Source: Bacteroidia bacterium (GTDB lineage: Bacteria > Bacteroidota > Bacteroidia > CAIKAF01). Taken from it: DNA of 64,000 bases. Made by a program: the position numbers and the translations under genes. Below, in pieces: positions 1-64,000 of this stretch (position 1 is its first letter; every line of letters starts with the position of its first letter). The notes beneath the pieces are model-generated. The model was not told the origin of the DNA. It made no database searches and was given only the letters and a program-made list of their open reading frames with translations. The stretch spans positions 124,001-188,000 of the forward strand of contig JACVCJ010000001.1 in the NCBI GenBank assembly GCA_016742095.1. Direction: 5' to 3'.

Positions 1-133
1 TGCGTGCTGCACCCAGGTAGCGCGCTATGGCCCCGTAACTGGTAACACGTCCGTACGGAATGAGGCGTACCACCTGGTAAACCTGGTCAAAAAAGTCGCC
101 CTGCCCCCTTTTTTCAATATTATGCGTTTGCAT
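1..133 (-). CDS. MGMT/Atl-like DNA-binding domain protein, 5' part only
   Basis: Read leftward from ATG at 133, the frame stays open for 44 codons and leaves the window. The peptide contains DFFDQVYQVV, then PYGRVTSYGAIARYLG. This is the winged-helix DNA-binding segment of the O6-methylguanine methyltransferase fold (the R-x-T-S-Y-G-x-I-A signature). The N-terminus is short and goes straight into this domain, as in the ~100-residue alkyltransferase-like proteins (Atl/YbaZ) that bind alkylated guanine without transferring the alkyl group. The catalytic region (PCHR or PWHR) lies outside the window, so Atl versus true Ogt cannot be decided. It is divergent from hppA, and the start codon overlaps the hppA -33 element. 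Confidence 0.85.
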   Translation of the reverse strand, partial: MQTHNIEKRGQGDFFDQVYQVVRLIPYGRVTSYGAIARYLGAAR

Positions 134-164
134 TTGGCAAAAATAATGCAAAGAATTACTTTTG
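133..164 (+). promoter_or_regulatory. hppA promoter, Bacteroidota type
   Basis: TTTG at 133-136, a 20-nt spacer and TACTTTTG at 157-164 match the Bacteroidota sigma-ABfr consensus (TTTG / TAnnTTTG). The predicted transcript starts near 168, giving a leader of about 38 nt before hppA. Confidence 0.75.
138..145 (-). promoter_or_regulatory. -7 box for the leftward alkyltransferase-like gene
   Basis: On the minus strand this reads TATTTTTG, a full TAnnTTTG match, ending 4 nt before the ATG at 133. The mRNA would be leaderless or nearly so. No good -33 element was found at the normal distance. It lies inside the hppA promoter spacer, so the two promoters overlap. Confidence 0.5.
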
Positions 165-205
165 CCGTCCTTTTAAACAATCGTAATTACTAAATATACA
201 AATAC

Positions 206-2440
206 ATGGAACAAACTTTGATTTACGTACTTCCCGGATTTGGTGTGCTTGCACTGTTATACACTATTATTAAGTTCGGCTGGGTGAGTAAGCAAAATGC
301 GGGTAATGAGAAAATGCAGCAGATCGCCGGCGCTATTGCCGACGGTGCCATGGCATTCCTCAAGGCCGAATACCGCGTACTCGCTATTTTCGTTGTAGCC
401 GCAGGTATATTATTGGGTATAATATCAACCGTACCTTCCATAAAAGCGGAACACAGTCACTGGTTCATCGTGGTGGCTTTTGTGATCGGTGCCGTTTTCA
501 GCGCACTGGCCGGTTTTATCGGGATGCGCGTAGCTACCAAAGCGAACGTACGTACGGCTGAAGCTGCCCGTACCTCCCTGAGCAAAGCCCTCAAAGTATC
601 CTTTACCGGAGGTTCGGTAATGGGTATGGGTGTTGCCGGTCTGGCGGTGCTGGGTCTCAGCATGCTGTTTGTTCTTTTATATACCTGGTTCATGGGCGGT
701 ACCTACACAGGTCCCGAAGACATGACCAAAGTACTGGAAGCCCTGGCAGGTTTCTCCCTGGGTGCGGAATCCATCGCCCTGTTCGCACGCGTAGGCGGCG
801 GTATCTATACCAAAGCGGCCGACGTAGGTGCTGACCTGGTGGGCAAAGTAGAAGCGGGTATCCCCGAGGACGATCCGCGTAACCCTGCCACCATCGCCGA
901 TAACGTGGGTGATAACGTGGGCGACGTAGCCGGTATGGGCGCCGACCTGTTCGGTTCTTACGTGGCCACGGTACTGGCGGCCATGGTACTCGGCAACTAC
1001 GTTATTAAAGATTCAGGCGGTATCCAGGACGCTTTCGGCGGCATCGGCCCCATCCTGCTTCCTATCCTGATCGCCGGTCTGGGTATCGTATTCTCCCTTA
1101 TCGGTTTCTTCTTCGTGAACGTAAAAGACGAAGGCGCCAACGAATCTAAGGTACAGGGCGCCCTCAACATGGGTAACTGGTCTTCCATCATCCTTACCCT
1201 CATCGCATCTTTCTTCGTAATTAAATGGATGCTTCCCGAAACCATGACCATGAACTTCTTCGGCGAAGGTCCCAAGGAAATATCTTCCATGCGTGTGTTC
1301 TACTCCGTGATCGTAGGTCTGATCGTAGGCGGTCTGATCTCTTTCATTACCGAGTACTACACCGGTATGGGTAAAAAACCGGTGAACGGTGTTATCGAGA
1401 AATCGGGTACCGGTGCCGCTACCAACATCATCGCCGGTCTGTCACTGGGTATGATGAGTACCTTTATGCCGATCCTGCTGTTCGCCGGCGCTATCTGGGG
1501 TTCATACACCCTGGCCGGGTTCTACGGCGTATCGATCGCCGCTGCCGCCATGATGGCCACTACCGCCATGCAGCTGGCCATCGACGCATTCGGTCCCATT
1601 GCCGACAACGCCGGTGGTGTGGCTGAAATGAGCGAACTGCCCAAAGAAGTACGTGTAAAAACGGATATCCTCGACTCGGTAGGTAATACCACGGCCGCCA
1701 TCGGTAAAGGTTTCGCCATCGCTTCTGCAGCGCTGACGGCCCTGGCCCTGTTTGCCGCCTATGTAACATTTACCGGTATCAACGGTATCAATATCTTCAA
1801 AGCCGACGTACTGGCCGCCTTATTCATAGGCGGTATGGTGCCGGTGGTATTCTCGGCCCTGGCCATGAGTTCGGTGGGTAAGGCCGCTATGGACATGGTG
1901 AACGAGGTGCGCCGCCAGTTCCGCGAGATCCCGGGTATCATGGAAGGTACCGGCAAACCGGAATACGGCAAATGCGTGGAGATCTCCACACGTGCCGCCA
2001 TCCGTGAAATGATGCTGCCGGGCGCCATTACCATTATCTCACCGATCATCATCGGTTTTGTAATGGGTCCTGAGGCCCTGGGTGCCTATATGGCCGGCGT
2101 ATGCGTAAGCGGTGTAATGTGGGCCCTGTTCCAGAACAATGCCGGCGGTGCATGGGACAATGCCAAGAAATCGTTCGAGAAAGGCGTGGAGATCGAAGGC
2201 AAGAAATTCTTCAAAGGTTCCGATCCGCACAAAGCGGCCGTTACCGGTGACACGGTGGGCGATCCGTTCAAGGATACTTCCGGACCGAGCATGAACATCC
2301 TCATTAAACTTACCTGCCTGGTAGGTCTGGTGATCGCTCCGATCCTGGGCAAGGTGAACGGCAGAACGCATGCGGACAAGGCTCCGGCGGCCGTGGAACT
2401 GAGTGTGAACGCAGCGCAGGGCCAGGTTCAACAGCATTAA
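206..2440 (+). CDS. hppA: membrane-bound ion-pumping pyrophosphatase
   Basis: A 744-residue polytopic protein of the H+/Na+-translocating pyrophosphatase family, which hydrolyses PPi to pump ions across the inner membrane. Seen directly: the substrate-binding block [20 protein letters not shown], the metal-binding run [20 protein letters not shown], and the second acidic block [13 protein letters not shown]. Length and about 16 membrane segments fit the family. [10 protein letters not shown] has Ala where K+-independent enzymes have Lys, so this should be the K+-dependent subfamily; those in Bacteroidota are often Na+ pumps. The pumped ion cannot be settled by reading. It is monocistronic by context, with its own promoter at 133-164 and the S10 promoter right behind it. 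Confidence 0.97.
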
Positions 2441-2506
2441 TAAGATAGAAAATACAGGGGTTTGCAAAGGCCTGATTTAGAAAAAGATTATTTTTTAACA
2501 ATAAGG

Positions 2507-2538
2507 TTTGGATAATTAAAAAAAAAGTCACACCTTTG
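2507..2538 (+). promoter_or_regulatory. promoter of the S10-spc ribosomal operon
   Basis: TTTG at 2507-2510, exactly 20 nt, then CACCTTTG at 2531-2538 (one mismatch to TAnnTTTG). The surroundings are A/T-rich. Predicted transcription start is near 2542, giving a ~42-nt leader to rpsJ. No factor-independent terminator is visible between hppA and this promoter. Confidence 0.7.
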
Positions 2539-2583
2539 CAAGCCCAAAAATAAGGGGTTAACAATTAAAGTTCTTATACAGAA

Positions 2584-2889
2584 ATGAGTCAGAAGATACG
2601 TATCAAACTGAAGTCTTACGATCATAACCTGGTAGATAAATCTGCTGAGAAGATCGTGAAGACCGTGAAGTCGACAGGTGCAGTGGTAAACGGTCCTATT
2701 CCGCTTCCTTCTCACAAAAGGATCTTCACAGTGTTACGTTCGCCACACGTAAATAAAAAGGCGCGTGAACAGTTCCAGTTAGCCTCTCACAAGAGACTGT
2801 TGGATATTTACAGCTCTTCAGCAAAAACAATCGACGCTCTGATGAAACTGGAGCTGCCGAGCGGTGTTGAAGTAGAGATCAAAGTGTGA
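2584..2889 (+). CDS. rpsJ: 30S ribosomal protein S10 (NusE)
   Basis: 101 residues, the family's normal length. It contains the conserved loop [20 protein letters not shown] that packs into the 30S head, and ends at the usual position. S10 also acts as NusE in transcription antitermination. It is the first gene of the supercluster here. The str genes (rpsL-rpsG-fusA), which often precede it in this phylum, are not upstream; hppA is. A gap of 89 nt separates it from rplC, the longest gap before secY. Confidence 0.98.
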
Positions 2890-2939
2890 CGGATACAAAA
2901 GTTTGGTCATTAATATAGTATAAACTGCAAGAAGGGTTG

Positions 2940-2958
2940 GCCCGAACGGGCACCGTTC
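2940..2958 (+). promoter_or_regulatory. candidate mutually exclusive hairpins in rpsJ-rplC leader
   Basis: GAACGG (2944-2949) and CCGTTC (2953-2958) form a 6-bp stem with loop GCA. The overlapping GCCC (2940-2943) and GGGC (2948-2951) form an alternative 4-bp stem with a GAAC loop. The two folds share bases and cannot coexist. They lie 20-40 nt before rplC with no T-run, so a translational or processing role is more likely than termination. The function is inference. Confidence 0.35.
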
Positions 2959-2978
2959 CGCTGCAAAAAAATAGAAAT

Positions 2979-3596
2979 ATGTCAGGAATTATTGGAAAAA
3001 AGGTCGGTATGACCAGCATTTTTTCTGAAGAAGGTAAAAACATCGCCTGTACAGTAGTTGAAGCCGGTCCGAATGTCGTGACCCAGGTAAAGACTATTGA
3101 AAATGAAGGTTATGAGTCCATTCAGTTGGCCTTCGGAGAAAAAAAAGAGAAAAACACCAGCAAAGCGCTGAAAGGACACTTTCAAAAGGCAGGTACTACG
3201 CCGAAAGCGAAAGTTGTTGAGTTTAAAGAATTTTCTGAGGCGAAAGCCCTTGGTGATACGATCACTGTAGATTTATTTCAGGTTGGCGATTTCGTTGACG
3301 TAGTAGGCACCTCGAAAGGTAAAGGTTTCCAGGGTGTTGTTAAACGTCACGGCTTCGGTGGGGTAGGTATGCAAACCCACGGTCAGCACAACCGTCTGCG
3401 CGCTCCGGGTTCTCTGGGTGCGTCATCATTCCCGTCTCGTGTATTCAAAGGTATGCGTATGGCCGGCCGTACAGGCGGTGAGCGCGTTAAGACCCAGAAC
3501 CTCGAGGTGGTAGCGGTGTTTCCGGAAAAGAATATTATTGTGCTTAAAGGTGCCATCCCGGGACCTAAAGGCGGTTTTGTAATCATTGAGAAGTAA
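2979..3596 (+). CDS. rplC: 50S ribosomal protein L3
   Basis: 205 residues from the ATG at 2979 ([15 protein letters not shown], the canonical L3 N-terminus). An in-frame TTG at 2937 would add 14 residues that no L3 has and was rejected. The central extension that reaches the peptidyl-transferase centre is visible as [12 protein letters not shown] and then [17 protein letters not shown]. It contains the Gln that PrmB methylates in E. coli. L3 starts assembly of the 3' half of 23S rRNA. Two nt separate it from rplD. Confidence 0.98.
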
Positions 3597-3598
3597 TC

Positions 3599-4231
3599 AT
3601 GGAACTGGCTATATATAACATACAGGGAAAAGAGACCGGCAAGAAGGTTACCCTCAGCAAAGAGGTATTCGGTATCGAGCCGAACGATCACGCCGTGTAT
3701 CTGGATGTGAAACAATACCTGGCCAATCAGCGTCAGGGTACCCACAAAGCAAAAGAAAGAGCGGAGATCGCACGTACCACTAAAAAGGCCTTCCGTCAGA
3801 AAGGTACAGGCGGTGCACGTCGCGGTTCTTATAAATCTCCTATCGTTCGTGGTGGTGGTCGTGTATTCGGTCCCCGTCCCCGTAACTACAGTTTTAAACT
3901 GAACCGTAAACTGAAACAGCTGGCCCGTCGCTCTGCACTGAGCACGAAAGCTGCAGGTGGTTTCATCACGGTTATCGATAACGTGAACTTCGATGCACCG
4001 AAAGCAAAAGCTTTCCGCGAAGTACTGAAAAACTTCGGTTTCGCAGACACCAAAACACTTTGGATACTGCCTGAGAACAACCAGAACGTAGTACTTTCCG
4101 CCCGCAACTTTAAAGGAGCGAACGTTATTACCGCTTCGGACCTGAACACTTACGCCGTGATGAATGCACAGCGTGTGGTACTGGCTGAGGGATCTCTTTC
4201 TAAAATTGAAGAATTATTAATTGCGAAATAA
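3599..4231 (+). CDS. rplD: 50S ribosomal protein L4
   Basis: 210 residues, typical of the L4/L1e family. The arginine- and glycine-rich loop from about residue 60 ([20 protein letters not shown]) is the tunnel-lining loop where macrolide-resistance changes arise in other species. In E. coli L4 represses its own S10 operon; whether that happens here cannot be seen. Its stop overlaps the rplW start by one base (TAATG), which suggests translational coupling. Confidence 0.98.
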
Positions 4232-4527
4232 TGGCAAATAATACGATTTTAAAACCTTTGGTTACCGAGAAACTGACCATCCTGGGCGAGAAACTGAATC
4301 GCTACGGTTTCCTGGTAGATCTGCGCTCGAATAAAGTGGAGATCAAGAAGGCAATTGAGCAGATGTACGGAGTTACCGTAGTTTCCGTGAACACGATGAA
4401 CTACATGGGTAAATCCAAAGTAAGATATACAAAAACAGGATTCTCTTCCGGACGTACGAATCACTTCAAAAAAGCGGTGATCACGGTGAAAGACGGAGAT
4501 ACTATTGACTTCTTCAATAATATTTAA
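4231..4527 (+). CDS. rplW: 50S ribosomal protein L23
   Basis: 98 residues, matching bacterial L23 from the N-terminal [11 protein letters not shown] through the central [14 protein letters not shown]23 sits at the tunnel exit and docks trigger factor, SRP and the Sec translocon. Its start shares a base with the rplD stop. The loop region is short, as in other bacterial members. Confidence 0.97.
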
Positions 4528-4532
4528 GAACT

Positions 4533-5357
4533 ATGGCAGTAAAGAAATTAAATCCGGTTTCTCCAGGTACACGTCACGCGGTAGTGGCTGACCACAGCGG
4601 TTTGTCTGCCGTTCGTCCTGAGAAGAGCCTGACAGGAACTAAAACAAGATCCGGTGGTCGTAACAACACCGGTAAAATGACCATGCGCTACATCGGCGGC
4701 GGTCACAAGAAACAATACCGTATCATCGACTTCAAACGTAACAAGTTCGAGGTCCCGGGTACTGTAAAAAGCATCGAATACGATCCGAACCGTACGGCAC
4801 ACATCGCCCTGGTGGTATATGCCGATGGTGAGAAACGTTATATTATTGCTCCTTCCGGATTACAGGTAGGACAAAAGATCTCTGCCGGTCCGAATGCACC
4901 GATCGAGATCGGGAACACCTTACCGCTTTCTAAAATTCCGCTGGGTACCATTATCCACAACCTGGAACTGAAACCGGGTCACGGAGCCCAGATCGTACGC
5001 AGTGCCGGTGCCTATGCACAGCTGGCCGCGAAAGATGGTAAGTATGCCGTGATCAAAATGCCTTCAGGTGAAACCCGTATGATCCTTATCGAGTGTCTGG
5101 CTACCATTGGCTCGGTAAGTAATTCGGAGCACAACCTGCTGGTAAAAGGTAAAGCGGGTAAGAAACGCTGGGCCGGTCGTCGTCCGCGCACACGTGGTGT
5201 TGCCATGAACCCGGTAGATCACCCGATGGGTGGTGGTGAAGGTCGCTCTTCGGGCGGTCACCCGCGCTCACGCAACGGTATGCCGGCGAAAGGTTACAAA
5301 ACCCGTAAACCTAAAAATCCGACTTCTAAACTTATTATCGAACGTCGTAAGAAGTAA
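4533..5357 (+). CDS. rplB: 50S ribosomal protein L2
   Basis: 274 residues, full length. The C-terminal signature [20 protein letters not shown] holds the conserved His near the peptidyl-transferase centre. The tail is strongly basic and ends in a cluster of Arg and Lys. L2 bridges subunits and is needed for peptidyl transfer. Separated by 5 nt from rplW and 7 nt from rpsS, within the operon. Confidence 0.98.
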
Positions 5358-5364
5358 TTGAATT

Positions 5365-5634
5365 ATGGCAAGATCACTTAAAAAAGGTCCATTTGTACAC
5401 TATAAACTGTACAAGCGTGTAACCGACATGAACGAGTCGAACAAAAGAACCGTGGTAAAAACATGGTCACGTGCTTCGATGATCCTTCCCGATTTCGTAG
5501 GGCATACGATCGCCGTTCACAACGGAAATAAATTTATCCCGGTATTCGTAACCGAGAATATGGTTGGTCATAAATTGGGTGAGTTCGCTCCGACGCGTAA
5601 CTGGAGAGGTCACTCAGGAAATAAGAAAAAATAA
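5365..5634 (+). CDS. rpsS: 30S ribosomal protein S19
   Basis: 89 residues beginning [11 protein letters not shown], the invariant S19 start. [20 protein letters not shown] and a basic C-terminus [18 protein letters not shown] follow. S19 pairs with S13 in the 30S head near the A-site tRNA. The usual order L2-S19-L22-S3 is kept. Confidence 0.98.
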
Positions 5635-5653
5635 TAAAGAGCTTTAATATACT

Positions 5654-6094
5654 ATGGGAGCTAGAAAAAAAATAGCAGCCGACAATCGTAAAGCAGCGAA
5701 TAAGAGCAAATACTGGGCTATCCTGCGTAATACGCCTACTTCACCGCGCAAAATGCGCCTGGTAGCGGACATCATCCGTGGCCTGGAAGTGAACAAAGCC
5801 CTGGATATTCTGGCGCATACCAATAAGGAAGCGGCTCCGCGTCTTTACAAATTATTGAAGAGCGCTATCGCCAACTTCGAAGCGAAATCGGGATTACGTG
5901 CTGACGAAAGCAGCCTGATCATTTCCGAGATCCGTGTTGACGGTGGTACCATGTTAAAGCGTATTCAGGCGGCTCCTCAGGGACGTGCACACCGTATCCG
6001 CAAAAGATCGAACCACGTAACACTGGCAGTGGATACAGTAAATCCTGAGATCAAAGAAAAATTAATTAATCAAGCTAAAGAAGCTAACGCTTAA
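5654..6094 (+). CDS. rplV: 50S ribosomal protein L22
   Basis: 146 residues, longer than the ~110-residue E. coli protein. About 20 extra basic residues precede the conserved [18 protein letters not shown], and there is a longer C-terminal end. The beta-hairpin that lines the exit tunnel is visible as [20 protein letters not shown]. Extended L22 is common in Bacteroidota, so this is not truncation or fusion. Confidence 0.97.
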
Positions 6095-6106
6095 TCATAG
6101 AATCGA

Positions 6107-6832
6107 ATGGGACAAAAGGCTAATCCAATAGGTAACAGATTAGGATATATCAAAGGTTGGGACTCGAACTGGTATGGTGGTTCCAACTATGCGGATAAAA
6201 TTGTGGAAGACTACAAGATCCGCAAGTATATCAATGCCCGTCTGAACAAGGCAGGTGTATCCAAAGTGGTTATTGAGCGTACGTTGAAATTAATTACCGT
6301 AACCATTCACACATCCCGTCCGGGTATCATCATCGGAAAAGGTGGCCAGGAAGTGGACAAACTGCGTGAAGAGTTACGTAAGGTAACCGGAAAAGAGATC
6401 CAGATCAATATCTTCGAGATCAAACGTCCGGAAGTAGATGCCCGCCTGGTGGCTGATTCCATCGCCCGTCAGATCGAAGGCCGTGTTGCTTACCGCCGTG
6501 CGGTGAAAGCATCCCTTTCTTCTGCCATGCGTATGGGAGCCGAAGGTATCAAGATCAACATCGCAGGTCGTCTGGCCGGTGCAGAGATCGCCCGCGGCGA
6601 GATCTTCAAGGAAGGACGTACCCCGCTGCACACATTCCGTGCTGACATCGATTATGCAGTTGCGGAAGCACATACAACCTATGGTCGTATCGGGATCAAA
6701 GTTTGGATCTGCTTAGGTGAAGTTTACGGTAAACGTGATCTTTCTCCGAACGTAGGCAATCCGAAAGCCCGCAAACCTGCCGGTAATGCCGGTGGTCCGT
6801 CGCATGCCGGCGGCCGTAGAAAGAAAAAATAA
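6107..6832 (+). CDS. rpsC: 30S ribosomal protein S3
   Basis: 241 residues beginning [26 protein letters not shown]-binding domain carries the GxxG loop in [15 protein letters not shown] (about residues 70-85), followed by the S3 C-terminal domain around [13 protein letters not shown]3 lines the mRNA entry tunnel and contributes helicase activity. The C-terminus is a basic Gly/Lys/Arg tail. A 36-nt gap leads to rplP. Confidence 0.98.
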
Positions 6833-6868
6833 TATTGGTATTAATTAACTGAAAAAAAGGCTTTTAAA

Positions 6869-7288
6869 ATGTTATCGCCTAAACGTGTAAAATACAGAAA
6901 GGTCCAGAAAGGCAGAATGAAAGGAAATGCTCAGCGTGGTACTGAGATCGCCTTCGGTTCCTTTGCTCTTAAGTCTTTAGATACGGCCTGGTTGAACAGC
7001 CGTCAAATCGAGGCTGCCCGTGTAGCGCTGAACCGTTACATGAAAAGGGAGGGTCAGGTATGGATCCGCATCTTCCCGGATAAACCCATCACCCGCAAAC
7101 CGCTCGAGGTACGTATGGGTAAAGGTAAAGGTGCTCCGGAGTTCTGGGCTGCCGTTGTAAAACCGGGACGTATTATGTTCGAAGTAGAGGGCGTTCCATT
7201 AGAAACTGCTAAAGAAGCTTTGCGTTTGGCCGCACAGAAATTACCGGTGAAAACTAAGTTCTTGGTAAGAAGAGATTATGTAGCCTAA
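6869..7288 (+). CDS. rplP: 50S ribosomal protein L16
   Basis: 139 residues beginning [44 protein letters not shown] is the conserved region at the A-site tRNA; it contains the Arg that RoxA/YcfD-type enzymes hydroxylate in some bacteria. Length and motif order are normal. rpmC starts 18 nt after its stop. Confidence 0.98.
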
Positions 7289-7306
7289 TAAATAAATTTG
7301 AAGAAA

Positions 7307-7504
7307 ATGAAACAGGCAGAATATAAAGAACTTTCCATTGCTGAGTTAACTGAGAAAGTAGCAGGATTGCGTACCGAACTGCAGAAATTGACCATGACAC
7401 ATTCCGTTTCTCCATTGGAAAACCCGATGCTGATCCGCAAAGTCCGTCGATCGATCGCAAGTATCCTGACAGAATTAAACAGCCGTAAAAACACTGTTCA
7501 GTAA
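7307..7504 (+). CDS. rpmC: 50S ribosomal protein L29
   Basis: 65 residues from the ATG at 7307 (MKQAEYKELSIAELTEKVAG). An in-frame TTG three codons upstream was rejected because L29 begins at the first helix. The two-helix hairpin shape and the VRRSIASILTEL end match L29, which sits at the tunnel exit beside L23. Confidence 0.95.
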   Translation: MKQAEYKELSIAELTEKVAGLRTELQKLTMTHSVSPLENPMLIRKVRRSIASILTELNSRKNTVQ

Positions 7505-7525
7505 TAATCTTAAATAGATCCGGAG

Positions 7526-7792
7526 ATGTCAGAGTCCGTTCAAAGAAATATCAGAAAAGAAAAAATTGGAGTGGTAACCTCCAATAAAATGAATAAAACC
7601 ATCGTGGTGAGCGTGGAGCGTAAGGTAAAACACCCGCTGTACGGCAAGTTCGTGAAAACGACCAAGAAATTCTATGCCCACGATGAGAAAGCGGAATGCG
7701 GAATCGGTGATACCGTACGCATCATGGAAACTCGCCCCTTGAGCAAACTGAAAAATTGGCGATTGGTTGAAATAATTGAAAAGGCTAAGTAA
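7526..7792 (+). CDS. rpsQ: 30S ribosomal protein S17
   Basis: 88 residues with the OB-fold pattern of S17: [22 protein letters not shown], then [19 protein letters not shown], then [20 protein letters not shown]. It binds 16S rRNA early in assembly. Only 2 nt separate its stop from rplN. Confidence 0.97.
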
Positions 7793-7794
7793 TC

Positions 7795-8163
7795 ATGATA
7801 CAGTCAGAAAGCAGATGTACTGTGGCCGATAACAGCGGCGCTAAAGAAGTATTGATCATCCGTGTACTGGGTGGTACAGGCAAGCGCTATGGCCGCCTGG
7901 GTGATACGGTGGTAGTAACCGTAAAAGATGCTATCCCGAGTGGTAACGTGAAAAAAGGTCAGGTTACCAAAGCTGTAGTAGTTCGTACGAAAAAAGAAGT
8001 GCGCCGTAACGACGGGTCCTATATCCGTTTCGACGATAACGCGGTGGTACTCCTGAACAACCAGGGCGAAATGCGCGGAACGCGTATCTTCGGACCGGTT
8101 GCCCGTGAACTGCGTGAAAAACAATATATGAAAATCGTTTCATTAGCACCCGAAGTGCTTTAA
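7795..8163 (+). CDS. rplN: 50S ribosomal protein L14
   Basis: 122 residues, the standard L14 length, beginning [19 protein letters not shown]. The conserved C-terminal stretch [20 protein letters not shown] is complete. L14 binds 23S rRNA at the subunit interface and is the dock for the silencing factor RsfS. It opens the classical spc part of the cluster, but no promoter was found before it, so it is read from the S10 promoter. Confidence 0.98.
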
Positions 8164-8177
8164 TCCATATATACAAA

Positions 8178-8498
8178 ATGAAACTGCACGTAAAAAAAGG
8201 TGATAAAGTGATCGTGATCTCCGGCAACAACAAAGGTGCCACCGGTACGATCCAGAAAGTAAGCATAAAAAATGCTACTGCCATCGTTGAAGGTGTGAAC
8301 CTGGTGAAACGCCATACCCGTCCGAGCGCTCAGAACCCGAACGGAGGCATTATCGAGAAAGAAGCGCCCCTTCACGTGAGCAAACTGATGCTGGTAGATC
8401 CGAAAACCGGTAAGGCTACACGCATCGGCAGAAAAATCGACGAGAAAACCGGGAAGACTGTTAGAATCGCTAAAAAATCAGGGGAGGTAATTAAATAA
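8178..8498 (+). CDS. rplX: 50S ribosomal protein L24
   Basis: 106 residues. The N-terminal KOW motif is visible as [20 protein letters not shown], followed by [21 protein letters not shown]24 starts assembly of the large subunit. Its stop overlaps the rplE start (TAATG), so the two are probably coupled. Confidence 0.97.
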
Positions 8499-9055
8499 TG
8501 AGCACGCCCAGATTAAAAGAAAAATACACGAATGAAGTAGTACCTGCCCTGAAAGAGCAGTTTGGCTACAAAAACGTGATGCAGGTACCGAAACTGACCA
8601 AGATCGTTCTGAATCAGGGTATGGGTGCCGCCGTTGCCGACAAACGTCTGATCGACGCTGCGGTGAACGAAATGACCATGATCGCCGGCCAGAAAGCCGT
8701 TCCGACCAAGTCTAAAAAAGATATCTCGAACTTCAAACTGAGAAAAGGTGTGGCCATCGGAGCCCGTGTTACACTGCGCGGCGAGCGTATGTACGAATTC
8801 CTGGACCGCCTGCTGGCCATCTCCCTGCCACGTATCCGTGACTTCAAAGGAGTGAACGCCAAAGGTTTCGACGGCCGCGGTAACTATACGTTCGGTGTTA
8901 CCGAGCAGATCATCTACCCGGAGATCGATATCGATAAAGTGTCACGTATCAACGGTATGGACATTACCTTTGTTACCACGGCACAGAACGACAGCGAGGC
9001 CTACGCCCTGCTGAAAGAATTTGGAATGCCTTTTAACAACATAAAAAAGAGCTAA
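8498..9055 (+). CDS. rplE: 50S ribosomal protein L5
   Basis: 185 residues. Conserved blocks: [14 protein letters not shown], then [21 protein letters not shown], then [22 protein letters not shown]5 binds 5S rRNA and touches the P-site tRNA. Full length; the start shares a base with the rplX stop. Confidence 0.98.
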
Positions 9056-9060
9056 GAGTT

Positions 9061-9366
9061 ATGGCAAAAGAATCAATGAAAGCCAGAGAAAGAAAACGTG
9101 TTTACCTGAACAACCGTTTCGGTGGCAAACGCGAATCTTTAAAAGCTGTGGTGAACAGTACCGAATCTTCTTTCGAAGAGCGCCTGGAAGCCCAGTTCAA
9201 ATTACAGCAGCTGCCTAAGAACTCTGCCAAAGAGCGTCAGCACAACCGCTGTAAACTGACCGGCCGTCCCAAAGGATATATGCGCCAGTTCGGTATCTGC
9301 CGTAACCAGTTCCGCGATATGGCCAACTTCGGCCTGATCCCGGGTGTTAAAAAAGCAAGTTGGTAA
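9061..9366 (+). CDS. rpsN: 30S ribosomal protein S14, zinc-free long form
   Basis: 101 residues, the long E. coli-like type. It lacks the paired CxxC motifs of the short zinc-binding S14; the two cysteines seen ([19 protein letters not shown]) are the conserved single ones of this type. S14 binds the 30S head near S3 and S10. Together with the cysteine-poor L36 at 13804, it indicates that this main cluster encodes zinc-independent versions. Confidence 0.97.
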
Positions 9367-9385
9367 TCAAGATATAAAGAAAGAA

Positions 9386-9778
9386 ATGGATCCAATAGCA
9401 GATTTTCTGACCAGAATACGCAACGCAGCCAATGCCCGTCACCGGGTTGTGGAAGTGCCTGCATCGAACCTGAAGAAAGACATCACCAAGATTCTTTTTG
9501 ACAAAGGTTTTATCCTGAACTATAAGTTCGAAAAAGGAGAGCACCAGGATGTGATCAAGATCGCTCTTAAATATCATCCTGTTACCAAGGAATGCGCTAT
9601 CCGCTCTATCCAGCGCATCAGTACCCCGGGTCTGCGTCAGTACACGGGTGCCAATGACCTGCCTCGCGTTCTGAATGGCCTGGGTATCGCTATCCTGTCC
9701 ACTTCAAGAGGGGTGATGTCGGATAAAAAAGCCCGCGAACTGCACGTTGGCGGCGAAGTATTGTGTTACGTTTATTAA
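9386..9778 (+). CDS. rpsH: 30S ribosomal protein S8
   Basis: 130 residues from the ATG at 9386 ([19 protein letters not shown]), the canonical S8 start. A frame opening at 9344 would overlap rpsN and was rejected. The C-terminal [20 protein letters not shown] is complete. In E. coli S8 is the spc-operon translational repressor acting at rplE; no obvious S8-type stem was noticed at the rplX-rplE overlap here. Confidence 0.97.
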
Positions 9779-9792
9779 TGAATTGATAGAAA

Positions 9793-10347
9793 ATGTCACG
9801 TATAGGTAAATTACCCATAACTGTTCCTTCCGGCGTTACGGTTGACGTAAATGCGAACAACGTAGTAACCGTAAAAGGTCCGAAAGGCGAGATGAAACAG
9901 GCCGTTGATCCTGCCATTACCCTGAAACAGGAAGATGGCAAGATAGAATTGGTACGTGCTACCGAACAGAAACGCCACAGAGCCATGCATGGTCTGTACC
10001 GCGCGATTCTGAACAATATGGTGGAAGGCGTATCTGCCGGTTTCAAGAAAGAGCAGGAGCTGATCGGTGTGGGATACCGTGCCGAAGCAAAAGGACAGAT
10101 GCTTGAACTGAACCTGGGTTACTCACACACCATTATGTTTGAGATTCCTGCCGAAGTGAAAGTGGAAACCAAGACCGAAAAAGGTAAAGCTCCCATGATC
10201 ATCCTGAACAGCCACGATAAACAACTTATCGGCCAGGTAGCCGCAAAGATCCGTTCTCTGCGTAAACCGGAACCGTACAAAGGTAAAGGTATCCGTTTCG
10301 TGGGTGAAATTGTACGCAGAAAAGCTGGTAAATCTGCAGGTAAATAA
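9793..10347 (+). CDS. rplF: 50S ribosomal protein L6
   Basis: 184 residues beginning [19 protein letters not shown]. The duplicated L6 fold ends in [21 protein letters not shown], the signature near the C-terminus. L6 lies near the factor-binding site of the large subunit. Normal length, 14 nt after rpsH. Confidence 0.98.
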
Positions 10348-10367
10348 CAATAGAAACGTTGCATAAA

Positions 10368-10724
10368 ATGGCAAATACGAATATTAAAAGAAGAAAATCC
10401 ATCAAACTGCGCATCCGTAAAGTGGTGAACGGTACGGCTGAAACTCCGCGTATCAGCGTATTCCGCAGCAACAAAGCGATCTATGCCCAGATGATCGATG
10501 ATTTGAAAGGTGTTACCCTGGTAGCCGTTTCATCCCGCGATAAAGAGCTGGCCGAGCTGAAAGGCACGAAGATCGAGATCGCTGCAGCCGTAGGTAAAAA
10601 ACTGGCTGAAAAAGCATCAGCCGCAGGTATTACGAAAGCTAAATTCGATCGTAACGGATATTTGTATCATGGCCGCGTAAAAGCTCTGGCCGATGGTGCA
10701 CGTGAAGGTGGTATTCAATTCTAA
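10368..10724 (+). CDS. rplR: 50S ribosomal protein L18
   Basis: 118 residues from the ATG at 10368 ([20 protein letters not shown]); an in-frame TTG three codons upstream was rejected. [18 protein letters not shown] and [20 protein letters not shown] are the conserved 5S rRNA-binding and C-terminal motifs. L18 brings 5S rRNA into the subunit with L5. Confidence 0.97.
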
Positions 10725-10732
10725 AAGAAATT

Positions 10733-11254
10733 ATGACAAACTCAAACATAAAACGCGTTAAAACCAACGGCGATATCGAACTGAAAGATCGTCTGGTTGC
10801 TATAAACCGTGTAACCAAAGTTACCAAAGGTGGCCGTCACTTCAGCTTTTCAGCGATCGTGGTGGTAGGTAACGAGAACGGTATCGTTGGTTACGGATTG
10901 GGTAAAGCAAACGAGGTGACCGATGCTATTTCGAAAGGTGCCGAGGATGCCAAGAAAAATCTGATTAAAGTTCCGATCATCAAAGGGACCATTCCTCACG
11001 AACAGTCTGCCAAATACGGCGGCGCCCGTGTATTCATCAAACCGGCTGCGAACGGTACGGGAGTAATTGCCGGTGGTGCGATGCGCGCCGTGCTCGAAAC
11101 CGTAGGCGTAAAAGACGTACTGGCCAAGTCGAAAGGTTCATCGAACCCGCACAACGTGGTAAAAGCTACGTTCTATGCCCTGGCCCAGCTGCGTGATGCA
11201 AGTGCTCTGGCCCAGCTGCGCGGTGTTAATCTTGATAAAGTATTCAACGGTTAA
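10733..11254 (+). CDS. rpsE: 30S ribosomal protein S5
   Basis: 173 residues. The double-stranded-RNA-binding N-domain [20 protein letters not shown] is followed by the S5 C-domain [20 protein letters not shown]. The loop near residues 20-30, where E. coli ram and spectinomycin-resistance changes fall, is intact. S5 works with S4 in decoding accuracy. Confidence 0.98.
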
Positions 11255-11265
11255 AATTATCGGTC

Positions 11266-11451
11266 ATGTCTGAAAAGAAAATCAAAATCACACAGGTTAA
11301 GAGTGGTATCGGAAGACCTGAAACGCAAAAACGCACCCTGGTAGCCCTGGGCCTGCGTAAACTGAATCATTCCGTTGAAAAAGTGGTGAACCCGCAGATC
11401 CTCGGTATGGTCCGTACAGTAGAACACTTAGTTAAAGTTGAAGAAATTTAA
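11266..11451 (+). CDS. rpmD: 50S ribosomal protein L30
   Basis: 61 residues of the short bacterial L30 type. [20 protein letters not shown] and [19 protein letters not shown] are the family motifs. L30 is dispensable in some bacteria but kept here in its usual place between S5 and L15. Confidence 0.96.
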
Positions 11452-11465
11452 TTCCTGAATCAGAA

Positions 11466-11912
11466 ATGAATTTACATACATTAAAACCAGCAGACGGCTC
11501 TACAGGCAAAGGTAAACGTGTAGGTCGCGGTCAGGGGTCCGGCCGTGGCGGTACATCCGCACGTGGTCACAAAGGTGCCCAGTCGCGCTCCGGTTACTCC
11601 CGCAAAAAAGGTTTCGAGGGTGGCCAGATGCCTTTACAGCGCCGCGTTCCTAAATTCGGTTTCAAGAACGTGAACCGTGTGGAATACAAATCGCTGAACC
11701 TGGATACGCTGCAGAGCCTCATCGACACACACAAGGTAGATGTGATCGACACCGAGGTACTGTACCAGCACGGCCTGATTTCGAAAAGCGACCTGGTAAA
11801 GATCCTGGGCCGCGGAGAACTGAAATCGAAAGTGACCGTTAAAGTACATGCATTCTCTGGCACGGCCGTTAAAGCGATCGAAGCCGCAGGTGGAACCGCT
11901 GAAAAAATCTAA
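11466..11912 (+). CDS. rplO: 50S ribosomal protein L15
   Basis: 148 residues beginning [20 protein letters not shown]. The glycine- and arginine-rich extended N-terminus [20 protein letters not shown] penetrates 23S rRNA, followed by a globular C-domain. Three nt separate its stop from secY, the usual tight L15-SecY link. Confidence 0.98.
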
Positions 11913-11915
11913 TGA

Positions 11916-13259
11916 ATGAAAGGTTTTATTACAACAATTCGTAATATATTCAAGATTGAAGAACTGAGGACTCGTATTCTTACGACCCTCAGTTTAGTTC
12001 TTATATATCGTCTGGGATCGTATATCGTGCTGCCGGGCGTGGATTCAACCCGCCTCGAATCTGCCGGCGGCGACGGAGCCACTCTCATCGATATCCTGTC
12101 TAACTTTACCGGTGGAGCATTTACCCGTGCTTCCATTTTTGCACTCGGTATCATGCCCTATATCTCTGCATCGATCATCGTGCAGCTGCTGGGTATCGCC
12201 GTACCGTATTTCCAGAAACTGCAGAAAGAAGGAGAGAGCGGACGTAACCGTATGAACCAGATCACCCGGATCCTGACCATTATTATTACGGCTGTGCAGG
12301 CCCCGAGCTATATCTTCACCTATGTAAATGCAGGTGCCCGTCCTGACTCAACCCTGTGGCTGATAATGGCCGTTATTACGCTGGTTGCCGGAACCATGTT
12401 CTGTATGTGGCTCGGCGAGCGTATCACCGATAAAGGTATCGGTAACGGTATCTCCCTGATCATTATGATCGGTATCATCGCCAACCTTCCGGGCGCGCTC
12501 TTCGTAGAGTTCGGTTCTAAAATGGAACCCGACGGAGGTGGACTGATCATGTTCATGCTGGAAATGGTGGTGCTGCTCGGTGTGATCATCGCATCGATAC
12601 TGCTGGTACAGGGTACCCGCAAGATCGCCATCCAGTATGCCAAACGCATCGTTACTTCGGGCCGTACCCCGCTTCAGCAGGGTGGCCGCCGTGAGTACAT
12701 GCCCCTCAAAGTGAATTCAGCAGGCGTTATGCCTATTATCTTCGCGCAGGCGATCATGTTCGTGCCGATCTACCTGGCCGGTTTTGCCGGTGGTGACGGT
12801 AACTGGTTCGCCCGTAACTTCAGCGATTATACATCGTTCTGGTACAACTTCGTATTCGGTCTGATGATCGTACTGTTCACGTATTTCTATACGGCGATCT
12901 CCATCAACCCGAACCAGTATGCAGACGATCTGAAGCGTGCCGGCGGTTTTATCCCGGGCATCAAACCCGGTAAAGCTACGGCCGATTATATCGATAACGT
13001 AATGTCGCGCATCACCCTGCCCGGATCGCTGTTCCTGGCACTGATCGCCATTCTTCCCGCATTTGCCGCACTGGCCGGTATCAACTCCGCATTTGCTTAT
13101 TTCTACGGTGGTACGTCCCTGCTCATTATGGTGGGCGTGGTGCTCGATACCCTGCAGCAGATCGAAAGTTACCTGCTGATGCGCCAGTATGACGGTCTGA
13201 TGAAGTCCGGACGGATCAAAGGCCGCAACGCAAATCTTGCTCCGCAGAGCGGAATTTAA
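11916..13259 (+). CDS. secY: Sec translocase channel subunit SecY
   Basis: 447 residues with ten hydrophobic segments, full length for SecY. The plug and segment-2 region reads ALGIMPYISASIIVQLLGIA. Cytoplasmic loop 5 (GGRREYMPLKVNSAGVMPII) and loop 6 (NPNQYADDLKRAGGFIPGI) are where SecA and ribosomes bind. SecY forms the protein-conducting channel of the inner membrane and feeds the many exported proteins of this window. adk and map, often found next, are absent; hairpins and a new promoter follow. Confidence 0.98.
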   Translation: MKGFITTIRNIFKIEELRTRILTTLSLVLIYRLGSYIVLPGVDSTRLESAGGDGATLIDILSNFTGGAFTRASIFALGIMPYISASIIVQLLGIAVPYFQKLQKEGESGRNRMNQITRILTIIITAVQAPSYIFTYVNAGARPDSTLWLIMAVITLVAGTMFCMWLGERITDKGIGNGISLIIMIGIIANLPGALFVEFGSKMEPDGGGLIMFMLEMVVLLGVIIASILLVQGTRKIAIQYAKRIVTSGRTPLQQGGRREYMPLKVNSAGVMPIIFAQAIMFVPIYLAGFAGGDGNWFARNFSDYTSFWYNFVFGLMIVLFTYFYTAISINPNQYADDLKRAGGFIPGIKPGKATADYIDNVMSRITLPGSLFLALIAILPAFAALAGINSAFAYFYGGTSLLIMVGVVLDTLQQIESYLLMRQYDGLMKSGRIKGRNANLAPQSGI

Positions 13260-13580
13260 GGAGCATCCCGTCTCGCCCCCGGCGAGGCAAAACGTTCTTT
13301 GCTTGTAAGCAAAATCCCGGCAAAGGGGACATTCGGCGAAAAAGCATATTTATTATGCCTAAGTTTTTGAATATTACGAAAAAGTGTTACCTTTGCCGCC
13401 CCTGAAAATGGCTTTAAAACAAGCCTTCTGCCGAACGAAAATGTGCTGAAAGCCATACGTATAGCGGGAAGCAGTAGTATGTGAAAATTGCCTGCGGGGC
13501 TGCGGAAACGGCGTATGCCTTATCTGCTGCGGAATAAAGAGTATATAAGAAACAAAAAAAATATTGCTGGAAGTAGCCCT
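13260..13580 (+). other. secY-infA intergenic region: hairpins, promoter, leader with short ORF
   Basis: 321 nt without a long gene. Just after secY are two perfect inverted repeats: CTCGCC-CCC-GGCGAG (13272-13286) and TTTGCTT-GT-AAGCAAA (13298-13313). A weaker one follows, GCATA-N5-TATGC (13344-13358). None has a T-run. The promoter at 13366-13395 gives a ~180-nt leader. Within it, ATG 13408 to TGA 13449 encodes only 13 residues, and GGCTT-N6-AAGCC (13410-13425) folds over that start. No remnant of map or adk was recognised. Confidence 0.6.
13366..13395 (+). promoter_or_regulatory. promoter of the infA-rplQ (alpha) operon
   Basis: TTTG at 13366-13369, 18 nt, then a perfect TACCTTTG at 13388-13395. 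Transcription should start near 13399, leaving a leader of about 180 nt. The -7 region and the bases after it (CCTTTGCCG) can pair with CGGCAAAGG about 60 nt upstream in DNA, which may be chance. Confidence 0.7.
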
Positions 13581-13799
13581 ATGGCAAAACAACCATTGAT
13601 AGAACAAGACGGGACGATCATTGAAGCCCTATCCAACGCGATGTTCCGTGTGGAATTAGCGAATGAGCACGTAATAACGGCTCATATTTCGGGCAAGATG
13701 CGTATGCACTATATCAAGATCCTGCCGGGCGATAAGGTAAAAGTGGAGATGTCTCCCTACGATCTGACCAAAGGAAGAATTACATACAGATATAAATAA
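13581..13799 (+). CDS. infA: translation initiation factor IF-1
   Basis: 72 residues from the ATG at 13581 ([20 protein letters not shown]), the standard IF-1 start and length. An upstream in-frame extension to 13488 has no IF-1 similarity. The S1/OB fold is complete, ending in [14 protein letters not shown]-1 binds the 30S A site during initiation. It heads the alpha-operon part of the cluster, 4 nt before rpmJ, and is read from the promoter at 13366-13395. Confidence 0.98.
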
Positions 13800-13803
13800 A
13801 ATT

Positions 13804-13920
13804 ATGAAAGTTAAAGCATCCATAAAGAAAAGAAGTGCGGAGTGCAAGATCGTGCGCCGTAAAGGTAAGCTTTATGTAATCAACAAAAAGAATCCCCGTT
13901 ACAAACAACGTCAGGGATAA
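13804..13920 (+). CDS. rpmJ: 50S ribosomal protein L36, zinc-free form
   Basis: 38 codons from the ATG at 13804: [20 protein letters not shown], then [10 protein letters not shown] at the end. Classical L36 binds zinc with three Cys and one His; here only Cys14 remains, the others being Ser11, Asn27 and Tyr33. This is the C-minus type usual in Bacteroidota. Length and C-terminus are exact for the family. Confidence 0.97.
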
Positions 13921-13948
13921 TTAACCGATAAGAAGACAGTTAAAGAAC

Positions 13949-14326
13949 ATGGCAAGGATAGCAGGTATTGATTTACCAAGAAACAAGAGAGGCGTGATCG
14001 GCCTTACGTATATTTACGGAATTGGTCTTTCCACATCTAAACGCATTCTGGCACAGGCCGGTATCGATGAAAGCATCAAAGTACAGGACTGGAATGACGA
14101 CCAGCTTACGGCGATCCGTACATTCATCAGCAACGAGATCAAAGTAGAAGGTCAGCTTCGCTCTGAGGTCCAGCTGAACATCAAACGTCTGATGGACATC
14201 GGTTGCTACCGTGGCGTACGTCACCGTGTAGGTCTTCCGCTCCGCGGACAGCAGACCCAGACCAACGGACGTACCCGTAAAGGTAAGCGTAAGACGGTTG
14301 CCAATAAAAAGAAAGTAACTAAATAA
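13949..14326 (+). CDS. rpsM: 30S ribosomal protein S13
   Basis: 125 residues beginning [20 protein letters not shown]. The helix-two-turns-helix is followed by [20 protein letters not shown] and a basic tail that contacts P-site tRNA. S13 forms a head-to-body bridge with L5. The 28-nt gap after rpmJ is normal. Confidence 0.98.
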
Positions 14327-14342
14327 TAAGTAACAGATACCA

Positions 14343-14726
14343 ATGGCTAAAGGAAAGGTAACGAAGAAGAAGGTGAAAATTGAGCCGCGCGGTGAAGCAC
14401 ATATCAGCGCTACGTTCAATAACCTCATTATTTCGTTGACGAACTCTGCCGGTCAGGTGATCACCTGGTCTTCAGCAGGAAAGATGGGCTTCCGGGGCTC
14501 TAAGAAGAACACCCCGTATGCAGCTCAGGTTGCAGCTTCAGATGCTGCAAAAGCAGCGTATGAACTCGGACTTCGCAGTGTGAAAGTGTACGTGAAAGGC
14601 CCTGGTGCCGGTCGCGAAAGCGCTATCCGTACCATCGCACAGGAAAATATTGAAGTGATTGAAATCGTGGATGTGACTCCAATGCCACATAATGGTTGTC
14701 GTCCTCCTAAAAAACGCAGAGTTTAA
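14343..14726 (+). CDS. rpsK: 30S ribosomal protein S11
   Basis: 127 residues. Conserved motifs: [20 protein letters not shown], then [14 protein letters not shown], and the end [18 protein letters not shown]11 sits on the 30S platform near the mRNA exit. The Asn-Gly in PHNGCR, a site of isoaspartate formation in E. coli S11, is kept. Confidence 0.98.
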
Positions 14727-14747
14727 TCATTTAACCAGTAAAAAATT

Positions 14748-15353
14748 ATGGCACGATATAGAGGTCCAAAATCCAAAATCGCTCGTAAATTTAAAGAGCC
14801 CATCTTCGGTCCTGATAAAGTACTTGCCCGTAAGAACTACGGTCCGGGTATGCACGGTCCTTCCAAACGCCGTCGCAAACAGTCTGAATACGCTATTCAG
14901 CTGCAGGAAAAACAAAAAGCGAAACTTATTTACGGAGTACTGGAGCGCCAGTTCCGCCGTATGTTCGAACATGCGAACCGCATGAAAGGTATTACCGGTG
15001 AAAACCTGCTGTCACTGTGCGAAAGCCGCCTGGACAACGTGGTTTACCGTATGGGCATCGCCCCTACACGCCGTGCTGCCCGCCAGCTGGTTTCCCATGC
15101 TCATATAAATGTAAACGGTGAAGTTTGTAACATCCCGAGCCGTAGCCTTCGTCCGGGTGACGTGGTTTCCGTTCGCGAGAAATCAAAGACCCTGAGCGTG
15201 GTTACCAATAACGTGGCCAGCGCTTCGGCGAAACTTGACTGGGTTACTTTTGATGCGGCTACGCTGTCAGGTTCTTTTGTTGCCCGTCCGGTTCGTGAAC
15301 AGATCCCGGAAAACATCAAAGAACAGCTCATCGTAGAATTGTATTCTAAATAA
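14748..15353 (+). CDS. rpsD: 30S ribosomal protein S4
   Basis: 201 residues beginning [18 protein letters not shown]. It lacks the N-terminal zinc cysteines of the Cys-type S4. The S4 RNA-binding domain is clear: [20 protein letters not shown], then [18 protein letters not shown]4 nucleates 30S assembly and represses the alpha operon in E. coli; whether the leader at 13399-13580 is its target here is unknown. Confidence 0.98.
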
Positions 15354-15375
15354 TAACATTTAAACGTCATACAAA

Positions 15376-16368
15376 ATGGCTATTCTTGATTTCCAAAGAC
15401 CTGATAAAGTAATAATGCTGGAATCTGATGATTTCAACGGGAAATTCGAATTTCGTCCGCTGGAACCCGGATATGGGATCACCATCGGTAATTCCCTTCG
15501 TCGTATCCTGCTTTCTTCTTTGGAAGGTTTCGCCATCTCCGGTGTGAAAATTGAAGGCGCTTCGCATGAATTTTCATCACTGAAAGGAGTTACTGAAGAC
15601 GTTACGGAAATTATCCTGAATCTTAAAAAAGTACGCTTTAAACGCCAGATCGAGATCCTCGATAACGAGCGTGTAACCGTGAACTTTACCGGTGGCGATA
15701 AACTGACCGCCGGCGATCTGGGTAAATTTACCAGTGGTTTTCAGGTGCTGAATCCCGATCTGATCATCTGCCACATGGAACCGGGTACCAAATTCCAGAT
15801 GGAATTCTCCATCGTGAAAGGACGCGGTTACGTTCCCGCAGAAGAAAATAAACAGACCGGTGCAGAGATCGGAGTGATCGCTATCGACTCCATTTTTACA
15901 CCGATCCGCAATGTGCGCTATGCCATCGAGAACTATCGTGTAGAACAGAAGACCGACTATGAAAAGCTGGTCCTCGATATCGAAACCGACGGTTCCATCA
16001 CTCCCAAAGATGCGCTGCAGGAAGCTGCCAAGATCCTTATCCAGCACTTTATGCTGTTCTCCGACGAACGCATTACCCTGGATATCGAAGAGAAAACGCA
16101 GACCGAAGAGTTCGATGAAGAAGCCCTGCACATGCGTCAGCTTTTGAAAACGAAGTTGGTTGACATGGATTTGAGCGTGCGCGCATTGAACTGTCTGAAA
16201 GCCGCTGATGTAGAAACACTGGGAGAACTGGTCTCTTTCAACAAAAACGACCTCTTAAAATTCCGTAACTTCGGTAAGAAGTCACTGATGGAGCTCGAAG
16301 AACTGGTACGTTCCAAAAACCTGCACTTCGGTATGAATGTGGCTAAATTCAAATTAGATAAAGACTAA
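15376..16368 (+). CDS. rpoA: RNA polymerase alpha subunit
   Basis: 330 residues. The dimerising N-terminal domain contains [20 protein letters not shown] and [19 protein letters not shown]. An acidic linker leads to the C-terminal domain, [20 protein letters not shown] then [19 protein letters not shown], which binds UP elements and activators. Length is typical. It has its usual place between rpsD and rplQ. Confidence 0.98.
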
Positions 16369-16400
16369 CTTTACTATAATCCTTAAATTTTTTAAGAAAA

Positions 16401-16919
16401 ATGAGACACGGAAAAACTATAAATCATTTAGGGCGTACTGCTAGTCACCGTAAAGCGCTTCTGTCGAATTTAGCGGCCCAACTGATCACGCATAAAAGGA
16501 TCACTACGACCGTAGCCAAAGCAAAAGCGCTGCGTAAATTCGTAGAACCCATCATTACCAAGGCAAAAGATGATACCACACACTCACGTCGTATCGTATT
16601 CTCTTACCTGGGTAACAAATACGCGGTATCTGAGCTGTTCCGCGAAGTAAGCGCCAAAGTAGGCAGCCGCCCCGGTGGTTATACCCGCATCATTAAACTG
16701 GGCGTTCGTCCCGGTGATGGTGCCGAGATGGCCCTGATCGAGCTGGTCGACTTCAACGCGAACCTCACCAAGGATTCTGCCAAAGCCGGTAAAAAACGTA
16801 CCCGCCGCGGTTCAGGTTCCGGAACGGCCAAACCGAAAGCAGCCAAGGAAGAAGCCCCGAAAGAGGAGCCTAAGGCTGAAGAGTCTGCTAACGAAGAAAC
16901 ACCGGAAGAAAACGCATAA
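16401..16919 (+). CDS. rplQ: 50S ribosomal protein L17 with charged C-terminal extension
   Basis: 172 residues. The core, [20 protein letters not shown] to [14 protein letters not shown], is normal L17. After about residue 125 there is a ~45-residue low-complexity tail rich in Lys, Ala, Glu and Pro, acidic at its end. Core L17 is about 120 residues; extended forms occur in Bacteroidota. L17 lies at the tunnel exit, so the tail may reach the ribosome surface (inference). A strong terminator follows. Confidence 0.97.
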
Positions 16920-16950
16920 ATGTTGCCTTTTTTTTCAATTAATTTTCACA

Positions 16951-16984
16951 AAGGATAAACCGCAAGGATTTATCCTTTTTTTTT
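16951..16984 (+). terminator. terminator of the ribosomal supercluster
   Basis: AAGGATAAA (16951-16959) and TTTATCCTT (16969-16977) form a 9-bp stem with a 9-nt loop, followed by a T-run to 16984. It ends only 11 nt before the carA start codon. Confidence 0.9.
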
Positions 16985-16995
16985 GTACTCTGATT

Positions 16996-18084
16996 ATGAA
17001 ATATAACGTACCGCAAAAAGGAATTGTATACCTTCAGGATGGAACTGTATTTGAAGGTTTTGTAGCAGGAAAGATCGGTACCTGCACCGGGGAGATATGC
17101 TTTAATACCGCCATGACGGGCTACCAGGAAACATTTACGGACCCCTCTTACCTGGGGCAGATCCTGGTAATGAACACCGCCCACATCGGTAATTACGGCG
17201 TACACGCAGAAGAAGTGGAATCCGGCGGCATTAAGATCGCAGGTATGATCTGCCGTAACTTTTCGGACAAGTATTCCCGCACGGCTGCCATCGATTCGGT
17301 ACAGGCCTATTTTGAAAACGCAGGCGTAACCGTGGTGTACGGCGTCGATACCCGTGCCCTGGTACGTCATATACGCAGCTGCGGCGCCATGAACGCCATC
17401 ATCAGTGGTGAAGTGTTCGATACGGCCGAACTGCAGAAGATCATGGCCGCCATTCCATCGATGGAAGGCCTGGAACTGTCTTCGAAAGTCTCGGTACGCG
17501 AAGCCTATGAAACCGGCCCCGAAACGGCTGAAAAGAAAGTGGCCCTGCTCGACCTGGGCGTAAAAGAGAACATCATCCGCTGCCTCACCGAACGCGACGT
17601 ACGTGTGAAGGTTTTCCCCATGAATACCTCCCTGGCCGAAATGCAGGCCTGGAACCCCGACGGTTACCTGATCAGCAACGGCCCCGGTGACCCGGAAACG
17701 CTGACCGGCATTACGCAACTGCTGAAAGACATGATCGCAGCGGACCTGAAAATTTTCGGTATCTGCCTCGGACACCAGGTGCTGGGACAGGCCCTGGGCA
17801 TGGAAACCTTTAAAATGTTCAACGGGCACCGCGGTATCAATCACCCCATCCTGAACCATGTGACGGGTAAGGGCGAAATTACCACCCAGAACCACGGTTT
17901 TGCCATTAAAAAGGAAAATATCCCGGCCCATGTGGAGATCACCCACAGCCACCTGAACGACGGTACCGTAGCGGGCATCCGCATTAAGAATAAACCGGTG
18001 TTCAGCGTTCAGTACCATCCCGAGGCTTCGGCAGGGCCGCACGATTCCCGTTATTTATTTGACGAGTTCGTTGCTTCTCTGTAA
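16996..18084 (+). CDS. carA: carbamoyl-phosphate synthase small (glutaminase) subunit
   Basis: 362 residues. The N-terminal CarA domain begins KYNVPQKGIVYLQDGTVFEG and contains GYQETFTDPSYLGQI. The class-I glutamine amidotransferase domain has nucleophile Cys257 in FGICLGHQVLGQALG and the His341/Glu343 pair in YHPEASAGPH. It releases ammonia from glutamine for CarB, feeding pyrimidine and arginine synthesis. carB is not in the window. The gene stands between the rplQ terminator and a protease promoter, so its own promoter is unclear; a poor TTTTTTTG lies at 16978-16985. Confidence 0.97.
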   Translation: MKYNVPQKGIVYLQDGTVFEGFVAGKIGTCTGEICFNTAMTGYQETFTDPSYLGQILVMNTAHIGNYGVHAEEVESGGIKIAGMICRNFSDKYSRTAAIDSVQAYFENAGVTVVYGVDTRALVRHIRSCGAMNAIISGEVFDTAELQKIMAAIPSMEGLELSSKVSVREAYETGPETAEKKVALLDLGVKENIIRCLTERDVRVKVFPMNTSLAEMQAWNPDGYLISNGPGDPETLTGITQLLKDMIAADLKIFGICLGHQVLGQALGMETFKMFNGHRGINHPILNHVTGKGEITTQNHGFAIKKENIPAHVEITHSHLNDGTVAGIRIKNKPVFSVQYHPEASAGPHDSRYLFDEFVASL

Positions 18085-18089
18085 ATTTG
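18058..18089 (+). promoter_or_regulatory. promoter of the first exoprotease, inside the carA 3' end
   Basis: TTTG (18058-18061), exactly 20 nt, then TAAATTTG (18082-18089), a perfect match. The carA stop codon TAA forms the first bases of the -7 box. The protease ATG is 4 nt further on, so the transcript would be leaderless or nearly so. Confidence 0.65.
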
Positions 18090-18093
18090 GTAT

Positions 18094-19956
18094 ATGAAGA
18101 AACATATACTCGCTGCATGTATTCTTACCGCCCTCACCTTTACCGGCCTTTCTGCGCAGAAGGCCGACCTGCTGCTGGCACCTTCGGCTCCTGAGCTTAA
18201 GGCGGCGTATAAGGACGGTTCTATGTACGTCATAGGCCAGGTACAGGAAACACCGGGGCATACTTCAGAGAATACGGGCACCTGGATCACGCATAGCGAC
18301 GGCTCCCTGCTGTGGCGTTATGTGATCTCAGCTCCCGGCGCCAAAGGGATCGATGTATATTTTACGGAACTCAGCCTGCCACAGAACGCCGCTATGGTGC
18401 TCCGTGCCCCGGATAATTCCTATGTGGCCGGACCTTATTTTGCCTCCGATATCAATGAGGGTGTATTTGCTACGGGGATCGTACCCGGCGGGAACGCCCT
18501 GCTGGAAGTATACCTGCCCGATGGCAATAAAAGCGGTTTCTTTGCCCGTATCCCGGAATCCGGTTATATCTTCAGAGGGGTGGAGAACCTGCTCGAAAAA
18601 GATGCCGGCGACCTGGGCGCTTCCGAATCCTGCGAAGTGAACGTGAACTGCCCCGAAGGCATCAACTGGCAGGACGAAAAACGGGCCGTGGTAAAGATCA
18701 AACTGCGCGAAGGCAACCTGATCGGTCTGTGTTCCGGCACCCTGCTGAACAATACGGCCCAGGACTGTAAGAATTACCTGCTTACCGCCCAGCACTGCGG
18801 TGCAGGAGCTACCGTGACCAACCTGAACCAGTGGGTATTCTATTTCAATTTTGAGTCGCCTGATTGCAGCACGCCGGGTTCGGCCGTTACGCTCGATGAT
18901 CAGACCATTACCGGCTGTGTACGCCGCGCAACAGGCGGAACCGTTTCGGAGGTGGCCAATTCCGATTTTCACCTGCTGGAACTCAACAAAAGCATTCCAC
19001 CCGCCTACAACGTATATTATGCAGGCTGGAGCAAAGCGGGTACCACTTCGTCTTCCGGTGTAGGCATTCACCATCCGATGGGCGATATTAAAAAGATATC
19101 TACCTACACTTCTTCGCTGATAAGCAGCAGCTGGACAGGAACCCCGGGCACGCACTGGGCCGTTTCATGGTCAGCTACGGCCAGCGGACACGGCGTGACC
19201 GAGGGCGGCTCTTCCGGGAGTCCGATCTTCGATAACAACGGTCGGGTGATCGGCGACCTGAGCGGGGGAAGTTCTGAATGTGCTGCACCTATGCAGCCCG
19301 ACCTCTACGGTAAACTCAGCTACAGCTGGGAATCCGTAGGCACCACCGCTGACCGCCGCCTGAAACCCTGGCTCGATCCGGCCGGTCTGAACCCTTCCTT
19401 TATCGATGGCCGCAATGCCTGTACCTCAGTCGCGGCGCCTCCGGTGGCCGATTTTACGGTGGACAATACGCTGGTAGCCATCAACGGCATTGTATACTTT
19501 ACACAACTTTGTACCAATTCGCCCTCATCCTATTCCTGGACCGTATCTCCGGCGGCCGGCTGGGTATTTGCCTTTGGTAATTCCACAAGTCCGTACCCGG
19601 GGCTGCGCCTCATCGCCACGGGCTGCTATACCATTACACTCACGGCCACCAACAGCGCCGGCTCCGACAGCGAGACCAAAACCTCGTACGTATGTGCTTC
19701 GCTTACCGCTAATGAAGAAGAGGACCTGAACGCTATTCAGATCTATCCCAATCCCGCTGCGGAGACCCTTTATGTGCAACAGCAGGGCAATGAGACCATC
19801 GAATACCAGCTTACCGATATACAGGGCAAAACCATACGCAGCGGCATCCTGAACGGGAACAGCATTGCGGTGGACCAGCTGTCCAACGGTACCTATTATC
19901 TTCGTATCAAAACGGGAAAAACGCAACAGACAGTGCCTTTTGTTGTTGCTCATTAA
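18094..19956 (+). CDS. secreted trypsin-like (lysyl endopeptidase-type) serine protease, PKD domain, T9SS type A
   Basis: 620 residues. Signal peptide 1-21 (ends LSA|Q). A pro-region follows, then a catalytic domain from the Cys-rich junction (GASESCEVNVNC) to about residue 440. The triad is readable: His234 in LLTAQHC, Asp291 in NSDFHLLEL, Ser374 in GGSSGSPIFD. The pattern resembles the lysyl endopeptidase group of family S1. Lysine specificity is not proven. A PKD-like domain (about 452-536) precedes a T9SS type A sorting domain from IQIYPNPAAETLYV, so the enzyme should cross the outer membrane by T9SS and be released or anchored. It is 12 nt upstream of a paralogue of the same layout. Confidence 0.93.
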   Translation: MKKHILAACILTALTFTGLSAQKADLLLAPSAPELKAAYKDGSMYVIGQVQETPGHTSENTGTWITHSDGSLLWRYVISAPGAKGIDVYFTELSLPQNAAMVLRAPDNSYVAGPYFASDINEGVFATGIVPGGNALLEVYLPDGNKSGFFARIPESGYIFRGVENLLEKDAGDLGASESCEVNVNCPEGINWQDEKRAVVKIKLREGNLIGLCSGTLLNNTAQDCKNYLLTAQHCGAGATVTNLNQWVFYFNFESPDCSTPGSAVTLDDQTITGCVRRATGGTVSEVANSDFHLLELNKSIPPAYNVYYAGWSKAGTTSSSGVGIHHPMGDIKKISTYTSSLISSSWTGTPGTHWAVSWSATASGHGVTEGGSSGSPIFDNNGRVIGDLSGGSSECAAPMQPDLYGKLSYSWESVGTTADRRLKPWLDPAGLNPSFIDGRNACTSVAAPPVADFTVDNTLVAINGIVYFTQLCTNSPSSYSWTVSPAAGWVFAFGNSTSPYPGLRLIATGCYTITLTATNSAGSDSETKTSYVCASLTANEEEDLNAIQIYPNPAAETLYVQQQGNETIEYQLTDIQGKTIRSGILNGNSIAVDQLSNGTYYLRIKTGKTQQTVPFVVAH

Positions 19957-19968
19957 TAAAATCAGTGT

Positions 19969-22194
19969 ATGAAAAAACAATTCCTTTTATTCGCCATGCT
20001 CCTTGCCGTACAGGCAGGGTTGTCTGCGCAGAAGAACGTTTACCTGAACACCCCGAGAGGATTCAGTGAACGGCAGAGCCTGCCCGAAGTGTCCGCACAG
20101 AAGATCGATGCGCCCTCGGAACAGGTTATTGCCGAAATGATCAAAGAAAGTGGTAAGGACGGCAGTTTTTACAAAATTGCACGACTGATGCCCGTTGCCT
20201 ACGATATGAACAACGCGGGCAAATGGACCCTGTATCCCGACGGCAGCCGCCTGTGGCGCTTTAAGATAAAAGCCGAAGGCGCACAGGGCCTGTCTTTCTA
20301 TTTCGACCGTTTTTATATTCCGCCCGGAGCCGTGCTTTTCAGTTACAACCTGAAGACCGGTTTCGTGGAAGGCCCGCACTACGCCAACGAAAATACCGAA
20401 ACGGAGGCTTATGCCAGCGCCATTGTTCCCGGCGATGAAATTATGCTGGAATATTACCAGCCGGCCTCGGTAGAAGGGGAGCCCCTGATCGAGATCGGGG
20501 ATATCGGCTACTTTTTCCGCGGCCTGAATTTCCTGGAAAAAAATGCCGGTGATTTCGGTGCTTCGGATGCCTGCCAGGTAAACGTGAACTGCAGTGAAGG
20601 CAGCAACTGGCAGGACGAAAAACGTGCCGCGGTAAAGATCATCCTGGTAGAAGGCAACAGCGCCGGGCTCTGCAGCGGGGCCATGGTAAACAATACCGCC
20701 CAGGATTGTAAGAACTACCTGCTTACGGCCCAGCACTGCGGCGCCGGAGCATCGGCTTCCAACCTGGGTCAGTGGATATTCTATTTCAATTTCGAGGCGC
20801 CTTCCTGCCCGGACCCCTCTTCGGCCAATAACCTCGACGACCAGACCAAGACCGGCTGCGTACGTCGTGCGGCCAGCGGTAGCAGTTCCGTAGTAAGTCA
20901 GTCTGACTTTCAGCTGCTGGAACTCAACGGTTCGATCCCTGCTGCCTATAACGTGTATTATGCCGGCTGGAACCGCGGTGCCACCGGTTCGTCTTCCGGG
21001 GTGGGTATTCACCATCCGTCGGGCGATATCAAAAAAATATCTACCTATACCTCCACGCTTACGAACGGAACCTGGACCAACGGTACGGCCAATGCACACT
21101 GGCGCGTGACCTGGGTGGCCACGGCCAACGGACACGGCGTTACCGAAGGCGGCTCTTCCGGAAGCCCTATTTTCGATAACAACGGTCGTATCGTAGGTGA
21201 TCTGAGCGGCGGAAGTTCCTTCTGCTCCACGCCCAACCAGCCCGACCTGTACGGTAAATTTGCCTACAGCTGGGAAAGTGCCGGCGCGGCCAATTCACAG
21301 CGTCTGCGTCCCTGGCTGGACCCTGCGGGCAGTAACCCCACTACGCTCGACGGTAAAAATGCCTGCACAGGCACGCCCCCGGTAACTGGTTCCTGCGATA
21401 CCGCAGGTAACTTTACCAGCAGCAGTACAGCTTCCCAGATCCAGCTTACGAACGGCGACGGATTCCTGGCCGGGAACAACAACTACGGAGATAAAGCCAA
21501 GGCCGAACTCTTTACGGATACCTGGCCCAATGGTTACCAGCTGAAAGGCGCTTTCCTGGCCTTTTACAATGCCAGCGGCAGCGGCACCTGTATGTTCAAG
21601 GTATGGAGTGCCAACGGGGCAGGCGGAGCACCGGGCACCGAACTGCGTTCCATAACCGTAAATGTAAGCTCCTTACCGACCAACGGTAATTTTGTGTTCT
21701 GGGACCTGAGCGCCAATCCCGTGACCGTAAACGGCAACTTTTACGTAGGTGTGGTACTGCCGACCGGCGGAACTACCGTGGCCCTGTTCACCTCTGCTGC
21801 CGGCGAAGTACCGGGAACCACCGGCTGGGAAATGTACAACGACAACAGCTGGCACTCTTACGTAGAAAGCTATGGTAACAACTATGCACACACGATCTTC
21901 TCGGTGGTTTGTCCTCCGGGAACTTCGGTGGAAAGCGCTGAACTGAACGAGGAACTGGTGCAGCTGTTCCCGAACCCGGCTGCGAACGAACTGTTCATCG
22001 AGGCCGGTAAAAGCGGTTTCAGTGTAGATGTGATCGATATGGCCGGACGTACCGTGCTTACCACACCTGCAAAGATGAACGAATCGCTGCTGCGCCTGGA
22101 CGTATCCGGCCTGAAGAACGGCGTGTACAACGTGCGCATTCACTACAGGAATATCAATAAAAACGTAGCCCGCAAATTCGTGATCGCACGATAG
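19969..22194 (+). CDS. secreted trypsin-like (lysyl endopeptidase-type) serine protease, T9SS type A, paralogue of 18094
   Basis: 741 residues; probably in one operon with the preceding gene. Signal peptide 1-20 (LSA|Q), pro-region, and catalytic domain with His256 (LLTAQHC), Asp313 (QSDFQLLEL) and Ser397 (GGSSGSPIFD). In place of the PKD domain it has a different beta-rich domain (about 475-665), with FVFWDLSANPVTVNGNFYVG. The T9SS type A sorting domain begins VQLFPNPAANELFIEAG. Catalytic regions of the two proteins are close copies, while pro-regions and accessory domains differ, so this is an old tandem duplication with domain exchange. A strong terminator follows. Confidence 0.93.
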   Translation: MKKQFLLFAMLLAVQAGLSAQKNVYLNTPRGFSERQSLPEVSAQKIDAPSEQVIAEMIKESGKDGSFYKIARLMPVAYDMNNAGKWTLYPDGSRLWRFKIKAEGAQGLSFYFDRFYIPPGAVLFSYNLKTGFVEGPHYANENTETEAYASAIVPGDEIMLEYYQPASVEGEPLIEIGDIGYFFRGLNFLEKNAGDFGASDACQVNVNCSEGSNWQDEKRAAVKIILVEGNSAGLCSGAMVNNTAQDCKNYLLTAQHCGAGASASNLGQWIFYFNFEAPSCPDPSSANNLDDQTKTGCVRRAASGSSSVVSQSDFQLLELNGSIPAAYNVYYAGWNRGATGSSSGVGIHHPSGDIKKISTYTSTLTNGTWTNGTANAHWRVTWVATANGHGVTEGGSSGSPIFDNNGRIVGDLSGGSSFCSTPNQPDLYGKFAYSWESAGAANSQRLRPWLDPAGSNPTTLDGKNACTGTPPVTGSCDTAGNFTSSSTASQIQLTNGDGFLAGNNNYGDKAKAELFTDTWPNGYQLKGAFLAFYNASGSGTCMFKVWSANGAGGAPGTELRSITVNVSSLPTNGNFVFWDLSANPVTVNGNFYVGVVLPTGGTTVALFTSAAGEVPGTTGWEMYNDNSWHSYVESYGNNYAHTIFSVVCPPGTSVESAELNEELVQLFPNPAANELFIEAGKSGFSVDVIDMAGRTVLTTPAKMNESLLRLDVSGLKNGVYNVRIHYRNINKNVARKFVIAR

Positions 22195-22216
22195 GCGCAA
22201 CGACATACAGAAATGG

Positions 22217-22246
22217 AAAAGGGTAGCTTTCGGCTACCCTTTTTTT
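22217..22246. terminator. bidirectional terminator between convergent genes
   Basis: GGGTAGC (22221-22227), loop TTTCG, GCTACCC (22233-22239), then T 22240-22246. AAAA on the left flank gives a short T-run for leftward transcription, so it can serve both the protease operon and the leftward lipoprotein operon. Confidence 0.9.
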
Positions 22247-22733
22247 ATTCGATCTTTAAAAGTTTTATACGTTTTACAGGCCCCGGGCACATGGTAGTAT
22301 GACAGTTCAGGCAGCCTTCGGTATAAGTAGTAAAGGCTTCCTTCCGTTTTTCGGGAGCGGCGGACAAAAGGTCCTTTGTGCGGCGGATAAAATCGTCGGC
22401 AAAAGGATCGAAGGTCTCGTTCTTCATATGTTCATCCGTGGGTTTTGCCGTTTTCAGTTTATCGAAGGCCACGGGGTATATGCCCAGGTCCTGCCCGTTT
22501 TCGATGGCTTTTTTCCATTCTTCGGAACGGGCGAACATGTCGCGCATCAGGGCGGCCAGTTCAGAGGTCCCGTTGGGGTTTATGTTATCCGCAGGTTGGG
22601 CGCAGGACGCCGAATCCGTTGTAGCCACAGCATCGGTCGTACCTTTGTTGCCTGTTTGCGTACAGGCGGCCAGGCAGGCGAAACCGGCACTCAGCATCAA
22701 AACGCTAAGGTTTTTTCTGGTTCTCAAGGGCAT
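22245..22733 (-). CDS. lipoprotein with C-terminal CxxCH, cytochrome c'-like
   Basis: 162 residues. A lipoprotein signal ends in CLAAC (Cys24), then a low-complexity Thr/Ser linker. The body is predicted helical, with basic and acidic runs, and has a single haem-binding motif CLNCH near the C-terminus in YTEGCLNCHTTMCPGPVKR. A CxxCH close to the C-terminus after a helical bundle is the layout of cytochrome c' and its relatives, which bind NO or CO; assignment to that fold is inference. It overlaps the 3' end of the preceding gene by 29 nt, implying coupled translation as the last gene of a three-gene leftward operon. Confidence 0.8.
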   Translation of the reverse strand: MPLRTRKNLSVLMLSAGFACLAACTQTGNKGTTDAVATTDSASCAQPADNINPNGTSELAALMRDMFARSEEWKKAIENGQDLGIYPVAFDKLKTAKPTDEHMKNETFDPFADDFIRRTKDLLSAAPEKRKEAFTTYTEGCLNCHTTMCPGPVKRIKLLKIE

Positions 22734-23082
22734 CCAGTTTTTTCTTGGTTAATTCAATATTTACCAGGTCGTATACTTCTTCCAGTTTTTTGCTGTTGGC
22801 CGAATAATAGGCAAAGCTCTCGTCGAACTGCAAGGTATCGCTGCCCAGGCGTTCCAGCACCTTCTGCTGTACCTGGCGGCCTTTGCCCTGCACTTCGGGT
22901 TCGATGGCCCCGCTGCGGTAGGCGGCTTCTACCAGGTGCATCTCGGCCAGCACATGGGCCATCGTTTCCTTATCGTACACACCGGGATCGATCTTGTTGC
23001 GGCTGTCGCTGTCTACGCAGGATTCCAGTGCGGGCAGGGTACAGGCGATACACAGAACCATCTTAATCCAGTACCACTTCAT
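22705..23082 (-). CDS. DUF4296-like lipoprotein
   Basis: 125 residues from the ATG at 23082; a start at 23118 is less likely, and one at 23061 lacks the basic n-region. A lipoprotein-like signal ends LPALESC. The conserved part reads YDKETMAHVLAEMHLVEAAY, then a helical region FDESFAYYSANSKKLEEVYD. This pattern (a helix with M-H-L-x-E-A) matches the DUF4296 family of small Bacteroidota lipoproteins, whose role is unknown. It overlaps the end of the upstream gene and the start of the downstream one, so all three should be made together in the envelope. Confidence 0.8.
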   Translation of the reverse strand: MKWYWIKMVLCIACTLPALESCVDSDSRNKIDPGVYDKETMAHVLAEMHLVEAAYRSGAIEPEVQGKGRQVQQKVLERLGSDTLQFDESFAYYSANSKKLEEVYDLVNIELTKKKLDALENQKKP

Positions 23083-23965
23083 CCGAACCGGCAAAATCGC
23101 CGTCGATATAAATTTCAAAACGATAATTTCCCTTGGTGAACACTTCCTGGTCCCAGTTGATCTCCTGGGTGGAGCTTCCGCCGTCGTAGCTGAACTTGAC
23201 CAGGCGGCTGTACGGCATTTCCTTGCCCTCGCGGGTGCTGAAGGTACGCGTGGTCTGGTTTACGTCGGCCACCACATAACCCTGCGGATTCACGATACGC
23301 AGGTACGCCACTTTGTCGCCGGCGGCAGACAGTTTATTGGGCATGATGGTGAACTTTACATTGATGCGGTCGGCCTTGCTGGCTTTTTCAACGGCCACCT
23401 GTTTGCCATTGCCTTTTACCTTAAAGGTGGTGAGGCGTATGTTCTGTACTTTGAGGGCAGAGGCAATATCGACCTTACCCACCAGTTCTTCGTTCTTTTC
23501 GTTGAGTTTGTCCACCTTCACGCTCAGTTCGGTGTTCTGGTAGCGCAGTTCTTTATTTTCGGCCAGCAGGTTATCGATCTGCTTCAGGTATTCGTCTTTC
23601 AGTTTACGCAGGTCGTTGTAGCGGGCCTGCAGTATCTGGTAGTCCTGGCGGGTATCGATGAGCCCGGCGATCTGGCGGCGCTGGGCTTCAATTTTCGTGT
23701 TGGCTTCGGCCAGCAGGGAATCCAGCTCGGCGCTGCGACCCCGGAACTGGTTCAGTTCGTCGGAGATCTGGCTTACTTCTTTTTCCAGTTCGGATTTACG
23801 TGCCGAAATCGTGTCGATCTGGGTCTGTACCTGTGCTTTTTCCACAATGATCTCCCGGGTGTTGAAATACTGGTATACATTGCCTCCGAGCGACAGTAAA
23901 AGCAGGATGAGCAAAACGATAACAAGTCCTTTGTTCGATTTTTTCTGATTCACTTGATTTTCCAT
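23063..23965 (-). CDS. single-pass membrane protein with long coiled coil
   Basis: 300 residues. A short charged N-terminus is followed by one membrane segment (about 13-31, GLVIVLLILLLLSLGGNVY). A heptad-rich coiled coil runs from about 38 to 175 (ARKSELEKEVSQISDELNQF and similar). A beta-rich C-terminal domain follows (about 180-300), with VNPQGYVVADVNQTTRTFST. Topology is probably N-in, with the coiled coil and C-domain in the periplasm. I do not recognise a named function; such proteins are often mislabelled SMC-like because of the coiled coil. First gene of the leftward operon with the DUF4296-like and cytochrome c'-like lipoproteins. Confidence 0.85.
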   Translation of the reverse strand: MENQVNQKKSNKGLVIVLLILLLLSLGGNVYQYFNTREIIVEKAQVQTQIDTISARKSELEKEVSQISDELNQFRGRSAELDSLLAEANTKIEAQRRQIAGLIDTRQDYQILQARYNDLRKLKDEYLKQIDNLLAENKELRYQNTELSVKVDKLNEKNEELVGKVDIASALKVQNIRLTTFKVKGNGKQVAVEKASKADRINVKFTIMPNKLSAAGDKVAYLRIVNPQGYVVADVNQTTRTFSTREGKEMPYSRLVKFSYDGGSSTQEINWDQEVFTKGNYRFEIYIDGDFAGSDEVVLD

Positions 23966-23979
23966 ACACGATATTTTTG

Positions 23980-24012
23980 CAAAAGTATCAATTTCCTCAA
24001 ATAACGGTCAAA
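23980..24012 (-). promoter_or_regulatory. promoter of the coiled-coil/DUF4296/cytochrome operon
   Basis: On the minus strand TTTG (24012-24009), 21 nt, then TACTTTTG (23987-23980), a full match. Predicted start near 23976, about 11 nt before the ATG at 23965. Confidence 0.65.
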
Positions 24013-24043
24013 ACCTTTAATCTGCGGCCTTTTTAATATTTTT

Positions 24044-26278
24044 TTAATGAACAACCAGTAGTTTACCATTGCCGTTCAGCTTGCCGCTATTGCCCTGCCA
24101 GTACAGGGTATAGAGTCCTGCGGCCAGTTGCTGAACGGAGAACTGCAGCGGCGTACCGGCGGAGAACCGCTGTGTGTATACGGTTTTGCCGGCCATATCT
24201 GTAATATTCAGCGTGCCGCCGGAATGCGGGTCCAGGGGAATGGTCACCGCGCCCGAGGCCGGGTTGGGGTAGGGAAGGAGCTGCGTAATACTGCCGGCTT
24301 CCTGCAGGCTGGTGTTGAACACCGTTCCGCGGAATGCCGAAACGCCGCCGGCGTAGTTGCCGAGTACCAGGTCCCATTTATTGTCGTCGTCGAGATAGGC
24401 GATGGCAGGGGCTGTGCGTAGTCCCTCGCGGGTAATGCCGCCCAGGCTGTTCGTCACACGCTCAAAAGTGCCGTTCAGGTTCCAGATCACGTTGCGGTAG
24501 TGCGATACACGGCCGCTGTAGGAACCTACGAAAATATGGATGTCGTTCCCGTCTTCGATGGCTACGGGCGTGCTGAAGCCGTTGAGGCTCACACTGCTGT
24601 CCACCACGCTGATGCCTCCGATCTTGGCAATGGTGGGCGTAGCCGAAAATTCGGGCACACTGCTGCTGCCGTTGTTCTGGTAATAATCTACCCAGCCGCG
24701 GATATTGCCCACGATCAGGTCCAGCTTGCCGTCCTTGTTCATATCGAACAGGAAGGGCGCATTGTACTGCTGGGTCTGTATACCTTCGAAATTGGCCTCG
24801 GCCAGCGTAAACTGCGCGGGTTGTCCGGCGGCGGCGATATTACGGTAAAAATGCAGTTTGCCGTTCTTTTCGCCGATGATCATGTCTTTATCGCCATCGC
24901 CGTCCAGGTCGCCGAAGGTGGGCGTAATGCTCTGCAGACCCGCCCCGGAAAGATTGGCAAAATTATCGTTCACAAGAGTGAATTCCGGTGCCGAAGCCGT
25001 GCCCGTGTTGCGGAAAAGCGCTATGCGCGTACTGTAGCTGAGCAGGGATATAAAATAACCGTGGTTCGAGATAAAGAGATCCTGCAGGCCGTCGCCGTCG
25101 TAATCAAAAAATACGGGATAGGCGCCTTCGCCCAGGTCGATCATTTCCTTCTGAAGCAGGTTGTTCTCCACGAATGTAAGATCGGGAAATGCATCGCTGC
25201 CCTGGTTGCGGTACCACCACACGCTCTGTTTATTCTCGGAGCGGTTCACGCCCTGCGGAGAAACCACCAGGTCGCGTTTGCCGTCATTGTCCACATCTTC
25301 GTAAAAGGCTGCGGGAAAAATGGTCAGGCTCACGGCCGAAGTAGAGAGATTATTGGCGGGGAACTGGCCGTCGAAACTGGTAAAATCGGCCGTGACCGGG
25401 GTACCGCCGTTCTTCAGGGAGATCAGGTTGTTGTAGTTGGCGTCGCCGAGTACACATTCCACCAGTCCGTCGCCGTTCAGGTCGGTGATCAGGAAGGTGG
25501 AGGCCCCGTCGGCCTTATCGCTTTTGAGTACGTCGCAACTGTCGTTCAGTACCACGGCATTGCTGCTGATGCCTTCCGAAAAATTGCCCCAGTTGTCGGA
25601 CTGCAGGCGGAAGCGCAGGCTGTCGGAATTGCCGTAGAGTTCCTGGCTCATATTGCGGTGAAACTGCACACAACGGCCCAGGTTATTAAAGGTACAGATA
25701 TCGATGTCCCCGTCGCCGTCCACATCGGTAATACCGGGAATATCGTCGGAGGTGATGAATATACTCTGTGTGATCATGCCGGTATTGCTGGTAAGCAGGT
25801 TGTTCATCAGCTGGAAACTGAGCCCGGATCCGGCGCTGCCCGTATTTTTATACACGGCGGCCCCGCCTGTGGAATACGTAAAAATGTCCATTTTACCGTC
25901 GCCGTTGTAATCGCGCATGATCATCCACTCGCGCATGGCCGGGAAGGCGCTGCGGTATTCGGGCGCATAGCGGTAGTTCACGTCCCCGCTGTTGCCCTGG
26001 TTCAGGAAGGGAAGTACGCGGAAGCCGCTGCGGTCAAAGAACACCAGGTCTTTTTTACCGTCGAAATCGAGATCTGCCGAATTGGCCTGTACAAAGTTCA
26101 TTCCTCCGGTCCAGGCATTAGGCAGCAGTACCGACTGTACGGTCACCGGTATTTCATCGGCCCGCTGGAACTGGTAAAAACCCTGGGCATGGTTTTTCTG
26201 AATAGGGCAGAGCAGCAGTAAAACGGCGGCCAGTTTCGGCAGGAACGAAAAACTTATGGACAAGTGTTTATTTTTCAT
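24044..26278 (-). CDS. secreted FG-GAP/VCBS repeat protein with T9SS type A domain
   Basis: 744 residues from the ATG at 26278 (MKNKHLSISFSFLPKLAAVL); the open frame extends upstream but the signal peptide sets this start (cleavage near HAQ|G). The body is a run of about nine FG-GAP/VCBS repeats, each with a DxDxDG-like calcium site: DFDGKKDLVFF, DYNGDGKMDIF, DVDGDGDIDIC, DLNGDGLVECV, DVDNDGKRDLV, DYDGDGLQDLF, DLDGDGDKDMI, DMNKDGKLDLI, DDDNKWDLVLG. These should form a beta-propeller as in integrin-like exoproteins. The T9SS type A sorting domain starts LLPYPNPASGAVTIPL. Target unknown. Divergent from secDF. Confidence 0.93.
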   Translation of the reverse strand: MKNKHLSISFSFLPKLAAVLLLLCPIQKNHAQGFYQFQRADEIPVTVQSVLLPNAWTGGMNFVQANSADLDFDGKKDLVFFDRSGFRVLPFLNQGNSGDVNYRYAPEYRSAFPAMREWMIMRDYNGDGKMDIFTYSTGGAAVYKNTGSAGSGLSFQLMNNLLTSNTGMITQSIFITSDDIPGITDVDGDGDIDICTFNNLGRCVQFHRNMSQELYGNSDSLRFRLQSDNWGNFSEGISSNAVVLNDSCDVLKSDKADGASTFLITDLNGDGLVECVLGDANYNNLISLKNGGTPVTADFTSFDGQFPANNLSTSAVSLTIFPAAFYEDVDNDGKRDLVVSPQGVNRSENKQSVWWYRNQGSDAFPDLTFVENNLLQKEMIDLGEGAYPVFFDYDGDGLQDLFISNHGYFISLLSYSTRIALFRNTGTASAPEFTLVNDNFANLSGAGLQSITPTFGDLDGDGDKDMIIGEKNGKLHFYRNIAAAGQPAQFTLAEANFEGIQTQQYNAPFLFDMNKDGKLDLIVGNIRGWVDYYQNNGSSSVPEFSATPTIAKIGGISVVDSSVSLNGFSTPVAIEDGNDIHIFVGSYSGRVSHYRNVIWNLNGTFERVTNSLGGITREGLRTAPAIAYLDDDNKWDLVLGNYAGGVSAFRGTVFNTSLQEAGSITQLLPYPNPASGAVTIPLDPHSGGTLNITDMAGKTVYTQRFSAGTPLQFSVQQLAAGLYTLYWQGNSGKLNGNGKLLVVH

Positions 26279-26289
26279 CGGTAACAAAA

Positions 26290-26320
26290 TTGGGAAATAA
26301 AAAACAAAAAGATATATTTG
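26290..26320 (+). promoter_or_regulatory. secDF promoter
   Basis: TTG (26290-26292), 20 nt, then TATATTTG (26313-26320), a perfect -7 box. Predicted start near 26324, leaving a ~43-nt leader. It lies in the 88-nt space between secDF and the divergent FG-GAP gene. Confidence 0.75.
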
Positions 26321-26366
26321 CCGCCTTAATTTTAGGATCAATATATTTAAATTTCACTAAACGTCT

Positions 26367-29300
26367 ATGCAGAATAAGGGATTTGTTCAATTCCTGGTAG
26401 TATTAGTGGCACTGGCCTCCCTGTGGTCCTTGTCTCACACCTTTGTGAGCCGCAAGGTTGAAAACGATGCCAAGTCCTATGCCAACGGTGACGCCGCCAA
26501 AGAACGCCTGTATCTCGATTCGATCGGGGACCAGCAGGTATTCGGCAAATACACCTACTTTACCTACAATGATTCAAAGCGCAGAGAGCTGAATCTGGGA
26601 TTGGACCTTAAAGGTGGTATGAACGTTACCCTCGAGGTATCCGTACCGAAACTGTTAAAAGCACTTGCCAATAATACGGAAGATGCAAATTTCAATAAAG
26701 CCCTGGAAAACGCTAAAGCGGAGGCAAAAACCTCGAACCAGAACTTTGTTGATATATTCTATGCAAAACTGAAAGAGCTTGATCCTAAGGTAGTACTTGC
26801 CTCACCTGCATATTTCGGACATAAGGACCAGACTTCCATAACCAATAAAACGAGCAATGACGAAGTAGTGGCCATCCTGAAGAAAGAAGCGGAAGAATCG
26901 ATCGAACGCTCTTTCGAGGTACTGAACTCACGTATCGACCAGTTCGGGGTAACCCAGCCGAATATACAGCGTTTACAGGGTAAAGACCGCATCCTGGTGG
27001 AACTGCCGGGTGTGACCGATCCCGAGCGTGTACGTTCCCTGCTGGCCGCCACGGCTAAACTGGAGTTCTGGGAAACCTATGAAATGCGTTCCCTGCTCGA
27101 CGAGTTCGAAAAGGCCGACCAGGAAGTACTGCGTTTTAAAAACGGTGCTGCCACCGCATCCACGGCTGCCGTAAGCGATACCACACTGAAAGATTCTACG
27201 GCCACTGCCGACGTTACTGCCGTTAGTGCCGATAAGATACAGATGCCCGGCGATTCAGGCGCCCAAGCGGCAAGCCCTGCTCCCGGCGATTCAGATGCTA
27301 TTGCCAAACAACAGTTCGACGAGTATAAGAAGAACAACCCGATGCTGAGCCTTGTTCAGTTCAATATCGGTCTGAACCCGGAGACACAGCAGCAGGAATA
27401 TATCCCCGGTCCGATCCTGGGTATGATCCTCACAAAAGATACCGCCGAGTTCAACGGTTACATGCGCGATCCGCGTATCAAATCGTTCTTCCCGGCCGAC
27501 CTGCGCCTGATGTACAGTCCGAAGCCCATCCTGGGCGGCGGCGGCGCTTACCTCACCATCTACACCACCAAGGAGACCCGCAAAGGTAAATCCCTGATGG
27601 ACGGTGATGTGGTAACGGACGCTTCTTTCGAGAAGAACCCGAACGGAAGCGGCTTTATGGTTACCATGCAGATGAACCGTGAAGGTGCCGAAAAATGGTC
27701 ACGTATTACCGAAGAAAAAGCGGCCAAGAAACCGCAGGAAGCCGTAGCCATCGTGCTCGACGGTAAAGTATACAGCGCTCCTACCATTAACCAGAAGATC
27801 CCCAACGGATCTTCACAGATCACCGGTAATTTCTCTTTCGAAGATGCCAAAACACTGGCAACGGTACTGAAAGCGGGTAAACTGCCTGCGCCTACCGAGA
27901 TCATCGAAGAAGCGGTGGTAGGTCCTTCACTGGGTGAACAGGCCATCAATGCCGGTCTGCTTTCAGTGGTGATCGCCCTGGTAGTGGTACTGATCTATAT
28001 GGCCTTCTACTATGGTAAAGCCGGTCTGGTTGCCGATGCGGCCCTGGTTTCCAACATCCTGTTCCTGATGGGTACCCTGGCCTCCCTGAGCACAACGCTC
28101 ACACTGCCCGGTATCGCAGGTATCGTACTTACCTTCGGTATGTCGGTGGATGCGAACGTACTTATCTTTGAGCGTATACGGGAAGAGCTGCGCGAGGGCA
28201 AAGGCCTGCGTATGGCCATCTCCGAAGGTTATTCCAAAGCGTACAGTTCCATCATCGACGGTAACGTGACCACGATCCTCACGGCTCTCATCCTGATGAT
28301 CTTCGGCGCCGGCCCTGTAAAAGGTTTCGCCGTTACCCTGTTCATCGGTATCCTTACCTCGCTCTTCAGCGCCATCTTTATCTCGCGCCTGATCTTCGAA
28401 TGGATGCTGAATGCCAAGAAAGACATTCCGTTCTCTATTAAAGCTACGGCAAACGCCTTTACCAACTTCAAGTTCGACTTTGTAGGTAAACGTAAAATGT
28501 TCTACGTGATATCCGGGGTGATCATCCTGGCCGGTTTTGTATCGTTCTTTACCCGCGGTTTCAACCTGGGTGTGGACCTGCAGGGCGGACGTACCTTTAC
28601 GGTGACCATGGACAATGCCGAGTTTAAAACGGACGATATGGCCAAAGCCATTGCCGTGCAGTTCGAAGGCATGGAGCCGCAGGTGAAACTGTTCGGCGGT
28701 AACAACAAAGTGAAGATCGTATCCAAATACAAATACGACATCACCGATCTGCAGGGTGAAGAGGACGTGAAGCACAGGCTTTACGAAGGTCTGAAGCCTT
28801 TCTATAAGCAGGACCCGGGATTCGAGAAGTTCAAGGACGAAAATTCAGGCATCGGTCTGAGCGCTGCCGAAAAAGTAGGTCCGAGCATTGCGGGGGATAC
28901 CCGTCAGCAGTCGGTTTACGCGGTGATCGCTTCACTGGCCATCATGTTCGTGTACATCATGTTCCGTTTCCAGGGATGGCGTTTCGGTTTCGGAGCCACA
29001 CTGGCCCTGGCGCACGACGTACTGATCACGCTGGCCATGTTCTCGCTGCTCGACGGTTTTGTGCCGTTCTCCCTCGAGGTAGACCAGGCCATTATCGCTG
29101 CGGTACTGACGGTGATCGGTTACTCGATCAACGATACCGTGGTGGTGTTCGACCGTATCCGTGAATACCTGGCCGAAAACCGCAGAGGACCTTTCCGTGA
29201 GCTGATCAATGCGGCCCTGAACAGTACCATTTCACGTACCATCAATACCTCGTTCACTACGCTGATCGTACTCGTGGTAACCTTCCTGTTCGGCGGACCG

Positions 29301-29447
29301 GCCATTAAAGGTATGAGCTTTGCCCTGCTGGTGGGTATCGGTGTGGGTACCTACTCATCCCTGTGTATCGCCTCGCCGATCATGATCGACCTGGGTGCAG
29401 AGAAAAGCCGTAAAAAAGAAGAAGAAAAAGCTGCGGTAAAAGCATAA
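26367..29447 (+). CDS. secDF: fused SecD-SecF protein translocase subunit
   Basis: 1026 residues: SecD then SecF in one chain, as is usual in Bacteroidota. The SecD start LNLGLDLKGGMNVTLEVSVP is followed by a large periplasmic P1 region. That region carries an Ala/Thr/Asp-rich insertion (about 265-315). The conserved motif GMSVDANVLIFERIREEL lies near residue 591. SecF begins near 725 with FNLGVDLQGGRTFTV and has GYSINDTVVVFDRIRE at 918. SecDF uses the proton or sodium gradient to pull proteins through SecYEG on the periplasmic side. Monocistronic, with its own promoter and terminator. Confidence 0.97.
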   Translation: MQNKGFVQFLVVLVALASLWSLSHTFVSRKVENDAKSYANGDAAKERLYLDSIGDQQVFGKYTYFTYNDSKRRELNLGLDLKGGMNVTLEVSVPKLLKALANNTEDANFNKALENAKAEAKTSNQNFVDIFYAKLKELDPKVVLASPAYFGHKDQTSITNKTSNDEVVAILKKEAEESIERSFEVLNSRIDQFGVTQPNIQRLQGKDRILVELPGVTDPERVRSLLAATAKLEFWETYEMRSLLDEFEKADQEVLRFKNGAATASTAAVSDTTLKDSTATADVTAVSADKIQMPGDSGAQAASPAPGDSDAIAKQQFDEYKKNNPMLSLVQFNIGLNPETQQQEYIPGPILGMILTKDTAEFNGYMRDPRIKSFFPADLRLMYSPKPILGGGGAYLTIYTTKETRKGKSLMDGDVVTDASFEKNPNGSGFMVTMQMNREGAEKWSRITEEKAAKKPQEAVAIVLDGKVYSAPTINQKIPNGSSQITGNFSFEDAKTLATVLKAGKLPAPTEIIEEAVVGPSLGEQAINAGLLSVVIALVVVLIYMAFYYGKAGLVADAALVSNILFLMGTLASLSTTLTLPGIAGIVLTFGMSVDANVLIFERIREELREGKGLRMAISEGYSKAYSSIIDGNVTTILTALILMIFGAGPVKGFAVTLFIGILTSLFSAIFISRLIFEWMLNAKKDIPFSIKATANAFTNFKFDFVGKRKMFYVISGVIILAGFVSFFTRGFNLGVDLQGGRTFTVTMDNAEFKTDDMAKAIAVQFEGMEPQVKLFGGNNKVKIVSKYKYDITDLQGEEDVKHRLYEGLKPFYKQDPGFEKFKDENSGIGLSAAEKVGPSIAGDTRQQSVYAVIASLAIMFVYIMFRFQGWRFGFGATLALAHDVLITLAMFSLLDGFVPFSLEVDQAIIAAVLTVIGYSINDTVVVFDRIREYLAENRRGPFRELINAALNSTISRTINTSFTTLIVLVVTFLFGGPAIKGMSFALLVGIGVGTYSSLCIASPIMIDLGAEKSRKKEEEKAAVKA

Positions 29448-29474
29448 CGCAGATTTTTACGAAATAATTAAGAG

Positions 29475-29505
29475 AAGCCCCGCCTGTTCTGGACGGGGCT
29501 TTTTT
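29475..29505 (+). terminator. secDF terminator
   Basis: AAGCCCCG (29475-29482), an 11-nt loop, CGGGGCTT (29494-29501), then T to 29505. A strong GC-rich hairpin. Confidence 0.9.
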
Positions 29506-29507
29506 CA

Positions 29508-29515
29508 TACATTTG
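29508..29515 (+). promoter_or_regulatory. tatA -7 box
   Basis: TACATTTG is a full TAnnTTTG match directly behind the secDF terminator and 14 nt before the first tatA ATG. No clear -33 TTTG sits at the usual distance, since that place is occupied by the terminator stem. Confidence 0.5.
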
Positions 29516-29529
29516 TAAAAAATAAGTTC

Positions 29530-29805
29530 ATGTATATTCCTTTCTTTCTAAATATGAGTGGCGGCGAGATCTTCGTGATCCTGCTGTTCATCCTCATTTT
29601 TTTCGGCAGTAAACGTATTCCGGAATTTGCACGTTCGCTGGGTAAGGGCATGCGCGAAGTAAAGAATGCCACGGATTCCATCAAGAAAGAGATCACAGGC
29701 AGTGTACGTGATGTGGAACGGGAGATCTATGAGAACCGCCGGAATTTTACCGAGGAGATCGACAAAACACTGAAAGATATAGACCCCGCCGACAAAGAAA
29801 AATAG
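29530..29805 (+). CDS. tatA: twin-arginine translocase TatA/E subunit
   Basis: 91 residues from the ATG at 29530; an alternative ATG at 29554 (MSGGEIFVILLF) would give 83 and also looks like a typical TatA start. One membrane segment (about 12-27), the hinge FGSKRIPEFARSLGKGMREV, then an amphipathic helix and a charged tail with many Glu/Lys. TatA polymerises to pass folded proteins. tatC is not in the window. The small gene lies between secDF and a probable T9SS gene. Confidence 0.93.
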   Translation: MYIPFFLNMSGGEIFVILLFILIFFGSKRIPEFARSLGKGMREVKNATDSIKKEITGSVRDVEREIYENRRNFTEEIDKTLKDIDPADKEK

Positions 29806-29890
29806 CTCTTTTTCGCTTTTTTTTTCTTTTTAACAAAATTTTCATAATTTCGCTCTACGTGTATATTTAACAAAGTTTATTCCTCTACTT

Positions 29891-31936
29891 ATGATATCTT
29901 TGAAAAACAATGCCTTAACCTTGATCCTGGCTGCGGGTAGTACCCTGGGAGCATTTGCCCAGTGCGACACGAAAGCCTCTATGGAAGCGGATAAGCAGTA
30001 CAACCAGGGTTTCTATTTCAGAGCCTATGAGTACTACGAGAAAGCCGCGTCTAAAGTGAAAGATAAGTCAGAGCGCGGTTGCCTGTACTACATGATGGGT
30101 AACTGTATGAGCTACATGGAAGATCACAAGAAAGCGATCAGCATGTACGACAAAGCCCTGAAAGCCGGTTCCGACAAGCCGGAACTGCACCTGTACAAAG
30201 CCATTTCCCAGAAAGAAATGGGCCTGTACGAAGATGCCAAAGTAGAGTTCCAGGAATTCCTGAAAACAAATCCGGATAATGCCGTTGCCAAGGCCGGACT
30301 GGAGTCCTGCGATATGGCCGTGAAATATAAAAACAATCCTACCTGTTATACGGTAGAGAACCTGAAGCCGCTGAACACGAAAGAGAACGACTATTCTCCG
30401 ATCTATGCCAGTAAAAAAGGCGACCAGGTGATCTTTACCAGTAAGCGTGAGGACGGTCTCGGAAAACCGGATATCATTACCGGTCAGCTTCCCGAAGACC
30501 TGTATTCTATTTCTTACGATGTAAAGAAAAAGAAATGGGGCAAGGCCGCTCCGCTGGGCGAACCGCTGAACACCAAGGCCAGCGAAGGCGCTACCGCCAT
30601 CAACAAGCGCTTCAACGTAATTTATTTTACGCGCTGCGCTACCGATAAAAAGAACAAAGTAGGCTGCCAGATCTACGAAGCCAAGAAACAGGGTAAAGGC
30701 TGGGGCGAACCCACACTGATCCCGCTTACGCCGGATTCTTTCGTAACCGGTCACCCCGCTATTTCTGCCGACGGTAACTACCTCGTATTTTCGTCTAACA
30801 TGCCCGGTGGTAAAGGAGGAATGGACCTCTGGGTTGCCAAATACGATCGTCGCGGCCGTACCTTTGCCGATCCGGTGAACCTGGGTCCGGAGATCAACTC
30901 TGCCGATAATGAAATGTATCCCTACCTGCGTGCAGACGACCGTCTGTACTTCTCCAGCGACCGCCTGAGCGGTATGGGTGGCTTCGATATCTACAAAGCC
31001 GGCCTGGTAGAACCCGGTAAATGGAACAACGTAGAGAACATGCGTTTCCCGATCAACTCCGAAGGCGATGACTTCGCCATCGTGTTCGACGGTATCAACG
31101 AAAAAGGTCTGCTTACCTCGAACCGTCCCGGCGGCCGTGGTAAAGACGATATCTACACCTTCGAAATTGCCAAAAGCAGCATCGCCATCGTAACCACCGT
31201 AGTGGACGTGAGCAGCAAACAGCCGATCGCAGGCGCTACCGTATCGTATAAGAACTCTGCCGGTGAGACCAAGGAATTCACCACCGATGCTTCGGGTAAA
31301 GTTACCCTGCAGGGCGCTTCTTTCAACGAAGTGTACGACATTGCCACACGTAAGGATAAATATTTCGGCAGCAGCGGAAATTCTACCACCAAAGGTATCG
31401 ATCCGCTTACTACCTGTAAAGACACTACCCTGTACCTGGAGCTGACCATGAAGTCGAGCGAGGTGCCCCTGGCCTTCGATATCCTCTTCGTGTTCGCCCG
31501 TCCGGAATACTACCCGGAATACCAGGACACGGTGGATAAGATCTTCAATATCCTGAAAGAGAACCCGACCATGACCGCCGAACTGGCCGCCCACACCGAT
31601 AACCGCGGTAGCGTGGACGCCAACCAGAAACTGTCTGATTCCCGTGCCAAATACGTGTACGATAACCTGATCTCCAAAGGCATCGACCCCAAACGTCTGA
31701 AAGCCATCGGTAAAGGTGAAGGCGATCCCCGCGTACTGCAGGCCGATATCGGACCTTTCAAAAAAGGCACCAAACTTACCGAAGAGTTCATCAACGGCCT
31801 TACCAACAAAGATGACCAGGAACTGGCCCACAAGCTGAACCGTCGTGTGGAACTGCGTAAGATCGATGACAGCTTCGTACCGCCTGCGCCTCCTGCTCCA
31901 AAAGAAGAGCCGGAAGACGATAAAGAAGATAAGTAG
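29891..31936 (+). CDS. porE: PorE-like OmpA-family protein: TPR, PD40 propeller, CRD, OmpA
   Basis: 681 residues. Signal peptide 1-23 (FAQ, Cys at 25). TPR repeats lie at about 30-145 (YNQGFYFRAYEYYEKAASKV). A PD40/WD40-like propeller covers about 160-425, with repeats of the type AISADGNYLVFSSNMPGG and LYFSSDRLSGMGGFDIY. A carboxypeptidase-regulatory-like domain follows (about 430-515), then an OmpA peptidoglycan-binding domain (about 530-660; TDNRGSVDANQKLSDSRAKY with the usual Asp and Arg). A Pro/Glu/Asp tail ends it. This exact domain order is that of PorE (PG1058), a T9SS part that ties the outer-membrane ring to peptidoglycan. Other OmpA proteins share parts of it, so the symbol is a family-level call. 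Confidence 0.75.
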   Translation: MISLKNNALTLILAAGSTLGAFAQCDTKASMEADKQYNQGFYFRAYEYYEKAASKVKDKSERGCLYYMMGNCMSYMEDHKKAISMYDKALKAGSDKPELHLYKAISQKEMGLYEDAKVEFQEFLKTNPDNAVAKAGLESCDMAVKYKNNPTCYTVENLKPLNTKENDYSPIYASKKGDQVIFTSKREDGLGKPDIITGQLPEDLYSISYDVKKKKWGKAAPLGEPLNTKASEGATAINKRFNVIYFTRCATDKKNKVGCQIYEAKKQGKGWGEPTLIPLTPDSFVTGHPAISADGNYLVFSSNMPGGKGGMDLWVAKYDRRGRTFADPVNLGPEINSADNEMYPYLRADDRLYFSSDRLSGMGGFDIYKAGLVEPGKWNNVENMRFPINSEGDDFAIVFDGINEKGLLTSNRPGGRGKDDIYTFEIAKSSIAIVTTVVDVSSKQPIAGATVSYKNSAGETKEFTTDASGKVTLQGASFNEVYDIATRKDKYFGSSGNSTTKGIDPLTTCKDTTLYLELTMKSSEVPLAFDILFVFARPEYYPEYQDTVDKIFNILKENPTMTAELAAHTDNRGSVDANQKLSDSRAKYVYDNLISKGIDPKRLKAIGKGEGDPRVLQADIGPFKKGTKLTEEFINGLTNKDDQELAHKLNRRVELRKIDDSFVPPAPPAPKEEPEDDKEDK

Positions 31937-31954
31937 CATTTAAACGAATAAAAC

Positions 31955-31990
31955 AAAGAGCATTTCCATTGATTTTGGGAATGCTCTTTT
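31955..31990 (+). terminator. terminator after the PorE-like gene
   Basis: GAGCATT (31958-31964) pairs with AATGCTC (31979-31985), extended by CC/GG inside, and followed by TTTTCTTTTTT. A strong hairpin with a T-tract, 20 nt after the stop. Confidence 0.9.
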
Positions 31991-32026
31991 CTTTTTTGTT
32001 CCTTTGCACCCGAATTACAAAAACCG

Positions 32027-33196
32027 ATGACTGAAGCATCCAAATACGAACAACGCGGAGTATCTGCCGATAAAACGGACGTTCATAACGCCATCCGGAA
32101 CCTGGATAAAGGACTTTTCCCGAATGCGTTCTGCAAAATACTGCCCGACCTGGCAGGAAATGACCCGGAGTATGTGAACGTAATGCATGCCGATACCGCC
32201 GGCACCAAAACCTCGCTGGCATACATATACTGGCGCGAGACCGGGGATAATTCCGTATGGAAAGGCGTGGTACAGGATTCCATCGTGATGAACCTCGATG
32301 ATATGGCCTGTGCCGGTATTACCGATAACATCATTCTGTCTTCCACCATCGGACGTAACAAGAATTACATCAGCGGCGACGTACTCTCGCACCTGATCGC
32401 TGCGGCCGGCGAATTTATTGCCGAAATGCAGCAACACGGCGTTTCGCTGTATCTTTCGGGCGGAGAAACGGCCGATGTGGGCGATATCGTGCGTACCCTG
32501 GACGTAGGATACACCGCCTTTGCCCGCCTGCCGAAAAAAGACGTGGTAGACATACAGGTACGCCCCGGCAGTGTGATCGTGGCTTTTGCCTCGTACGGCA
32601 AGGCTGCCTGGGAAAAGGAATACAACGGGGGAATGGGTTCCAACGGCCTTACTTCGGCCCGCCACGACGTGTTCAGCAATGAATATACCACGAAATATCC
32701 CGAAAGTTACGACGCGGTAAATATGCCGCAGGAACTGGCCTATTCGGGTTCGCTTAAACTGACCGATATCGAATCCCAGACCGGTATTACAGCCGGTAAA
32801 CTGGTTCTGTCGCCCACACGTACCTACCTCCCGCTGATCAAGGCCATACTGGCAAAACACCGTCCGGCCATACAGGGTATGATACACTGTACCGGAGGGG
32901 CCCAGACCAAGGTAATGAAGTTTGTAGAGAACCTGCGCGTGGTAAAGAACAACCTGCTGCCGGTGCCGCCTCTTTTCCGTATGATACAGGAACAGAGCGG
33001 AACGGACGCCCGCGAAATGTACAAGGTATTCAACATGGGGCATCGTCTCGAGATATATACCGATGCCGCCAGTGCTCAGGATATGATCGCTATGGCCGCC
33101 GCCGTGGGCATCGACGCACAGGTGATCGGTTACTGCGAGGCCGCGGACAAGAACGAGCTGCTGATCGAATCGGAACTGGGTACCTTTACCTATTAA
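32027..33196 (+). CDS. purM: phosphoribosylformylglycinamidine cyclo-ligase (AIR synthase)
   Basis: 389 residues of the PurM fold, in the longer Bacteroidota form. Seen: VNVMHADTAGTKTSLA, DSIVMNLDDMACAG, the ATP-site block YLSGGETADVGD, and a C-terminal AIRS domain with MIHCTGGAQTKVMKF. It closes the imidazole ring in purine synthesis (FGAM to AIR). It begins a tight run purM-prfA-pyrF (gaps of 29 and 7 nt), so purine, pyrimidine and translation-termination genes are probably co-transcribed. Confidence 0.95.
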   Translation: MTEASKYEQRGVSADKTDVHNAIRNLDKGLFPNAFCKILPDLAGNDPEYVNVMHADTAGTKTSLAYIYWRETGDNSVWKGVVQDSIVMNLDDMACAGITDNIILSSTIGRNKNYISGDVLSHLIAAAGEFIAEMQQHGVSLYLSGGETADVGDIVRTLDVGYTAFARLPKKDVVDIQVRPGSVIVAFASYGKAAWEKEYNGGMGSNGLTSARHDVFSNEYTTKYPESYDAVNMPQELAYSGSLKLTDIESQTGITAGKLVLSPTRTYLPLIKAILAKHRPAIQGMIHCTGGAQTKVMKFVENLRVVKNNLLPVPPLFRMIQEQSGTDAREMYKVFNMGHRLEIYTDAASAQDMIAMAAAVGIDAQVIGYCEAADKNELLIESELGTFTY

Positions 33197-33225
33197 ACAC
33201 CCGGTCCGCCTACAATATTTGAACT

Positions 33226-34299
33226 ATGTTAGACAAACTGGAATTTATAAAAGATCGGTTCGAGGAGGTTGGAAAACAACTGACCGACCCCGCGAATATA
33301 TCCGACAACAAGAAGTTTATGCGCCTGAACAAGGAGTATAAAGACCTGGAGCCGATCGTAGAAGCCTATCATCAATACAAACGCTGTCTCGAAAACATCG
33401 AGGGAGCCCGCGAAATACTGAAAACGGAAAAGGACCCCGACCTGATCGAACTGGCCAAGGAAGAACTGCAGCAGAACGAACCGCTGAAAGAGAAACTGGA
33501 AGACGAGATCCGCATTATGATGATCCCCAAGGACCCCGAAGACGGTAAAAACGCCGTGGTGGAGATCCGTGCAGGTACGGGCGGTGACGAAGCCTCGCTG
33601 TTTGCCGGCGACCTGTTCCGTATGTATTCCCGCTACTGCGAGCGCAAAGGCTGGCGTGTGAACGTTACCAGCTCTAACGAAGGCACTACGGGCGGTTTTA
33701 AAGAGATCATCTTTGAAGTGGAGGGGAACGACGTGTACGGCACCCTGAAATACGAAAGCGGCGTACACCGCGTACAGCGTGTTCCGGAGACCGAATCGCA
33801 GGGCCGTGTACATACCTCGGCCGCCAGTGTGGCCGTGCTGCCCGAAGCCGAAGACTGGGACGTGGACCTGAAAGAAAGCGACGTAAAGATGGAAACCGCA
33901 CGAAGCGGCGGTGCCGGCGGACAGAACGTGAACAAGGTAGAGACCAAGGTGATGCTTACCCACCTTCCCAGCGGACTGGTGGTGGTATGCCAGACCGAAC
34001 GTACCCAGCTGGGTAACCGCGAAAAAGCCATGCAGATGCTGCGTACCAAACTGTACGATATCGAATATACCAAACGCCAGGAAGAAGTGTCGCGCAAGCG
34101 GAAGACCATGGTAAGTACCGGGGACCGCAGTGCTAAGATACGCACCTACAACTGGCCGCAGGGACGGGTTACCGACCACCGTATCAACTACAGCAGCTAC
34201 AACCTGGACGCCGTGGTGAACGGAGAGATCGACGATTTTATCCGCGAACTGCAGACCGCCGAGAATGCTGAAAAACTGAAAGAAGGATCTTTAATTTAG
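33226..34299 (+). CDS. prfA: peptide chain release factor 1
   Basis: 357 residues. The stop-codon-reading PxT motif is PET at 187-189 in [10 protein letters not shown], which marks RF1 (UAA/UAG) rather than RF2 (SPF). The catalytic GGQ is at 231-233 in [17 protein letters not shown]; its Gln is the target of PrmC. No frameshift site is present or expected in RF1. Seven nt before pyrF. Confidence 0.97.
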
Positions 34300-34306
34300 T
34301 ATATAG

Positions 34307-35110
34307 ATGAATCGCGAACAGCTGGTAGCCGAAATATTCCGTAAGAAAAGTTTCCTGTGCGTAGGCTTGGACACCGATGAGCAGAAACTTCCGGAAGGTC
34401 TGGAAGCCTACGATGAACCGGTATTCGAGTTCAACCGCCGCATCATCGACGCCACGCGGGACCATTGCGTAAGCTATAAGCTGAACACCGCTTTTTACGA
34501 GTGCCTGGGCGCCCGCGGCTGGGAGATCATGGCCAAAACGATACAGTACATCGGCGATACACATTTTATCATTGCCGATGCCAAACGCGGCGATATAGGC
34601 AATACCAGCGATATGTACGCCCGCGCCTTTTTTAAGGACCTGGGCGCCGATGCCGTGACCGTGGCCCCGTATATGGGCCGCGACAGCGTGGAGCCTTTCC
34701 TGAGATACGAAGATAAAAGCACCATACTGCTGGCCCTTACGTCCAACGCGGGCGGTACAGATTTTCAGCTGTTGCAGAGCGACGGGCTGGAACTGTACAA
34801 ACAGGTGCTGAAAACCTCGCAGACCTGGGACGGCGCTCAACGCCTGATGTACGTGGTAGGCGCCACCCGTGCCGAATATTTGCTGGAGATACGCAGTTAT
34901 ATTCCCGATGCCTTCCTGTTGGTTCCGGGTGTGGGAGCCCAGGGCGGCAGCCTGGCCGATGTGGTGAAGTACGGCCGTAACAAAGAGATCGGTCTGCTGA
35001 TCAATGCTTCGCGTTCGGTGATCTATGCCTCTGCGGGCAGTGATTTTGCCGAGGCCGCTGCGCTGGAAGCGCGCAGAATGGCCGCTGAGATGGCCGATCT
35101 GGCCTTTTAG
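34307..35110 (+). CDS. pyrF: orotidine 5'-phosphate decarboxylase
   Basis: 267 residues, the longer group-2 OMP decarboxylase type. The catalytic motif DAKRGDIGNT gives Asp91, Lys93 and Asp96; further blocks are KSFLCVGLDTDEQKL and FLLVPGVGAQGGSL. It makes UMP, the end of the pathway that carA starts about 17 kb upstream. Last gene of the purM operon. Confidence 0.96.
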   Translation: MNREQLVAEIFRKKSFLCVGLDTDEQKLPEGLEAYDEPVFEFNRRIIDATRDHCVSYKLNTAFYECLGARGWEIMAKTIQYIGDTHFIIADAKRGDIGNTSDMYARAFFKDLGADAVTVAPYMGRDSVEPFLRYEDKSTILLALTSNAGGTDFQLLQSDGLELYKQVLKTSQTWDGAQRLMYVVGATRAEYLLEIRSYIPDAFLLVPGVGAQGGSLADVVKYGRNKEIGLLINASRSVIYASAGSDFAEAAALEARRMAAEMADLAF

Positions 35111-35116
35111 GGCTCA

Positions 35117-35157
35117 CCGTTCATACAATACGAACCTCCGTTCGTACACAGAACGGA
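35117..35157 (+). repeat. CCGTTC inverted/direct repeats after pyrF
   Basis: TCCGTTC (35137-35143), loop of 7, GAACGGA (35151-35157) forms a 7-bp stem. An earlier CCGTTC (near 35117) and GAAC (35132-35135) repeat the same half-sites, so two competing hairpins are possible. No T-run follows; it may end or process the pyrF transcript. Confidence 0.45.
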
Positions 35158-35208
35158 ACCGGCTTTACATAAAAGACGTATTTTTAAGGTAGCAACTATA
35201 CAACTGCC

Positions 35209-36156
35209 ATGAAAAAACTCTTTAGCTCCGCATTTTTTCTGCTTTGCCTTTATTGTCCGCTGCCTGCGCAGAACTTTGTGCCGATAGGGACTACCTGGCA
35301 TCATACCGGTATTGCTTTTACCCCGTTCTGGGAAAAGACCACGTATGAAAAAGATACACTAACGTCCGATGGCCGCAGCTGTATGAAATTGTCCTTTTTG
35401 CGTCAGAATTTTGGCAGCGCCGGCCCGGGTATGCCATATTATCCGTCCGGGCAGGAACATTCGTACCGTCTTTTTTACCAGAGCGGAGATACGCTTTACG
35501 AACGTTCTGTCTCCGGGGTGTATAGCGTATTTTTTGTCCTCAACGGTTCTATAGGGGATAGTTGGGAAACACAGCCTCCGATCATCGAGAGCCAGACCTG
35601 TACCCTGTATAACCGTACACGTATCATTGACACCGGTACGGTAGTGATTAACGGTAAATCGCTCCGGTACTGGGATCTTGGTCCCGAAACCGGCTCTTTT
35701 ATTTCGATGGAAGGGCGTCTTATAGAACAGTTTGGTATTTATGTACGGTCCTTTTACAGTAAAATACACGGTGGCTTTGGATCGGGAAACTGTTCCCAGG
35801 GAATATTCGAAGATATGCATATAAATTTTTCCTGCTTCGAATCGGACAGTATCGGTTTCTACAATATTCCCCACTGGCCGTACAGCGAATGTGAATTCAA
35901 CTTTTCGCTCGGCGAAACGGAAGCCCCGGCCATACGCGTTTTCCCGAATCCTGTTACAGATATCCTTTACATTGACCCGGGCTCCGGCGTTTTTGATATC
36001 GATATCCTGGATATGCAGGGCCGTGTACAAAGAACACTTCGGCAGCAGACGCCGGGAGCAGGTATACCGTTCGGGGAATTTCCGTCAGGGATCTATATGG
36101 CCTGTATTAAACGTCCCGGTCACCCGGAGGTATGGCAGAAACTCGTTAAAAATTAA
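35209..36156 (+). CDS. T9SS type A secreted protein of unknown function (first of tandem pair)
   Basis: 315 residues. Signal peptide about 1-20 (LPA|Q). The mature part starts FVPIGTTWHHTGIAF and is beta-rich with no known catalytic motif. It has paired cysteines (about 62, 132-133 and 201-220) and the phrase CFESDSIGFYNIP before the sorting domain. The T9SS type A domain starts IRVFPNPVTDILYIDPG and ends with Lys/Asn. The next gene, 11 nt downstream, is a clear paralogue with the same start (QNFVPxGTxW) and the same CFESDSIGFY block. I do not recognise the globular domain. Confidence 0.88.
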   Translation: MKKLFSSAFFLLCLYCPLPAQNFVPIGTTWHHTGIAFTPFWEKTTYEKDTLTSDGRSCMKLSFLRQNFGSAGPGMPYYPSGQEHSYRLFYQSGDTLYERSVSGVYSVFFVLNGSIGDSWETQPPIIESQTCTLYNRTRIIDTGTVVINGKSLRYWDLGPETGSFISMEGRLIEQFGIYVRSFYSKIHGGFGSGNCSQGIFEDMHINFSCFESDSIGFYNIPHWPYSECEFNFSLGETEAPAIRVFPNPVTDILYIDPGSGVFDIDILDMQGRVQRTLRQQTPGAGIPFGEFPSGIYMACIKRPGHPEVWQKLVKN

Positions 36157-36167
36157 AAAGTACAGGT

Positions 36168-37112
36168 ATGAAAAAAATAATTCTACTTTCATTTTTTCTA
36201 TGTACGGTTTGTCTGCTTTCTGCCCAGAACTTTGTACCGCCGGGAACGTCCTGGTATTTCTCGAACCAGCTTTTTGGTCACTTCTGGGAGCATATACAAT
36301 ACGAAAAAGATACCCTGTTGAATGGAATCTCCTGTATGAAAATGACACGGGAGCACCAGGAATTTTACCCGACGCCGGAACAGGGATGGCATGCGGCTCT
36401 GCCAGCCCATAGTGTGTTTTTTCTGAAGCAGAGCAATGATACGGTATACCTCTACGATGGACAGGAACAGATGTTTCGCATATTGTATATTTATAATCTT
36501 TCCGTAGGCAGTGTGTTTGAAACGAACGAACCCGATACCTTCGGGCCGGGCTGCGTATTGTATCACCGGACCACCGTGAAAAGCAGCGGTACGCTGAACA
36601 TCAATGGTAAAACACTTAACTACTGGGAACTCGGTGGCGACGGAGATTCGTCCTATATGGCGCTGAACGGCCTGCTGGTAGAAAAAGTAGGGATGTTTTC
36701 CGGGTATTTTTTTCCGACCCTTTCAGGATATTCCCCTGATGGCGGTTGCCCGATCATCGACGGGTATAATCCCAGACTGAGTTGCTTTGAATCCGACAGT
36801 ATAGGCTTTTACCGCGATCCGCAGTTCACATACGATGATTGCAAATATTACCTCGGAACGGCAGCGGTTCCCGGGCCCTCCGTTACCATGCTCTACCCGA
36901 ATCCGGCCCCGGAGCAGGTTGTCCTGCAAACCTCGGTGCCGGGCACAGGTCAGGTACGTATCTTTGATATGCAGGGGCACAGGGTCGCCGAGATACTGAA
37001 TGCGGAAAACGGCACTGTTATCCGGGTCGCCCATCTTCCGGCAGGTGTGTATTGGGCAGAGGTGTATACGGCCGATGGCAGCCGTAGCGTGCACAAACTC
37101 ATAAAACAGTAG
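36168..37112 (+). CDS. T9SS type A secreted protein of unknown function (second of tandem pair)
   Basis: 314 residues. Signal peptide 1-19 (LSA|Q), then FVPPGTSWYFSNQLFGHFW and YEKDTLLNGISCMKM, both shared in form with the preceding gene. Also shared are LNINGKTLNYWELG and CFESDSIGFYRDP. The sorting domain begins VTMLYPNPAPEQVVLQ. It matches its neighbour along the whole length, so the pair arose by gene duplication rather than by gaining a common sorting tail. The function is unknown. It converges on the membrane-protein gene at 37121 with an 8-nt gap. Confidence 0.88.
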   Translation: MKKIILLSFFLCTVCLLSAQNFVPPGTSWYFSNQLFGHFWEHIQYEKDTLLNGISCMKMTREHQEFYPTPEQGWHAALPAHSVFFLKQSNDTVYLYDGQEQMFRILYIYNLSVGSVFETNEPDTFGPGCVLYHRTTVKSSGTLNINGKTLNYWELGGDGDSSYMALNGLLVEKVGMFSGYFFPTLSGYSPDGGCPIIDGYNPRLSCFESDSIGFYRDPQFTYDDCKYYLGTAAVPGPSVTMLYPNPAPEQVVLQTSVPGTGQVRIFDMQGHRVAEILNAENGTVIRVAHLPAGVYWAEVYTADGSRSVHKLIKQ

Positions 37113-37120
37113 AGAAGACC

Positions 37121-37549
37121 TCAGGCCGAAACCACGATCGAGGCGATCAGCAGCAGAAAACGCAGGGTCCAGCCCAGGGTGATCACCAGGTTCTGCTTCA
37201 GCAGTTTTTTATGAACGGCCGGGTCAAAATCCCTGTCGTATTCTTTCAGGGTCTTGTTGCGCATCATAAAGGTATAGATGAGCAGCAGTACCAGCAGCAT
37301 GGTGGCGGCGGCAAACAGCGGATAGGCCTTGCTCTGCGAAGCCATAAAGAACAGGAACACCGCGCTGGCCGCTTCAAACAGCATCACCGGGTAGGTAACC
37401 ATGGTAAAATTCATTCGTCTTTTTTCGGCAAAGTTCTCCCGTGCCGCAGCATCGATATAGGGTAGCATGGGTAGATATACCACCTGGATGAACCACAGGA
37501 TCCCCACATAGGCAACGGTAAGGAACAGGTTAAAGTAGAATATGGCCAT
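37121..37549 (-). CDS. small four-helix membrane protein, unknown function
   Basis: 142 residues with four strongly hydrophobic stretches (about 5-25, 52-70, 78-94 and 120-141). Between segments 1 and 2 lies the conserved-looking IQVVYLPMLPYIDAAARENF, and a charged loop TLKEYDRDFDPAVHKKLLKQ precedes segment 4. Size and topology suggest a small inner-membrane protein. I cannot assign it to a named family with confidence. It is a single leftward gene between the T9SS pair and the GtrA gene. Confidence 0.8.
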   Translation of the reverse strand: MAIFYFNLFLTVAYVGILWFIQVVYLPMLPYIDAAARENFAEKRRMNFTMVTYPVMLFEAASAVFLFFMASQSKAYPLFAAATMLLVLLLIYTFMMRNKTLKEYDRDFDPAVHKKLLKQNLVITLGWTLRFLLLIASIVVSA

Positions 37550-37614
37550 ACGCTGAGTTTATACCCCAAAGGTAGGGATTTCTGCCGGTTTGCAGCTAAA
37601 CACACAGCCCGGCG

Positions 37615-37645
37615 TTTGGCAAGCCGCGGATTTCTGTTATTTTTG
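37615..37645 (+). promoter_or_regulatory. promoter of the GtrA-FkbM-glycosyltransferase operon
   Basis: TTTG (37615-37618), 19 nt, TATTTTTG (37638-37645), both full matches. Transcription should start near 37649, 18 nt before the ATG at 37667. This rules out the in-frame TTG at 37616 as a start. Confidence 0.75.
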
Positions 37646-37666
37646 CCCTCCCGTCTCAGGAAAGAT

Positions 37667-38056
37667 ATGTTGTTCGGTATTGACATATGGCAGTTGTTCA
37701 AGTTCGGCATTACAGGTGCGGCCGGGTTCATCATCGATTTCGGTGTTACCTACCTGCTGAAGGAAAAACTGAAGGTGCACAAATACATTGCCAACAGCGT
37801 GGCCTTTATACTGGCCGCAACCAACAACTACTTCCTGAACCGCAACTGGACCTTCGAGAACAGTGATCCGGACATGACCGGGCAGTACATCACCTTTATG
37901 ATCGTAAGCATGGGCGGACTGCTGGTGAACAACGGCACCATATGGTTCCTGAACGACCGCCGGAAAATGAACTTCTGGCTGGCAAAATTCCTGGCCGTTT
38001 TTGTTTCCATGATCTGGAACTTCATCGGGTATAAATTCTTTACCTTTAACCAGTAA
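37667..38056 (+). CDS. GtrA family membrane protein
   Basis: 129 residues from the ATG at 37667. Four membrane segments and the family pattern FKFGITGAAGFIIDFGVTYL near the start, NYFLNRNWTFEN after segment 2, and IWNFIGYKFFTF at the end. GtrA proteins are thought to flip undecaprenyl-linked sugars, or help do so, for surface-glycan decoration. Its stop overlaps the next start (TAATG), and the following genes are an FkbM methyltransferase and a GT-C type enzyme, which supports a glycan role. Confidence 0.92.
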   Translation: MLFGIDIWQLFKFGITGAAGFIIDFGVTYLLKEKLKVHKYIANSVAFILAATNNYFLNRNWTFENSDPDMTGQYITFMIVSMGGLLVNNGTIWFLNDRRKMNFWLAKFLAVFVSMIWNFIGYKFFTFNQ

Positions 38057-38805
38057 TGACACTGTCGATACGCATAGGCAACTGGCTGTACCGGAACGCG
38101 TTCCCGGTATACAACCGCATTTACCCGCTTTTCAAGAACATGCAGGACAAACGGGAAATGGAACTGATCGGCAGCCTGGTAAAACCCGGCGATACCGTGG
38201 TGGATATCGGGGCCAATATCGGTTTTTATACGCGTTTCCTGGCCGAAAAAGTAGGGCCGGCGGGTAAAGTGTACGCTTTTGAACCCGATGCGCTCAATTT
38301 TAAACGCCTGTTGCAGAATACGGCCGGACTTACACAGGTACAGGCGGTACAGGCCGCGGTAAGCCACGAGAACGGTGTGCTGAAGATATACCGCAGTAAA
38401 ATGCTGAACGTGGACCACCGTACCTACCCGGTAGACGGTGCCGAAAGCGTGGAAGAGATACCCGCCATTACGCTGGACAGTTACCTGCCTGCCGCTCTGA
38501 AACCGTCTTTTATCAAGATCGATATACAGGGCTACGAATATTTTGCCTTCCAGGGCATGCGCGATCTCATTGCACGCAGCCCCGAACTGTTCATTATTTC
38601 GGAGTTCTGGCCACATGCCCTTACCCGTTCCGGAGCTTCTGCCGATAAAATGCTGCAGCTGCTGGACGAACTGGGACTCCGTATACAAGTGGTGCAGAAA
38701 AATGGACTCGAAGAACTGAAAGCAGAGCAATATTTGAATCTTGGTAAGTTAGAATTTTTAAATTTGTTGCTGAACAAAACGCAACATGAAGACAAAAACG
38801 GGTAA
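38056..38805 (+). CDS. FkbM family methyltransferase
   Basis: 249 residues. The SAM-binding Rossmann motif VVDIGANIGFYTRFLAEKVG (about 50-69) is followed by KVYAFEPDALNFKRL. The family end motif SFIKIDIQGYEYFAFQGM lies near 152-169. FkbM enzymes O-methylate sugars or small molecules, and in bacterial glycan clusters they cap or modify sugars. One-base overlap with the GtrA gene and a 20-nt overlap with the next gene point to one coupled operon. Confidence 0.93.
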   Translation: MTLSIRIGNWLYRNAFPVYNRIYPLFKNMQDKREMELIGSLVKPGDTVVDIGANIGFYTRFLAEKVGPAGKVYAFEPDALNFKRLLQNTAGLTQVQAVQAAVSHENGVLKIYRSKMLNVDHRTYPVDGAESVEEIPAITLDSYLPAALKPSFIKIDIQGYEYFAFQGMRDLIARSPELFIISEFWPHALTRSGASADKMLQLLDELGLRIQVVQKNGLEELKAEQYLNLGKLEFLNLLLNKTQHEDKNG

Positions 38806-40603
38806 CCCTCTCGCTTCAGCCTCCGGACCAGCCGCAGACAAACAAGAAACAAGCGGTGTTTTTGCCATACTGGATAAACACTTTTCTACACACTATACCC
38901 GCTATATGTGGGGTTTTACCATTTTTGCCCTGCTTATGGCACTGGGCAGCTTCCAGGGAAAAATGTCCATTGCCAACGACGATGCCCTGTACGTGGTGGC
39001 CGGTTACCGTATGGGCCAGGACCCCGTGGCCAATCCCTACACATTTACGGCTCCGCTGTACATTATGCTGCTGGCCCTGCTTACTTCGGTGTTCGGACTG
39101 AACCTGCTGGTGCTGAAAGTGGTTTCCCTGATCTGTTACGTGGGTTCCGTACCGCTTTTTTTCCGTGCATTCCGCGATAAAGTTCCCGCCACCCTGGTAA
39201 TGTGTGGTATGTTCCTGTTCACGACCAACTGGCTGCTGCTGGAATATGCCTCCTATACCTTTACCGAAGCGTTCTTCCTGTTGCTGTTCGCCTGGCTTTT
39301 TCTACAGTATTCCCGCTATCTCGATCTCGAAGACAAAGAACCCTTCGGCCGTAAGCTTATTCTTTCGCTGGTGCTGCTGGGCTTCATCACCATGCTGATC
39401 GTCACCACGCGTAACGTAGCCGTGGTGGTTATTCCCGTGATCGTATTTCTCTTTTTTATCCGTAAAAAATTTAAAGAGGGCCTGGTGTATGGCGTGGCAC
39501 TGGGAGCGTTCGTCGGGCTGCGCGAACTGCTGTTTCATCTGATCTGGGGCGATAAACTGAACCAGTACAAGGGGCAGGGAAGCCGCATCATGTACAAGGA
39601 TTACTACAGCGATGCAGCGGGTAAGGAAGATTTTGCGGGCCTGCTGGTCCGTTTTAAGACCAACTGTGCCTTTTATACCGAGCGTTTCCTGGAAACACTG
39701 GGTTTTATAGATCCCTATTCGGCCATTAAGCCCGGTACGTACGGAGCGGCCGCCTTTCTGTTTGCGTCGCTGCTGGTTGCCGGACTCGTATTTGCCCTGC
39801 TGCGCCGCAACCGCATGGTGCAGTTCGTTGCCTTCTTTGCCCTGTCTTTGCTCGGCGCCACTTTTGTAGCCCTGCAGACCAGCTGGGCCCAGCACCGATT
39901 TATTGCCGTATATGTACATCTTATTGCCATTACCATTCTCTTTTTCCTGTATATCCTGAGTGCCCGCCGTAAAGTGAACCTGATGCAGGTCTTTGTGCTG
40001 CTTGTGTTCGTTATAACGGGTATTTCGTCGCTTATGAGTTCCCTGAAACGGCTCAACGAGAATATACCGGTGGCCATTGCCAACCTGCAGGGCGATAAAT
40101 ACAAGGGCTATACCCCCGACTGGGTGAACTTTCTGAAAGCAGGGGAGTGGTGCGCCAAAAATCTGCCGGCCGATGCCGTGGTGGCCAGCCGGAAAGAACC
40201 GATGTCGTACCTGTACAGCGGCGGCCGCAATTTCTTCCCCATCTACAAGATACCTGCAGACAGCGTTACCGGCAAACCCATACAGGACGCCGATGCCATG
40301 GTGGAATACCTGCGGAATGTACCGGTAGGTTCTTTCAAGGGGAAACAGGTAGATTATTTTATGCTGGCACAGCTGCGTCTGGACCTTAAACGCAAGATCC
40401 CCGGACGTTTCATCAATACGTTGCACAATACGCTGTACCCCATCGAGGCCAAATACCCGGGCTGCCTCAAACCCATACACACCGAAGGCAGGGACGAAAT
40501 AACCCAGATCGTAAAACTCGATTACCGGTTTATCGATTCCATGCGTGTGGTAATGGCAGCGGCGCCTCCGGCCGTGCAGGACCCGCCGGCAGCTGCAAAA
40601 TAA
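38786..40603 (+). CDS. polytopic GT-C type glycosyltransferase-like protein
   Basis: 605 residues. A soluble N-terminus of about 35 residues precedes roughly eleven hydrophobic segments to about residue 420, then a soluble C-terminal domain (about 425-605). The first external loop contains SIANDDALYVVAGYRM with adjacent acids, as in the GT39/GT83 (ArnT/PMT-like) enzymes that use lipid-linked sugars. The C-domain has WCAKNLPADAVVASRKEPMS, like the periplasmic ends of such proteins. Acceptor and sugar are unknown. It overlaps the FkbM gene by 20 nt. Confidence 0.8.
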   Translation: MKTKTGNPLASASGPAADKQETSGVFAILDKHFSTHYTRYMWGFTIFALLMALGSFQGKMSIANDDALYVVAGYRMGQDPVANPYTFTAPLYIMLLALLTSVFGLNLLVLKVVSLICYVGSVPLFFRAFRDKVPATLVMCGMFLFTTNWLLLEYASYTFTEAFFLLLFAWLFLQYSRYLDLEDKEPFGRKLILSLVLLGFITMLIVTTRNVAVVVIPVIVFLFFIRKKFKEGLVYGVALGAFVGLRELLFHLIWGDKLNQYKGQGSRIMYKDYYSDAAGKEDFAGLLVRFKTNCAFYTERFLETLGFIDPYSAIKPGTYGAAAFLFASLLVAGLVFALLRRNRMVQFVAFFALSLLGATFVALQTSWAQHRFIAVYVHLIAITILFFLYILSARRKVNLMQVFVLLVFVITGISSLMSSLKRLNENIPVAIANLQGDKYKGYTPDWVNFLKAGEWCAKNLPADAVVASRKEPMSYLYSGGRNFFPIYKIPADSVTGKPIQDADAMVEYLRNVPVGSFKGKQVDYFMLAQLRLDLKRKIPGRFINTLHNTLYPIEAKYPGCLKPIHTEGRDEITQIVKLDYRFIDSMRVVMAAAPPAVQDPPAAAK

Positions 40604-40615
40604 AAACGCAGGGTA

Positions 40616-41470
40616 TTACGCTTTGGATGCCGGTACGGCCACCAGGTCCACCGTGCCGTAGCGCGGAATATGGTCCGTGTAGTTCTCCGGCGTTACGGGC
40701 TGTCCTTCCGGCATAAATACCGCGTAGCCCAGTGCCTGGAAATAGTTGTGGTAATCGCTGTAGCGGATGCCTTTTTCTTCCATCACATATTCGCCGATCT
40801 CGAATACGATCTGCGGCTTAAAGCCGGCAATGAGATTGCGGCAGCCTTTCAGCACTTCGTATTCATGTCCGTCGGTATCGATCTTGATGAGGTCGATGCG
40901 GCTGATGTTCCGTTCGGCGCAATAATCGTCGAGACGTACCGAAGGAATATTGTTCCCCGTTTTTTTTACGCCCTGGTGAATGGAATGCTTGTCCGAACCG
41001 CCGGTCACGGGCCAGCTGCTGAATACCTCCACGTTTACCGATTCGCGGGCCTCGCTGCTGATGAAGGCCTGGTTTACGGTGATGTGTGCCGCCTCGGCGG
41101 GATTCAGTTCCATATTGCGTTCAAACTTACGCAGTGCGTAATCGGTGGGCTCAAAGCTGTGTACCTGGCCTTTGGGCGCCCGCTGTGCAAACATCAGGGC
41201 CATTACGCCGGCATTGCCTCCCACGTCGAAAATAACGGCGTCGGCCGGAATTTTAATGATATCGTTGTTGTACACGTGTTTCTGGAAATTTCCGAACCAG
41301 AACAGGTGCAGGTCAATGCCCTCACGGATGTCCAGCTCAAAAGTAATGCCTCCTCTTTTCACCACCTGCACCGGGTTCCAGATAAAGATACGGGTGAAAA
41401 TATACAGTATCCTCGCTATGAATATTTTGATGCGGGTGATCTTGAGGCGTCTCAGAATGAATTTTTTCAT
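40616..41470 (-). CDS. FkbM family methyltransferase (second)
   Basis: 284 residues. The N-terminal stretch is basic and hydrophobic (IKIFIARILYIFTRIFIW) and may touch the membrane. The SAM motif is VIFDVGGNAGVMALMFAQRA (about 78-97), then QVHSFEPTDYALRKF. The second motif is RIDLIKIDTDGHEYEVLKGC. It resembles the FkbM gene at 38056 only at family level. It lies leftward, convergent with the GT-C gene and divergent from the methyltransferase-GT2 fusion, inside the glycan-type region. Confidence 0.92.
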   Translation of the reverse strand: MKKFILRRLKITRIKIFIARILYIFTRIFIWNPVQVVKRGGITFELDIREGIDLHLFWFGNFQKHVYNNDIIKIPADAVIFDVGGNAGVMALMFAQRAPKGQVHSFEPTDYALRKFERNMELNPAEAAHITVNQAFISSEARESVNVEVFSSWPVTGGSDKHSIHQGVKKTGNNIPSVRLDDYCAERNISRIDLIKIDTDGHEYEVLKGCRNLIAGFKPQIVFEIGEYVMEEKGIRYSDYHNYFQALGYAVFMPEGQPVTPENYTDHIPRYGTVDLVAVPASKA

Positions 41471-41487
41471 AAAGTAAATTGCTGATC

Positions 41488-41516
41488 CAAAGGTAAAAAA
41501 AACACCCTATTGCAAA
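41488..41516 (-). promoter_or_regulatory. promoter of the second FkbM gene
   Basis: On the minus strand TTTG (41516-41513), 17 nt, then TACCTTTG (41495-41488). The -7 box is perfect and the spacer short. Predicted start near 41484, 14 nt before the ATG. Confidence 0.55.
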
Positions 41517-41613
41517 AGGGAATGCGCGATATTGCCCATAGGTTTAAGGCCAGGCGGCGCTGTGTATGTGGCAATTTAGCACGAATAAAAATGCGAATTG
41601 CGCCGCAAAAATT

Positions 41614-41621
41614 TATATTTG
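41614..41621 (+). promoter_or_regulatory. -7 box of the methyltransferase-GT2 fusion gene
   Basis: A perfect TATATTTG. A TTG at 41598-41600 is only 13 nt away, too close for a standard -33. If used, transcription starts near 41625 and only starts after that point can be real, favouring the TTG at 41669. Confidence 0.45.
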
Positions 41622-41668
41622 TGGGCTCCGGAAAAGAGTTTTCCGACACAAAAATACAGAGATCCGTA

Positions 41669-43099
41669 TTGAAAAGTAATCTACCACATACCGAACACCT
41701 GGGATATTTTGACCAGATCGCTCCCGGGCTCCGGAAATACCGTTCTTCACGCCGTTATTACTGGAACGATATCGTACGCTACTGCAATTTTTATATTCAC
41801 GAAGAAGATTCCGTGCTGGAAGTAGGCTGTGCCAACGGCGACAGTCTGGCCCGCCTGAAAGGCCGCGAAAGAACAGGCATCGACTTCAGTGAAGCGATGA
41901 TCGCCGAAGCGCGTAAGGCACATCCGGGCATTCACTTTCATGTGATGAATGCCGAGCAGATCACCCTGGAACAAAAATTCGACGTGATCGTTATTTCCAA
42001 TTCCATCGGTTTTTTCTTTGATGTACAAAAGGTGCTGGAAGAGATCCGAAAGGTATCGCACCGGCATACCCGCGTTATCATCACATATTACAACCACCTG
42101 TGGGAACCCCTGCTGAAACTGGGCGAAACGCTGGGAATAAAACGCAGAACACCTACACAAAGCTGGCTTTCGTCGCGCGACCTGGACAATATGCTGGAAC
42201 TGGCCGGCTGGGAAAGCTTCCGCAGTACACGGCGCATGCTGCTGCCCTACAATATTCCCCTGCTGTCCTGGTTCACGAATAAGTACATAGCCAAGCTGCC
42301 GTTCTTCAATGCTTTCTGCATCAATAATTACATCAATGCCCGCCTGGTGCAGGACATAAACGAAGATACCTCGCAGAAGTATTCCACCACCGTGGTGATC
42401 CCGGCCCGTAACGAAAGCGGTAACATCGAAAATGCCATCCTGCGTCTGCCGCGCTTTGGCAAACACGTGGAGATCATTTTTGTGGAAGGCAACAGTACCG
42501 ACGATACCTGGGACAAGATACAGGAGATACAACAGAAGTACAAAGACACGCACGATATCAAGATTGCCCGCCAGGACGGTAAGGGCAAAGGCGATGCGGT
42601 GCGCAAGGGCTATGCCATGGCCACAGGCGATATACTCATGATCCTCGACGCCGACCTCACGGTTCCGCCCGAAGATATTCCCAAGTTCTACGAAGCCATT
42701 GCCAGCGGTAAGGCCGAGTTCATCAACGGTTCGCGCCTGGTGTACCCGATGGAAAAAAATGCCATGCGTTTCCTGAACATGCTGGGCAACAAATTTTTCT
42801 CCATGCTGTTCTCCTGGCTGCTCGAGCAGCACATCAAGGATACGCTTTGCGGCACCAAGGTAATGTTCCGTACCGATTACCAGCGCCTGGCGGCCAACCG
42901 CAAGTTCTTCGGGGAGTTCGATCCCTTTGGGGATTACGACCTGCTGTTCGGCGCCTACAAGCTCAATCTTAAAATTATGGACCTGCCCATACGGTACCGC
43001 GAGCGTACGTACGGCGATACCAATATCTCGCGTTTTAAGCACGGACTGCTGCTGCTGCGTATGTGCTGGTTCGCCGCAGGAAAGATCAAATTCATATAA
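41669..43099 (+). CDS. fusion of SAM-dependent methyltransferase and GT2 glycosyltransferase
   Basis: 476 residues if started at the TTG at 41669 (MKSNLPHTEHLGYFDQIAPG). In-frame ATGs at 41591 or 41510 lie upstream of the -7 box and add residues unlike a domain. The N-terminal half is a class-I methyltransferase (VLEVGCANGDSLARL near residue 49). The C-terminal half, from about 237, is a GT2 transferase: STTVVIPARNESGNI, then MILDADLTVPPEDIPKF with the DxD-type acids, then LCGTKVMFRT. The GT2 part resembles dolichol-phosphate-mannose-synthase-like enzymes, which make lipid-linked sugars that GT-C enzymes use. It could supply the GT-C protein at 38786 (inference). Confidence 0.88.
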   Translation: MKSNLPHTEHLGYFDQIAPGLRKYRSSRRYYWNDIVRYCNFYIHEEDSVLEVGCANGDSLARLKGRERTGIDFSEAMIAEARKAHPGIHFHVMNAEQITLEQKFDVIVISNSIGFFFDVQKVLEEIRKVSHRHTRVIITYYNHLWEPLLKLGETLGIKRRTPTQSWLSSRDLDNMLELAGWESFRSTRRMLLPYNIPLLSWFTNKYIAKLPFFNAFCINNYINARLVQDINEDTSQKYSTTVVIPARNESGNIENAILRLPRFGKHVEIIFVEGNSTDDTWDKIQEIQQKYKDTHDIKIARQDGKGKGDAVRKGYAMATGDILMILDADLTVPPEDIPKFYEAIASGKAEFINGSRLVYPMEKNAMRFLNMLGNKFFSMLFSWLLEQHIKDTLCGTKVMFRTDYQRLAANRKFFGEFDPFGDYDLLFGAYKLNLKIMDLPIRYRERTYGDTNISRFKHGLLLLRMCWFAAGKIKFI

Positions 43100-43114
43100 A
43101 AGAACCGTACAGAT

Positions 43115-43150
43115 AAAAAAAGAGGGCCCCGGAAAGGAAGCCCTCTTTTT
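43115..43150. terminator. bidirectional terminator
   Basis: AGAGGGC (43121-43127), a 12-nt loop, GCCCTCT (43140-43146), T-run to 43150, and an A-run at 43115-43120 giving a T-run on the minus strand. It serves the rightward fusion gene and the leftward T9SS gene. Confidence 0.9.
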
Positions 43151-43171
43151 ATTTTAAATACGTTTAAACGC

Positions 43172-44116
43172 TTACTTCTTGATGAAAGAAGAACGTTTTA
43201 CGATACGTTTGCCATCGCTTAGTGTAGCGGTATACATACCGGCTGCCAGTGCATTTATGTTCACGCTGGCGGTCTGGCCCATGTACGTTTGGGTAAGTAC
43301 GGTCTTCCCGGTAGCGTCGATGATGTTCAGACGGCCGTTCTGGATGTTCTCTGTGTAGGTAACCGTGATCACGTCCGAAGCGGGGTTCGGGAAGATGTTC
43401 ATGGTTTCGTTGTTCATGAGCTCTTCGTTCAGGCCCATGGTATAATCGAAAGACATATCGTCCATCCACAGGGTGCTGCCTACTTTACCCTGGCCCTGTG
43501 TCAGGTTCTGCAGGTTGTAGCCGGCGCTGGCTACGCATACGATCACGATAGAGTCCGGCGTACCGGCCGCTAATTCCTGGAAGGGAATTTCAAAAGCTGT
43601 CCAGTTGCTAACGGTTTGCTTGATCACCATTTTGGCAACGGTAAGCGTTTCGCGCACGCCGCCGTTGTTACGTACGGTAGCAGCGCTGATCTCTGCTGAA
43701 TCGCCCTGTACGGACGTGTAACGGTACCAGCCTTTGAATTTTTTAGGACTGTCGGTAAAAGGTACACCCAGTTTAGCGCCGATGTTCGGGCTGTAGTAAG
43801 GTTTTACGGTACCCAGTAAACCCGGTACAAAAATGGTAGTACCCACCAGGGTAACGCTGCCGGAAACCAGGCGTGCAGCATACGAACCGCCGTGTACATT
43901 ACTGGTCTCTTTAAAGCAGGTAATGGGCGGATTGCCGGGGAAGGAAGAAATTTCGTTCAGGGAGAACAGCATACCGCCGGTAGGCTCTTCATACGTGGGA
44001 GGAGGCGTAGTGTGGGTTGCCCAGCTTTCCAGGTCGCCGTTGATCAGCGGAGCCTGTGCAGAAGCGGTATACGCCGTGAAAAGTGCAGAAGCAATAAGTA
44101 AAAGTTTACGTTTCAT
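43172..44116 (-). CDS. T9SS type A secreted protein with PCMD-like beta-sandwich
   Basis: 314 residues. Signal peptide 1-20 (ASA|Q). The mature part begins PLINGDLESW, includes GSYAARLVSG and PKKFKGWYRYTSVQGDSAEI, and ends with LWMDDMSFDY. This order (N-G-x-x-E-x-W, K-G-W-Y-x-Y, x-D-D-x-S-x-x-Y) is that of the PCMD / carbohydrate-binding-like jelly rolls in Bacteroidota exoproteins. The T9SS domain starts NIFPNPASDVITVTY. It follows the TonB receptor gene by 33 nt on the same strand, so the two are probably one operon: a surface protein plus its receptor. Confidence 0.88.
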   Translation of the reverse strand: MKRKLLLIASALFTAYTASAQAPLINGDLESWATHTTPPPTYEEPTGGMLFSLNEISSFPGNPPITCFKETSNVHGGSYAARLVSGSVTLVGTTIFVPGLLGTVKPYYSPNIGAKLGVPFTDSPKKFKGWYRYTSVQGDSAEISAATVRNNGGVRETLTVAKMVIKQTVSNWTAFEIPFQELAAGTPDSIVIVCVASAGYNLQNLTQGQGKVGSTLWMDDMSFDYTMGLNEELMNNETMNIFPNPASDVITVTYTENIQNGRLNIIDATGKTVLTQTYMGQTASVNINALAAGMYTATLSDGKRIVKRSSFIKK

Positions 44117-44149
44117 ATTCTCTCGATATTTAATTTAAAAACAAAGATA

Positions 44150-46657
44150 TTACAATTTATACATAATCTGCAGTTGCGTGGAACGCGGGGCCTCGGCGTT
44201 CATCGGGCGCAGTACGTACGACTTGTTGAGCAGGTTGTTCACGATAATAGCGGCCTTGATGCGGTTTTTATAACCTACGCTCACACGCATATCGAACACC
44301 CAAACGTTCAGGTTGTTGTTCTCCATATAGTGGCGCACGCCGGTGCCCAGACCACCCGGGGTATCGAAGTCGATAAAGAACTGGTCGATATTCTTCATAC
44401 CGCTGTAGAAACGGGCTGCCGCACCGATGCCAAACTCCATTTTATTGAATTTGCCTTTGCCGAAATTACCCAGGTTGAACTGGATGTCTACCTTGCCCAG
44501 GTGCTGTATGCGGTATTTGAGCAGACGTACCGAACTATCGGGTGTTACGCCGGAGCCGGTAGGCTTATTGTCGTTTACGAGGGAGGCGCTGTTGAGGTAG
44601 GTAACGTTCACGGAATCGAGCCCGATAAAAGGTTTGTAGGAGCCTACCACTAGGTCGGGCTGCAGGGTAACGGGGTGGGTATAGGTATAACCGCTCAGCA
44701 GCTGTATTTCCAGGTGCTTTCCTATTTTACCCTGTCCGGCCAGTGTCACTTCCACGCCGGGTACGCGGGCGCGGCCCGTATTCAGGAACTGGAAACCCGC
44801 TCCGAGTATGGTGGTCTGCTGCAGGTCGGGGTAGTTGTTTCCCCAGCCGCCGGCATAGAATTCCACAAAGTTCCTGTATTCCTGCCAGAAGCCTACCACG
44901 TCTACAAAACCGCCGAAATTTTTAATGCGGAACATCTGTTTAAAGCCGATCTCGGCGTTGTAAGACGATTCGGGCTTGAGACCGGCATTCGGGTAGAAAC
45001 CGAAACCGCCCACGGCCGTTACGATATAGCGTTCGCCGATGCTGGGGAAGCGGTAACCCTGTCCGAACGAAGCGCGGATAAAGGTTCCTTCGGTCACGGC
45101 CAGGTTGGCCCCGGCACGGAACACCGGTTTGCCTGCCGATTCGCCGTTGATCTCGAAATATTCGAAACGGGCGCCCCCGAGCAGGGTCAGGCGTTTAAAG
45201 AATTTTTTCTCCAGTTGCAGGTACATGGCGGCATTGAGCTGTGTACTGCGGTTGCTGCCGTCGGGCGTACCGATGAACACCTGTGAGTTGGCAATGGTGT
45301 ATGAGGTCATTACGCCGGTAACCAGGTTAAAGCCCAGTTTTTTGAACAGGCGCTGGTACTGGTATTCGCCGTAAATATTATGACTGTTGGTATTTTGTCC
45401 GCGGTCGCTCAGGTTATCGCTGTAGAAATAGCGCATTTTAAGGCTGTGGCGGTCGTTCTGCTTGTTCAGGTAAGTTACATAGGGGTCCAGGTAGAACATA
45501 AAGTTGGTAAAGTTGATGAAGGACCCGGGGAACGATTTGTAAAAACCGGTGGTGTCGTTCAGCCAGAATGTGGCCTCGCCCTGCTGCTGCATCATAAAGT
45601 TACCGGAAAGACCGATGGCCAGTCCCTCTTTTTTCTTGGGCATGTAACGGATGGCAAAATTGATGCGTCCGCGTTTTTCGTATTCGCCCACGTTCTTTTT
45701 ACTGATGATGCTGCTGTCGAGCACGGGGTTATAGTTCAGTTCTTCGGGGCCTACAAAGCCTTTATCCCAGAAGAAATTGGCGCCGAGCACAAAGTCTACT
45801 TCCTTGCCCAGTTTGCGGGCATGCAGCGCACTGATACCCGTGAACCAGGGATTGTTCCCTTTTTTCCAGGGACGCATGCTTTCGTCTTTGGGGGCCGAAT
45901 ATACGCCGGCGAACACGTTCACCTTGGTCTCCGGTTTAGAGCGTGCAAAGGCCGTGCGTATGTTGATGGCACCGTTCAGGGCCGATGAACCGTAAAGTAC
46001 GGAGGAGGCGCCTTTCAGAACTTCGATCTGCTCCACGTTCTCGATCGGGATAAATCCCCATACGGGACGGCCGGCATCGGCACGCATCAGGGGCAGATCG
46101 TCTACCAGGATGGTCACGCGGCTTCCCAGTCCGGACGAAAAGCCTGAACCACCGCGGACCTGGGGCTCGTTATCGATGATGGCCACACCTGGCGTGGCTT
46201 CAATGGCCCGGTCGATGGAAGTGGGGTTCTTGTTTTCGATCAGGGTGGGGCGTATCACTTCGATGGAAGTGGTAATTTCTTCCTGCTTCTGTTCATATTT
46301 AGAGGAGGATATAACGATGGTCTGCAGGTTGGTGTTCACCTTCAGCATCTCGATGTTCAGCGACTTGTTGCCTTCTTTTTTCACTTCCACAATGCGCATC
46401 AGCTTATCGTAACCCACAATGGAAAAGGTTACGTTATGCAGCCCCGGGTTCAGGTTCAGGGTAAAGGTCCCGTCCGGACCGGTACTGGTTCCACGGGTCT
46501 GATCTTTTACCGAAATATTTACAAAGGGAAGGGTCTCTTTTGTATCCGAGTCGATGACGGTACCGCTTATCTGCACGGCCTGGGCAAAAGAGAGGGCAGG
46601 GCTGGCAAAGAACAGAAATGGTATGGATAGTAGAGCGATTAAGTAGCGTTTATGCAT
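44150..46657 (-). CDS. TonB-dependent outer-membrane receptor with CarboxypepD_reg-like domain
   Basis: 835 residues. Signal peptide about 1-25 (SFA|Q), then a carboxypeptidase-regulatory-like beta domain (ISGTVIDSDTKETLPFVNIS, about 29-110). The plug follows (about 118-235; EATPGVAIIDNEPQVRGGSG and VEQIEVLKGASSVLYGSSAL), then a 22-strand barrel ending in LQIMYKL. It imports a ligand through the outer membrane using TonB energy. No SusD-like partner is adjacent, so it is not a classical SusCD pair. The ligand is unknown. Read from the promoter at 46682-46712. Confidence 0.95.
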   Translation of the reverse strand: MHKRYLIALLSIPFLFFASPALSFAQAVQISGTVIDSDTKETLPFVNISVKDQTRGTSTGPDGTFTLNLNPGLHNVTFSIVGYDKLMRIVEVKKEGNKSLNIEMLKVNTNLQTIVISSSKYEQKQEEITTSIEVIRPTLIENKNPTSIDRAIEATPGVAIIDNEPQVRGGSGFSSGLGSRVTILVDDLPLMRADAGRPVWGFIPIENVEQIEVLKGASSVLYGSSALNGAINIRTAFARSKPETKVNVFAGVYSAPKDESMRPWKKGNNPWFTGISALHARKLGKEVDFVLGANFFWDKGFVGPEELNYNPVLDSSIISKKNVGEYEKRGRINFAIRYMPKKKEGLAIGLSGNFMMQQQGEATFWLNDTTGFYKSFPGSFINFTNFMFYLDPYVTYLNKQNDRHSLKMRYFYSDNLSDRGQNTNSHNIYGEYQYQRLFKKLGFNLVTGVMTSYTIANSQVFIGTPDGSNRSTQLNAAMYLQLEKKFFKRLTLLGGARFEYFEINGESAGKPVFRAGANLAVTEGTFIRASFGQGYRFPSIGERYIVTAVGGFGFYPNAGLKPESSYNAEIGFKQMFRIKNFGGFVDVVGFWQEYRNFVEFYAGGWGNNYPDLQQTTILGAGFQFLNTGRARVPGVEVTLAGQGKIGKHLEIQLLSGYTYTHPVTLQPDLVVGSYKPFIGLDSVNVTYLNSASLVNDNKPTGSGVTPDSSVRLLKYRIQHLGKVDIQFNLGNFGKGKFNKMEFGIGAAARFYSGMKNIDQFFIDFDTPGGLGTGVRHYMENNNLNVWVFDMRVSVGYKNRIKAAIIVNNLLNKSYVLRPMNAEAPRSTQLQIMYKL

Positions 46658-46681
46658 ACGCAGATGTTTAGGTTTTCGCTA

Positions 46682-46712
46682 CAAATGTAGAAATTGCCTT
46701 ATTCAGAGCAAA
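46682..46712 (-). promoter_or_regulatory. promoter of the TonB receptor/PCMD-like operon
   Basis: On the minus strand TTTG (46712-46709), 19 nt, then TACATTTG (46689-46682), a perfect match. Predicted start near 46678, 21 nt before the ATG at 46657. Confidence 0.75.
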
Positions 46713-46794
46713 AGTTTGCATCTAAATTTGCGAACCCTCATGGAAGTAGAAGTTGGTCTAAAATGTTAAAAACCAATTAAACTTTTTTAACTAA

Positions 46795-46818
46795 ACTGTT
46801 GGAACAGTCAAAAACAGT
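46795..46818 (+). promoter_or_regulatory. candidate operator: ACTGTT-GG-AACAGT palindrome plus third half-site
   Basis: A perfect 14-bp inverted repeat (46795-46808) is followed by another AACAGT at 46813-46818. The palindrome overlaps the -33 TTG (46799-46801) of the next promoter, and the extra half-site lies in the spacer. That arrangement suits a dimeric repressor or regulator. The regulator is unknown. Confidence 0.4.
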
Positions 46819-46829
46819 TATTAATTTTG
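46799..46829 (+). promoter_or_regulatory. promoter of the 46858-49519 operon
   Basis: TTG (46799-46801), exactly 20 nt, TAATTTTG (46822-46829). Predicted start near 46833, 25 nt before the ATG at 46858. Confidence 0.7.
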
Positions 46830-46857
46830 ACAGAATATTTAATCTACAAATAATAGT

Positions 46858-47253
46858 ATGAAGCACCTGTTAACATTCATTGTATTTTTGATAGGAGCGC
46901 TCGGTGCGGGCGCCCAGGTGGGGCCCGATCTGTCTGTCACCAAAAAGGATCTCGGCGGAAAGACTATGGAAATGGTCTATTCCACCGCTACAACCAATTA
47001 TTATGCGGTCGATCTTTCCGATCTCGACGATGTGGCCCGCGAATATTTCAAGGAGTCGGTTTACAAGGCTTCCCTGGTATTTGCCGCAACGGTAGAGAAC
47101 AAGGAAGGTATCTGGGTACTGGGTTCGCACGTAAGCTATGCCCGCCCGGAAGTGGAACAGCAGGTAAGCACCATGCGTTCAGCAGCCATGAGCCGCGCTA
47201 ATATTGCCAGTGATACAGAGAAAAAAGAGGTTGTAAATAACAAGAAGAAATAA
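46858..47253 (+). CDS. small exported protein, unknown function
   Basis: 131 residues. Signal peptide 1-19 (AGA|Q), then a compact domain of about 85 residues with TKKDLGGKTMEMVYS, TNYYAVDLSDLDDVAREYF and VLGSHVSYARPEVEQQVS. The C-terminus is a Lys/Asn-rich tail without a sorting domain, so it probably stays in the periplasm or outer membrane. No family recognised. Its stop is 7 nt before a large type-B T9SS gene, so it may help make or hold that protein (inference). An operator-like palindrome lies in its promoter. Confidence 0.82.
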   Translation: MKHLLTFIVFLIGALGAGAQVGPDLSVTKKDLGGKTMEMVYSTATTNYYAVDLSDLDDVAREYFKESVYKASLVFAATVENKEGIWVLGSHVSYARPEVEQQVSTMRSAAMSRANIASDTEKKEVVNNKKK

Positions 47254-47260
47254 AAAAACC

Positions 47261-49519
47261 ATGAAAAAACTTTTTTTAACCTTATTCGGAACGGGGCTTT
47301 TATTTCTTTCTACCCGGGAAGCAAATGCCCAGATCGGTCCTCCGTGTAATGCAGCCTCTCCGGCCTGTGCCTCACAGGGACTCAGTTTCGGCAACTCTAC
47401 CGGCGTTCCCAGCCTGGGGACCATCGGCTGCCTGGGTTCTTCGCCGAACCCAACCTTCTTCTTCATGGAGATCGCAGCCCCCGGTAATATCGATATTACC
47501 ATCAACCAGACCAATACTACCGGCGGCGGTATCGACGTAGACTTTGCCCTCTGGGGGCCGTTCACGTCGGTAAGCTCGGGTTGTAACGCCATTACGGCCA
47601 ACCCCGGCGGGACCATCGACTGTAGTTTCTCGGCCGCCGCTACCGAATATGCCAATATCGTAGGCGGACAAACCGGTCAGATCTATATCCTGCTGCTCAC
47701 GAACTATTCGAACCAGGCAGGTACCATCAGTTTTGTGCAGACCGGTGGTAACGGAAGTACCAACTGCGGTATCCTGGCCACGGCCTCCAACAACGGCCCC
47801 ATCTGCGAACTGCAGACCCTGCAGCTTTTCGTGGATACGCCGAATACCGTGGGTCCCTGGCTGTTCCAGTGGACAGGCCCCAACGGTTTTACCTCCAGCC
47901 TGCAGAACCCCACCATCCCCGGCGCTACGGCTGCTGCCAGCGGTACCTACCAGGTGATCGTGACCAATGCCATTACATTTGAATCCGATACAAGTCTTAC
48001 CAATGCTACCGTAAACCTGGTGCCTGCCGCTCCGGGCTGGACCATGCCTCCGGTATGTCTCGGCCAGCAGTTCTGCCTGAGCCCCGATCCTCCGCTGATC
48101 CCGGGTGCCACCTATAACTGGACGGCCCAGGTGGGCGCGGGTTCGCTCAACTCCACGGCCGTGCCGTACTGTAATATCGGTACCGCGCAATGGAACGGCG
48201 TAAACATGTCGCTTACGGTCACCGTTAACGGCTGTACAAGCCCGGCAACCGCGCATCCGATCACATTGAACCAGCCGCCTACCATGACCATCACGGGACC
48301 GCCCCAGGGTTGCGAAGGCGTGCCGGTGACCTTAACGGCAAATCCTTCCGGGCTCGATACCTATGCATGGACCCCGGGCGGAGCCTCCACCGAGACCATC
48401 CAGGCCACACCGGGTACTATCTATACCGTAACCGGCACCCTGAACGGCTGTTCGGGAACTTCGGCACCCTTTAACCTCGGTGTGATCCCGAACCCGCTGA
48501 ACGTATCCGGTAACGCTCCTTTCTGCAGCGATACCCAGATCGAACTGCGCGCCAGCCCGGGTAAAGCTTCCTATATCTGGAACGGTGTAACCACTACCGA
48601 CTCCATTTACGTGGTTTCTGCCTCCGATGCCCCGCAGGTTACCCTGCAGATCGTAAGCGTGGACGGCTGCGTACGTAACGATACATTCGACATTACCGTA
48701 TACAATGCCCCGCACGCGGCCTATTCGCCGAATACCGTATGCGACGGAACTCTCATCCAGTTCAATGACGAAACTTCTCTGGACTCTGTGGAGCACTCTT
48801 CCGGCACCGGTTTCCTGTCTTCTTTCTTCTGGGATTTCGGTTCCAGCGGCAGCACCTCTACCGATCAGAACCCGAGCTTCCAGTACCCCGGTCCGGGCAC
48901 CTACAACATTACCTATATGGTAGTAACCGCTGAAGGTTGCGACGATACCATACAGAAGCCGTTCACCGTGTACAAAAAACCGGAAGCGAACTTTGTAGCG
49001 ATACCCTACTGCTTCGGTCAGGTACAGTTCTCAGATACTACCGCTGTAGGCGACACTACGCTGTCAACCTGGCTGTGGACATTCAGCAACGGTGCCGAGA
49101 ACGAGAACGTACCGGTGTTCGATAAGACCTTTACAGGTACCGATAACCAGGTGGAAGTAACCCTGGCCGTAAGCGATAACCACGGCTGTACCGATGATAC
49201 CACGATGATCGTGCCGATCACGGCTACGCCTGATTTCAATAAACTGGCCAACGTGATCACTCCCGGCGACGGCGGACTGAACGATTACATCGACCTGGGT
49301 CCGGACGGACCGATCTACGATCAGTGTTACGACTACTCCATACAGTTCTTTAACCGTTGGGGACAGAAAGTATACGAGATCACCAATTCTTCGCAGAAAT
49401 TCGAAGGACTGAACAGCTCCGGCGGCAAACTGGAATCCGGCGTATACTATTATGTAATTATGGCCGACAGTAAAAAACGCCACAGCGGCACCGTAACGAT
49501 CTTCAGAGCAGGCAGCTAA
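47261..49519 (+). CDS. large T9SS type B (gliding-motility C-terminal-like) secreted protein
   Basis: 752 residues. Signal peptide 1-23 (ANA|Q). The N-terminal domain is Cys-rich with many Gly/Asn/Thr (about 24-175), then Ig-like and SprB-like segments (PGWTMPPVCLGQQFCLSPDP and similar). A PKD domain follows (about 490-570; FFWDFGSSGSTSTDQNPSFQ), then a second PKD-like segment (QVEVTLAVSDNHGCTDDTT). The type B sorting domain starts ANVITPGDGGLNDYIDLG and has QFFNRWGQKVYEI. The consensus is TPNGDG; here it reads TPGDGG. Likely a surface adhesin or filament. The next gene is a paralogue. Confidence 0.9.
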   Translation: MKKLFLTLFGTGLLFLSTREANAQIGPPCNAASPACASQGLSFGNSTGVPSLGTIGCLGSSPNPTFFFMEIAAPGNIDITINQTNTTGGGIDVDFALWGPFTSVSSGCNAITANPGGTIDCSFSAAATEYANIVGGQTGQIYILLLTNYSNQAGTISFVQTGGNGSTNCGILATASNNGPICELQTLQLFVDTPNTVGPWLFQWTGPNGFTSSLQNPTIPGATAAASGTYQVIVTNAITFESDTSLTNATVNLVPAAPGWTMPPVCLGQQFCLSPDPPLIPGATYNWTAQVGAGSLNSTAVPYCNIGTAQWNGVNMSLTVTVNGCTSPATAHPITLNQPPTMTITGPPQGCEGVPVTLTANPSGLDTYAWTPGGASTETIQATPGTIYTVTGTLNGCSGTSAPFNLGVIPNPLNVSGNAPFCSDTQIELRASPGKASYIWNGVTTTDSIYVVSASDAPQVTLQIVSVDGCVRNDTFDITVYNAPHAAYSPNTVCDGTLIQFNDETSLDSVEHSSGTGFLSSFFWDFGSSGSTSTDQNPSFQYPGPGTYNITYMVVTAEGCDDTIQKPFTVYKKPEANFVAIPYCFGQVQFSDTTAVGDTTLSTWLWTFSNGAENENVPVFDKTFTGTDNQVEVTLAVSDNHGCTDDTTMIVPITATPDFNKLANVITPGDGGLNDYIDLGPDGPIYDQCYDYSIQFFNRWGQKVYEITNSSQKFEGLNSSGGKLESGVYYYVIMADSKKRHSGTVTIFRAGS

Positions 49520-49550
49520 GGCTGTTTGAAACGATCATATTATTTTCAGT

Positions 49551-49586
49551 AACGGATTACTCCTCACAGGGTAATCCGTTTTTTTT
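49551..49586 (+). terminator. terminator between the two type-B cargo genes
   Basis: AACGGATTAC (49551-49560), a 10-nt loop, GTAATCCGTT (49571-49580), then T to 49586. A perfect 10-bp stem, so the paralogues are transcribed separately. Confidence 0.92.
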
Positions 49587-49630
49587 GTCGAATGCCTGAA
49601 TAAATAATTAGGTCGTTCGTGAAAATTTGT

Positions 49631-49638
49631 TAAATTTG
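49631..49638 (+). promoter_or_regulatory. -7 box of the second type-B cargo gene
   Basis: A perfect TAAATTTG, 21 nt before the ATG at 49660. No good TTTG lies 17-21 nt upstream. Confidence 0.5.
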
Positions 49639-49659
49639 CATAGTTATAAGATAATAGGT

Positions 49660-51960
49660 ATGAAAAAATTTCTGCTCTCTTTATTCACTCTGCCTTTGTT
49701 TACTCTGAATACGGAAGCACAATGTCTTTCCGGAGGGTGTTTCGTAGATATTACTGCCAGTGCCACTACCATTTGCCAGGGCCAGTCCACAACGCTTATC
49801 GCGGACTCGGGTTCTGCGCTTCTGTTCAATACGTTCAACAGTTCCACGCTGGGTGCCGGCTGGGTGACCAATAACAACGTGGTTAATTTTAACAGTCCCT
49901 GCGGCCCCTCGCTGGACGGTACACCGCACGTATGGTTCGGGAATGCTGCCGGTGCGGGTACACGTCTGCTTCAGACGGTTGATTTTAACGTAATGGGCGG
50001 TGGTACCATTTCTTTCGACCTGCGTTTTGCCATACAGGGTCAGGCCAGTCCCTGCGAAGGGCCGGATGAAGCCGATGAAGGTGTATCCCTGCAGTACTCC
50101 ACAGACGGTGGTGTTACCTGGGGAGATATTATCTATTTCAGCCCTTCCGGGAACCTGCTGCCTTCCAACCCGGGAGGGAACGGGGCGGTAGCTCCGGCGC
50201 TTTCTGCGTTCAATACCTGGGCCAACTATTCCTTTGCCATTCCGCCTGCGGCTATTACGCCATGTACGCGTTTCCGCTGGTTTCAGCCTTTCAATACATC
50301 TGCCACGAACGACCACTGGGGCATCGACAATGTATCCATTGTATCGGCTGCCCCGCCTTCCGGTCCTTCCAACTTTGTATGGCTCGATAACGGCCAGCCG
50401 GTAACCGGTCCGCGTGTGGTATCACCGACCGTTACCACTTCCTACATTGCACAGTGGGCGAATCCTACCGATACCTGCCGCGATACCATTACCATTATCG
50501 TGAATCCGATACCTGCCGCTCCTTCGTTTACCGTACCTCCGGTTTGCCAGGGACAGCAGTTCAGCCTGGCCCCGAATCCGCTGCTCCCCGGAGCTACCTA
50601 TTACTGGACCGGTTCCAACGGGGTTGCTTCCAATGCCATGCCCTACCAGAACATAGGCTCCTCGGCCTGGAACAACGTAACCATGAACCTGGTGGTGGTA
50701 GCCAACGGCTGTACCAGTACGGCGGCCAGTAATGTGATACAGGTTACGCCGACACCGGTATTGTCTATTACGGGCCTCAACCAGGAATGTGAAGGCGTGC
50801 CGGTTCAGCTTACCGCGAATCCTGCGGGACTCGACAGCTTTTTATGGTCGAGCGGCGCTACCGGGCAGGTCGTTTCGGTACTTCCCGGCCAGTCATACAC
50901 GGTAACCGGTTACCAGAACGGATGTCCGGGTACCTCGCAGCCCTTTAACGTGGCCATTGTACCCAATCCCCTTACCGTAGCGGGTAACCAGCCCTTCTGC
51001 GAGAACAGGACCATTACGCTTACGGCTACCGGCGGTAAGCAGACCTATACCTGGAACGGTACAACGGGTGCCGATTCTACCTATGTGGTATCCTCAGACG
51101 ATGCCCCGCATGTGATCCTTACCGTGGTAAGTCCCAACGGCTGTTCACGTACGGATACCATCGATCTTACCATATACCCCGTGCCGAATGCCTTCTTTAC
51201 ACCGGGCAGCATCTGCGACGGAGAAAATATCCAGTTCGATAACGTAACCACGCTCGATTCTTCCGGCGGCGCTGCCATTGCCGGTTATTTCTGGAATTTC
51301 GGCGACGGTACCAACAGTACGGATACGGAGCCTTCTAAACTGTTCAATACACACGGCACCTACAATATTTCACTGGTGGCTGTGAGCAGCCAGGGCTGTG
51401 CCGATACGGCCACGGTTCCGTTCAAGGTGTACAAAAAACCGGAAGCCAATTTCGTATTTGCCCCGTATTGCTTCGGAGCAGTTATGTTCAGCGACAGCAC
51501 GGCCCTGGGCGATACAACGGTATCTGCCTGGCTGTGGACCTTCGATAACGGCGCCGAAAATGAAACGGTGGCCACATTCGAAAAGGAATTCGACGGCAAC
51601 AGTGTGAACGTAACCCTGCAGGTAACCGACTACAACGGTTGCATCGACGATACAACGATCAATGTACCGGTAATGGCAACCCCCGATTTTACCGAACTGC
51701 CCAATGTGATCACCCCGAACGGTGACCTGATGAATGACGAGATAAAACTGCTGCCGATCTTTGACGAATGTTACGATTATTCGGTACAGTTCTTTAACCG
51801 CTGGGGCCAGAAAGTGTTCGAGATCAACAATTCTTCACAGGCCTTTAACGGTGTCAGTTCCGCCGGCACCAAGCTGGAAGACGGCGTGTACTTCTATGTA
51901 CTCGTAGCCAACGGCGAGAAGCGTTACAGCGGGTCTGTGACCATATTTACAGGAAGCTAA
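49660..51960 (+). CDS. large T9SS type B secreted protein, paralogue of 47261
   Basis: 766 residues from the ATG at 49660 (MKKFLLSLFTLPLFTLNTEA). Signal cleavage is near EAQ|C. The N-terminal domain differs from its neighbour: a reelin/MAM-like segment with FNSSTLGAGWVTNNNVVNFN, WFGNAAGAGTRLLQTVDF and HWGIDNVSIVSA. From about residue 300 the two proteins match closely (PPVCQGQQFSLAPNP, CEGVPVQLTANPAGLDSF, PKD near FWNFGDGTNSTDTEPSK). The type B sorting domain starts NVITPNGDLMNDEIKLL. So a shared C-terminal stalk carries two unlike heads. A strong terminator follows. Confidence 0.92.
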   Translation: MKKFLLSLFTLPLFTLNTEAQCLSGGCFVDITASATTICQGQSTTLIADSGSALLFNTFNSSTLGAGWVTNNNVVNFNSPCGPSLDGTPHVWFGNAAGAGTRLLQTVDFNVMGGGTISFDLRFAIQGQASPCEGPDEADEGVSLQYSTDGGVTWGDIIYFSPSGNLLPSNPGGNGAVAPALSAFNTWANYSFAIPPAAITPCTRFRWFQPFNTSATNDHWGIDNVSIVSAAPPSGPSNFVWLDNGQPVTGPRVVSPTVTTSYIAQWANPTDTCRDTITIIVNPIPAAPSFTVPPVCQGQQFSLAPNPLLPGATYYWTGSNGVASNAMPYQNIGSSAWNNVTMNLVVVANGCTSTAASNVIQVTPTPVLSITGLNQECEGVPVQLTANPAGLDSFLWSSGATGQVVSVLPGQSYTVTGYQNGCPGTSQPFNVAIVPNPLTVAGNQPFCENRTITLTATGGKQTYTWNGTTGADSTYVVSSDDAPHVILTVVSPNGCSRTDTIDLTIYPVPNAFFTPGSICDGENIQFDNVTTLDSSGGAAIAGYFWNFGDGTNSTDTEPSKLFNTHGTYNISLVAVSSQGCADTATVPFKVYKKPEANFVFAPYCFGAVMFSDSTALGDTTVSAWLWTFDNGAENETVATFEKEFDGNSVNVTLQVTDYNGCIDDTTINVPVMATPDFTELPNVITPNGDLMNDEIKLLPIFDECYDYSVQFFNRWGQKVFEINNSSQAFNGVSSAGTKLEDGVYFYVLVANGEKRYSGSVTIFTGS

Positions 51961-51987
51961 ACCACCATTTTGATAAATAATTAACAG

Positions 51988-52019
51988 AGCGGAAGAACAG
52001 AGATTCTTCCGCTTTTTTT
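51988..52019 (+). terminator. terminator after the second type-B cargo gene
   Basis: AGCGGAAGAA (51988-51997), loop CAGAGA, TTCTTCCGCT (52004-52013), then T to 52019. The last T and following bases form the next promoter's -7 box. Confidence 0.92.
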
Positions 52020-52026
52020 ATTTTTG
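52019..52026 (+). promoter_or_regulatory. -7 box of the metal-module genes
   Basis: A perfect TATTTTTG directly after the terminator and only 4 nt before the GTG at 52031, giving a leaderless or nearly leaderless mRNA. The -33 position lies in the terminator stem and has no TTTG. Confidence 0.45.
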
Positions 52027-52030
52027 TAGC

Positions 52031-52489
52031 GTGAAGACCGTTATGTCCATACTGCTTTCCTCCCTGTTGCTCCTTTCGGGGTTCAGCAACGGGCCGGCAT
52101 TGCATTACTGCTATTCCAGCGGTAATGTACGGGCAGATATCAGCCGTGTGCTTTCCGGCGATAAGGACGACGTGCACAGCTCCTGCAGCGAAGCGGCCAC
52201 AGATGCCTGCTGCGCGGTGAAAAAAGCCGGACAGGAACGCACGGAAACCGGTGGCTGCTGCGACGATTTTGAGTTTAAGGTAGAGCTGAAGGATTACTCC
52301 TTTTCACAGTGGGCAAACCCGGTACCGGCGCCTGCCGTACTGCAGCTTTTTATCATACCTTTCTTTTCCGTTTTTGCGGCTCCGCAGCATATTGCAGAAG
52401 AAAGCCTGCATTACAGCTATGCAGATCCGGGCATACTATGGGCGGAGAAACTTCCGCTATTCATAGAGTACGCCGTATTCCGTATTTAA
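52031..52489 (+). CDS. HYC_CC_PP-like cysteine-rich exported protein
   Basis: 152 residues from the GTG at 52031 (MKTVMSILLSSLLLLSGFSN); an ATG at 52043 would lose the basic n-region. After a signal-like hydrophobic start come HYC (about 26-28), then a Cys cluster with two CC pairs (DACCAVKKAGQ and TGGCCDDFEFKVEL). A hydrophobic stretch PVPAPAVLQLFIIPFFSVFA follows. This H-Y-C, C-C, P-P order is that of the HYC_CC_PP family, small Bacteroidota proteins found beside TonB receptors. Cys and His suggest metal binding (inference). The downstream genes are a TonB receptor and an HMA lipoprotein. Confidence 0.82.
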   Translation: MKTVMSILLSSLLLLSGFSNGPALHYCYSSGNVRADISRVLSGDKDDVHSSCSEAATDACCAVKKAGQERTETGGCCDDFEFKVELKDYSFSQWANPVPAPAVLQLFIIPFFSVFAAPQHIAEESLHYSYADPGILWAEKLPLFIEYAVFRI

Positions 52490-52495
52490 AACCGG

Positions 52496-52537
52496 TGCTC
52501 CTCAGGGATCTTATGCTCCCCCGGAGGGAGTGCACTC
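52496..52537 (+). promoter_or_regulatory. GC-rich hairpin before the TonB receptor
   Basis: CTCCC, loop CCGGA, GGGAG in the middle of the 67-nt gap, with flanking GTGC and GCAC able to lengthen the stem with a bulge. No T-run. It might moderate expression of the receptor relative to the Cys-rich protein; this is inference only. Confidence 0.3.
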
Positions 52538-52556
52538 AGTTTTAAAATATGGAAAA

Positions 52557-54758
52557 ATGAAAATCAGACTTATCTTTATTTTACTGTTCGGTATAACGGT
52601 AAAACTCTGGTCACAACAGACGATCAGCGGTTTTGTACACGATAAGGACCGGACACCGCTTATTAATGTTCAGGTATACTGGAAACTGGCCCGCAACGGG
52701 GTGGTGACCGATACCGCAGGGATGTTTTCCATCCCTCTTTCGGCAAAAGAGGCCGATACCCTCGTATTTCGCATGGTGGGTTACCGGACGGAGTATTTTC
52801 AGCTGGAAGCCGGCGAATACGATTTTGAACTTTCGGCAGACAATACCCTGAAAGGCGCCACCATCGACGGCTCACAGCCCGGCATGGTCATGACCGAAAG
52901 TGTAGGCATACAATCGGTGATCACGGCGGCGGGCCTGCGCAAATCGGCCTGTTGCAACCTGGCAGAGGCCTTTGAGACCAATGGCGCTGTGGACGTATCG
53001 TTCAGCGATGCCATCACGGGAGCCAAACAGATACGCCTGCTGGGCCTCGACGGCAAATATGTACCTATTACCTTTGAAGGACTGCCCAACCTGCGTGGCC
53101 TGGCGTCCCTCTACGGGCTCAGTTATATCCCCGGGCCTTTTATCGAGAATATTTCCGTGTCCAAAGGGACCGGCTCGGTTACCCTGGGCTATGAAAGTAT
53201 GACGGGGCAGATCAATGTGGAATACAAAAAGCCCTTCGAAATGGAGAGGCTGCATGTGAACGGGTACTTCAACTCCATGACCCGCAGCGAACTGAACCTG
53301 GTAGCTTCGTACCGCTTTAAAAAGGGCTGGAGCACGGCGCTGTTCGCGCACGGCAATATCTTTCGCATGCATACCGACCGCAACAGGGACGGTTTCCTGG
53401 ATATGCCCTTCTCACACCAGGTGAACCTGAGCAACCGCTGGGTATATGCCAGTGAAAAGACCGAATTCCAGGCCGGTATCAAATATGTATGGGATGTAAA
53501 GGAAGGCGGACAGGGCGCCTATTACCGGCATCAGGGGCACAATGATTCAAACAGCTATTACCGTTTCTTCCTGAAGACACACCGCGCCGAAGCCTGGCTC
53601 AAGAACGGCTTTTTCTGGAAGAACAAACCCTATAAATCGCTGGCCTATACCATGACCTTTATTTACCACGATCAGCGCGGCAGCTACGGTCTGCGTCCCT
53701 ATACCGGACGGCAGACCACCGGGTACTTCAACAGTATTTACCAGAGCATCATCGTAAATACGAACCATAAGTTCAAGACCGGTGTAAGTTTCCTGTACGA
53801 TAAGGTAGACGAACGTTTTGCCACAGCCGGTACGGCCCGCACGGAATATGTGCCCGGGGTGTACGGAGAGTATACCTTCAGCCACCGCGAAAAGCTGGAC
53901 ATCATTGCCGGCCTGCGTTACGATTATCACAACCTGTATAAACACCAGGTAACCCCGCGCCTGCAGCTGAAAGTTACACCGGTGAAGGATCTCTCGCTGA
54001 AGCTGAGCGGAGGCCGCGGTTTCCGGAGTCCGAACGTATTTGCCGACAATGCGTTCCTGCTGGTATCGAACCGCCAGGTGGTGATACCGGCCACACTGAA
54101 GCCCGAAGTGTCCTGGAACGGGGGCGGAGGAGCCGTATACCGTTTCCAGAAGGGAAAAGTGAGTGGTAGTATCGGCGCCGATTATTTTTATACCTGGTTC
54201 CAGAACCAGCTGGTCCCGAATATGGAAACGGCCGGTCTGGTGGCTTTCGAAAATGTGGGCGGAGCTTCGTATGCCCATGCCTTCCAGCTCGATTTTATGC
54301 TGGAACCGGTAAAACGCCTGCAGTTTCACCTGAATGCCAAATGGAACGACGTACGTTCGGTATACAACGGCCAGCGTAAGGCCGTACCGTTCATCCCGGT
54401 GTACAAAGGGCTGCTGAACGTAGCCTACAGCACGGGAGGGCCCAACCCCTGGAGCTTTGACGCCACGGTGCAGTTGAACGGTCCGGCCCGTCTGCCGCTG
54501 ACCTACAACCCGGGAACGGGGGAGGCCAACCGCACACGATCGCCCGTGTACGCACTGCTTTTTGCACAGGTAAGCAAAAAATTCCGTAACTGGGAAGTGT
54601 ATATCGGGGGCGAGAACCTTACGGATTACCGTCAGCCCAATCCTGTGATCGATCCGCAGAACCCCGGCAGCGCCTCTTTTGACGCCTCACAGGTATGGGC
54701 GCCCGTGTTCGGGGCCATGGCCTACGGCGGCTTCCGCTATACCCTTAAATACAAGTAA
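52557..54758 (+). CDS. TonB-dependent receptor of the metal-handling module
   Basis: 733 residues from the ATG at 52557 (MKIRLIFILLFGITVKLWSQ). Signal cleavage is after about residue 20. A CarboxypepD_reg-like domain follows (ISGFVHDKDRTPLINVQVYW). The plug has a rare Cys pair in GLRKSACCNLAEAFETNGAV, then IRLLGLDGKYVPITFEGLPN and GTGSVTLGYESMTGQINVEY. The barrel runs to the end, FRYTLKYK. Flanking HYC_CC_PP-like and HMA-domain genes suggest that the ligand is a metal such as copper, or a metal complex. That is inference from context and the Cys pair; metal receptors and siderophore receptors cannot be told apart by sequence alone. Confidence 0.9.
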   Translation: MKIRLIFILLFGITVKLWSQQTISGFVHDKDRTPLINVQVYWKLARNGVVTDTAGMFSIPLSAKEADTLVFRMVGYRTEYFQLEAGEYDFELSADNTLKGATIDGSQPGMVMTESVGIQSVITAAGLRKSACCNLAEAFETNGAVDVSFSDAITGAKQIRLLGLDGKYVPITFEGLPNLRGLASLYGLSYIPGPFIENISVSKGTGSVTLGYESMTGQINVEYKKPFEMERLHVNGYFNSMTRSELNLVASYRFKKGWSTALFAHGNIFRMHTDRNRDGFLDMPFSHQVNLSNRWVYASEKTEFQAGIKYVWDVKEGGQGAYYRHQGHNDSNSYYRFFLKTHRAEAWLKNGFFWKNKPYKSLAYTMTFIYHDQRGSYGLRPYTGRQTTGYFNSIYQSIIVNTNHKFKTGVSFLYDKVDERFATAGTARTEYVPGVYGEYTFSHREKLDIIAGLRYDYHNLYKHQVTPRLQLKVTPVKDLSLKLSGGRGFRSPNVFADNAFLLVSNRQVVIPATLKPEVSWNGGGGAVYRFQKGKVSGSIGADYFYTWFQNQLVPNMETAGLVAFENVGGASYAHAFQLDFMLEPVKRLQFHLNAKWNDVRSVYNGQRKAVPFIPVYKGLLNVAYSTGGPNPWSFDATVQLNGPARLPLTYNPGTGEANRTRSPVYALLFAQVSKKFRNWEVYIGGENLTDYRQPNPVIDPQNPGSASFDASQVWAPVFGAMAYGGFRYTLKYK

Positions 54759-54784
54759 AACTTTAATCGTACATTTGAAAAGAT

Positions 54785-55144
54785 ATGAGAACCATCAGAA
54801 ATAGCATTCCGGCCTTCCTGCTCCTGGCAGGCGTATTGTTTGTATTTGCCTGCAAAAGTTCCGAATCGGTTGCGGGCGGTACCTATGTATCGGCGGTGAT
54901 CACCACCAGTGCCGAATGCGATATGTGTAAGGCCAAGATCGAAGGCGTGGTAGGCGAGATGAAGGGCGTGCGCTCGGCGAAGGTAGACCTGGCCAGCAAA
55001 ACACTTTCGGTGCGTTACAGCAAGGACAAGATCAGCCTGGACGAGATCCGCAAGGAAGTGACCGGCCTGGGTTACCGTGCAGACCAGATGGCACCCAGCG
55101 CTACGGCCTACCAGGCATTGCCGGCCTGCTGCAAAAAGAAATAG
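54785..55144 (+). CDS. HMA-domain lipoprotein (metal-binding)
   Basis: 119 residues. A lipoprotein signal ends VFAC (Cys23). A heavy-metal-associated domain fills about 34-105: VSAVITTSAECDMCKAKIEG carries the CxxC metal site, then VGEMKGVRSAKVDLASKTLS, then IRKEVTGLGYRADQ. The C-terminus adds another pair, LPACCKKK. HMA domains carry Cu(I), Zn or Hg; being lipid-anchored in the envelope, it could take metal from the TonB receptor or shield against it. Twenty-six nt after the receptor; probably the same operon. Confidence 0.9.
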   Translation: MRTIRNSIPAFLLLAGVLFVFACKSSESVAGGTYVSAVITTSAECDMCKAKIEGVVGEMKGVRSAKVDLASKTLSVRYSKDKISLDEIRKEVTGLGYRADQMAPSATAYQALPACCKKK

Positions 55145-55201
55145 GAAGGCTGACGGGCAGAATTTAACGGGACATGTGCCGCAAAAACCGTCTGAAAAAC
55201 G

Positions 55202-55209
55202 CATATTTG
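55202..55209 (+). promoter_or_regulatory. punA -7 box
   Basis: CATATTTG (one mismatch to TAnnTTTG), ending 15 nt before the ATG at 55225. It supports that start over an in-frame ATG at 55174. No clear -33. Confidence 0.4.
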
Positions 55210-55224
55210 CAAAAAATCACACAC

Positions 55225-56055
55225 ATGTTCAATTGTAATCTTGCCCTGATCGAAGAGACCGCCGCGTTCATCAAAACCAAAACGGACATCCGCCCGCTGG
55301 TGGGTGTAGTACTGGGCTCCGGCCTGGGCGGTGTGGTTTCCAGGATAGAGATACAGCATACGATACCGTATTCAGATATTCCGAATTTCCCCCAGAGTAC
55401 CGTAATGGGTCACGGGGGAAATTTACTTTTCGGCCACTGGAACGGCGTGCCCGTATGCGTGATGCAGGGCCGTTTCCACTACTATGAAGGTTACCCGATA
55501 CAGCAGGTGACCTTCCCGATACGGGTAATGAAACTACTGGGCGTGGAAACCCTGATGGTGAGCAATGCTGCGGGCGGACTGAACCCGGCCCAGCACATCG
55601 GGGAACTGATGATCATCAACGACCACATCAATATGCAGCCCGAACACCCGCTGCGCGGCCGTAACGAAGAACGTATGGGCCCGCGTTTCCCCGATATGAG
55701 CGAGGTGTACGATGCCGCACTGATCGCTCTCTGTAAAGAAAAGGCCGTTGCCATGGGCCTGCACGTGAGCGAAGGCGTGTATGTGGGTGTGCAGGGGCCT
55801 ACCTTTGAAAGCCCTGCGGAATACCGTATGTTCCGTCTGCTCGGCGGCGACGCGGTGGGCATGAGCACCGTGCCCGAAATTATCGTAGCGCGTCATATGC
55901 AGATGCGTTGTTTTGCCATGAGCGTGATCACCGACCTGGGCGTGGACGGAAAGATCGTAGAGATATCGCATGACGATGTAGTGAAGGCAGCGAACGAGGC
56001 CGGCGAAAAAATGACGGAGCTGTTCGGAAAAATGCTGGAAGAAATAGGGAAATAA
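55225..56055 (+). CDS. punA: purine nucleoside phosphorylase (trimeric type)
   Basis: 276 residues from the ATG at 55225 (MFNCNLALIEETAAFIKTKT). Phosphate-binding VVLGSGLGGVV (about 28-38), STVMGHGGNLLFGHW, GRFHYYEGYP, the central LMVSNAAGGLNP, and GVYVGVQGPTFESPAEY are the motifs of the guanosine/inosine-type trimeric PNP. It cleaves purine nucleosides with phosphate for base salvage. It is placed after the metal module without functional link and probably has its own promoter. Confidence 0.95.
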   Translation: MFNCNLALIEETAAFIKTKTDIRPLVGVVLGSGLGGVVSRIEIQHTIPYSDIPNFPQSTVMGHGGNLLFGHWNGVPVCVMQGRFHYYEGYPIQQVTFPIRVMKLLGVETLMVSNAAGGLNPAQHIGELMIINDHINMQPEHPLRGRNEERMGPRFPDMSEVYDAALIALCKEKAVAMGLHVSEGVYVGVQGPTFESPAEYRMFRLLGGDAVGMSTVPEIIVARHMQMRCFAMSVITDLGVDGKIVEISHDDVVKAANEAGEKMTELFGKMLEEIGK

Positions 56056-56310
56056 CAGGGGCGTATATCCTGTAACGCCTACCGGAAAAGGATCAGGCGA
56101 CGTTTTTGGATAGTTATTATTTTTTTATTTTGCGACAGGAAATTAACTCTCTTTTCCGTTGTGTGTTAACTGTTTATTACCAGTGCATTATCAGCAGGTG
56201 TCGTATTTTCTGCCCCATTGGTCTACTTATTATTTTGGTAAAGCGAAAGACACACCCTGTTTATATTAAAGTATTCTTTTTGCTCCGTAATCAAACAAAT
56301 ACAAAAAAAC
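56056..56310 (+). other. A/T-rich intergenic region before the repeat protein
   Basis: 255 nt. Weak hairpins lie just after punA (GGCGT/ACGCC and CGCCT/AGGCG), the second followed by TTTTT, a possible weak terminator. Several near-matches to the -7 box occur (TTATTTTG type near 56130 and 56235) but none has both elements, so the promoter of the next gene is not fixed. Confidence 0.35.
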
Positions 56311-58815
56311 ATGAGAAGATATTACTATCTCTTCCTGCTTTTTTGTGTATGGAACGGAACCTCTGTCTATGCGCAACTGAGCATCACTGCAACCGGTGTG
56401 AACTTCACACAGGACTTTAACTCCATGGGTGGCTCCACGGGAACGATTCCCGGCGGCTTCCGTGCGGGTAATCCTTCCAATGCTTCCGACGACCATAATG
56501 CGAATGGTACAACAACCAGCCAGGCAACTACAACATTTTCCAGTACCCAGACCGGCGGCTGTTACAACATAGGTGTGGCCAACAACACCAGTGACCGTGC
56601 CCTGGGTTTCCTGAACAGCAGCTCTTTTACCACAGGTAAGGCAATTACGCTGCAGATCACAAACAATACAGGTGTGCCGATCAATGACATCACGCTCAGC
56701 TGGAACTATGAAAAATACCGTCCCGGTAACCGCGAGTGGACCTGGAACTTTTTTCACGGAGCAACATCTCTTCCCAATACGGCATTGGCCGCAGGTAACC
56801 AGACCTACCCTACCGACGGTAGCAATGGTTCTACCATTACGCCTCCGCTAAGTGTTTCTAAATCGGTGACCATTTCCGGTCTGAACATCGCCCCGGGCGC
56901 ATCGTACTATTTCCGCTGGAAACTGAACGGTAACGGCGGTAGCTCCAACGGGCAGGCCCTGGCCATCGACGATTTCGTGATCAACTGTACCAGTAACGTT
57001 TCTCCGTGCCCTCCGGGTACGCCCTCCGTTACCCTGGGTAACGATACGGCTTTCTGTGCCGGAACACCTTTTTCCCTGCTGCTGAATGCCGGTAATGCCG
57101 GTGCTTCTTTCGACTGGAACAACGGTGCATCCACCTCACAGACCTTCACCGCCACCACACCGGGAACCTATATCGTAAAAGTAACCGACGGCAGCGGCTG
57201 TATCGGCCGCGATACCCTCGTGATCGTTTCTAAACCCCTGCCCGTAATTCCGCTCAGCAATACCGCTTCATACTGTGCCGGTACGCCTTTCAGCATGACC
57301 CTGGATGCCGGCAACCCCGGTGCCGCCTACGACTGGGAAAACGGTGCCGCCAATACACAAACCTACACCGTAACCACTGCCGGAACTTATTCCGTAGTAG
57401 TTACGGGAACAAACGGCTGCGTGGCAAGTGATTCGATCGTGATTACACAGAACCCGCTGCCGGTAGTGAACATCGGGGTGGATACCTCTTTCTGCGCCGG
57501 ATCTTCGTTCTTCCGTATCTATGATGCCGGCAACCCGGGATCTACCTACAGCTGGAACGGCGGAGCCTTCACCGGTCAGACCTTCATCGCCAACCAGGCA
57601 GATACCTATACCGTAACGGTAACCACACCGGCGCTCTGTTCTGCCAGCGATACGGTGATCGTTACCGAAGTAGCCCTGCCGGTAGTGAACCTGGGCGCGG
57701 ATACGGCTTACTGCGCCGGGACGCCTTTCTCCTGGACCCTGGATGCCGGTAATGCAGGCGCCGCCTTCGACTGGAACAACGGTGCCGATTCTGTACAAAC
57801 CTTTGTGGTAAGCGGTCCGGGTAACTGGTTCGTGACCGTAACGGATTCGAACAGCTGTGTAAATTCAGATTCTGTATTTGTTACGGAACATGCACTGCCG
57901 GTAGTAACACTGCCTGCTGATACGGCTTACTGTGCCGGAACGCCTTTCTCCTGGACCCTGGATGCCGGTAATGCCGGAGCTGCTTTCGACTGGAACAACG
58001 GTGCCGATTCTGTACAGACCTTTGTGGTCAGCAGCGCCGGCAACTGGTTTGTAACGGTAACCGATTCCAACAGCTGCGTAAATTCAGATTCGGTGATCGT
58101 AACCGAAAACCCACTGCCTGTCGTAGACCTGGGTAACGATACCTCTTACTGTGCAGGCGTTGCCTTTGCCTGGGCCATCAATGCCGGTAATCCCGGAGCT
58201 ACGTACAGCTGGAACAACGGTGCCGACTCTGCGGCCGTATTTACTGCAACTACCGCCGGCACCTACTCGGTTGTGGTTACCGATGTGAACGGCTGTGTGA
58301 ATGCAGACTCTGTGATCGTGACGGAAAATCCGCTGCCGGTACTGGACCTGGGCCCGGATGTGGTTACACCGGACCAGAATGCGGTACTGACCGGTCCTTC
58401 GGGCTTTGCCGCCTACAGCTGGAGCAACGGCCAGAGCACACAGAATATTTCTGTATCGCAAACGGGCACCTACACGCTCACCGTAACGGATGCCAACGGC
58501 TGTACGGCCAGCGATAACATCGGGGTGCTGATCACCTTTTCGAACGAAGAAACGGAACTGGCCCTGGACGCTACGGTGTACCCGAACCCGTCGAACGGTT
58601 ACCTGCACATCCGCCTCAACGAAACGCTGAAAGGCGCTGCCGATGTGGCGCTCTTCAACATGGCGGGTCAGTCGGTGTACAACAGCCGTATTCAGCAGGG
58701 TGACCCGGAGGCTGAAGTTACCCTGGACCTGGCGCACCTGGCCGAAGGGATGTACGTCCTGCACCTGAACGGTGATGCCAAAACACGGACCTTTAAAATT
58801 ATCATACGGAAATAA
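56311..58815 (+). CDS. T9SS type A secreted repeat protein (six 73-residue repeats)
   Basis: 834 residues. Signal peptide about 1-21 (VYA|Q). The N-terminal beta domain (about 22-236; LSITATGVNFTQDFNSMGGS to ALAIDDFVINC) resembles the sandwich found before extracellular nucleases. Then come six repeats of exactly 73 codons, residues 237-674, and a seventh, incomplete one to about 745. Each has LPVV.L..DT.YCAGTPF, an N-G-A core and a C..SDS.IVTE end with one conserved Cys pair, an Ig-like SprB-type fold. Repeats 4 and 5 are nearly identical. The T9SS type A domain starts ATVYPNPSNGYLHIRLN. Probably a surface stalk. Confidence 0.93.
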   Translation: MRRYYYLFLLFCVWNGTSVYAQLSITATGVNFTQDFNSMGGSTGTIPGGFRAGNPSNASDDHNANGTTTSQATTTFSSTQTGGCYNIGVANNTSDRALGFLNSSSFTTGKAITLQITNNTGVPINDITLSWNYEKYRPGNREWTWNFFHGATSLPNTALAAGNQTYPTDGSNGSTITPPLSVSKSVTISGLNIAPGASYYFRWKLNGNGGSSNGQALAIDDFVINCTSNVSPCPPGTPSVTLGNDTAFCAGTPFSLLLNAGNAGASFDWNNGASTSQTFTATTPGTYIVKVTDGSGCIGRDTLVIVSKPLPVIPLSNTASYCAGTPFSMTLDAGNPGAAYDWENGAANTQTYTVTTAGTYSVVVTGTNGCVASDSIVITQNPLPVVNIGVDTSFCAGSSFFRIYDAGNPGSTYSWNGGAFTGQTFIANQADTYTVTVTTPALCSASDTVIVTEVALPVVNLGADTAYCAGTPFSWTLDAGNAGAAFDWNNGADSVQTFVVSGPGNWFVTVTDSNSCVNSDSVFVTEHALPVVTLPADTAYCAGTPFSWTLDAGNAGAAFDWNNGADSVQTFVVSSAGNWFVTVTDSNSCVNSDSVIVTENPLPVVDLGNDTSYCAGVAFAWAINAGNPGATYSWNNGADSAAVFTATTAGTYSVVVTDVNGCVNADSVIVTENPLPVLDLGPDVVTPDQNAVLTGPSGFAAYSWSNGQSTQNISVSQTGTYTLTVTDANGCTASDNIGVLITFSNEETELALDATVYPNPSNGYLHIRLNETLKGAADVALFNMAGQSVYNSRIQQGDPEAEVTLDLAHLAEGMYVLHLNGDAKTRTFKIIIRK
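57019..58332 (+). repeat. six direct repeats of 219 bp
   Basis: Units start at 57019, 57238, 57457, 57676, 57895 and 58114; all are exactly 219 bp (73 codons). Units 57676-57894 and 57895-58113 are closest, with many identical runs, which indicates recent duplication. A diverged seventh unit begins at 58333. The register never breaks, so copy number can change without frameshift. Confidence 0.9.
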
Positions 58816-58837
58816 GACCCATTTCCCCATGCTTTTT

Positions 58838-58873
58838 AAAAGGCTGTTCCGCTGCACGCTGGGCAGCCTTTTT
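58838..58873 (+). terminator. terminator after the repeat protein
   Basis: AAAAGGCTG (58838-58846), a 17-nt loop, CAGCCTTTTT (58864-58873). The stem continues into the A and T runs. Confidence 0.85.
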
Positions 58874-58931
58874 CATTTGACAGACTTGAAAAAAAACACA
58901 GCAAAAATGTATGGACGAAGTATTCTGCAAA

Positions 58932-58939
58932 TACCTTTG
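58932..58939 (+). promoter_or_regulatory. orphan -7 box
   Basis: A perfect TACCTTTG with no -33 at the right distance. Transcription would start near 58943, ahead of the small reading frame ending at 59160. Confidence 0.4.
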
Positions 58940-58986
58940 TATGTCAGATCTTATCGGTCTGGGCTGCTCTACTGCTAAGCTGCTGG

Positions 58987-59160
58987 TTGTGGAAAGTGGG
59001 CGAAATAGCAGTAAATAATGAAGAGCGATATAAGTTGTCGGATGAAGTACTGATCACCCTGCTGGCAACCACTACACTCAATGTGATCGGTATCATCACG
59101 ATCGTTATGACCGATCTGTTCAACGGAAGATCCGAAGAAGAAAATAAAGACAAGGATTAA
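58987..59160 (+). CDS. possible small membrane protein (57 codons, TTG start) or gene remnant
   Basis: Read back from the TAA at 59160, the frame gives YKLSDEVLITLLATTTLNVI, then GIITIVMTDLFNG and a charged tail. There is one clear membrane segment; the L-S-D-E-V-L..TTT.NV.G pattern looks like a real conserved C-terminus, not noise. The only start after the -7 box at 58932 is the TTG at 58987, preceded by more coding-like hydrophobic sequence, so it may be the end of a longer, broken gene. Function unknown. It converges on the type-B gene at 59167. Confidence 0.4.
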   Translation: MWKVGEIAVNNEERYKLSDEVLITLLATTTLNVIGIITIVMTDLFNGRSEEENKDKD

Positions 59161-59166
59161 GATCAT

Positions 59167-61815
59167 TTACTCCCGCACCACGGTAACGGCCGTATTGTGA
59201 AAGGCCGTGCCCGTCTTCAGTACCAGGAAATAAACACCGGAACTGATGTGGTCGGGATTCCATTCGGCCGGCAGTCCTTCGGAACGGAATACCGAAATGC
59301 CCCAGCGGTTAAACACCTGTATTTCGGTGCAATCTGTAAATCCCGGCGGAACAAGGGCTTTCCATATATCGTTGTTCCCGTCGCCATTGGGCGTAATAAT
59401 ATTCGGAAGCTGTATCTGCAGGTAATCTTTCAGTTCCTTGGCCGTAAGCGTCTGGCCCGCCGTATCGGTACACTGCTGGTTATAAGCCACCAGGTTCAGC
59501 GTATAATTGCCGGAGTAAGGCACGGTAATTTGCACGGAACTGCCGCTGCCGAGCGCATCGGGCAGGTGGAACCACTGAATGCTGTCGTTGCTGGCAGAGA
59601 TATCGTTAAAGGTCATCACCAGCCCTTCGCAGGCAGGGAATACGTCGGCTTCTTCAAAAGCGGCTTCCGGGTTGGGAATACTTTCAATGTTCAGCAGCAG
59701 GGTATCGGTACACAGACCCTCGTAATCCAGTACGATCTCGTAACTTAGCGTACTGCTTACCAGTATTTCGGCCGTACATCCATTCAGTTCCTGCGGCAGG
59801 GGATCCCAGCTGCACTGTACATTCGGTCCGGAAACAGGGGTATATACGAAAAGTGTATGTTCACAAAGGCTGGTGTCGATATCGTCTTTGGGTACGTCGG
59901 GCACGCGTATACGCAGACTGTTGGTGTCGGAGCAACCATGTATATCCGTAAACTCCGTAATGTAATCGAAATTCTGCGGCGGATAAAAAATATGACTGCC
60001 CGGTATGTCCGGCATATTGTACAGGTTGGGCTGTACGCTCAGTTGTAACGAATCCGGATACAGCAGCGTAATACTATCGCCGAAACACACTATATATTCA
60101 GCGGCCCAGGGATTCAGTGGCAGGGGCAGCACCTCCACATAAATACTGTCGGTGCGTGTACAGGTAAGCGGATCGGAAACAGTGAGCGTGTAATAGCCCG
60201 ACTGTTGTGCCAGGGCATACACGGTAGGGCCATTCAGCGGCGGAATAAGTCCCGGACCGCTCCAGGTATAACTGCTGAAGCCCGTATTGCTGCAGCTCAG
60301 CAGGATGGTGTCTCTGAAACAGGCGCTGTCGGCCGCGCTCAGGCTGAATTGAGGCTCGGGCAGTATCACCAGGTCATGCTGGGCGGTATCGCTGTTGCAT
60401 ACGCCCTGCCAGATAAGTTGTACAGAACCGTTGCCTGTATTGTTCCACTGAGTGCCTGCATCCGGCAGTGTGGCCGGGGTGGTAAGCGTTCCGTTCTGCA
60501 CGCTCCAGAGAAAAGTACCCGCCGGCACATTGGAACCGAATGTGAGCATTTCGCCGAGACACACCGAATCGGGGCCGCTGATCTCTACTTCAAAGGGCAG
60601 ACTGTCTACCTGGAACGAAAGTATATCGAAGTCGTTCTTGGGGAGGCAGCCGTCGTCCACGGCCTGTATGTACAGGTTGTAGGGGAAGGGCGAAGCCTGT
60701 CCGCAAACCGGGGCAAAGCATACGTTCAGTATGGTTTCGGAGGCCGTACTGCTCAGTACGCTGATCTGGGGCGGGTTCGGCAGATCGAGGATCGGTCCGC
60801 CGAACGTATAACTGAGGCTGTCTCCGTCGGCATCGCTCAGCGTTACCTGTACGCATACCTCTTCTTCTTCGTGTACGTTCACCAGGGTGCTGCCGCTTTG
60901 CAGCTGTACCTGCGGCGGATCGTTCTGCGGACATTGCGTAACGGCGATCTGCAGCTCGCGCCGCGTTTTGTTCAGCAGCTGGTTGTTACGAAATTCGTTC
61001 ACCTCGAGGGCGATCACGAAACTGCCGGGAATACTGCCTTTAATGCGGGTGAGTCCGTTGGACGCGTTCAGGAATACATATCCGCCCGGTCCGAAGGGCT
61101 GCGTGGGCGAAAATCCCGCTGCGTAAGTTACCAGCGGCGGCTCATAGCCCAGCGGATTGGGCGGCGGCGGCGCCGTATTGGTGGGAATGCCGTAACCGGC
61201 GTAGGGATGCACCCAGTTGTAAATAAGCAGGTCGCCATCCGGATCGATGGCCGTGTTGGGAAGGGTGAGCGTATCGCCGATGCATACCAGCGGAAGTGCG
61301 GCCGGTTCAAACACAGGCGTACTGTTGGGCTGTGCGGTAGGCGGAATGGTACACACAAAGCTTTCGGACTGCAGGGAAGGGCCGTTCAGGCTGATGACCT
61401 GGCTGCTGCGGCAGCAACGTTCGTAAAAGAGTATATACCCCACCGCAGAGGCCGGCAGCAGCAGCGTATCCCGGTAAATGCCCTCGTACATGCAGATGCT
61501 GAAGGGTACGATACAGCCGGGAGGCAGCATCGGTTCTACTTTACGTGTCTGGCTGAGTTGCAGGGTAAGTGTCTGTAACAGCGGTTTGAACTCGCCGCTT
61601 ACATTTTCGTAGAGTCCGGCGCTCAGCGGACTTTCCGGGAAAGGGATCTCTGAGCCGGATGTGCAGTCGGTATAGGTTGTGAGTTGTATGGCGTAGCGGA
61701 ACTGTCCGTTCTGCATGCCCAGGTAGGTATAGCCGAAATCGCCGCCCAGCAGGTGACTGGCCGAAGCCAGGCCCGAACCCAGGAAAAAGAACAGGAGTAA
61801 AAGGCGGTATTTCAT
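59167..61815 (-). CDS. T9SS type B secreted protein with SprB/PKD-like domains
   Basis: 882 residues. Signal peptide 1-19 (ASA|S). The mature start HLLGGDFGYTYLGMQNGQFR is the family opening of many Bacteroidota gliding-associated proteins that continue with TTYTDC and YERCCRS. Cadherin/PKD-like segments follow (ALPLVCIGDTLTLPNTAIDP, then VCVQVTLSDADGDSLSYTFG), then several Cys-pair Ig-like modules. The type B sorting domain starts QLPNIITPNGDGNNDIWKAL and has QVFNRWGISVFRS. Its ATG lies 1 nt after the stop of the upstream gene at 61817, so translation is coupled. Confidence 0.93.
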   Translation of the reverse strand: MKYRLLLLFFFLGSGLASASHLLGGDFGYTYLGMQNGQFRYAIQLTTYTDCTSGSEIPFPESPLSAGLYENVSGEFKPLLQTLTLQLSQTRKVEPMLPPGCIVPFSICMYEGIYRDTLLLPASAVGYILFYERCCRSSQVISLNGPSLQSESFVCTIPPTAQPNSTPVFEPAALPLVCIGDTLTLPNTAIDPDGDLLIYNWVHPYAGYGIPTNTAPPPPNPLGYEPPLVTYAAGFSPTQPFGPGGYVFLNASNGLTRIKGSIPGSFVIALEVNEFRNNQLLNKTRRELQIAVTQCPQNDPPQVQLQSGSTLVNVHEEEEVCVQVTLSDADGDSLSYTFGGPILDLPNPPQISVLSSTASETILNVCFAPVCGQASPFPYNLYIQAVDDGCLPKNDFDILSFQVDSLPFEVEISGPDSVCLGEMLTFGSNVPAGTFLWSVQNGTLTTPATLPDAGTQWNNTGNGSVQLIWQGVCNSDTAQHDLVILPEPQFSLSAADSACFRDTILLSCSNTGFSSYTWSGPGLIPPLNGPTVYALAQQSGYYTLTVSDPLTCTRTDSIYVEVLPLPLNPWAAEYIVCFGDSITLLYPDSLQLSVQPNLYNMPDIPGSHIFYPPQNFDYITEFTDIHGCSDTNSLRIRVPDVPKDDIDTSLCEHTLFVYTPVSGPNVQCSWDPLPQELNGCTAEILVSSTLSYEIVLDYEGLCTDTLLLNIESIPNPEAAFEEADVFPACEGLVMTFNDISASNDSIQWFHLPDALGSGSSVQITVPYSGNYTLNLVAYNQQCTDTAGQTLTAKELKDYLQIQLPNIITPNGDGNNDIWKALVPPGFTDCTEIQVFNRWGISVFRSEGLPAEWNPDHISSGVYFLVLKTGTAFHNTAVTVVRE

Positions 61816-61816
61816 A

Positions 61817-63442
61817 TCAGTTCCGGATCAGTTTTTGAAAATGAATACCGTTCTGGGTATACAGGCGTACCTGGTACATGCCGGGAGAGAGCGCACGTAT
61901 GTCCAGTTCCGTACCGGGATCTTGCTCCAGGTAGACCGTTTGTCCCTGCATGGAAATGATCTCCGCTTTTTGCAGCGGCAGTTCGCTCTTTATAAAAACA
62001 TAGGCAGAAGAAGGGTTCGGATAAAGCGTTATGGACGGCTGTATACCGGTTTCTTCCTGGCCCAGTTCGCAGAGCATAAGCGCCGTAAAGCCAGATAACG
62101 TATATACATCGTCGGTTTTCTGGATCAGGGTAAGCGAAGGCCCGGTAGATTGTATCCCGCCGCCCTGGGGCAGTGCGGTGCCGCTGAATTTACCGATGAG
62201 CGGGTAACTGCTGTTGGGCCCGTCGTAGATATAGAGAAAATCGAAACCCGGTTCAAAATTAAATTCAGTGAACGTAAGCTTTATATTTTCGGCAAAAGAA
62301 GGGGAAATGACCAGGGTCCCGTTGGTATTATCGCTGTAATTATTTTTTTTACCGTTATCCATAATTACGCCGTTGCAGTAATAAGTCTCTACACGGGAGC
62401 CTGAAACCGGCATCAGTATGGTGTCACAGACGGGTGAGAGTGCTACATGAATATACGAATTACGTACCAGTGTATCGGTACCTGCTGAATTTCCGGCGAT
62501 GAGGCGTACACTGAACACCCCGCTCTGCTGGTACTGGTGTCCCGGACTTTCGAGCGTAGAGCCGGTACCATCGCCGAAATCCCAGATGTAGTAGGCCGGG
62601 TTGTTGAGCGATGTATTGGTAAACGATACAAAACCATTGCAGGAAACCTGGTTCTCTTCGGGCGAGAAAAATCCGGCCACGGGTTTATCCGGCGCGGGCA
62701 CGATGCGCACGCGGTAAAGCTCGGTCTGTCCGAACTGCGGTGTGGAACAGGGCAGGGGCTGCGAGCCGGAAAAATCGGAACTCACCAGCATCAGCAGCGG
62801 CGTATGGTAGACGGAAGCCACCGGTACCGTTACCAGTGTGGATACACTTACACTGTTATCTGCACTGAAGAACAGCTCGGCCGGGTGTTCGAGCGTACCG
62901 TTGTTATTCAGATCGATCCATATACGATGATCCTGCGGAAGTGCCGTGTTTGAACTGATCTGCAGCGGTACGGAACTGCCTTCGGCCAGGTCGGGAAGGG
63001 GCAGGCAGGAAAAATCACGGAAGCCCTCGGCCCCATCGGTACTGCTGTGCGTAAAACCGTTCAGTGAAAAGGAGCTTATGCCATACCCGCAGCAATATAC
63101 GCTGCTGCCCTGTACACAGGAAGGCAAAGGCAGCCCGGAAGGTGTGTAGTGTATATAGTTTACACGGGAAACAGAATCGTAACTTCCGCCGCTGTATCGA
63201 TAGAGTGTAATTGTATACACTCCGGCAGCCGGATAGCTGTATGCAGATTGCAGTCCGGCGGTACGGGCGCCGTTGCCCCAGTTCCAGACAAGGGAGTCGT
63301 AACTGCCTGTTCCCGTATACTGTATGTGGACTTTCCCGTCGCAGGTAAGGCTGTCCGGCGAATAAAAAACACCCTGTGCCCGCATCAGGGAAACCGGCAG
63401 GAACAGGCACAGCAAAAGCGTGAGAAGTGGTGTATTTTTCAT
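61817..63442 (-). CDS. T9SS type A secreted protein with PKD, GEVED-like and CUB domains
   Basis: 541 residues from the ATG at 63442 (MKNTPLLTLLLCLFLPVSLM); a longer frame to 63619 precedes the signal peptide and was rejected. Signal cleavage is near MRA|Q. PKD 1 (about 25-100; WNWGNGARTAGLQSAYSYPA) is followed by a GEVED-like domain (IWIDLNNNGTLEHPAELFFS), PKD 2 (WDFGDGTGSTLESPGHQYQ) and a CUB domain (about 355-460; NGTLVISPSFAENIKLTFTE then FLYIYDGPNSSYPLIGKF). The T9SS type A domain starts ITLYPNPSSAYVFIKSE. First gene of the pair with the type-B protein; the two may act together at the surface. Confidence 0.92.
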   Translation of the reverse strand: MKNTPLLTLLLCLFLPVSLMRAQGVFYSPDSLTCDGKVHIQYTGTGSYDSLVWNWGNGARTAGLQSAYSYPAAGVYTITLYRYSGGSYDSVSRVNYIHYTPSGLPLPSCVQGSSVYCCGYGISSFSLNGFTHSSTDGAEGFRDFSCLPLPDLAEGSSVPLQISSNTALPQDHRIWIDLNNNGTLEHPAELFFSADNSVSVSTLVTVPVASVYHTPLLMLVSSDFSGSQPLPCSTPQFGQTELYRVRIVPAPDKPVAGFFSPEENQVSCNGFVSFTNTSLNNPAYYIWDFGDGTGSTLESPGHQYQQSGVFSVRLIAGNSAGTDTLVRNSYIHVALSPVCDTILMPVSGSRVETYYCNGVIMDNGKKNNYSDNTNGTLVISPSFAENIKLTFTEFNFEPGFDFLYIYDGPNSSYPLIGKFSGTALPQGGGIQSTGPSLTLIQKTDDVYTLSGFTALMLCELGQEETGIQPSITLYPNPSSAYVFIKSELPLQKAEIISMQGQTVYLEQDPGTELDIRALSPGMYQVRLYTQNGIHFQKLIRN

Positions 63443-63746
63443 CTCGGGAATTGCGTGTAAATATACAATAAGGAACGTCTCCGGCCGGAGTTTTGAGATA
63501 GACCTGCTTAAAAAAATATGCCGGGTGATCAATTTTATATTGTAAGTATTTGATTTTGTGAATGAAATGACGCTTCGTCTACACAGGTGTACAGGGTTGT
63601 ATAAAAAAATATTTTCCAATAGAAAAATCTATACTTTTAATAAAATATTTTACTGTAATTCAGTAGGTTATATGCCACTGTCTATTTTATTTCAGGGGCT
63701 GGATAAAAGCTATGTGTTTATATTCTATTTTTGAAACTGAATTCTT
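63443..63746. other. 304-nt A/T-rich divergent intergenic region
   Basis: Between the leftward gene at 63442 and the rightward partial gene. It holds a perfect 12-bp palindrome CTCCGGCCGGAG (63479-63490) and long A/T stretches. On the minus strand TATATTTA, one mismatch from a -7 box, lies near 63455. The clear rightward -7 box is at 63726-63733. No gene recognised. Confidence 0.5.
63726..63733 (+). promoter_or_regulatory. -7 box of the last gene
   Basis: A perfect TATTTTTG ending 13 nt before the ATG at 63747. No TTTG at the standard distance. Confidence 0.5.
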
Positions 63747-64000
63747 ATGACACCCTGCATCCGCTTCTGCGCCCTGTTCTTCCTGTTCGCCCTTTTCGGG
63801 GCGACGCGTCTGCGCGCGCAGATCATGGTAACTCCCAAATGCAACGAAAGTAATGTTCAGCAGACCGGCGACCTGTTCCCTGTAGAGATCAATAACTCGG
63901 GCGGAGCCGTACAGGTGCGCCTGCTGATGGAAGTTACCCAAGACGGAGAAACTGTAGGCAGTGGCCAGAGCAGTGTGGTGCAGCTGCCTTCGGGCGTGTA
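63747..64000 (+). CDS. secreted protein, 5' part only
   Basis: 84 complete codons from the ATG at 63747, running off the window. Signal peptide about 1-24 (LRA|Q), then IMVTPKCNESNVQQTGDLFP and VEINNSGGAVQVRLLMEVTQ, a beta-strand pattern like an Ig or CARDB-type domain. No motif fixes a function. It may be another T9SS cargo, but its C-terminus is outside the window. Confidence 0.75.
   Translation, partial: MTPCIRFCALFFLFALFGATRLRAQIMVTPKCNESNVQQTGDLFPVEINNSGGAVQVRLLMEVTQDGETVGSGQSSVVQLPSGV

Follow-up and report, generated by a model that had tools for sequence, protein, structure and literature searches.

To our knowledge, little has been established about copper uptake by Gram-negative bacteria. 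Among the described systems, OprC of Pseudomonas aeruginosa is a TonB-dependent receptor that, in the portion of its published account drawn on here, imports copper using a plug cysteine (Cys143, ~70 residues past the Ton box) within a site made up of CxxxM in the plug and HxM in the barrel; that portion describes neither an HMA nor a HYC partner (PMC8610252). Two further TonB-dependent receptors, CrtA (BfrG) of Bordetella (PMC12914433) and TccA of Caulobacter (PMC12617631), have been linked to copper supply for oxidases; both are from Proteobacteria and have histidine-based sites, and the parts of these reports considered here mention no conserved dicysteine and no HMA fusion. Copper transporters of the CrtA type are marked by a conserved E/Q/H/R/W/Y ligand site and an invariant His. 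A survey of copper genes in Bizionia and the Flavobacteriaceae gives, in the sections used, an OprC-like protein as the sole uptake receptor alongside other TonB proteins lacking the OprC motif, and the module presented here is not described in those sections (PMC11213822). Copper-linked TonB receptors as such are already known; what is unusual here is the dicysteine in the plug together with an attached chaperone. We found no paper describing this module; most subscription literature lay outside the search, so an earlier description is possible.

The locus lies in a window of 64,000 nucleotides, the whole stretch of DNA that was analysed, whose ORF listing places three plus-strand ORFs (the trio) at 52031-52489, 52557-54758 and 54785-55144. 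They encode, in that order, a small cysteine-rich protein resembling the HYC_CC_PP family, a TonB-dependent receptor and an HMA-domain protein. A preliminary description had read them as a three-part envelope metal module, and the same-strand genes and all the cysteine pairs that it named are indeed present where it placed them. On the plus strand, a hairpin at 51986-52015 (a 12-pair stem then a T run, matched to the consensus only) is terminator-like and would close the upstream gene, setting the trio apart from it, and TATTTTTG at 52019-52026, just 5' of the trio on the same strand, is a candidate Bacteroidota-type -7 promoter element (TAnnTTTG). Given these two features, the trio is probably a transcription unit of its own. 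Of 122 loci, 64 had a TAnnTTTG box ahead of the HYC ORF by no more than 50 nt, against 5.4 expected from shuffles. When the DNA 5' of HYC was searched for a palindromic operator common to the loci, A/T-rich words alone came up, with no conserved operator. The flanks of the trio (47261-51960 and 56311-61815) encode large surface proteins whose C-termini, on sequence impression alone, look gliding-type or T9SS-like; beside the trio, at 55174-56055, sits a gene resembling purine nucleoside phosphorylase.

A receptor search across 296 Bacteroidota genomes gave 129 analysed loci in two score classes: class A, with 77 high-scoring loci, one per genome, and class B, with 52 low-scoring loci, the split being made by score alone. 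The CC pair in the plug was present in 77/77 class A receptors and 0/52 of class B, a count made on score-selected loci from which those found by the ACC peptide pattern were excluded. Adjacent HYC genes occurred at 59/77 class A loci against 0/52 (Fisher p 6e-21, kinship ignored), and an adjacent or fused HMA domain at 55/77 against 0/52 (Fisher p 1e-18, kinship likewise ignored). Both partners accompanied 44 of the 77 class A receptors and at least one accompanied 70, leaving 7 with neither adjacent. At the level of whole genomes, the HYC family was present in 54/77 with a class A receptor and 37/219 others (odds ratio 11.5, p 3e-17). The preliminary expectation that the trio would recur beyond this genome, and the plug pair together with both neighbours, was thus borne out, class A having CC and partners and class B lacking all three. 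Gene order was HYC-receptor-HMA at 25 loci and HYC-HMA-receptor at 15, besides the fusions; this variety argues against merely passive inheritance of a single arrangement. On this comparative evidence, evolution has kept the three genes together as a unit across Bacteroidota. As judged from conservation, the named thiol motifs are also beyond chance, since the plug CC is class-specific, the HMA CxxC and CC are kept and the four HYC cysteines are invariant.

The module is also present in Parabacteroides distasonis, an anaerobe from the human gut (UNS60_RS10415, 10420 and 10425). We considered and rejected a mobile-element reading, as relatives were present in just 4 of 72,556 plasmid records, none of them mobilizable; that the Parabacteroides record represents a plasmid-borne module is disfavoured by its chromosomal-type genes ftsK, trxB and metH.

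The second gene of the trio encodes a class A receptor of 733 aa (52557-54758, plus strand; the ORF is listed from an upstream GTG at 52530) with a CarboxypepD_reg-like domain, plug and barrel by Pfam (Plug 31.6 bits, TonB barrel 77.5 bits, both above cut-off). Its AlphaFold model has a pLDDT of 90.7, and Foldseek matched solved TonB receptors, OprC among them (E 2.7e-23). The protein fits the TonB-dependent receptor superfamily, with a plug domain within a large beta-barrel, and would accordingly be predicted to transport its substrate on TonB energy. No specific NCBIfam receptor family was passed by this receptor or by two class A relatives. It has two cysteines in all, Cys132 and Cys133, adjacent in RKSACCNLAEAF (ACCNLAEAF; 52950-52955, plus strand), and the ACC triplet does not vary among 60 aligned class A receptors, whose mean column identity is 38%. 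Profile alignment to Cir, a colicin receptor of solved structure, puts the pair opposite KPVQNL, just before the first plug helix, which begins at residue 135 in the AlphaFold model, and about 20-25 residues ahead of the apical loop. Whereas OprC has an apical plug cysteine and the CxxxM-HxM site, the window receptor has neither, and the idea that the dicysteine is an OprC copper site was rejected for want of CxxxM and because of its different plug position. By alignment and helix start, set against OprC Cys143 and the apical-loop CxVC of class B, the class A pair occupies a site of its own. From there it may face the periplasm, and the HMA domain could then come into contact with it. A side branch of class A (L075, L076, L078 and L079) has a third plug cysteine (ACCDLAGCF) and no adjoining HYC or HMA gene.

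The nearest receptor relatives are the class B paralogues, one of which is in the window's own genome (G000:C26:8560-10665, L117). They share a thiol pair in the plug, but it is a CxVC at about the position of the apical loop (51/52), and they have no HYC or HMA neighbour. What lies beside them instead is a DtxR/MntR-type regulator (26/52, mostly on the opposite strand), a thioredoxin-like gene (27/52) or Nramp (5/52), and class B (L085-L137) would apparently comprise undescribed manganese or iron receptors.

The HMA protein (54785-55144, plus strand) has 119 aa and a clear HMA domain (Pfam HMA, E = 8.1e-13; 49 bits against a cut-off of 24.8) containing the metal-binding motif CDMC (54917-54928, plus strand); CxxC was found in 95/95 neighbouring HMA proteins. 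A C-terminal dicysteine follows on the same strand (ALPACCKKK, 55127-55132), with a downstream CC in 86 of the 95. Its earlier designation as a lipoprotein is apt for the window copy, which has a lipoprotein-like signal (VFAC), and not for the family, in which the lipobox pattern was seen in 3/95 and the signals are mostly of signal-peptidase-I type. The window protein fell below the curated NCBIfam cut-off for every named copper-chaperone family, with 42.2 bits of 62 for TIGR00003 and 48.2 of 91 and 42.2 of 95 for the CopZ models, and it scored 17.2 bits against 92.55 for MerP. With CopZ-type copper chaperones it shares the HMA fold and CxxC; the module protein differs from these in being exported, in its extra C-terminal CC and in being fused to the receptor in some lineages. 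Elsewhere, the window's genome encodes another exported HMA protein bearing a C-terminal CC (CDHCMQCESC ... LDACCKRR; L243:1378-1734, G000:C12), on a short contig of 4.6 kb where no receptor was seen.

In Chitinophagaceae and their relatives, and in a separate family (f4), an HMA domain with an LPxCC tail forms the N-terminal part of the receptor itself, and the f4 fusion proteins examined have two tandem HMA domains. The LPxCC motif was counted in 22 rows of fused receptors. In a quick maximum likelihood tree of the receptors with SH-aLRT support, the fusions form two groups with well-supported unfused clades between them, one group lying beside receptors with HMA immediately upstream and the other beside receptors with HMA immediately downstream. 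On the tree, the fused state changes four times; however, L187 and L207, labelled 'none', have an LPxCC tail too and probably represent fusions as well, so that a cautious reading is of two separate origins rather than four. Fusion of HMA to the receptor N-terminus argues strongly for a functional link between the two. The N-terminal domain of a TonB receptor lies on the periplasmic side, and the fused HMA domain would therefore be periplasmic.

The first gene of the trio (52031-52489, plus strand) encodes a protein with a signal-like N-terminal segment, a HYC motif (52103-52111) and two CC pairs (52208-52213 and 52256-52261), all on the plus strand; GTG 52031 may be the wrong start, with ATG at 52043 as the alternative. 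The family HYC_CC_PP (NCBIfam NF047658) is named after its motifs alone, and we found no paper that mentions it. The window protein scores 30.1 bits against a curated cut-off of 28 (29.5 in the genome search with the neighbours in frame) and lacks the PP near the C-terminus that is present in 103 of 122 relatives. The earlier likening to HYC_CC_PP therefore stands for the family score, HYC and both CC pairs and fails for the PP motif; as this motif is not universal and the whole-family score is over the cut-off, we keep the protein as a marginal member. Across 98 aligned HYC proteins, the four cysteines alone are invariant, with a mean column identity of 11%. The AlphaFold model (pLDDT 63.4) was too low in confidence for a fold search.

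As to which metal is handled, the gene neighbourhoods of the module's relatives are informative. In Dyadobacter, Runella, Siphonobacter and Spirosoma (Cytophagales), the trio is accompanied by copper genes, including CopA, CopZ-like HMA proteins, an HMA-AraC regulator, HMBD proteins and a DUF326 protein; the Dyadobacter CopA scores 615.9 bits against a TIGR01511 cut-off of 397, and the Siphonobacter DUF326 protein matches the Csp1 copper-storage family below cut-off. Among 124 extra directon neighbours in named genomes, the Pfam families that recurred were AraC-type regulators (10), HMA (9) and HMBD (6), with three occurrences apiece for copper P-ATPase, multicopper oxidase and DUF3347. AraC-type regulators whose N-terminal part is an HMA-like domain (NMVCDRC) turn up repeatedly next to the module in Cytophagales (L139:8842-9450, L150:8236-8790 and others like them) and are likely to be a copper sensor family. 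We also inspected 20 regions with HYC genes apart from class A receptors: HYC lies beside CopA and/or CopZ-like genes at L218-L220 and beside CusA/CzcA-family pumps at L222-L227, L233 and L234, some of the pumps carrying an AIG...VEN motif, and further copies are in islands with HMA and Met/His-rich proteins. The pumps directly beside HYC_CC_PP genes suggest that the family may be a general copper-island protein in Bacteroidota. In Haliscomenobacter, a CusA/CzcA pump lies near a receptor relative. It should be considered that copper genes adjoin the trio in part of the tree only and are lacking at many loci, including the window, where no further copper gene adjoins the trio and the genome's CopA is ~38 kb away.

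Since both the operon neighbours and the surroundings of receptor-distant HYC genes are copper genes, copper is most probably the metal of the module, and the same genomic context supports a place in copper homeostasis for both the HYC protein and the operon's wider neighbours. Silver would be indistinguishable from copper on these neighbourhoods, which do not favour zinc or mercury. The preliminary proposal of a thiophilic metal such as copper thus gains weight from trio conservation, the invariant plug pair, the HMA fusion and the copper-gene neighbourhoods. COX1 is present in 283/296 genomes, too many for co-occurrence with heme-copper oxidases to inform on whether the module supplies them with copper. 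Such supply is suggested not to be the whole explanation, because the anaerobe P. distasonis and a class A genome without a heme-copper oxidase match (G238) have the module.

Our preferred reading, to which we give a probability of about 0.6, is that these three genes serve copper handling at the outer membrane of Bacteroidota, combining TonB-driven uptake with thiol hand-off. The receptor would bring copper, as the ion or a small chelate, into the periplasm on TonB energy, and the plug dicysteine, ahead of the first plug helix, would hold Cu(I) transiently during passage. A periplasmic HMA domain, whether free, lipid-anchored or tethered by fusion, would accept the copper through its CxxC and C-terminal CC and hand it onward, and the HYC protein would act as an exported cysteine-rich copper buffer or acceptor, preventing damage from released copper. 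We infer uptake rather than detoxification, as well as the thiol relay, the redox state, the sequence in which copper changes hands and what HYC does; the parts may form one continuous relay across the envelope. More tentatively, and at somewhat less than even odds, Cu(I) could go straight from the plug dicysteine to an HMA domain that is either docked or covalently fused, never being free in the periplasm. If true, metallochaperone hand-off would be an integral part of a TonB receptor, an arrangement of which we found no description.

The main rival is defence against copper or silver, because the most obvious neighbours are exporters, which could be equally compatible with a detoxification role. 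HYC and HMA would then trap excess periplasmic copper, while the receptor would sense copper or import a protectant (iron, for instance, or a chelator that aids recovery). CopA, CusA-type pumps, multicopper oxidase and Csp-like storage are all among the neighbours, and there is a precedent in the Caulobacter iron receptor CciT, which gives copper resistance (PMC12004943). We nevertheless regard defence as unlikely, if a serious contender, in that the invariant plug pair and the HMA fusion make metal handling by the receptor itself likely, and an efflux gene is missing nearby at many loci. It is less probable still that the module handles a different soft metal or a metalloid (Zn, Hg, Cd or As): the window HMA domain does match MerP-like and ZntA-like models below cut-off, and downstream of the fused locus L187 are ORFs that are ArsR-/ArsM-type by the look of their openings only, but the MerP score is 17.2 bits against 92.6, the exporters lying close to HYC and class A genes pass the copper-type P-ATPase cut-off, and the directon neighbours show no recurrent mer, zur or cad cluster. 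A vicinal CC can make a strained disulfide, and the CxxC of class B goes with the thioredoxin-like neighbours counted above, but we consider it very improbable that the cysteines are structural or redox-active in an ordinary organic-nutrient receptor with the small proteins as folding helpers, given that one partner is an HMA metal-binding domain and the other belongs to a family linked to copper genes and that thioredoxin-like genes are absent from the recurring class A neighbours.

Taking copper uptake with thiol hand-off as the preferred reading, the module offers a probable role for the motif-named HYC_CC_PP family, whose copper neighbourhood is documented here, and the natural fusion suggests that an outer-membrane receptor may pass metal on to a chaperone domain. 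The described copper receptors that we found are from Proteobacteria, and the module, spread over 77 of the 296 sampled Bacteroidota genomes and extending to Parabacteroides of the human gut, would provide a copper route for a whole phylum.
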